DNA from: a virus
DNA: 23,987 bases
IMG/VR virus record: IMGVR_UViG_3300047300_000799
Span: 1 to 23,987 of that record
Direction: 5' to 3' (one strand)
Shown: piece after piece, positions 1 to 23,987 of the stretch
Layout: the number at the start of each line of letters is the position of its first letter
Numbering within the stretch: position 1 is the stretch's first letter
Notes under the pieces: model-generated
What the model saw: the letters and a program-made list of their open reading frames with translations, nothing else
Databases searched by the model: none
Told to the model about the DNA's origin: nothing
Made by a program: the position numbers and the translations under genes

Positions 1-357
1 GCCCCAGTGCTCGCGGATGTCAGGACGCCAGGACGCTGGCGCTCTTTCTCCCTGCTGACGCGGGCCTGACTTGGGGCCTGACTGCACGCCTTCGGGTTTC
101 TTGAATTTTCCTTGCTGGTCACGTTCCGGTTGTTGAACAAGCTCGTTATCAGCGGGCTTGTCTTCGGAAAGTGCATTCAAATCTTGCGCTGCGGCAGGAT
201 CGCCAGCTGGCTCTGCGCCGGCTGCGACCGGCTCGCTGGCAGCGGCAGGTTCAAACGCAGGAGCTGGATCGGATGATCCTGCTGTCGGCAGCGGCTCGTC
301 TGCTTCCTCAAAAGCAGCTGCAATGGCATCGCGCATGGTTGTCGTGGGTTCTGTCAT
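1..357 (-). CDS. Scaffolding-like capsid assembly protein, N-terminal part (runs off left edge)
   Basis: The reading frame opens at an ATG at 357-355 and stays open to the window edge, giving 119 residues without a stop. The N-terminus (MTEPTTTMRDAIAAAFEEAD) is acidic and helical. It is followed by a low-complexity Ala/Pro/Glu/Gly stretch of roughly residues 20-60, then a charged linker and the segment APASWRPDIREHWG at the edge. An acidic disordered start followed by an 'APxSWxPxxREHW' segment is, from memory, typical of scaffolding or capsid-assembly proteins of podovirus-like phages, which act inside the growing procapsid and lie just before the major capsid gene. Its place downstream of terminase and portal fits. 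The C-terminal half is missing from the window, so the call rests on the N-terminus and context. Confidence 0.6.
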   Translation of the reverse strand, partial: MTEPTTTMRDAIAAAFEEADEPLPTAGSSDPAPAFEPAAASEPVAAGAEPAGDPAAAQDLNALSEDKPADNELVQQPERDQQGKFKKPEGVQSGPKSGPRQQGERAPASWRPDIREHWG

Positions 358-363
358 AAGGTG

Positions 364-687
364 TTACCTGTTTTGAAGTTTGTGAATTGCGCGCTCTATG
401 TCGGCACGCTTAAAAGAACCGCCCTCGGTCATGTACCGCTCGCGGCTTTCCTTGGCTTTCGCCCAAGAACCTGTGAAATCGTCCATCGTGGTCAGGCCCT
501 TGGCCTTCATGTACTCACGATGCTTTGTGCGTGACGAAATGTCTGTGCCATCCGGCGCCTTCAGGCCGGCATAGCTGCTGTCGCCCCAAAGCGCTCCAGA
601 GTCGGTGCGCAGCTCGGGCTGATAGTCAACGGTGACCTCAATCAGCTCACCAGTTTTTCTGTCTTGAATCCAGCGTCTTCTAGTCAT
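364..687 (-). CDS. Conserved-type small phage structural-region protein (107 aa), function unknown
   Basis: The 107-residue protein starts with a basic segment (MTRRRWIQDRKTGELIEV). Its middle contains DISSRTKHREYMKAKGL, which resembles the 'SSR..HREH.R..G' signature of a small protein found near portal and scaffold genes in many tailed phages; I know no assigned function. No membrane segment or Cys cluster is visible. The ATG at 687-685 has only a weak ribosome binding site, because the upstream bases also form the leader of the opposing gene at 727-903. It is followed after 6 bases by the scaffold-like gene. It is probably a minor virion or assembly protein, by position only. Confidence 0.7.
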   Translation of the reverse strand: MTRRRWIQDRKTGELIEVTVDYQPELRTDSGALWGDSSYAGLKAPDGTDISSRTKHREYMKAKGLTTMDDFTGSWAKAKESRERYMTEGGSFKRADIERAIHKLQNR

Positions 688-689
688 GT

Positions 690-722
690 TGTGATAAACT
701 CATCAGTGAATAAAGGAGGTGA
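690..722 (+). promoter_or_regulatory. Extended -10 promoter candidate and near-perfect Shine-Dalgarno for the 727-903 gene
   Basis: TGTGATAAA at 690-698 fits an extended -10 (TGn followed by GATAAA, 4 of 6 matches to TATAAT). No good -35 box stands 17 bases upstream. AAGGAGGTGAT at 713-723 matches the 16S anti-Shine-Dalgarno over 11 consecutive bases, with GGAGG ending 7 bases before the ATG at 727. The ribosome binding site is certain as a pattern; the promoter is tentative. Confidence 0.45.
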
Positions 723-726
723 TTCT

Positions 727-903
727 ATGGACAAGCAACAAACGTATGAGTCGATCATTGAGGCAATCCACTTGGCCGTAGACGCGGAGCAGCCCGAGGG
801 CGGCCCCCATCCGTACAAGCCAGAGACAGAGCAATGCCTTCATGTCGTGTACACCCTGTTGCAAGAGGCGCTTGGCATCACTGACCCTCACGCAGCATCT
901 TGA
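727..903 (+). CDS. Small plus-strand protein (58 aa) inside the leftward structural unit
   Basis: The 58-residue protein (MDKQQTYESIIEAIHLAVDA...) is mildly acidic, with a helical N-terminus, a Pro/Gly turn around residues 24-33 and a second helix. I do not recognise a family. An in-frame ATG at 664 exists, but the start at 727 is chosen because AAGGAGGTGAT lies at ideal distance before it, the strongest ribosome binding site in the window. The gene occupies a roughly 190-base gap between two minus-strand genes and its last 26 bases overlap the 3' end of the 425-residue gene in convergent orientation. Opposite orientation and a private ribosome binding site suggest a moron-type gene expressed on its own, perhaps in the lysogen. 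Function cannot be read from sequence. Confidence 0.7.
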   Translation: MDKQQTYESIIEAIHLAVDAEQPEGGPHPYKPETEQCLHVVYTLLQEALGITDPHAAS

Positions 904-2155
904 TGATCGGCTGCAGCTCATCGATCAGCTGAGGCGTGACCAGCTGCGCTGGTGCTGAACGCTCAAACGCCATCCTGTCGCCGCTCACAGGCATTCCCCT
1001 GGCGCGTCGCTCTGCAAAGAAGTCTTTCCACAGCTCGGTGTGCGGGATGTTCACATCCATGCCACCGACCACCTGGCCAGCCAGCTGCGTGTCGTAGGTG
1101 CTGTGCGGGTCCTTCGCGTTCTTGATGATCGGCTTGGACGTGTCAATGCGGCCCACTGAGTAGCCGCCCGCATAGTTGGGCACTGTGCTCAGTGACGGCT
1201 CCATGATCGCCTTGCGGATGGACGCCAACTCAGGGAAGCCAGCCTTCTGGAAGTCATCGAGCTGCATGCGGTTTAAAAACGCATGACGCAGTGCGCCGTT
1301 GTTGCGCAGCTGCGCGATCACCTCGGGTGACTGCAAGCCTGCAAACTCAGGACGCAACGAACGCACAGCGTCGTCAAATTCGCGCTGTGACTTCTTTGTG
1401 ATCTTGCCGCTGCGGATCATCTCGAGCGCGGCATCTGTGGGCATCGTGCTGAAGTTCAGCGAGTCGTGGCCCATGGGCACGTACATCAGGTTCACATTTG
1501 CGCCAGGCGTAGCCTCTTGAGCGCCCACTGCGCGGTTGCGCAGCTTGCTCACAATGCTCTGGCCACTGGCCCACACAGAGCCGCCAGGCTGGCTGCCGTG
1601 GGTCAGCATGAAGTCGGGCCCGCCCTCGAGCTTCACAGGGTTCTGAAACTTGACGCCATCCACCTCGGTGAGCAGCTTGCCGGCAGCCGTGCGATCGCCA
1701 ATGGCCGGCACGATGTACTGCCCTTCCAGGTCCTCGATGCCGATCGACTTTCGCGTTGGCAAGTCCTTCAAAGGCGTGGCCGAGTAGGTCATTTCGTCGT
1801 AGGGCTTGCTCAACTTCTTGCCCAGGCCGATTGGGTGCCAGTAGCCGGCTGCTTTGGCCTCTGCAGCGCTCATGCGCGGAGCTTTTTCCGCACCGCGAAG
1901 CGCTTTGCTCACCGCCCTGGTCGCGCCGCCAACGACGGGGACCATGCCAATGCTCGAGAGGGCCATTCCCAGCTTGTCGCCTTCGCGCCTGGAGCGCTCA
2001 AAGTCACGGGCACTGAGTGCCGTGCCGACGCCAGGCACAAAGCCCGCGCCGATGTCGGTTGCCACGTCTGCTAGGTCCTGGTCTTCAGGTGTATCGAGCG
2101 CAACAAACTTCTTCGCTCTGCTGCGCAACGCGTCAATGAGTGCTGATGCGTCCAT
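878..2155 (-). CDS. Phage virion-type or injected protein with polyvalent-like domain (425 aa)
   Basis: Residues about 25-85 form a Gly/Ala-rich amphipathic region containing GAGFVPGVGTALSARDF and GMVPVVGGATRAV, a style seen in phage internal virion or ejection proteins. From about residue 105 (YWHPIGLGKKLSKPYDEM) to near the end lies a long domain with segments such as IVPAIGDRTAAGKLL, KLEGGPDFMLTHGSQPGGSVWAS and YDTQLAGQVVGGMDVNIP. I recall similar blocks inside very large phage polyvalent or internal proteins; here the domain is in a mid-sized stand-alone protein. GAGGTGA precedes the ATG. It lies 8 bases after the DUF5856-like gene in the head-gene cluster. A structural or ejected role is inferred from position and style; no catalytic motif is recognised. 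Confidence 0.65.
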   Translation of the reverse strand: MDASALIDALRSRAKKFVALDTPEDQDLADVATDIGAGFVPGVGTALSARDFERSRREGDKLGMALSSIGMVPVVGGATRAVSKALRGAEKAPRMSAAEAKAAGYWHPIGLGKKLSKPYDEMTYSATPLKDLPTRKSIGIEDLEGQYIVPAIGDRTAAGKLLTEVDGVKFQNPVKLEGGPDFMLTHGSQPGGSVWASGQSIVSKLRNRAVGAQEATPGANVNLMYVPMGHDSLNFSTMPTDAALEMIRSGKITKKSQREFDDAVRSLRPEFAGLQSPEVIAQLRNNGALRHAFLNRMQLDDFQKAGFPELASIRKAIMEPSLSTVPNYAGGYSVGRIDTSKPIIKNAKDPHSTYDTQLAGQVVGGMDVNIPHTELWKDFFAERRARGMPVSGDRMAFERSAPAQLVTPQLIDELQPIIKMLREGQ

Positions 2156-2163
2156 GTCTCACC

Positions 2164-2523
2164 TCACTGCAAAGTCAGCATGTACTGGGTGGTCTCGTAC
2201 AGGCGCAAGATCTCGTCGATCGTGTTCTGCAGCGATGTCTCATCCTTCTCGCAGATCTGATATCGGTACATCTCGATCCACTCAGCGCGAAACGCGATCA
2301 AGTCGCGGATGTCGTCGTCATTCCCGTCCTCGCGCTTGATGGCCATGCGCGTCTTGTAGTAGCCCTGGTATTGCTCGACAAAACCGTCGATCAGCTCGAT
2401 TAGCGAGTCGTAAAACTCGTTTAATGCCTTGTGCTCGGCGTAGCTCTTGGTCTTCCAGTGCGCCAGGTGCGCGGCATCGCGGTCAAAGAGCACCTTGCTG
2501 ACGAATTCTTCTGCTTTGTTCAT
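2164..2523 (-). CDS. DUF5856-like helical phage protein (119 aa)
   Basis: The protein is all-helical and acidic (119 residues), with AHLAHWKTKSYAEHKALNEF near the N-terminus followed by DSLIELIDGFVEQYQGYY. This arrangement (His-rich helix, 'TKSYAEHKALNEFYD', 'D.F.E.YQG') matches the DUF5856 group as I remember it, which has a ferritin/Dps-like helical look and is common in marine and freshwater phages; its function is unknown. The start is supported by GAGGTGAAAC just before ATG. It sits 8 bases downstream of the portal gene and 8 bases upstream of the 425-residue gene, so it is made with the head genes. Confidence 0.7.
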   Translation of the reverse strand: MNKAEEFVSKVLFDRDAAHLAHWKTKSYAEHKALNEFYDSLIELIDGFVEQYQGYYKTRMAIKREDGNDDDIRDLIAFRAEWIEMYRYQICEKDETSLQNTIDEILRLYETTQYMLTLQ

Positions 2524-2531
2524 GTTTCACC

Positions 2532-4478
2532 TCACTGCATTGGGGGCAAGCCGTTAGTGGCCGGCGGCATTTGGGGCTGCGCAGGCGGCAGCTGTGGCTG
2601 TGGCTGGAAAATACCCATGGCACGCAGCTGGGCCTCTTTGCCCATCGCTTCCATGTTGGTGTTTTTGGCCTTGGCCATGCGCTCTGCCGCGCCAGCTTGC
2701 TTCTCGGCCACTTCGGCCTCTTGCAAGGGGTTGGGCTGAGGCTGTGGCATGCCCTGCTGCTTCAAGCCGGTGATGGCCTGATCCAAAATGCTCTCGATCT
2801 GCGTGCTTACGCGGAACTTGGAGACGCTCCACTGGAGCAGAGACATCAAAACTGGCGCCGCCTGGGGCACTTGCTGCGCCATTGGCGCCACCTGGGAAAT
2901 GAACGCGCCCAAGCCCTGCATAAACTGCACGGCGGCGTCGCGTTCTGCGGCCCAATCAAGCGCGGCCATCGAGTCAGCCTCGATGTTGATGCGGTACTCG
3001 CTCATCTCCTCGTCTTTGATGAGCTGAACGGCCTGCATGGCCAGCGGAGCATCGGGCGTGCGCTCAATGTTGCTGCGCTTGATGATGGTTTCAGGCTGGA
3101 AGTGCTTGCAGATGATCTCAGCCTTGATGCGCAGAGCCTGCGTGATCCAGTCAGCGATGTAGAACTGCTTGAGCTGGATGCGTGTCGAGCCAAACTGAGC
3201 CTTGATCTGCTGTGCAGCCGCGGTCTCAGAGGCCTTGGAGCTGCCGCGCATGATGTCGGAGATGCCCAGCACCTCGTAGATCTGCTGCACTTTGTCCTGG
3301 CGGTACACGCGCAGGTGATCGATGGCATTCACCACCTGGTCGATCGGAATCCAGTCCACTTGGCCCTTGATGCCGCCCTTCTCAGCGAACATTGCCCAGT
3401 TATCGACGGGCACCAACTGGTTTTCAGCGGTCTGGTTGAAGACGCGCTGCACGCCCTCGGCGCTCTTGTCGTACACGCCAGCGACTTTGGTGGCGCGAGT
3501 GAGCCAGGTAATGCGGGTGTTGATCTCGTCAAGCTCGTTGAACTGGTCTTGAGCAAAGATGTAGTCAGCTCGAGGCATGAAGTTGCTCGAGGTGACGTTG
3601 GCCACCAGAGGTTTCGGGCAGGGGAAGAAGCCGTCGAGCCCCAGCGGGTCGTCTTTGACGTCCAGGATGACGTCGCAGCTCTTGGCGTACCAGTAGACCT
3701 TGCGCTTTTCCTTGCACCAGATCTCGAAAACCTCGGCCTTGCTCCAAGGATCGTGCTTCGGTGACTGGTCGTTGACCTGGTCCTTCTTGCTGTAGTTGCC
3801 CAGCGGCACTTGCGCAGCGATCGCCTCGCCAAAGCGGGCCACCAGCTGGTCTTTCGTCATGTACACGCGACGCGCCACCCACCGGATCTCATGCCAGGTG
3901 CGGGCGGGCGAATAGAAGAAGTCTTCCCAGTAGATGTAATCGCAGGGCGCGTCTTCGTTGATGATGCGGGTGGCCTGCTCTGCGGGTGAAATTTCTTGAC
4001 CAAACTCGTCAAAAACCGCGGGGATCTCGTAGTCCTCGGTCGTCACCTCGTATCTGAGCCAGATCTGGCCCTCACCGACCACCAGCCAGTCCTCGATGCC
4101 CTGGCGCACAGCCGAGTCCCAGGCAGAGACGTTGTCGTCAAAGGCGCGATTGAGCAGACGCTGAAGGATCGTGCCGGAGACGCGGGCGACGTCGTCGTCG
4201 TAGTCCTGGAAGGAACGCGCCACATCGGCCTTCGGTGGCCGGGCGTAGAGCATGGACAGCAGCACTTGCATCGTTGACCAGAACAAGTTGACCTTGCTCT
4301 CGTCTTTCGCATACGCGTCGCGCTTGTCCAGGTAGCGCTGGGTGATCCGGTTGGCGTCCTGGTGGAACTTTAAGAGCTCCTGCTGAGACGCCTGGATCTC
4401 TGTCTGCCAACGCTGGGCCAAGCCGTTTGGCGTGTTTGCGAAATCTGTTTCGCTTTCAATCGATGCTAAGTTGCTCAT
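2532..4478 (-). CDS. Portal protein (648 aa)
   Basis: The portal forms the dodecameric ring at the head vertex through which DNA is packaged and ejected. The protein is 648 residues and directly follows the large terminase, the usual order. Its N-terminal part has the helical 'W...I..s...l..f...a....ryl..r' segment followed by NLFWSTMQVLLSMLYARPP, typical of large portals of podovirus-like phages. The middle has YIYWEDFFYSPARTWHEIRW and the long helical QFNELDEINTRITWLTRA. The last roughly 70 residues are Gln/Pro-rich and low complexity. The frame opens earlier at 4517, but a GGAAGGG ribosome binding site favours the ATG at 4478 (or 4481), where start and terminase stop overlap. Confidence 0.88.
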   Translation of the reverse strand: MSNLASIESETDFANTPNGLAQRWQTEIQASQQELLKFHQDANRITQRYLDKRDAYAKDESKVNLFWSTMQVLLSMLYARPPKADVARSFQDYDDDVARVSGTILQRLLNRAFDDNVSAWDSAVRQGIEDWLVVGEGQIWLRYEVTTEDYEIPAVFDEFGQEISPAEQATRIINEDAPCDYIYWEDFFYSPARTWHEIRWVARRVYMTKDQLVARFGEAIAAQVPLGNYSKKDQVNDQSPKHDPWSKAEVFEIWCKEKRKVYWYAKSCDVILDVKDDPLGLDGFFPCPKPLVANVTSSNFMPRADYIFAQDQFNELDEINTRITWLTRATKVAGVYDKSAEGVQRVFNQTAENQLVPVDNWAMFAEKGGIKGQVDWIPIDQVVNAIDHLRVYRQDKVQQIYEVLGISDIMRGSSKASETAAAQQIKAQFGSTRIQLKQFYIADWITQALRIKAEIICKHFQPETIIKRSNIERTPDAPLAMQAVQLIKDEEMSEYRINIEADSMAALDWAAERDAAVQFMQGLGAFISQVAPMAQQVPQAAPVLMSLLQWSVSKFRVSTQIESILDQAITGLKQQGMPQPQPNPLQEAEVAEKQAGAAERMAKAKNTNMEAMGKEAQLRAMGIFQPQPQLPPAQPQMPPATNGLPPMQ

Positions 4479-5821
4479 CATCCAACCCTTCCAGACTGCA
4501 CAGGCTGGCAGTCCCAAATGTCATTAAGTGCAAAGGCGTAGCTCGCGCCACCTTTGGGCAGTGATGAGATTGTAGTAACACGGCTAGATTTCCTCGACGT
4601 CGGACGCGCAGCAAGCGCGAGGTATCGGAAGCCGTCACTGGCGTGGCTGTGTTGGTCGTGCTTGGGCCTGTTGCGGTATGTCTGTGTCTTCTCGTCCCAC
4701 TCGCGCATGTACGCACGCAGGTGCTCGAGGCCCTCGTAGGTTTTCTCTTCATCGAAGTAGCAGTTAGGCAGGATCATCCTGGCCGCCTCGATGCCGTCCT
4801 GGAGTGACATCTCAGGCACAAGGTTTGGCCGGATGCCGTTGGCCAGGAACTGCTCGATGATCGACTTGCCGGTCTGAAGGCTTTTTGCGCGGGCGTCGTG
4901 TGGCAGGAAGATGCCCTTGGGGTTGACCAGGTATGGCCGGCTTTTAACCCAGTCGATGTAGTGCTGGATCGGCTGGTTGTCGTCCTCCATGAACTCGACA
5001 ATGCGCAGGCCGTCACGCGTTTCCTGCCAGCCCCACCAGGAGCAGCTGTCGGTGAAACCTAAGTCGGCCACCAGGTTCACAGGGAACGCGGGATCAACAG
5101 GAAACTTGGCAATGCGCCCTTCGTTGTACGCGTCGCCAATCTGCTTGGCGAAGTAGGCGCCAGGCACGGCAGCGTCAAAGCTGCACTCGTACTCGACCAG
5201 GAACGCCTCCTCGGTCATCTGGGCCTTGGCGTCACGCAGCTCGTCGGGGTGGATGATCCCGGTCTTGCTGGCCGGCAGCTCGAGCAGGAGGTGGGTGTCG
5301 GGGTTTAGCCGCGCCTCCTCCCGCAGATTCCAGAACATGTTCTTGCCCGCGGGCGTGCCGGCAAAGATTGCCCAGCCCCTTCTGTCGGACAGAGCTGGAC
5401 GCAGCACTTTGTACCAAGCACTCGGTCTGATCTGGCCAACCTCGTCCAGCACCACGCCGTCAAAGTACATACCGCGCAGGGCGTCGTAGTTGTCGGCGCC
5501 GGCCACGTAGATCGTGGACTCACCGCCGTGGCCGTTGTTGATCGTGATCTTCAGCTCCGACTCGTTGGGCGGCTTGCTCCACATCGGACGCGTCAGGTCT
5601 TTGAGGTATGTCCAGGCCACCCGCTTGGCCTGGTCGCGCTGCGGGGCCATGTAGGCGAACTGCGGTTTGGGCAAAGCGGTTTCGAGCGCCCCGATCACCA
5701 GGTCAGCGCACATGGCCACCGTCTTGCCGGCGCGGCGGTGGGCGACCACGCACACCCAGCGCTTGTCCCTGTTGTGCAGCGGCGTGAAGACGTCGCGGGG
5801 TAGGTACTCGTTCAGGTTCAC
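4478..5821 (-). CDS. terL: Terminase large subunit
   Basis: This is the packaging motor ATPase and nuclease that cuts concatemeric DNA and pumps it through the portal. In 447 residues it shows Walker A (AHRRAGKT, residues 27-34), the MAPQRDQAKRVAW segment after it, Walker B (VVLDE, 123-127) with the catalytic Glu, and the coupling-type motif FAGTPAGKNMF (153-163). The C-terminal RNase H-like nuclease follows, with Asp in VADLGFTD (D253), HDAR (D309) and HSHASDGFRY (D396). It begins in a 4-base overlap with the DUF3310 gene and its stop overlaps the portal start, so translation is probably coupled. The length is normal for the family and no key residue is missing. Confidence 0.95.
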   Translation of the reverse strand: MNLNEYLPRDVFTPLHNRDKRWVCVVAHRRAGKTVAMCADLVIGALETALPKPQFAYMAPQRDQAKRVAWTYLKDLTRPMWSKPPNESELKITINNGHGGESTIYVAGADNYDALRGMYFDGVVLDEVGQIRPSAWYKVLRPALSDRRGWAIFAGTPAGKNMFWNLREEARLNPDTHLLLELPASKTGIIHPDELRDAKAQMTEEAFLVEYECSFDAAVPGAYFAKQIGDAYNEGRIAKFPVDPAFPVNLVADLGFTDSCSWWGWQETRDGLRIVEFMEDDNQPIQHYIDWVKSRPYLVNPKGIFLPHDARAKSLQTGKSIIEQFLANGIRPNLVPEMSLQDGIEAARMILPNCYFDEEKTYEGLEHLRAYMREWDEKTQTYRNRPKHDQHSHASDGFRYLALAARPTSRKSSRVTTISSLPKGGASYAFALNDIWDCQPVQSGRVG

Positions 5822-6129
5822 TTCATGAGCCTCTCGAGTTCGCGGTCAACGTACCAGCGGGCTTTTTTCAGATCCTCGATCGCGTTGTCGTTTTTCAGGC
5901 CGGCGCGCCAGATGTACTTCACCGCGTTGCCCAAACAGAAGTTCATGTGCTCCGTGATCTGGATGCACTCGACGCCGCTCGGGTGCTCGGTGTAGTGGCG
6001 CGGGTTGTTGACCGCGTCGGGCAGCACCTGGAGCTGAATCTTCTCGAAGCTCGGGGCATAGAGGCAGTCGGGCTTGTGCGGCTCGATCGGGGACGTGTGG
6101 CATACGGGGCAGTGTCTTGTCGTGGTCAT
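5818..6129 (-). CDS. DUF3310 family protein with N-terminal zinc-finger-like segment
   Basis: Residues about 38-100 (NNPRHYTEHPSGVECIQ, then NFCLGNAVKYIWRAGLK and DLKKARWYVDREL) match the DUF3310 family, widespread in phages and sometimes described as nucleotide-kinase-like. The biochemical role is not established. Upstream is CPVCHTSPIEPHKPDC (residues 7-22), a Cys/His set that could bind zinc. GAGGAAA before the ATG serves as ribosome binding site. It overlaps terL by 4 bases. In other phages this family usually lies among early nucleotide-metabolism genes, so its place between small and large terminase is a little unusual. Confidence 0.85.
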   Translation of the reverse strand: MTTTRHCPVCHTSPIEPHKPDCLYAPSFEKIQLQVLPDAVNNPRHYTEHPSGVECIQITEHMNFCLGNAVKYIWRAGLKNDNAIEDLKKARWYVDRELERLMK

Positions 6130-6141
6130 GGTGTGGTTTCC

Positions 6142-6309
6142 TCAACTTGGTTTTTTTGGGTGGTGAATTTTGTGGGGGGACTCCTTCTTTCGCCGGCCCC
6201 CCACCCCGGCTTTGATGGGGGGTGGGGGTCGGGAAATTTCGGGCCAAGGCCTGGCCAGATCGAGCCACGCCACGCGATCGCAGGGCAGGCAAGGGCGTGG
6301 TAGCGTCAT
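6142..6309 (-). CDS. Possible small basic protein (55 aa), doubtful
   Basis: An ATG at 6309-6307 overlaps the TGA of the small terminase gene by 4 bases, the same coupling used elsewhere in this operon. The frame runs 55 codons and its TGA lies within the ribosome binding site of the DUF3310 gene. The product starts MTLPRPCLPCDRVAWLDLA, continues through a Pro run and ends in a Lys/Arg/His-rich tail. Gene-like spacing argues for it. Against it, the residues are biased as expected from translating the GC-rich inverted repeats underneath (6172-6228), and I recognise no family. It may be a real short gene or a structured non-coding spacer. Confidence 0.35.
   Translation of the reverse strand: MTLPRPCLPCDRVAWLDLARPWPEISRPPPPIKAGVGGRRKKESPHKIHHPKKPS
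6172..6228. repeat. GC-rich inverted repeats with two mutually exclusive hairpins
   Basis: CCCCCACCCC (6198-6207) can pair with GGGGTGGGGG (6219-6228) over 10 base pairs. CCCCCCAC (6197-6204) can instead pair with GTGGGGGG (6172-6179) over 8 base pairs. The two share one strand, so only one can form at a time. There is no U tract on either strand, so this is not a standard terminator. The G runs could also form a quadruplex. It lies directly upstream of the DUF3310 and terL genes in the transcribed sense. Confidence 0.6.
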
Positions 6310-6884
6310 GCACCTTGCGCGTCTCCTGGGCCGTTCTGCTGCGTCTTGCCCTCGCCGTCCGAGGCCGCCGCCTGCCCGCCGCCTGCCGGCGATGCGTCTA
6401 CCGGATCTTTAATCCGGTACTTGCCGCCGTTATCTCGTTCTAAATCAATGACTTGCGTGACCTGCTCGACTGGTTGTGCCACGGTTGTGCCAATGTTGCG
6501 CTGGCCAAGCCATGACAGCTGCACCTGAATGCCGCCCTCCACGTTGGCGTTGATCTGAGTCGGCAGCACCTTGCTCACCAGGCCGACGAACGCGGCCCGA
6601 TCGCTCTGCGTGCCGTTGGCCAGCCGCGCCAGGTACTCAGTGCCGCCGACCTGGTCGAACGCCTCCAGAACCGCGTCGCGCAGGTTCGTCAGCTTGTTGC
6701 GCACGCCCTTCGGCCTGCCCGCGGGCGTCCGCACGCCCCCGTTGCCCACCGCAACCCTCTTTTCGCCGTTTTCAGGCCTTTTTTCTGTCGCCTCACTGGA
6801 TGCATATCCAGCATCAACCGCCTGCTGCAAAACCGCGTCCTGCAGCCGCTGCCCGATGTCGTCTTGTTGCTTTGTTTCGATCAT
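6306..6884 (-). CDS. terS: Putative terminase small subunit
   Basis: The small subunit recognises the packaging site on phage DNA and hands it to the large subunit. The 192-residue protein has a charged N-terminus and then TPAGRPKGVRNKLTNLRDAVL (about 53-73), a basic 'GRPKG.RNK.T' entry into a helix-turn-helix-like region common in phage small terminases. This is followed by AFDQVGGTEYLARLA and DRAAFVGLVSKVLPTQI, typical of this type. The C-terminal third (about 150-192) is Gly/Ala/Gln-rich and disordered. It stands two genes before terL. Family membership is recognised from the pattern rather than a catalytic motif, so the call is likely but not certain. Confidence 0.75.
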   Translation of the reverse strand: MIETKQQDDIGQRLQDAVLQQAVDAGYASSEATEKRPENGEKRVAVGNGGVRTPAGRPKGVRNKLTNLRDAVLEAFDQVGGTEYLARLANGTQSDRAAFVGLVSKVLPTQINANVEGGIQVQLSWLGQRNIGTTVAQPVEQVTQVIDLERDNGGKYRIKDPVDASPAGGGQAAASDGEGKTQQNGPGDAQGA

Positions 6885-6899
6885 GCTGCGATTTTCCCA

Positions 6900-7007
6900 T
6901 CACTGCGAAGACAGCCAAATCAGCCAGACGATGCCAAAGCAAAGCAGACCCCACCACCAAAAGCCAAACGCGCAAAGCACGATCCCGGCCACCAAATACA
7001 AGTCCAT
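6900..7007 (-). CDS. Tiny membrane protein (35 aa)
   Basis: ATG at 7007-7005 is preceded by AAAGGGATTGAA, a good ribosome binding site. The frame ends at 6900-6902, 15 bases before the small terminase start. The product is almost wholly hydrophobic, with two candidate membrane stretches: LYLVAGIVLCAFGFWWW (3-19) and LLCFGIVWLIWL (21-32). Trp is very frequent. Tiny bitopic or hairpin membrane proteins are common in phages and mostly uncharacterised. It could be an inner-membrane peptide acting in lysis control or exclusion, but nothing in the sequence decides this. Confidence 0.6.
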   Translation of the reverse strand: MDLYLVAGIVLCAFGFWWWGLLCFGIVWLIWLSSQ

Positions 7008-7026
7008 TTCAATCCCTTTCAAAATC

Positions 7027-7181
7027 TGCACCGCACCTTACCCCTATATATCTAAGTGAGTGCGGTGCACCCCAAAACACACTACCGGTAGTGCATATGC
7101 ACCGCACCCCTGTGGGGGGTGCAGTGCAATGCACCTTACTGCACCTTACCCTGCACCTTACTTGCGGTGCAGTGCGGTGCA
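7027..7181. repeat. Iteron-like and palindromic control element upstream of the terminase genes
   Basis: Three copies of TGCACCTTAC lie at 7130-7139, 7140-7149 and 7152-7161, and a fourth 9-of-10 copy at 7032-7041. The related 10-mer GTGCGGTGCA or its complement occurs at 7027-7036, 7060-7069, 7098-7107 and 7172-7181, with a near copy at 7162-7171. Two perfect palindromes lie between: CACTACCGGTAGTG (7080-7093) and TGCATATGCA (7092-7101). An AT-rich run (CTATATATCTAA) lies at 7044-7055. The array enters the last codons of the 65-residue gene. Candidate roles are small-terminase packaging site, replication iterons or operators of a late promoter. Confidence 0.7.
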
Positions 7182-7333
7182 GACCGCTCTCGAGCAGGGC
7201 AATTCCTGCCCTGATTGCAGTTGCCATGACATGGCGGGCATGTCTTTCCCCTGCCAAAAATCCTGTCCCAGCTGTCCTGGTAGCCCTTGCCAGGGCGTCG
7301 ATCTGATCCTTTGCCGCCGTCTGATGCGCTCAT
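7136..7333 (-). CDS. Small phage protein with WDxIFG motif (65 aa)
   Basis: The N-terminal 30 residues (SASDGGKGSDRRPG, then DSWDRIFGRG) match the 'GGKGS..RP......WD.IFG' pattern of a very common but uncharacterised small phage protein. CPPCHGNC (about 33-40) may bind metal. The last residues, SKVQGKVQ, are encoded by the GTAAGGTGCA repeats of the downstream element, so the C-terminus appears to have been captured from repeat DNA and is unlikely to be conserved. AAGGGGGGAAGC precedes the ATG, and the start overlaps the previous stop by 4 bases. Confidence 0.75.
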   Translation of the reverse strand: MSASDGGKGSDRRPGKGYQDSWDRIFGRGKTCPPCHGNCNQGRNCPARERSAPHCTASKVQGKVQ

Positions 7334-7557
7334 GCTTCCCCCCTTGCGCGTATGTAGTTTTGAATTACCTCATGCTTGGCGTGAGCAATCGGGGCCGCGC
7401 ATTCGTTGCACAGGTCGGCAATGCCATTGATCTGATAGGTGTGCGTATTTGTTGGTCTAGGAAACACCCAGTTCATATCGTTTGTGCAGTCGTAGTTTTC
7501 GACAGCACATTCCTTCTGGCAGATATCACAAATGATCCGGTAAGTAAGCTTGATCAT
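7330..7557 (-). CDS. Small zinc-finger-like protein (75 aa)
   Basis: The protein has two Cys pairs, CDIC (residues 10-13) and CNEC (about 50-53), with a further Cys in between, the layout of a small zinc ribbon. The C-terminus is a charged helix (HAKHEVIQNYIRARGEA). I do not recognise a named family; such proteins in phage early regions often bind host proteins or nucleic acid. It overlaps both neighbours by 4 bases (ATGA) and has an AAGGGGGAAGC ribosome binding site, so it is translated with them. Confidence 0.75.
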   Translation of the reverse strand: MIKLTYRIICDICQKECAVENYDCTNDMNWVFPRPTNTHTYQINGIADLCNECAAPIAHAKHEVIQNYIRARGEA

Positions 7558-7850
7558 GCTTCCCCCTTAATGCCGTGTGCGGCTTCAACGCATCTGGTAA
7601 AGAAAAGAATCGCTTCTTCAATTTGATTTACGCACCAGCTTTTTTGATTCCAAAGATCAGTAATTTGCTCTTTTGTCAGCGGCTTTCCTATCTGCGCTGA
7701 TTGCTCGGCCAGTGTTTCTCGGATAACGTTTATGGCGGCTTCTGCGCTATCAAGATCATTTCTAGTGGTTGTATCTGCGTAATACTGATTAAGCAGGTTT
7801 TCCAACGCCTCAAGCGACAATTTAAATGCTTTTTGTTCTTGTGCTGTCAT
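7554..7850 (-). CDS. Helical phage protein, paralogue of the next upstream gene (98 aa)
   Basis: The N-terminal LSLEALENLLNQYYADTT and AAINVIRETLAEQ helices mirror LALEALEEAW and ARTAIKEALAQ in the 115-residue protein encoded at 7854-8201. Both end in nearly the same tag (EAAHGIKGEA here, EVAHGIKD there). The middle has the 'LTKEQI.DL' segment seen in the sister as LTDEEL.KL. The pair probably arose by duplication. Proteins with this layout are frequent in Burkholderiales phages, without known function. The gene begins 3 bases after its sister's stop, and its own stop overlaps the next start. Confidence 0.75.
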   Translation of the reverse strand: MTAQEQKAFKLSLEALENLLNQYYADTTTRNDLDSAEAAINVIRETLAEQSAQIGKPLTKEQITDLWNQKSWCVNQIEEAILFFTRCVEAAHGIKGEA

Positions 7851-7853
7851 GTC

Positions 7854-8201
7854 TTAATCCTTAATGCCGTGGGCAACTTCGATGGCGCGTGCAAGGGCAA
7901 ACACCCCGCTCACCTCATAACCTTCGGGTTGATAGAAAAGATGCTTGTCTGCCAACTTCCGCAATTCTTCATCCGTCAGCGGCAAACGCTCTGCCAACTT
8001 GCAATCAGGATGATGGTCAGTCCAAACACAATTTGAATCGCAAAACTTCTCCCAAGGTTGTGGTTGTGCCAAGGCTTCTTTGATGGCGGTTCTTGCCTCG
8101 TCATACAGGTCTATTGCTTTCTCGGTTGGCTGAAATGTGCCAACGTGATACCAAGCCTCCTCCAACGCCTCCAGCGCCAGCTTCAATGCTTCTTTAGTCA
8201 T
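7854..8201 (-). CDS. Helical phage protein, paralogue of the next downstream gene (115 aa)
   Basis: MTKEALKLALEALEEAW opens a two-helix N-terminal unit. A short Cys-containing insert follows (FCDSNCVWTDHHPDC, about 53-67), a possible metal site that its paralogue lacks. Then comes PLTDEELRKLADKHLFYQPEGYE and the closing ARAIEVAHGIKD. It shares both ends with the 98-residue protein encoded at 7554-7850. Function is unknown. It is coupled to the glutaredoxin gene by a 4-base overlap. Confidence 0.78.
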   Translation of the reverse strand: MTKEALKLALEALEEAWYHVGTFQPTEKAIDLYDEARTAIKEALAQPQPWEKFCDSNCVWTDHHPDCKLAERLPLTDEELRKLADKHLFYQPEGYEVSGVFALARAIEVAHGIKD

Positions 8202-8437
8202 GCTTGTCCTTCCAATTGCTTCAATGCCGCCTGCAACCCAGCTAGGCCACCGACGCGCTGATCGTTGATAAAGATCTGCGGCATCTGCCTGAGATCTGGA
8301 TACGCGAACTCAAACGCCAGGCGCACGCCCGCGTCGTCCATGTTGTTCTCGACATAGCGCAAACCCTTGGCCTTGAGCAGCTGCTTGGCGGCCACGCAGT
8401 TGGGGCAGTTGGCCTTTGTGTAGATAAAGATGTTCAT
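8198..8437 (-). CDS. Glutaredoxin-like thiol oxidoreductase (79 aa)
   Basis: A single small thioredoxin-fold domain: MNIFIYTKANCPNC with the redox pair C11-P-N-C14, the cis-Pro motif MPQIFIND (P53) and the glycine pair in RVGGLAGLQ (63-64). Length and motif order are those of phage glutaredoxins such as T4 NrdC, which supply electrons to ribonucleotide reductase or reduce other disulfides in the cytoplasm. No ribonucleotide reductase gene is in the window, so it would have to serve a host enzyme or one encoded elsewhere. The frame extends upstream to 8506, but the ATG at 8437, overlapping the previous stop by 4 bases, starts exactly at the fold. Confidence 0.92.
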   Translation of the reverse strand: MNIFIYTKANCPNCVAAKQLLKAKGLRYVENNMDDAGVRLAFEFAYPDLRQMPQIFINDQRVGGLAGLQAALKQLEGQA

Positions 8438-8640
8438 GCCTTGCCCCCGTTCTTGATCCACACAGCAAACGACGCTGCGGTATCCCCAAACGGCAGCTGT
8501 GCGCACTCCTTGGCTAGTCGCTCGCGCTCGGCCTCAATGGCCCGCTGCCATGTGCGCAGAAACACGTCCAGCTCCTCCTTGGTCGGCTCGCCTAGCATCT
8601 GGGTGATCTCAAGCCAGGCGGCCTTCATTTTTTCGTTCAT
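8434..8640 (-). CDS. Small helical phage protein (68 aa)
   Basis: The sequence MNEKMKAAWLEITQMLGEP followed by ELDVFLRTWQRAIEAERERLAKEC predicts a two-helix protein with a charged, possibly coiled-coil second helix. No family is recognised. AGGAGAAACAA is a strong ribosome binding site before the ATG at 8640. The start overlaps the zinc-ribbon gene and its stop overlaps the glutaredoxin gene, each by 4 bases. Confidence 0.72.
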   Translation of the reverse strand: MNEKMKAAWLEITQMLGEPTKEELDVFLRTWQRAIEAERERLAKECAQLPFGDTAASFAVWIKNGGKA

Positions 8641-8813
8641 TTGTTTCTCCTGATTGCTTTATTTGTCCAGCAGCTGGCGCACATCCAGCGCGTTGGACTC
8701 ATCTGAATGCCGCCCTCTGGCGGTCTGTCTTGGTTGCACTTGGTGCACAACTTGAACTTGTGCATGTTGCGTGGCGTGTTGGGCATGTTGATGCCGTTCT
8801 TGAGGAAGCTCAT
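8637..8813 (-). CDS. Small four-cysteine zinc-finger protein (58 aa)
   Basis: The frame lies between the primase-helicase stop and the next gene and overlaps each by 4 bases (ATGA at both ends), which strongly suggests a real coupled gene. It encodes a basic 58-residue protein with CTKC (residues 23-26) and CASC (45-48) spaced 18 residues apart, a compact treble-clef or ribbon zinc site, and a basic tail (NKAIRRNK). A longer frame on the same strand (8659-8871) is Gln/His-rich and out of register with the gene chain. The likely role is nucleic-acid or protein binding alongside the replication protein. Confidence 0.75.
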   Translation of the reverse strand: MSFLKNGINMPNTPRNMHKFKLCTKCNQDRPPEGGIQMSPTRWMCASCWTNKAIRRNK

Positions 8814-10951
8814 TCGTCTGCCTCCTCTCGCTGTGCCCAGTTGGGCGGTGCGCCTGACCCAATGGCCACACGCGTGTGACCTGTGTCTGTGAGCACCACG
8901 CGCTGACCAGTCATGCGGTTGGCCTTCTTGTAGGTCTCAAGCGCAACGAGGCCTTCGCGCTCCATGTCCCGCATGAGGCCAAAGAAGGTCTTGCGGTCAA
9001 GGCGGTTGGGAAACTCGGTGTCGTCGGCCAGGACGTTGTAGATGTTGGAGCGCGGTGAGTTGCTGTTCATGGACAGGTTGACGCCGGCAGCGACTGCGCG
9101 GCTGATCAGTTTGAGAATCACAGCGCGTTGGGTATTTCGCACCAGTGACTGCGCGGCTTTTTGGCCTGGGATGGTTCCAAAGCGCTTGAAGACCTTGGCG
9201 CCTGAGTCGAACTCGATGCGCAGCTCCTCTTGCAGTGGGCCGAGGTTGCACTTCTCATGGCGCAGCACGACGGTGTCCGCGTCCCGCACCATGGCCCAGC
9301 GTGACCTGGCTGAGTTGTTCCATGCGGTCGAGCCTGAGAACGTGGTGTTGCTGTCCAGGCCTGCCCCACCGCGGACTGAGGCCTTGTCAACGTGCGCCAG
9401 CAGAAGGACGGCTGCGCGTGTGACGTTGGCGATCAGGTTGAGGGCACGCATGAAGCCGCGCACCTCGGTTCTGTCGTTCTCGTTGGAGGCGAAGACGTCG
9501 GACGCGTTGTCAATGATCACGGTGTTGGCTTTGGTGGCCACAGTCACGTCAGCGAGCCACTGCATCCGCTCGGTGGGGTTGCCATCGCGCCACAGGACGC
9601 AGTCGGCCTGGGTCAAGTCATAGACGACTAGGCGATCGCGCAGCTCTGCCATTGACAGGCCGAGATCCGCGCAGATGTTGGCCACGCGAAAGTGCACTGT
9701 CCTGGCCTCGTCCTCGCCTGACAGGATCAAGACCTTGGAGGGCTTGGTGGCGATGTCAAAGAGGGGTGAGCCAAAGGCCATGGCCACGGCAAGCTGCAAT
9801 GACAGGTTGGACTTGCCCACGCCACCGTTGGCAGACAGCAAGGTGACTGTGCCCTCGGGCAGCCAGCCGTCAAAGCGCCACTCAGTAGGCTCAGGCTGCT
9901 TGTGCTCGAGCTGGCCCCAGTCCATGGGAACCAGGTCGCCGGCATCGACATGACGCTCTGACGTGTCGCTTTCGCCCTCGCTTTGCGACAGGTTCAAGTT
10001 GACAGTGATCTTGGGCGGCTGGCGCTCCTCGGGCGCAAACTTCTCGGCTGACTTCACAGCCCTGGGGATCTCGGCGCGTCTGGCTTCCCAGCGGCGCAGC
10101 TCCTCGGGATCGCCTGGCCGGTTCTCATCCATAAGCGAATACAAAAAGTCCACAGCTGCACCGGGGAACATGCCACCGGCAATGAGTGACGCTGCTAGGC
10201 GCGTGAGGCTCTCGTGATAGACGCGGGCGCCTGGGTTTGGATCGGTCAGCCCGGCGATCATTTCGCCTGCATGATTTGTTGCGCCTGTTGTTGAAGACTT
10301 GGTTGTCGGCATCTGAGCGGTGGCTCTCAGACTGTCCAGCTCAATGCCGATGGCGGCGCATGCGTCCTCGAGGCTCCAGCGCACGTTGGGCTGCCAGACC
10401 TCTAGCTTGACTTGCCACTCGCCGGCAGCGCGTGGCTTGGTATTCATGCCCTGGGGCAAGCGAACGTATCGAACGCAGGCATTGCCCGAGGCGTCATTAC
10501 TTCTGCCGCGGGCGGCCAAAGCCGACATAAGGCGGTCAATCAGCTGCCTGTTTTGGGTATCCGTATCTTCCCCGTCGAGGAAAATACCTACCTGGAATTT
10601 GCCTGGCGATGTCTGCAAGGCGTAGGAAAAGCCTTGGACATCAGACAGTTGCACGTCGTCTAAGACAAGCACCGCAAGTCGCACAAACGCCGACTTGTTT
10701 CTAGCAATCTCTCCATCTGGCGTCGCCGTGAGAACCGACGTACAGAAGTAGGTGTTGTCTTGGATCGAGCGATCAATCAAAGCTGCTTGGTTGGGCAGCC
10801 CCTTGTATGCGCGTCCAGCCCACACAGTGGGAGGCGCGTTGTTTGGGTCAGCGCGAAACGAGCACACCCAGCCATGGGTGCCTGGCTCCATCTCGCCGTA
10901 GATCTCCGCGAGGAAGTCGCTGTTGGTCATCGATGTAGCTCCGACGACCAT
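8810..10951 (-). CDS. Replication primase-helicase (RepB-like primase plus RepA-like AAA ATPase)
   Basis: Residue numbers count from the first codon of the open frame at 10957. Residues about 90-200 resemble RepB-type primase domains (VLVLDDVQ, LQTSPGKFQVG, VRYVRLPQGMNTK). Residues about 360-560 are a RecA-fold helicase of the RepA/AAA_25 type: Walker A SANGGVGKS (375-383), Walker B TVIID (479-483) and the AHVDK sensor-like motif (521-525). The C-terminal about 100 residues look like a winged helix (RKTFFGLMRDMEREGLV). The product would prime and unwind DNA for phage replication. A GTG at 10957 overlaps the previous stop, but GAGGTG is best placed for the ATG at 10951, so that start is used (713 residues). 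It is the first large gene after the regulatory region. Confidence 0.88.
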   Translation of the reverse strand: MVVGATSMTNSDFLAEIYGEMEPGTHGWVCSFRADPNNAPPTVWAGRAYKGLPNQAALIDRSIQDNTYFCTSVLTATPDGEIARNKSAFVRLAVLVLDDVQLSDVQGFSYALQTSPGKFQVGIFLDGEDTDTQNRQLIDRLMSALAARGRSNDASGNACVRYVRLPQGMNTKPRAAGEWQVKLEVWQPNVRWSLEDACAAIGIELDSLRATAQMPTTKSSTTGATNHAGEMIAGLTDPNPGARVYHESLTRLAASLIAGGMFPGAAVDFLYSLMDENRPGDPEELRRWEARRAEIPRAVKSAEKFAPEERQPPKITVNLNLSQSEGESDTSERHVDAGDLVPMDWGQLEHKQPEPTEWRFDGWLPEGTVTLLSANGGVGKSNLSLQLAVAMAFGSPLFDIATKPSKVLILSGEDEARTVHFRVANICADLGLSMAELRDRLVVYDLTQADCVLWRDGNPTERMQWLADVTVATKANTVIIDNASDVFASNENDRTEVRGFMRALNLIANVTRAAVLLLAHVDKASVRGGAGLDSNTTFSGSTAWNNSARSRWAMVRDADTVVLRHEKCNLGPLQEELRIEFDSGAKVFKRFGTIPGQKAAQSLVRNTQRAVILKLISRAVAAGVNLSMNSNSPRSNIYNVLADDTEFPNRLDRKTFFGLMRDMEREGLVALETYKKANRMTGQRVVLTDTGHTRVAIGSGAPPNWAQREEADE

Positions 10952-10953
10952 GC

Positions 10954-11196
10954 TCACACCTCAACGGCGGCAAGCTCCTTGACACCGATGCGCACGCGCT
11001 GGTCGCGTGCCATCTCTATGAGCTGCGGCCAGTACCGCTGCGGGATGAGGCCACCAGTGCCACCAGGACGCGGCTGGCACCAGCGTGAAAGAGTTGATTT
11101 GTCCAGCTCGAGCGCTTCTGCGACAGCTGATTTGCCACCCAGCTTTTCGATCACTGTGTAGGCGGGCTCAAGGGTATGGACGACGGGAATGGTCAT
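10954..11196 (-). CDS. Cro/CII-like DNA-binding regulator (helix-turn-helix, carph-isopro type)
   Basis: The 80-residue protein has YTVIEKLGGKSAVAEALELD followed by KSTLSRWCQPRPGGTGGLIPQRYWPQLIEMA. That is a helix-turn-helix with the 'W..PR..GG..G.IP.....L...A' extension typical of small phage Cro-like or carph-isopro proteins. The frame extends to 11295, but the ATG at 11196 has GGAGA before it and lies at the edge of the divergent control region, so it is chosen. By position (first leftward gene, opposite a CI-type repressor, in front of the replication gene) it should be the lytic-side regulator. Which operator it binds cannot be read from sequence. Confidence 0.8.
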   Translation of the reverse strand: MTIPVVHTLEPAYTVIEKLGGKSAVAEALELDKSTLSRWCQPRPGGTGGLIPQRYWPQLIEMARDQRVRIGVKELAAVEV

Positions 11197-11271
11197 TTTT
11201 TCTCCAATGGGTTGCGATTGACTCAACAGCGAGTTTATGACAACCTTGACGGGACCCCTAAAGAGGCCCCG
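11197..11271. promoter_or_regulatory. Divergent control region (immunity switch) with operator-like dyads
   Basis: Only 75 bases separate the two divergent regulators. GTTGCGATTGACTCAAC (11211-11227) is a 17-base imperfect dyad containing the near-palindrome TTGACTCAA (11218-11226). CAACC at 11241-11245 mirrors GGTTG at 11210-11214. A leftward -10-like CATAAA lies at 11232-11237 (minus-strand reading) with a poor -35. The arrangement resembles a lambda-type switch in minimal form; the operators are inferred. Confidence 0.5.
11212..11240 (+). promoter_or_regulatory. Candidate repressor promoter
   Basis: TTGCGA (11212-11217), a 17-base spacer and TTATGA (11235-11240) give a moderate sigma-70 match reading toward the repressor, about 30 bases before its ATG. 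It overlaps the operator-like dyads, as expected for autoregulation. The match is not strong. Confidence 0.4.
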
Positions 11272-11853
11272 ATGAATACCGAGTGGTTTCGTCAACTATT
11301 AGCCACGCGCAAGTTGTCTCAGCGCGGCCTGGCCAAGCTCATGGAGCTCGATCCTGCGGCGGTGTCGCTGATGCTACGCGGCCAACGCAAGATGACGAAC
11401 GAGGAGGCTCACCAGGTGAGCGTGATCCTCGGCGTGCCGATCACTGAGGTGCTGCGCCAAGCTGGCATCGAGGTCAGTGACGACGTGCGCCGCGTCAAGG
11501 TCGCCGGCTATGTTGACTCGCAGTCCGCGGTGACGCTGTTCCCCAAGCGCACGCACGACAAGGTCATCGGCCCTGCTGACTGCCCCGAGGGAACGTATGC
11601 GCTGCAGATGCGAGCAGCCAACCACCCCTCTGATGGCTGGATGATCTTCGTTTCTCCCTCTGAGGACGACCCACGCTCTCACCTTGGCCAGATGTGCTGC
11701 GTTGCTCTCGATAACGGTGAGCACGTCGTTGCATTTCTCAACCGCGGCTATCGAACTGGCACATTCAACCTGGGCAGGTCTACGGGCGAGGTGTTGCGCA
11801 CTGACGCCAACGTCGTGTGGGCCTCGCGCATACTCTGGATCAAGCCCACCTGA
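11272..11853 (+). CDS. CI-type phage repressor (HTH plus LexA-like C-terminal domain without catalytic pair)
   Basis: Residues 1-60 form a Cro/CI helix-turn-helix (LSQRGLAKLMELDPAAVSLMLRG). Residues about 105-193 have the outline of the S24/LexA-type domain (GTYALQM, SDGWMIFVSP, HLGQMCCVALDNGEHVVAFLNRGYR). The usual GDSM serine motif and the later lysine are not evident: the expected serine region reads ANHPSDGWM. The protein probably dimerises through this domain without self-cleavage. The frame opens at 11176, but AAAGAGG lies just before the ATG at 11272, which also starts at the DNA-binding domain. It opposes the Cro-like gene across a 75-base control region and should maintain lysogeny. 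Confidence 0.8.
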   Translation: MNTEWFRQLLATRKLSQRGLAKLMELDPAAVSLMLRGQRKMTNEEAHQVSVILGVPITEVLRQAGIEVSDDVRRVKVAGYVDSQSAVTLFPKRTHDKVIGPADCPEGTYALQMRAANHPSDGWMIFVSPSEDDPRSHLGQMCCVALDNGEHVVAFLNRGYRTGTFNLGRSTGEVLRTDANVVWASRILWIKPT

Positions 11854-11859
11854 TGAGCC

Positions 11860-11876
11860 TGGGGTAAATAACCCCA
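11860..11876 (+). terminator. Weak hairpin after the repressor gene
   Basis: TGGGGT and ACCCCA form a 6-base-pair stem with the loop AAATA, 7 bases after the repressor stop. No U tract follows, so it would be a poor intrinsic terminator; it may only protect the mRNA end. Confidence 0.25.
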
Positions 11877-11895
11877 TGCTCTTGTCGGGATAGCG

Positions 11896-11924
11896 TTGTG
11901 CTTTTCGCATCGTTGTGTCTTAAT
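11896..11924 (+). promoter_or_regulatory. Candidate promoter for the recombination block
   Basis: TTGTGC (11896-11901), a 17-base spacer and CTTAAT (11919-11924) lie in the 114-base gap between the repressor and the next gene, whose ATG is at 11968. It would drive the rightward block independently of the repressor. The match to consensus is moderate. Confidence 0.4.
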
Positions 11925-11967
11925 CACTTCCACAGCAAGAACGCTGTTGAACTTAGGAACACAAACG

Positions 11968-12177
11968 ATGAATACAGAACAGGAATACCGCGCAGCCCTC
12001 AAGGCTCACGACTGGTACTACGACTACAGCGACGACCACAAGGTCTGGTGCGCAGGTCGCGATCAGCGCAGTGCACTTCACGCCGCAGCTCGCACGCTCG
12101 ACCCCGACTATGCGATCTGGAACGAATACTCACCCCGCCCTGTGCAAGTAACTACAAAAACGGAAACATCAAAATGA
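11968..12177 (+). CDS. Small phage protein, 'DWYYDYSDD' type (69 aa)
   Basis: The 69-residue protein has EYRAALKAHDWYYDYSDDHK, then VWCAGRDQRSAL and DPDYAIWNEYSPRP. Alternating aromatic and acidic residues suggest a compact fold. The pattern is familiar from small uncharacterised phage proteins, with no known role. An ATG at 11896 is in frame, but AGGA before the ATG at 11968 and the change to gene-like sequence there set the start. Its stop overlaps the next start by 4 bases. Confidence 0.72.
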   Translation: MNTEQEYRAALKAHDWYYDYSDDHKVWCAGRDQRSALHAAARTLDPDYAIWNEYSPRPVQVTTKTETSK

Positions 12178-12344
12178 AACTCTCTCACTACCAAACCCCC
12201 CGCACCCTCGCTGACTGCACATTCACAGTTGGCCATCCTGAAGCTCACCGCGAGCCGATGCAAGAAACAGTCGCTGGCTACCTGCTGGCCATCGCGATCG
12301 GCGTTGGCATGGCCTGCTTGCTTGTTGCCTGGTGGAGTAGCTGA
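12174..12344 (+). CDS. Small single-pass membrane protein (56 aa)
   Basis: ATG at 12174 overlaps the previous TGA (ATGA), and the stop overlaps the next ATG by one base. The N-terminal MKLSHYQTPRTLADCTFTVG is polar. Residues about 36-53 (YLLAIAIGVGMACLLVAW) form one transmembrane helix near the C-terminus, a tail-anchored layout. 'H..TPR.L.DC.FT' is a pattern I associate with small phage membrane proteins of Burkholderiales; function is unknown. Confidence 0.7.
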   Translation: MKLSHYQTPRTLADCTFTVGHPEAHREPMQETVAGYLLAIAIGVGMACLLVAWWSS

Positions 12345-12532
12345 TGAACTGTCCACGCTGCGGCACATGGTCTGAAGTATTGGAGACGCGCACGCGGCTG
12401 GATGGCAGCAAACGCAGACGCTACGAGTGCGCCAACCTTCACCGATTCAGCACAGAAGAACGACATGTTGCTGAACTGAAGCAACCAAAATCTATCGCAC
12501 AAAAAATCATCGACAACTTGTCAAATGACTGA
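12344..12532 (+). CDS. Zinc-ribbon protein, NrdR-like N-terminus (62 aa)
   Basis: The sequence MNCPRCGTWSEVLETR followed by LDGSKRRRYECANLHRFSTEE resembles the zinc ribbon of the NrdR regulator (CPxC...RRRYEC..) without its ATP-cone. In NrdR the fourth ligand is a Cys; here the second half reads C-A-N-L-H, so a Cys3His site is likely. The tail (SIAQKIIDNL) is helical. The probable role is nucleic-acid binding. Start and previous stop overlap (TGATG). Confidence 0.72.
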   Translation: MNCPRCGTWSEVLETRTRLDGSKRRRYECANLHRFSTEERHVAELKQPKSIAQKIIDNLSND

Positions 12533-12579
12533 TGCGAATTTCACAATCCCACGACGGCCTCAACTTTTAAGGAAACAAA

Positions 12580-13326
12580 ATGGCTTTTGATCTCTCCTCC
12601 ATCCAGCGCACAAAGAGAATGCGCGCCCCCAAAATCGTCATTGCCGGCCCCGGCAAGATCGGCAAGACGACTTTCGCGTCCATGGCTCCCAACGCGATCG
12701 GCATCTTGACCGAGGACGGCGCCGACGCAGTCGATGCGTCTGCCTTCCCACTGGCCACCACGCTTGACCAGGTCTACGAAGCGATCGGCACGCTGCTCCA
12801 GCAGGAGCACGACTACCAGACAGTCTTCATGGACTCTCTGGACTGGCTTGAGCCGCTGATCCACGCGCACGTCTGCAAGGCCAACAAGTGGGCCAGCATC
12901 GAGGCAGCCGGCTACGGCAAGGGCTACATCGCGGCAGCTGATGAGTGGCGCACGCTGCTCAATGGCCTCGAGGCACTGCGCCAGCAACGCAACATGGCCG
13001 TGATCTTGATCGCGCACGACAAGATCAAGCACTTTGAGTCACCACTGCACGACGGGTATGACCAATACGTCTTGAAGCTGCACGACCGCGCAGCTGCCCT
13101 GGTGCAAGAGTGGGCCGACGTCATTGGCTGGGCCAACTACCGCATCGTGACCACGCAGTCCGATGCTGGCTACGGCAACAAAGAAACAAAGGCCCGCACA
13201 ACGGGCGACCGAATTCTCCATGTCGAACCTCACCCCGCTCACATGGGCGGCAACAGGTTTGGCCTGAAGAACATGAAGCTCGACTGGGCTGAATTCGCCG
13301 CGGCTCTGACCGCATCTCAAAACTGA
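12580..13326 (+). CDS. RecA-fold ATPase of the AAA_24 / Sak4 single-strand annealing type
   Basis: The 248-residue protein has Walker A GPGKIGKTT (23-31), Walker B TVFMDSLDW (81-89), and the later VILIAHDKIK segment typical of RecA-like cores. These match the AAA_24 phage nucleotide-binding family, whose member Sak4 acts with a cognate SSB in single-strand annealing recombination. The next gene encodes a DUF669 ssDNA-binding protein, the usual Sak4 partner, and nuclease and resolvase genes follow, so this is probably the phage recombinase. AAGGAAAC precedes the ATG. No separate helicase features are visible. Confidence 0.85.
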   Translation: MAFDLSSIQRTKRMRAPKIVIAGPGKIGKTTFASMAPNAIGILTEDGADAVDASAFPLATTLDQVYEAIGTLLQQEHDYQTVFMDSLDWLEPLIHAHVCKANKWASIEAAGYGKGYIAAADEWRTLLNGLEALRQQRNMAVILIAHDKIKHFESPLHDGYDQYVLKLHDRAAALVQEWADVIGWANYRIVTTQSDAGYGNKETKARTTGDRILHVEPHPAHMGGNRFGLKNMKLDWAEFAAALTASQN

Positions 13327-13344
13327 AACTAGGAACTTTTAAAC

Positions 13345-13824
13345 ATGGCACTCATTAACTTTAAAGCCTCCGCGATCACCATCGAAGAACGCTCAAATTC
13401 ATTTGGCCCTCTGCCTGCTGGCGAGTACGAAATGATGATCGTGAAGTCGGAGACCAAGCCGACCAAGTCTGGCAACGGCCACTACCTTGAGCTGGAGATG
13501 CACGTCGTCTCTGGCCAGCACTCTGGCCGTCGTCACTGGGAGCGCTTGAACCTGGACAACCCAAACCAGCAGGCCGTCAAGATCGCTGAGGAGTCACTGG
13601 CCAAGCTGTGCATGGCGCTGAAAATCGATGACGTGGAAGACAGCGAGCAGCTGCACGACCAGGTCTTCATCGCGGAGATCGGCATCGACAAGAAGGACGA
13701 GACGCGCAACGTGATCTGGGGCTATCAGGGCGTGGGCGGCCACATCAACAACGCCAAGCCCAAAGCTCCCGCGGCGCCAGCTCCTTCAGCTGCGCCTGCC
13801 AAGTCTGCAAAACCATGGGGATGA
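13345..13824 (+). CDS. DUF669 single-stranded DNA-binding protein
   Basis: The 159-residue protein has a beta-rich core (GPLPAGEYEMMIVKSE, GNGHYLELEMHVVSG, GRRHWERLNLDNP) of the DUF669 family, regarded as phage SSB-like proteins. A flexible Ala/Pro/Ser/Lys linker leads to the C-terminal tip KPWG; in bacterial SSBs an acidic tip at this place recruits partners, whereas this one is basic and short. It follows the Sak4-like ATPase by 18 bases, a known pairing. Confidence 0.85.
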   Translation: MALINFKASAITIEERSNSFGPLPAGEYEMMIVKSETKPTKSGNGHYLELEMHVVSGQHSGRRHWERLNLDNPNQQAVKIAEESLAKLCMALKIDDVEDSEQLHDQVFIAEIGIDKKDETRNVIWGYQGVGGHINNAKPKAPAAPAPSAAPAKSAKPWG

Positions 13825-14114
13825 ACATGAACACACCAGAAACACAAACCTATCGCACCGCTGTGTCCTTGACCGACATTCAAGGCAAGGTCAAGAAGAC
13901 AACTTTTACCGTGTTGCCTGACACGACCACCACCATTTGCCAGCTGCACATGGAGAACGGCTACGTGATCCTGGGCACTAGCGCCTGCGTTGATCCCACA
14001 AAGTTCAATAAAGGGTTGGGCGAGCAGTTCGCATACGAAGACGCAATCAACAAGGCATGGCCACTCGAGGGCTACTTGCTTGCTGAAGAAATCTTCCAGC
14101 GCGGCCAAGCATGA
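13821..14114 (+). CDS. N4 Gp49 / Sf6 gene 66 family protein
   Basis: The 97-residue protein contains TTICQLHMENGYVILGTSACVD followed by FNKGLGEQFAYEDAINKAWPLEGYLLAE. The motif 'T.C.L...NGY...G.SACV....F....G...A.EDA..K.WPLEGYLL' defines this phage family, whose function is not known. The ATG at 13821 overlaps the previous stop (ATGA). The ATG at 13827 is an alternative, with GGGGAT spaced better before it. Confidence 0.85.
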   Translation: MNMNTPETQTYRTAVSLTDIQGKVKKTTFTVLPDTTTTICQLHMENGYVILGTSACVDPTKFNKGLGEQFAYEDAINKAWPLEGYLLAEEIFQRGQA

Positions 14115-14187
14115 TTAACGGGGCCGAATTCGGTGTCGGACTCGGGGGGTTCCCCGTGATGATCAGCCGTAGCCGTTAGTAGGCCCC
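14111..14187 (+). other. Structured leader with possible 22-codon ORF
   Basis: The 97-base gap between genes holds GGGGCC (14120-14125) complementary to GGCCCC (14182-14187), an internal hairpin CGGGG/CCCCG (14143-14156) and the palindrome CCGAATTCGG (14124-14133). An ATG at 14111 overlapping the preceding TGA opens a 22-codon frame (MINGAEFGVGLGGFPVMISR..) to TAG at 14179. It could be a structured RNA leader of the next gene, a leader peptide, or both. Nothing else is seen in the gap. Confidence 0.3.
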
Positions 14188-14211
14188 ACCTTTTAAGAAC
14201 GAGAGAGAACT

Positions 14212-14541
14212 ATGGACATCGAACAACTGAAACTAATTTTGGAAACAGTGCAAGGCATTGCTGGCGACGCAAAGACAACCGCCATTTGGTGGATGGCGTT
14301 GCACTACGGTCTACACATCTTGAACCAACTTCTTATTGCTGGCGTCGTCATCACCGTGGCGGTCATCGTTGCACGCACCGTCATGTACTACAACGACGAT
14401 GAAAAATTCATCAAGGAGATAAGGGACGGCATGGGCTTGGGGTATGGCTACCTATGCCAGAGCGATCGAGTAAAGACCCACAATGCAATTCGCAAGATTG
14501 TCGCTGCGCACAAGGCAGAAAAATATGGCACAGATTCCTGA
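14212..14541 (+). CDS. Membrane protein with one transmembrane helix (109 aa)
   Basis: The N-terminal helix (MDIEQLKLILETVQGIAGDAK) is amphipathic. A hydrophobic region follows with one clear transmembrane segment at about 42-58 (IAGVVITVAVIVARTVMY), perhaps extended by WWMALHYGLHILNQ before it. The C-terminal half is soluble and charged. No family is recognised. GAGAGAGAAC precedes the ATG. Its 3' end overlaps the nuclease gene by 17 bases. Confidence 0.7.
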   Translation: MDIEQLKLILETVQGIAGDAKTTAIWWMALHYGLHILNQLLIAGVVITVAVIVARTVMYYNDDEKFIKEIRDGMGLGYGYLCQSDRVKTHNAIRKIVAAHKAEKYGTDS

Positions 14542-15721
14542 GTCACAGCACACGACCAGCGTGCAGATCATTCGCTGGTACGAGAGCAAGCCACAGGAAC
14601 ACCGCCCTCACATGGGCGCGTCACTGATTGGCCACAACTGCGATCGCTACATCTGGCTGACCTGGCGCTGGGCGCTCAAGCCTGAATTCGAAGGCCGCAT
14701 GCTCAGACTGTTTGGCTTTGGCCAGGCTGCCGAGTCGCGGTTCTTTGAAGAACTGCGCGGCATCGGCGCGACTGTCTGGGACGTCGATCCCGACAGCGGC
14801 GATCAGTGGCGCGTGAACGCATGCAATGGTCACTTCAGTGGCTCACTGGATGCCGTGGCCAAGGGCTTGCCCGAGGGGCCAAAGACGCCAGCTGTGGTCG
14901 AGTGTAAGACGCACAACGACAAGTCATTCAAGACGCTGCTGTCCAAGGGCGTGAAGTCTGCCAAGCCCCAACACTACGACCAGATGATCGTCTACATGGG
15001 CCTGATGGAGCTGGAACGCGCCCTGTACATCGCAGAGAACAAGAACGACTCAGCGGTTTACAGCGAGTGGGTGCACTTCGACAAAGAGCGATTCGCCCAG
15101 CTGCTCGATCGCGCACAGCGATTGATCGAGGCAACGACACCGCCCTGGCGTATTAGCACCGACGCGGAGTTTTTTGAGTGCAAATACTGCTCGATGTGGA
15201 AGCACTGTCACGGCGGCATGGCTGCCGAGGCCAACTGCCGCACCTGCTGCCATTCTTCGCCCGTTGAGAATGCAGCATGGCATTGCAAGCCTCACAACAA
15301 AGAGCTGTCGATCGCAGACCAGAACAAGGGCTGCAACATCCACCTGATGATCCCTGACCTGGTGCCCTACGCGGACGCCCAGGACGGTGGCGAGAACTGG
15401 ATCGCCTACAAGCACAAAGAGACCGGCGAGTTTTTCGTCAACGGCCCAGAGGGCATCAAGGAGTACGGCGCCACGTTCAGCAGCAAGGAGCTGCACAACT
15501 GCCCAGGCTCTTTGCTGGCCGAGGTGATTGCGCACAAGAACGAGTTTCCTGTGAGCACCGTTGAGTCTGGCGACGTCAAGCGCCCTGGCATCGACACCAC
15601 CTGGGACGACCTGGCCACGCACCCTGACGACATTCCAGTCAAGGCCGACAACCCGACCAAGCGCGAGGCAGCCAAGAAGATCAAGAGCGCGGTCAAGGTC
15701 ATGGAGGCACTCAAAAAATGA
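14525..15721 (+). CDS. PD-(D/E)XK (RecB/Cas4-like) nuclease with likely Fe-S cluster
   Basis: The core motif is SGSLDAVAKG (D109) followed by AVVECKTHN (E126, K128), the GxxDA...ExK signature of RecB-type nucleases. Four Cys match the Cas4/AddB/Dna2 iron-sulfur layout: C39 near the N-terminus, then C219, C222 and C228 (ECKYCSMWKHC). A second Cys/His-rich domain (residues about 238-273) could bind zinc. With the Sak4-like ATPase and SSB it would make a phage recombination exonuclease that resects ends. The frame opens at 14483; the ATG at 14525, with AAGG upstream, starts the conserved part (398 residues). Confidence 0.87.
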   Translation: MAQIPESQHTTSVQIIRWYESKPQEHRPHMGASLIGHNCDRYIWLTWRWALKPEFEGRMLRLFGFGQAAESRFFEELRGIGATVWDVDPDSGDQWRVNACNGHFSGSLDAVAKGLPEGPKTPAVVECKTHNDKSFKTLLSKGVKSAKPQHYDQMIVYMGLMELERALYIAENKNDSAVYSEWVHFDKERFAQLLDRAQRLIEATTPPWRISTDAEFFECKYCSMWKHCHGGMAAEANCRTCCHSSPVENAAWHCKPHNKELSIADQNKGCNIHLMIPDLVPYADAQDGGENWIAYKHKETGEFFVNGPEGIKEYGATFSSKELHNCPGSLLAEVIAHKNEFPVSTVESGDVKRPGIDTTWDDLATHPDDIPVKADNPTKREAAKKIKSAVKVMEALKK

Positions 15722-15828
15722 TCCACTGGCTTTGGCTTTTTGCGGCGCTCTTTGCGGGCGTCTTTGTTGGCATGTTGACGATGGCCCTTTGTGTCATGAC
15801 GAGGGGCGCTGATGAAGGAACTGATTGA
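15718..15828 (+). CDS. Tiny membrane protein (36 aa), DUF3789-like
   Basis: The ATG at 15718 overlaps the nuclease stop by 4 bases. The 36-residue product is one transmembrane helix (about residues 3-25, WLWLFAALFAGVFVGMLTM) with a short polar tail (TRGADEGTD). Size and composition resemble the DUF3789 type of tiny phage membrane proteins. Its 3' end overlaps the HNH-like gene by 17 bases. Function is unknown. Confidence 0.65.
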   Translation: MIHWLWLFAALFAGVFVGMLTMALCVMTRGADEGTD

Positions 15829-16315
15829 TCGCGTGCGCAGGCACATCGAGGAGATCGGTGACTGCTGGGAGTGGACTGGCGCAATGCAGTCCAACGCTCC
15901 CACACCAACTATCAACTACCAACGCAAGGCCCAGCCTGTGCGCCGCCTTCTGGCGCAGCACATGGGCAAGGTCATCACCGGCAAGTTGGTGACATGCAAG
16001 TGTCGCAACGAGCTGTGTGTCAATCCTGATCACCTCCTGGTGGTGACGCGCAAGCGCCTCCAGGAGATGGTCTCGAAGGAACGTAAGTACACCAGCAACC
16101 CCGTCCGCATGCGCAAGCTGGCCGCCAAGGCCAGGGAGCACAGCAAGCTCACCGCAGAGCTGGCTGCGGAAATCAGAGAGGCCGACGGCTCACAGCGAGA
16201 GATCGCTGCGCGTTACGGCGTCAGCCAGTCAACTGTCAGCGTGATCAAGCGCGGCGTGACCTGGCGCGACTACTCAAACCCATTCGCTCAACTTATTGGA
16301 GGACTCAACAAATGA
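15812..16315 (+). CDS. HNH-endonuclease-like protein fused to a helix-turn-helix
   Basis: Residues about 15-80 follow the plan of small phage HNH nucleases (CWEWTGAMQSNA...RRLLAQHMG, then CKCRNELCVNPDHL). In that plan the catalytic His normally opens the 'H.C.N..C.NP.HL' motif; here the position is Cys (C62). N71 and H74 are kept, and the zinc-type Cys (C64, C69) are present. Residues 111-150 (KLTAELAAEIREADGSQREIAARYGVSQSTVSVIKRG) are a helix-turn-helix. The protein surely binds DNA; whether it still cuts is doubtful. It overlaps the resolvase gene by 4 bases. Confidence 0.75.
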   Translation: MKELIDRVRRHIEEIGDCWEWTGAMQSNAPTPTINYQRKAQPVRRLLAQHMGKVITGKLVTCKCRNELCVNPDHLLVVTRKRLQEMVSKERKYTSNPVRMRKLAAKAREHSKLTAELAAEIREADGSQREIAARYGVSQSTVSVIKRGVTWRDYSNPFAQLIGGLNK

Positions 16316-16794
16316 GTTTCATTATTGGAATAGACCCAGGCGCAGCCGGCGCCGTGGCCATCATCGAGGACACCGGCAAGCTGGTGCACGTGTTTGAGAT
16401 GCCCGCGGTCGAGGTAATCGTGGGCGGCAAGGCCAAGCGCCGCGTCAGCCCCGAGATGCTGGCCGCGGAGCTCGAGCTCTACGCCTACCAAGGCGCGAGA
16501 GCCGTCATTGAGCAGGTGGGCGCCATGCCTGGCCAGGGCGTCACCTCCATGTTTGCCTTTGGTGAGTCCTTTGGCCTGGCCAAAGGCGTCTTGGCGGGCC
16601 TGAAGATCCCGACCAGCACCGTTACCCCTGGCAAGTGGAAAAAAGCGCTCCAGCTCAATTCTGGCAAGGATGGCAGCCGTCAAAAAGCCGCCCAGATCTG
16701 GCCAGCGCATGCTGGCGAGTTCAAACGGATCAAAGACGACGGCAAGGCCGAGGCTGCGCTGATCGCCTACTGGGGGAGGACTGTGCCAATTTAA
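16312..16794 (+). CDS. RuvC-like Holliday junction resolvase
   Basis: The protein starts SFIIGIDPGAAGAVAIIED, the RuvC/RNase H first strand with catalytic D8. It continues with AVIEQVGAMPGQG (E67), FAFGESFGLAKGVLAG and KIPTSTVTPGKWKKAL, then KDDGKAEAALIA with the C-terminal acidic residues (D142/D143, E147). The arrangement matches RuvC-like phage resolvases, which cut branched DNA from recombination or replication before packaging. At 160 residues it is complete. It ends the recombination block; integrase follows after a 69-base gap with its own promoter. Confidence 0.87.
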   Translation: MSFIIGIDPGAAGAVAIIEDTGKLVHVFEMPAVEVIVGGKAKRRVSPEMLAAELELYAYQGARAVIEQVGAMPGQGVTSMFAFGESFGLAKGVLAGLKIPTSTVTPGKWKKALQLNSGKDGSRQKAAQIWPAHAGEFKRIKDDGKAEAALIAYWGRTVPI

Positions 16795-16802
16795 TCCGGG
16801 TA

Positions 16803-16831
16803 TTGACGTTTGCTTTTGCTGTTGCGATAAT
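16803..16831 (+). promoter_or_regulatory. Strong sigma-70 promoter for integrase
   Basis: TTGACG (16803-16808), exactly 17 bases, then GATAAT (16826-16831): 5 of 6 matches in each box. It starts transcription about 25 bases before the integrase ATG, with GAGG as ribosome binding site. It is the best promoter in the window. Confidence 0.8.
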
Positions 16832-16863
16832 CTCACCAACCGAAACACGAACGAGGCAGAACG

Positions 16864-17820
16864 ATGGCAATCAAACTACGCGGCGAAACATACTGGCTGG
16901 ACGTCATGATCAAGGGCAAGCGCGTGCGCGAGTCCTTGAAGACGTCCGACAAGAAGCAGGCCCAAGAGCTGCACGACATTCGCCGCGCCGAGCTGTGGCG
17001 CACTGGCGCCCTCAAGGAAAAGCCCAAGAAGACCTGGAACGACGCCACCGACAAGTGGAAGGTCGAGAAGGCCGGCAAGCGCTCCATCTCTGACGACGAG
17101 GACAAGATCACCTTCCTCAAGCCAAAGCTGGGCGCCCTGCTGCTGACCGACATCGACCGCGACACGATCGAGGAGGCTCTCCCCGAGGGCGTCAAGCCAG
17201 CCACCCGCAACCGCTACCGCGCCCTGATCCGTGCCATCTTCCGCGCAGCTCAGATCGACTGGCAGTGGATCGACACCATCCCAGGCTTTCGCAAGGAGGA
17301 GGAACCCACCCGCCGCGTCGCATATTTGACACGCGAGCAGGCCGAGTCCGTTATCGCCAACCTCCCAGTAAAGTACCGGTCTCCCGTCCGTTTTGCTTTG
17401 CTCACCGGGTTGAGAAAAGCTAATGTCTTTGGCCTGCGCTGGGAGAACGTGAACCTGGAGACGGGCATGGTGATCGTGCACGCGGACGAGGCCAAGGCGG
17501 GCGAGCGCATCCTGGTGCCGCTCAACAAGCAGGCGCGGGATCTCCTGGCGAGCTATCCAGAGCCTCGTGAAGGCCTTGTATTTCAATGCCCTGTACGTAT
17601 TTCCCCCACCACCTGGGCGAACGCCACCAAACGCGCTGGCGTGCCCTGGTGCCGCTTCCATGACCTGCGCCACACCTGGGCCAGCTGGCATGCCATGGCC
17701 GGCACGCCGATGTCGGTGCTCCAGGAGTTGGGCGGCTGGCACTCAGCCGAGATGGTCAGGAAGTACGCCCACCTGTCGCCGGAGCATCTGGCCGCGGCTG
17801 CCGAGAAAGTGACCTTCTAA
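16864..17820 (+). CDS. int: Tyrosine-recombinase integrase
   Basis: The 318-residue enzyme catalyses site-specific recombination between attP and a host attB. Residues 1-55 look like the arm-binding/AP2-like N-terminus (YWLDVMIKGKRVRESLKTSD). About 57-140 is the core-binding SAM-like domain. About 150-318 is the catalytic domain with R184 (TGLRKANV), K211, H266 and R269 (HDLRHTWAS), H293 (GGWHS) and nucleophile Y301 (KYAHLSPEHL). All catalytic residues are present. It has its own promoter and ends directly against the att region, the usual int-attP arrangement. No excisionase is recognised nearby. Confidence 0.95.
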   Translation: MAIKLRGETYWLDVMIKGKRVRESLKTSDKKQAQELHDIRRAELWRTGALKEKPKKTWNDATDKWKVEKAGKRSISDDEDKITFLKPKLGALLLTDIDRDTIEEALPEGVKPATRNRYRALIRAIFRAAQIDWQWIDTIPGFRKEEEPTRRVAYLTREQAESVIANLPVKYRSPVRFALLTGLRKANVFGLRWENVNLETGMVIVHADEAKAGERILVPLNKQARDLLASYPEPREGLVFQCPVRISPTTWANATKRAGVPWCRFHDLRHTWASWHAMAGTPMSVLQELGGWHSAEMVRKYAHLSPEHLAAAAEKVTF

Positions 17821-17886
17821 TGTCACGTTTTTGGCACAAAGCAGGTTTGATCGAGTGGGCGGTATGTCGTAAGTGTTTGATTTTTC

Positions 17887-17930
17887 TGGAGGCGGGGGTC
17901 GGAATCGAACCGGCGTACACGGATTTGCAG
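17887..17930 (-). other. tRNA-Cys 3' half (att core, not a functional tRNA)
   Basis: Read on the minus strand this is CTGCAAATCC... through ...GGTTCGATTCC to CCGCCTCCA. It contains an anticodon loop with GCA, the variable region, a T loop TTCGATT, the acceptor 3' strand, discriminator T73 (the Cys identity base) and CCA. The bases 5' of the anticodon loop do not complete the stem, and there is no D arm, so no tRNA is made. A C-A mismatch is predicted in the T stem (position 50/64). A frame across it that reads GIEPAYTDLQG is an artefact of the tRNA sequence. Confidence 0.85.
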
Positions 17931-17941
17931 GGCGATCCGAC

Positions 17942-17968
17942 AAAAAAGTGCCCTGAAAATCAGGGCAC
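17942..17968 (-). terminator. Rho-independent terminator of the late (lysis) operon
   Basis: GTGCCCTGA and TCAGGGCAC (17948-17968) form a perfect 9-base-pair stem with a 3-base loop. On the minus strand six T follow (17947-17942). It stands 54 bases after the spanin stop and stops leftward transcription before the att core and the integrase gene. Confidence 0.88.
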
Positions 17969-18021
17969 AAGGACTCAATGGCAAACTGCGTGGCACAAAC
18001 CACGGCACAATTTTGGCACAG

Positions 18022-18495
18022 TCATTTAGGCGCCAAGCACACGCTCCTGACGTAGGTCTGCAGGCCTACGACGACCGCTGCCAGGCGGTCAGCTTCTGCC
18101 GCCACTCCAACAAGAGTTGACGCACAGCTTCCGAGTAGCTCCCGCTCGAGGCCGGATCGGCCATCAGCTCGGATGGCGGGGGCGGGATCTTTGGCGCTAG
18201 GGGCGCCGATGGCATAGAGCTCGCTGCGCAGCCAATCAAGCTCAGAACGAGAGCGAGTGGCAGCAGCAGCCGCCTTGCGTTTTTCCAGGTCATATTGATC
18301 CTCTGCTTTCTGTCTTGCGGCCAGTAGGTCGTGCTCGCGCTTCCTGGCCAGCTCCTCGGCCTTTTGCAGGCTCTGGGCATATCCCTGCTTCATCTGGGCC
18401 ACCTTGGCGTCGTAGCGCCATTCCTGGACCTGCCAGGCGCCCCAGGATGTGATGGCAGCAGAGACAAGGGCAGCGGCGACGTGCGTGTAGACCAT
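18022..18495 (-). CDS. Rz: Rz-like inner-membrane spanin
   Basis: The i-spanin subunit bridges inner and outer membrane and destroys the outer membrane at the end of lysis. An N-terminal membrane anchor (HVAAALVSAAITSWGAW, about 5-21) is followed by a long charged helical region (KVAQMKQGYAQSLQKAEELA onward to about residue 95), the periplasmic coiled coil of Rz proteins, and an Ala-rich C-terminus. The frame opens at 18597, but GGGGGAG just before the ATG at 18495, 3 bases from the lysozyme stop, marks the start (157 residues). Rz1 is nested in another frame inside it, which confirms the call. Confidence 0.88.
   Translation of the reverse strand: MVYTHVAAALVSAAITSWGAWQVQEWRYDAKVAQMKQGYAQSLQKAEELARKREHDLLAARQKAEDQYDLEKRKAAAAATRSRSELDWLRSELYAIGAPSAKDPAPAIRADGRSGLERELLGSCASTLVGVAAEADRLAAVVVGLQTYVRSVCLAPK
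18066..18293 (-). CDS. Rz1: Rz1-like outer-membrane lipoprotein spanin, nested in Rz
   Basis: In a different frame within Rz, ATG at 18293 (GAGG before it) starts a 75-residue lipoprotein. It has a signal peptide MTWKNARRLLLPLALVLS with lipobox LIGC (C22 is the lipidated residue). A Pro-rich mature part follows (SAPLAPKIPPPPSELM), then a helical end. Proline richness, lipobox and nesting are the standard marks of Rz1, the o-spanin that joins Rz across the periplasm. Confidence 0.88.
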   Translation of the reverse strand: MTWKNARRLLLPLALVLSLIGCAASSMPSAPLAPKIPPPPSELMADPASSGSYSEAVRQLLLEWRQKLTAWQRSS

Positions 18496-18497
18496 GC

Positions 18498-18953
18498 TCA
18501 CTCCCCCATGCACTGTCGATATTCCGACAGTCTGCGTTTTGTGAGGCCTGCCAGGGGCTTCCCCTGAAACCTGTCCCAGCGCAGGATCTCCTTGCACGCG
18601 CCCTCGTAGTCCTGGGCGTTGAGCTTGCGGACCAGGGTGGAATTGCAGAAGGCCGTCTGGCCAATGTTGTAGGTGAGCGAGGTGTAGGCGTCGTACTCGC
18701 GCTGATGCAGCGGAACCGTCACGCAGCGCTTGATCGCGCCCTCGAATTGCTGAATATCTTGTAATGCCCTCTGGAGGGCCTTGGGCGGTGTGATGCTGTC
18801 GCCCAGCTTGACGCCGTCAGTGGTTCCAAAGCCGATCGTTGGCTTGTCACCTGGGACAGGAATGATCGCCTTGCTGCTGTAGTCCTCATGCAGCGCGATC
18901 CCAACCAGAGCAGATGCGCTCAAGGCCAGGCCGGCGAGCTGCATGCGGTTCAT
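18498..18953 (-). CDS. Phage lysozyme (GH24), probable SAR endolysin
   Basis: This muramidase degrades peptidoglycan at lysis. Residues 5-21 (QLAGLALSASALVGIAL) form a weakly hydrophobic Gly/Ala/Ser-rich helix, typical of a signal-anchor-release segment, so export may not need the holin. HEDYSSKA gives the catalytic Glu (E23), and GDKPTIGFGTTDG the Thr-containing loop. The later WDRF and SEYRQC segments fit GH24. The usual catalytic Asp six residues before T39 is Val; D36 in 'GDKPT' is shifted, a variant I recall in a lysozyme subgroup of Burkholderiales phages. It starts in a one-base stop/start overlap with holin. Confidence 0.87.
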   Translation of the reverse strand: MNRMQLAGLALSASALVGIALHEDYSSKAIIPVPGDKPTIGFGTTDGVKLGDSITPPKALQRALQDIQQFEGAIKRCVTVPLHQREYDAYTSLTYNIGQTAFCNSTLVRKLNAQDYEGACKEILRWDRFQGKPLAGLTKRRLSEYRQCMGE

Positions 18954-19198
18954 CAGTCGCCCCGCATGCGCCGATCGTGCTCGGCTTGCTGGCGCCTGTC
19001 TTCCTTGTGCCTGTAGTACCAGTTAATGCCCAGGCCGGCGGCGCCAAGGAACAAACCAAAGAGAACCCCGAATTCTGAGGAAACCATCCAGCCAAGGACG
19101 CTTGCACTGGCCCCCGTGTAGGTGGCCTTGCTGCCAAAGGCGGCCAGTGTTGCATCGACTGTGGCGTGTGTTTCCTGCTGCACGGGGTGCTCCTTCAT
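18953..19198 (-). CDS. Holin (class II-like)
   Basis: The 81-residue protein has a soluble N-terminus (to about 25), two hydrophobic stretches (YTGASASVLGWMVS, about 27-40, and FGVLFGLFLGAAGLGINWYY, about 43-62) and a strongly charged tail (RHKEDRRQQAEHDRRMRGD). The layout and the 'ATYTGA.AS..GW..S.EF.V..G......G..INWYY..K.DRR' pattern are those of phage holins that permeabilise the inner membrane at a set time. Its place directly before lysozyme and spanins agrees. Confidence 0.87.
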   Translation of the reverse strand: MKEHPVQQETHATVDATLAAFGSKATYTGASASVLGWMVSSEFGVLFGLFLGAAGLGINWYYRHKEDRRQQAEHDRRMRGD

Positions 19199-19369
19199 TT
19201 AAGTCTCTGGCGTCTCAGCAGGCTCGCTTTCCTGCTTTGGTAGCTGCGCTTCTGCCATGGCGCGGATCTTGGCCGCCAAGGGCCAGACATTTGTGCTGGT
19301 TGGCTGTGCGCCCATCATGTCCAGCAACGCGTTGACTTCGTTCAGCTCGAGTTTGAGTGCTATTTCCAT
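19199..19369 (-). CDS. Small phage tail/lysis-region protein (56 aa)
   Basis: The frame fits exactly between the assembly-like gene and holin; its TAA is adjacent to the holin ATG. The product begins MEIALKLELNEVNALLDMMG and continues VWPLAAKIRAMAEAQLP. This follows a pattern ('AL.L...EVN..L..LG..P...V..L...I..QA..QL') I recognise in short uncharacterised proteins next to phage tail-fibre and lysis genes. An Ala/Glu/Pro tail ends it. Function is unknown. Confidence 0.7.
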   Translation of the reverse strand: MEIALKLELNEVNALLDMMGAQPTSTNVWPLAAKIRAMAEAQLPKQESEPAETPET

Positions 19370-19420
19370 TTGAATCTTTCGGTGGGTGTCGTGGGTTTCT
19401 CTTTTTTGAATGCGTAGCGA

Positions 19421-19915
19421 TTATCCCATCACCGCGGCCATCAGTTCTTCGACTGTGGTGGCTGCGGTAATGGCCGCGATGGCCTGGTCGCACTTGGCCA
19501 GGATGTCGGCGCGTGCAGCAGCGACGTCAGCTGGGATTGCCACACCGCGTTCCGCTTTTCGCACCACCACCCAGTCAGTTTGAGCCAGCTGGGTGTTTGC
19601 GGCCTGACGCGCCTGGGCGATGTACTGGGACTTGAGGCCTTTCGTTGTCACCGGCTCAGTCTGACCCTCTGGCGTTTCTGTTACATCCTCCAAAGCCTTT
19701 GGCGTGTTGGTGTATGTGCGGGTAACAGTAGAGCCGTTAACTTCATAATGGGAGAAAGTCACCCAATAAAAGCGTTGGTCTTTTTGCTCACCTTCCACCA
19801 CTTCCAATGCACCTTGCTCAACAGCAAAAGCATGGTTAGGGTTTGATGTGTCAGGAAAGAGAGTTGCTAGTTCACCAACTTTGGTGACTGCGTTGTTTTC
19901 AATGAGTGCGTACAT
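19421..19915 (-). CDS. Tail-fibre-assembly-like protein (164 aa)
   Basis: The N-terminus MYALIENNAVTKVGELATLF is a beta-hairpin-like start common to short proteins that follow phage tail fibres. The C-terminal QLAQTDWVVVRKAERGVAIP followed by AAARADILAKCDQAIAAI matches the 'TDW...R..E.G..IP.....R..I' element of tail fibre assembly or accessory proteins. It lies 3 bases after the receptor-binding gene. The likely role is folding or trimerising the adjacent fibre; this is inferred. Confidence 0.7.
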   Translation of the reverse strand: MYALIENNAVTKVGELATLFPDTSNPNHAFAVEQGALEVVEGEQKDQRFYWVTFSHYEVNGSTVTRTYTNTPKALEDVTETPEGQTEPVTTKGLKSQYIAQARQAANTQLAQTDWVVVRKAERGVAIPADVAAARADILAKCDQAIAAITAATTVEELMAAVMG

Positions 19916-19918
19916 GAG

Positions 19919-22300
19919 TTACCTCGCTAAAGAATACTTGAATGGGTTGGATGCCAGAGCCATGAAGATGTAAGTTTGACCGTTTTGATTGGTGTTTGTG
20001 TCAGTAGTTCTGATTTTGAAACCATTGCTCAATACATCAAGGCCATACGATGAACTATTAAGTTCAGCATCAGAGGCATTAGCTAAAAGAGGCTGTTGGG
20101 TTAAGTTGCTTGTACTTCTAGTAGTGTCATAAATAAACCAATTATTACCACTTGAAGATGTCTGTTTAATCAACACATACGCAGGACGCATACCCGTGAA
20201 CACAAAAGGCCCGTCAGTAGAACCATTACCTGTGTAAGAGCCAAACTTGCTATACCCTGCTACTTCTGCAAAGCAGTAGGCGACAACAGAGTCACCATTT
20301 GAAGCAATACCAGATTGTCTTTGACCCCAAGTTGTAGAACTTGTACTCCAATATGGAGTAAACGAACTAGTCGCCGCAGTAGTGTTTAAAGCAATGTATT
20401 GATTATTACCAAGAGATGTGTGATATGTCACCCAATTACTTACCGCACTTCTATTTTTTGTAATAATCATGGCGGGTGCTACACCAAGCCCATGACCCAT
20501 AGTTTCTATGCCAGAAGCCCCATTTGAAGTCCAAGTCACCACACTAAACCCACTTGTAGTGTTTGCGCTTACTGTTGAAGTGATTGACCCTGCTGTGTTG
20601 GATGAGCCTGCGCCGTTGGCTTTCCAGTTCCATGCGACATAAGTCTGACTGTTTTCGTTAATGCTTCCATCTGTACCTAAAGAAAATCCATCAGTATTAA
20701 ACGATGTCAGGACATTGGTTGATGTACCTTCAGCCGCAGTTATTTCAGTAACTAAGTTCTTTGAAGTGCCACGAACAGAATCAGTCACTGTATTTCCAGA
20801 AGTAGAACTTCTTTCTTTAATCCAAGTCCAGTCAGGTTGAAACCCAACACCTGTAATTGAACGAGCAGTTCCATTGCCCGTATATAAAACAGGGTTGAAA
20901 TACTTACCCGCCTGAGTCGCAGTAGTCGCACCAATGGTAGGCGTAGGCAAGTTCTGTGTGCAAAGTGCTTTGAAGCCTGATGGGGCTGTGTAGGCAAATG
21001 GGCGTTGACCGAAGTTGATGTAAGCCGTAACTGTTCCATTTAAAGCAACAGTCGGGAAGTATGGGCCAGAAGTTAATCCTGTGTATGCCGTTCCCTGAGA
21101 CACATTGTTTTTGTAAAAAGTAATCGTTCCTGCATCAGCATCAAAAGCAATTCCGATGACATCATTTACTACCCAAGAACTGCCATACGCAAGACCGCCA
21201 GCGTTGTATTTATAGCCATCGTGAGCAGAATATCCCCAGCCAGCAGACGAAACGCCAAAGTAGTCGTTTAGCGTGCAAGAGTTTAATGAAACACCAACCA
21301 TGCAATAGAGCGTTCCAGTAGCCGCTGTAGCAGTTACCTCCCAATACCATTTGCCTGATGTCATGCCAATAGTTGCTCTTGAACTAACCCAAGATGCAAC
21401 AGACCTGTTAAATTGCAGATTTCCGTTAGATAGTACTAATTGGTTGTCTAGCGGATTCAATGTGCAATAGTTCCCCCGCACAGTCCCACCCACACCAGTA
21501 TCAGTTCCATACGATGTTGGTGAATCTACAAGTGAATCATTCCCTGCACCAGCAGTCACGCTGAAGTTATTAGGTGTCCAGTTGTTGCCGTTACCTGAGT
21601 AATCTTTACCCAAAGTAGCCGCAGTTGTGTTGCTGTTATCTGAGAAGTTCAGATAGAAGCCGTTAGTGCCGTATGAGCCTGAGTAGGCTTTAGGTTGCCA
21701 TACGCCTGTTTGTGCGTTGGTTTCTCCAAAAGATGATGGGGTTAAGGCTTGACCATCGATGAAGTTAATTTCAGTCATATATTGGTCAGCCAAATATGCT
21801 GTGTAACTTCCTGTGCCGCCACCAATCAAGTTTGAGATTGTGTTGTTAATTGGCGTATCGTAGTTCTGTGTTGGATATGTTCCACCAAGCGTTTGCTCGA
21901 CATTGTTTACATAAATTTTGACACGATTAGCGGCAGTCGCTTGTGTGGTGTCTACCAACAAAACAATGTGATACCAAGCAGACACATCTCTAAAAACGCT
22001 TGTGCTTGAAGTATTTACACCAAAAATATCAGAAGTGCCATCAAAATAAGCAAAGGTTAACCAATCACCACTTGATGTGCCAAATGAAAAATAGTTAAAC
22101 GCTGAACCGCTTACTGTGGCAAGCATTGCATTGCCAGAACTTAATTGAGAACGCTTAACCCAAGTGCTAAATGTCCAAGTCTTACGATTCCCCGCACTTG
22201 CAGGAGTACGATTCAGATAAGCAGAGTCAGCACTATTAAAGCGCAAACTGCGTGAGATTTGATAGCCACCAGAAGTCTGTGTCGTGTTCGATGAAAACAT
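19919..22300 (-). CDS. Receptor-binding / tail tip protein with LamG-like, SPRY-like and repeated domains (793 aa)
   Basis: Residues about 15-200 look like a concanavalin/LamG sandwich (SLRFNSADSAYLNRTP, WTFSTWVKRS, WYHIVLLVDTTQ, IYVNNVEQ, YLADQYMTEINFIDG). Residues about 300-435 look like SPRY/B30.2 (GKWYWEVTA, GWGYSAHDGYKYN, VIGIAFDADAGTITFYKN). From about 470 to the end, three related beta units each begin with a 'G..P....IK' strand (GFQPDWTWIKERSS, GVAPAMIITKNRS, MRPAYVLIKQTSS), a DUF7483-like repeat as I recall. It probably recognises the host surface. The DNA is clearly richer in A and T than its neighbours, which suggests acquisition by exchange. GAGGTGA precedes the ATG. Confidence 0.8.
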   Translation of the reverse strand: MFSSNTTQTSGGYQISRSLRFNSADSAYLNRTPASAGNRKTWTFSTWVKRSQLSSGNAMLATVSGSAFNYFSFGTSSGDWLTFAYFDGTSDIFGVNTSSTSVFRDVSAWYHIVLLVDTTQATAANRVKIYVNNVEQTLGGTYPTQNYDTPINNTISNLIGGGTGSYTAYLADQYMTEINFIDGQALTPSSFGETNAQTGVWQPKAYSGSYGTNGFYLNFSDNSNTTAATLGKDYSGNGNNWTPNNFSVTAGAGNDSLVDSPTSYGTDTGVGGTVRGNYCTLNPLDNQLVLSNGNLQFNRSVASWVSSRATIGMTSGKWYWEVTATAATGTLYCMVGVSLNSCTLNDYFGVSSAGWGYSAHDGYKYNAGGLAYGSSWVVNDVIGIAFDADAGTITFYKNNVSQGTAYTGLTSGPYFPTVALNGTVTAYINFGQRPFAYTAPSGFKALCTQNLPTPTIGATTATQAGKYFNPVLYTGNGTARSITGVGFQPDWTWIKERSSTSGNTVTDSVRGTSKNLVTEITAAEGTSTNVLTSFNTDGFSLGTDGSINENSQTYVAWNWKANGAGSSNTAGSITSTVSANTTSGFSVVTWTSNGASGIETMGHGLGVAPAMIITKNRSAVSNWVTYHTSLGNNQYIALNTTAATSSFTPYWSTSSTTWGQRQSGIASNGDSVVAYCFAEVAGYSKFGSYTGNGSTDGPFVFTGMRPAYVLIKQTSSSGNNWFIYDTTRSTSNLTQQPLLANASDAELNSSSYGLDVLSNGFKIRTTDTNTNQNGQTYIFMALASNPFKYSLAR

Positions 22301-22308
22301 CAGTCACC

Positions 22309-23987
22309 TCACAGATAGTTCTGGCCGGCCACTGAACCCCACCAGTAGGTGCCGTCAGCGGTAAACACAAACTTGTCGCCTTTGCTTGCGGTCGCGGTGA
22401 TCGTCGGTGCTGTGCTTGCAGGCCACTTGACCGACGATGGCCAGGTCACTGTGCGTGAGCCTGTGCCGTCTTGCTTCTGCATCAGCGTGAAGCTCTTGCC
22501 CGCTGTCGGCGTTGGGAACGTGTAAGTGCAGTTGCCTGTCAGCGTGAGGATCTGGATCGTGCCGTTGGCGATGTTGATCGTGTACGCGGTCGAGGTGTTG
22601 GCTGTGACAACGCCCTCTTTGTAGTCGGCAGAAGTCTGAAGCGTGCCTGCGCTGGTAATGCGAACGCGCTCAGTGGGGCCGGAGCCGCCGTCTGGTGTCG
22701 TACCAAACGCCAGGTCAGAAGGCATGTCGTTAGTGCCAGGCGTGGCGCTCACCACCGCGTTGATGTACGCGCCCTGCAAGTACTGCGTGCCGTCGTAACC
22801 GCGGAACGCCAAGTTGCCAAGCACGTCGCCGTTTTGAACGACAGCGCCGTTGCGGTTCTTATCTAAAACCAAATATGAGGCGTTGGCGTCAGCCGTTGTG
22901 TTGCGCTGAACGAGCTGTGGGTAGTAGCCGTTAGATGACACCAGGGCGATACCGGCAGACGTCACGTTGTCAGGCGTAGTCGTTCCGATACCCATCACAC
23001 CAGTTGACGACACAACGAATGGAGTCGCGTCAGCAGCCACGTCCTCGATGTATAGGGCGTTGCCTGATCCAGTCTGAGTGATTTTGAGCGCGTCGCTTGA
23101 TGTGTTGACACTGATGATCTGATTGGCTGTGAACGTGTTGGTCGCGTCCAGCTGCGCGTAACCAGACGCGGGTAAGTAAGCCACAACCCAAGCAGCGCCG
23201 TCATAGACGCGCATCTCATTGGCTGTCGAATTCCAATACAGGTTGCCCTCTACCAATGCACCGCCAGTGTTGTTGGTCGATGGGTCTGAGGCCTTGCTGC
23301 CAAGGTACTGGTTGTCGAACGCTGTGAACGAGGCCGCAGCCGATGTGGCAGAGCCAGCAGCAGCTGTCGCGCTGTTGGACGCATTCGTTGCAGACGTTGC
23401 AGCAGCAGACGCGGAGGCCGCGGCAGCAGCCGCAGAAGCAGCCGCTGTGGTGGTCGAACCGAAAATCGTGTCGATGTAGCTCTTTGTCGCAGCGTCTTGA
23501 GCCAGTGTTGGATCAGCCAAGCCGGTGATCTTGTTGGCGCCCATCGCGATCGCGCCTGACATGGTTCCACCAGTCAGGTTGAGCTTGAGTGCCAGAGCTG
23601 CATCAACCTGCGCCTGGGTGTAGGCGTCAGTGATGCCAAAACCGGCTAGCGTTGTGGGGTTTGTTCCAGCAGTCACGCGGCCATAAACGTCCACAGTCAC
23701 CGACTTGTAGGTCGATGCAGTCACGCCAGTGGTGGCCAGGTCAATGTCGTCAGTGCCAACAACGATGCGAGCGCTCGAGGCCGTGCCGACGTTTAGCGTG
23801 TTGCCAGACTTGAATAAACCGGCGCCGGCAGTGATCTGGCCAGCTCCTGAGAACTGCTCCCAGGTCACAGCTGTCACGCCAAGCGTGCCACCAGCAGGCG
23901 ATGTGCAGACCCAGCCAGAGTTGTCGTTGACTGTGCCTTCTTCCACAAACGTGAAAGCGCCCACCAGCTCTGACCATGTGTCAGCGT
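22309..23987 (-). CDS. Tail fibre protein, C-terminal part (5' end beyond right edge)
   Basis: The frame is open to the right edge: ADTWSELV precedes the GTG at 23964, so that GTG is not the true start. Visible are a beta-rich opening (AFTFVEEGTVNDNSGWVCTS), a fibre-type repeat (YTQAQVDAALALKLNLTGGT, ITGLADPTLAQDAATKSYID) and a long Ala/Ser/Thr low-complexity collagen-like stretch (about 23330-23455). A knob region (DGAAWV) follows. The C-terminal domain contains NCTYTFPTP, RTVTWPSSVKWP and TYWWGSVAGQNYL, commonly found at the end of phage fibres. It probably connects the virion to the receptor-binding protein encoded 8 bases downstream. Confidence 0.85.
   Translation of the reverse strand, partial: ADTWSELVGAFTFVEEGTVNDNSGWVCTSPAGGTLGVTAVTWEQFSGAGQITAGAGLFKSGNTLNVGTASSARIVVGTDDIDLATTGVTASTYKSVTVDVYGRVTAGTNPTTLAGFGITDAYTQAQVDAALALKLNLTGGTMSGAIAMGANKITGLADPTLAQDAATKSYIDTIFGSTTTAAASAAAAAASASAAATSATNASNSATAAAGSATSAAASFTAFDNQYLGSKASDPSTNNTGGALVEGNLYWNSTANEMRVYDGAAWVVAYLPASGYAQLDATNTFTANQIISVNTSSDALKITQTGSGNALYIEDVAADATPFVVSSTGVMGIGTTTPDNVTSAGIALVSSNGYYPQLVQRNTTADANASYLVLDKNRNGAVVQNGDVLGNLAFRGYDGTQYLQGAYINAVVSATPGTNDMPSDLAFGTTPDGGSGPTERVRITSAGTLQTSADYKEGVVTANTSTAYTINIANGTIQILTLTGNCTYTFPTPTAGKSFTLMQKQDGTGSRTVTWPSSVKWPASTAPTITATASKGDKFVFTADGTYWWGSVAGQNYL

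Follow-up and report, generated by a model that had tools for sequence, protein, structure and literature searches.

A cluster of iterons and hairpins ahead of the terminase genes: a proposed replication origin in a group of uncultured phages

The IMG/VR virus record analyzed here is 23,987 bases in length and is taken as a whole (the window). Positions 7027–7181 hold a dense group of short repeats and palindromes between early and packaging genes, and the question is what this segment does. The initial annotation offered three functions: a pac site for TerS, replication iterons for the primase-helicase or its partners, and operators of a late promoter. The replication iterons are strongly supported, as the repeat word covaries with the winged-helix domain of the primase-helicase; the pac site and the operators are not supported. 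The cluster is most probably (probability roughly 0.86) a phage replication origin, with iterons that would be read by the winged-helix domain of the phage's own primase-helicase.

The repeat cluster and its gene surroundings

The leftward operon of the window runs from a Cro-like helix-turn-helix gene through the primase-helicase gene, small genes, a glutaredoxin gene and further small genes to the cluster and then to the packaging genes. Past the cluster, in leftward order, are a 35-aa ORF, terS, a gene for a DUF3310 protein, terL and the portal gene. The genes for a CI-like repressor, recombination proteins and an integrase are rightward. The cluster is found, as had been noted, at the early/late boundary within the leftward operon and near terS; it is ~140 bp upstream of terS and 1.6 kb from the primase-helicase gene. 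The proposed origin is flanked by a small conserved gene on one side and by a small membrane gene and terS on the other. The features are as follows.

7027–7181, no strand: proposed replication origin, an iteron cluster with two hairpins (basis: repeats, folds, same position in relatives)
7027–7036, minus: iteron GTGCGGTGCA, left arm of the core hairpin
7060–7069, plus: iteron GTGCGGTGCA, right arm of the core hairpin
7098–7107, minus: iteron GTGCGGTGCA, within an arm of the GC hairpin
7172–7181, plus: iteron GTGCGGTGCA
7162–7171, plus: near copy TTGCGGTGCA
7033–7041, minus: iteron GTAAGGTGC
7131–7139, minus: iteron GTAAGGTGC
7141–7149, minus: iteron GTAAGGTGC
7153–7161, minus: iteron GTAAGGTGC
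7080–7093, no strand: 14-base palindrome CACTACCGGTAGTG, not kept in relatives
7091–7102: 12-base palindrome GTGCATATGCAC
7027–7069, minus: core hairpin, a perfect 10-bp stem of inverted iterons with a 23-nt loop
7041–7054, minus: near-constant loop core TAGATATATAGGGG, TAGATAGGGTGTGGG-like in relatives, its form kept as the word changes
7098–7128, minus: GC hairpin, arms 7098–7110 and 7116–7128, loop of 5 nt
7136–7333, minus: small conserved ORF (DGGKGS-RRPG-GYQD-W-RIFG), 3' end and stop inside the iterons
6900–7007, minus: small membrane-like ORF of 35 aa, read from sequence
6306–6884, minus: terS candidate (phrog_11043-like), no covariation with the repeats

Small words were counted across the whole window. 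There are exactly four copies of GTGCGGTGCA (shuffle mean 0.13) and exactly four of GTAAGGTGC, all on the minus strand (shuffle mean 0.11), and neither word has a copy in the window outside 7027–7181. The count agrees with the repeat units first described, i.e., four of each and the near copy TTGCGGTGCA. The repeat score of the cluster is 138 and that of the best other 155-base stretch of the window is 54; the cluster score was not reached once when the region was shuffled 2000 times with dinucleotides kept. This bears out the earlier statement that the cluster is unique in the window. The perfect 14-base palindrome was found as reported, and a second palindrome is also present, but it measures 12 bases and not the 10 given for it.

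Iteron origins consist of short specific repeats that are clustered in mostly non-coding DNA near an initiator gene, and the repeats are recognized by a cognate initiator that the element itself encodes. The cluster at 7027–7181 is of this kind in that short specific copies are clustered near the gene of the proposed initiator. The ORF at 7136–7333 (minus strand) begins with MSASDGGKGSDRRPGKGYQDSWDRIFG and has an N-terminus that is conserved in relatives; its stop codon, TAA, belongs to a GTAAGGTGC unit.

Elsewhere in the window, a tail-type protein with SPRY and DUF7483 domains is encoded at 19919–22300 (minus strand). This gene has ~42–45% GC in a genome of 58–60% GC and was probably acquired from elsewhere. 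The sequence at 17887–17935 (plus strand), behind the integrase gene, reads GGAGGCGGGGGTCGGAATCGAACC... and resembles the reverse complement of a tRNA/tmRNA 3' end; it is likely an attachment site. Between structural genes, positions 2164–2523 (minus strand) encode a protein that matches phrog_858 (starvation-inducible regulator) and DUF5856.

Layout of the cluster in related phages

IMG/VR was scanned for relatives with TerL, TerS and the primase-helicase, and many contigs that share the gene order were recovered. All of the close relatives are uncultured metagenomic contigs. Phage records contained neither a TerS relative nor a sequence related at the DNA level across most of the region, and a genome scan with TerL gave a distant partial match only.

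Dozens of related phages from metagenomes have the repeat cluster at this position, either ahead of terS or just behind the primase-helicase gene; the simple relatives, e.g., L025, L026, L193 and L209, have the origin directly 3' of this gene. Where the flanking genes are the same the cluster is present, often with another word, which is not the outcome named in the initial annotation as refuting it; a differing small ORF is located between origin and terS. The word classes, assigned by k-mer counts, differ by lineage: GGTGCA, CGTGCA, TGCACA/GCACAC, GATGCA, GAAGCA, TGCGC/CGCATGCG, CGGGACA and AACGGCAC. Comparison of the computed layouts shows conservation of the repeats and of two hairpins, the GC hairpin and one whose loop is near-constant, with a DnaA box in several relatives. 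Unit spacing in relatives had been proposed as a check: in close relatives the repeats and both hairpins follow each other in unchanged order and at unchanged distances, while neighboring genes differ.

Both strands of the segment fold far better than shuffles (z -7.4 to -8), into the predicted hairpins. A GC hairpin of different sequence is found at the same place in most relatives inspected. The second hairpin has, in relatives, a loop of TAGATAGGGTGTGGG form between arms that are built from the local word. By computation, the flanking stem beats shuffled flanks (p <= 0.05) in 34 of 40 matches to a core regular expression, with 26 different stem arms among the 40, i.e., the loop is constant and the arms change; the expression missed the window's own core and matched a wrong spot, and the window core was taken from the fold and the alignment. 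L004 and L009 lack the 14-base palindrome, and L003, L005 and L007 have an imperfect version of it; it is probably dispensable and not a conserved part. Of 40 origins, seven carry a perfect DnaA box, TTATCCACA, at most 70 bp from the core; the expectation over all loci is 0.0009 per 70 bp. The window itself was found to have no DnaA box. Such boxes are common near iterons, though not universal.

The transcribed strand has strong hairpins (z -8) whose arms vary while the pairing is kept, and this may also suggest an RNA element with a role in antitermination or processing of the leftward transcript. However, the repeats are in both orientations and are present outside the stems as well, Rfam gave no match (Rfam and ARAGORN searches found nothing), and the words track a domain of DNA-binding type in the replication protein, as described below. 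An RNA element is accordingly hardly probable.

Variants of the layout were also seen. L089, and similarly L016, has an extra hairpin with word-like arms upstream of the standard set. In four distant relatives (L208, L209, L210 and L205; ~45% identity), which represent a second origin type, the primase-helicase gene is followed directly by AACGGCAC or CGGGACA repeats, and the C-terminal domain of the protein is unrelated. The 71,149-base contig G016 (L013, L096, L120) has two phages of the group arranged end to end, and their origin words differ (GGTGCA and GAAGCA types); the contig is either an assembly chimera or a pair of tandem prophages.

Exchange of the repeat word and the winged-helix domain

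The proposed initiator and its proposed iteron reader are at the following positions.

8810–10957, minus: proposed initiator, with a RepB_primase-like part (weak), an AAA_25/RSF1010-RepA-type helicase and a C-terminal winged helix
8813–9145, minus: C-terminal winged-helix domain, residues ~605–715, proposed iteron reader

The primase-helicase is one protein of 715 aa with its own C-terminal winged helix, in a part of ~110 residues. The helicase part matches AAA_25 (6.7e-36), and its only clear PDB match is RSF1010 RepA (PDB 1g8y, E 1.6e-7, residues 357–546). The N-terminal part was assigned from a RepB_primase match with an E value of 8e-4, which is below the Pfam gathering score, together with motif reading; a search of this part against PDB gave no match to RepB'. 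AlphaFold modeling (39 sequences) predicts a winged-helix layout for the C-terminal domain with a pLDDT of 82. Foldseek places the model with PadR/MarR/DnaD-type winged helices, a likeness at the fold level only (E above 1e-3, TM ~0.5), and a profile search of the domain against PDB gave no convincing match and no P4 domain. Proteins of the L032/L057 type have an unrelated C-terminal domain and CGGGACA repeats; the AlphaFold pLDDT of the CGGGACA-type domain is only 65, and its last 70 residues look H-H-H-E-E.

Partial Mantel tests (2000 permutations, with some relatedness remaining in the p values) show that word distance tracks winged-helix distance when the rest of the primase-helicase is controlled for, with r 0.37 and p 0.0005. 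The correlation between word and winged helix is 0.485 given TerS, 0.52 given TerL and 0.39 given the Cro-like protein. Once the winged helix is allowed for, there is no link between the word and TerS (r -0.13, p 0.98), TerL or the Cro-like protein. Joint inheritance, by way of the closeness of reader code and origin, explains part of the signal. In genomes with the origin more than 500 bp from the gene the link between word and winged helix is weaker but persists (r 0.25, p 0.004), and with TerS as covariate these far genomes give a weaker link (r 0.20, p 0.02).

Sister proteins that are 85–99% identical in the rest of the sequence differ in the winged-helix domain where the words differ. The natural swap between L028 and L190 has 99% identity in the rest versus 67% in the winged helix, with unrelated words. 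Other swaps show the same pattern (rest/winged helix: L156/L159, 96/58%; L016/L150, 91/50%; L013/L174, 88/42%). The converse is seen in L079/L141, where the rest is 68% identical, the winged helix 75%, and the word GAAGCA is common to both. On a tree of the rest of the protein 17 word changes are needed, compared with 11 on the winged-helix tree. The wing sequence RK[KR][HYF] goes with TGCG words (10/11 versus 0/29, counts that are not independent), and among phylogenetically independent pairs six of seven agree and none disagree (p 0.03). The word is thus exchanged together with the C-terminal winged helix and not with TerS, TerL or the Cro-like protein, as computed from these comparisons. 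This covariation strongly implies recognition of the repeats by a cognate initiator.

These results bear on two other functions. Packaging sites (cos or pac) often sit upstream of terS and contain repeats; on this reading TerS would bind the repeats, with TerL cutting nearby. The ~140 bp distance to terS fits this, and a few contigs (L098, L110, L152, L156, L037 and L055) end inside the cluster. However, the word has no link to TerS given the winged helix, the contig ends in the cluster are at scattered points with no common end point, and the overlapping ends of most of ten near-complete contigs are far from it. The ends inside the cluster are most simply assembly breaks at hairpins. Without TerS covariation or convergence of contig ends, the pac site proposed in the initial annotation is very unlikely. 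Control of the packaging genes, in which a Cro-like, CI or other regulator acts on the repeats as operators and switches these genes on, would suit an early/late boundary inside the leftward operon. Yet neither the cI/cro control region nor any other part of the window has a copy of the words, there is no covariation between them and the Cro-like protein, and no sigma-70-like promoter was found in 6800–7400. Operators of a late promoter, as first suggested, have very little probability as the function of the cluster, though a promoter may be present in addition.

The proposed origin and known replication systems

The cluster as a replication origin suggests a mechanism in which binding, opening and priming are drawn by analogy to RSF1010, P4 and pRN1 (PMC4234260). 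Judging from the covariation, the winged-helix domain would bind iterons of the GGTGC(A) type. The helicase part, which is of the RSF1010-RepA type and belongs to this same protein, may then open the DNA and expose the two hairpins, and the RepB'-like primase part would start a primer at the near-constant hairpin loop, in the manner of the RSF1010 ssi sites. Host DnaA may help in those relatives that have TTATCCACA beside the core. GC skew in ten near-complete relatives has maxima near the origin in three and elsewhere in the others, with no clear turning point.

The fused architecture and the repeated exchange of word and domain in this phage group appear to be undescribed. For the architecture this is based on literature searches and on the finding that no phage or plasmid record searched covers 80% of the primase-helicase; in the searched collections most of the protein has no counterpart from an isolate. 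A wider reading is tentative and is given somewhat less than even weight: a widespread phage group may have a single initiator that unites a RepB'-like primase, a RepA helicase and a winged helix, with word and reader repeatedly exchanged as a cassette and the constant part reading the fixed loop. The exchange would be driven by selection, e.g., through incompatibility with relatives that co-infect or through antagonists directed at the origin, and wing residues would form a code (RK[KR][HYF] with TGCG, NR with TGCA).

The analysis provides proposed origin and initiator assignments for an environmental phage group. Natural pairs such as L028/L190, in which reader and repeats differ and the rest is near identical, make the initiator recognition code directly testable. 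In V. cholerae PLE a comparable exchange is tied to an origin-cutting nuclease (PMC8263062), which raises the question of the driver in phages.

In RSF1010, RepC acts on iterons, RepA unwinds and RepB' primes at ssiA/ssiB (PMC4234260). The phage system is similar to this IncQ oriV in having a RepA-type helicase and iterons with stem-loops at the proposed origin, and the phage primase part weakly matches RepB_primase. In contrast, RSF1010 has a separate RepC and three proteins, activities that are proposed to be fused in one protein in the phage; the proposed iteron reader is a winged helix with no known kinship to RepC, and the iterons are short (~10 bp), lineage-specific and found in phages, not plasmids. 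P4 alpha has primase, helicase and a C-terminal winged-helix origin-binding domain in one protein (PMC4234260 and its references); the phage protein would be of similar make-up, with the winged helix as a predicted fold. The P4 primase is of the Toprim type, however, whereas the present protein has a RecA/RepA-like helicase and a RepB-like primase, and its winged helix is without a sequence match to a solved structure.

In pRN1 and the Bordetella phage BIP-1/BPP-1, a stem-loop origin is downstream of a primase-helicase-winged-helix gene (PMC4234260). There, as here, the stem-loop sequence varies and the structure is kept; unlike the present phages, they have SF3 helicases and are reported without origin iterons (PMC4234260). 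An exchange of this kind has experimental precedent in V. cholerae PLE RepA. In PLE RepA (PMC8263062) and in the PICI Pri-Rep/ori system (PMC6092414) the DNA-binding domain covaries with the origin, the rest of the protein is conserved, and ori-swap experiments were done; PICI iterons flank a melting region (PMC6092414). PLE RepA is a RepA_N protein with an N-terminal DNA-binding domain, compared with a proposed C-terminal one in the phage, and PLE and PICI are satellites, whereas the present elements are phages with terminase, portal and integrase. In the satellites the covariation was demonstrated by ori swaps; in the phages it is seen by sequence comparison.
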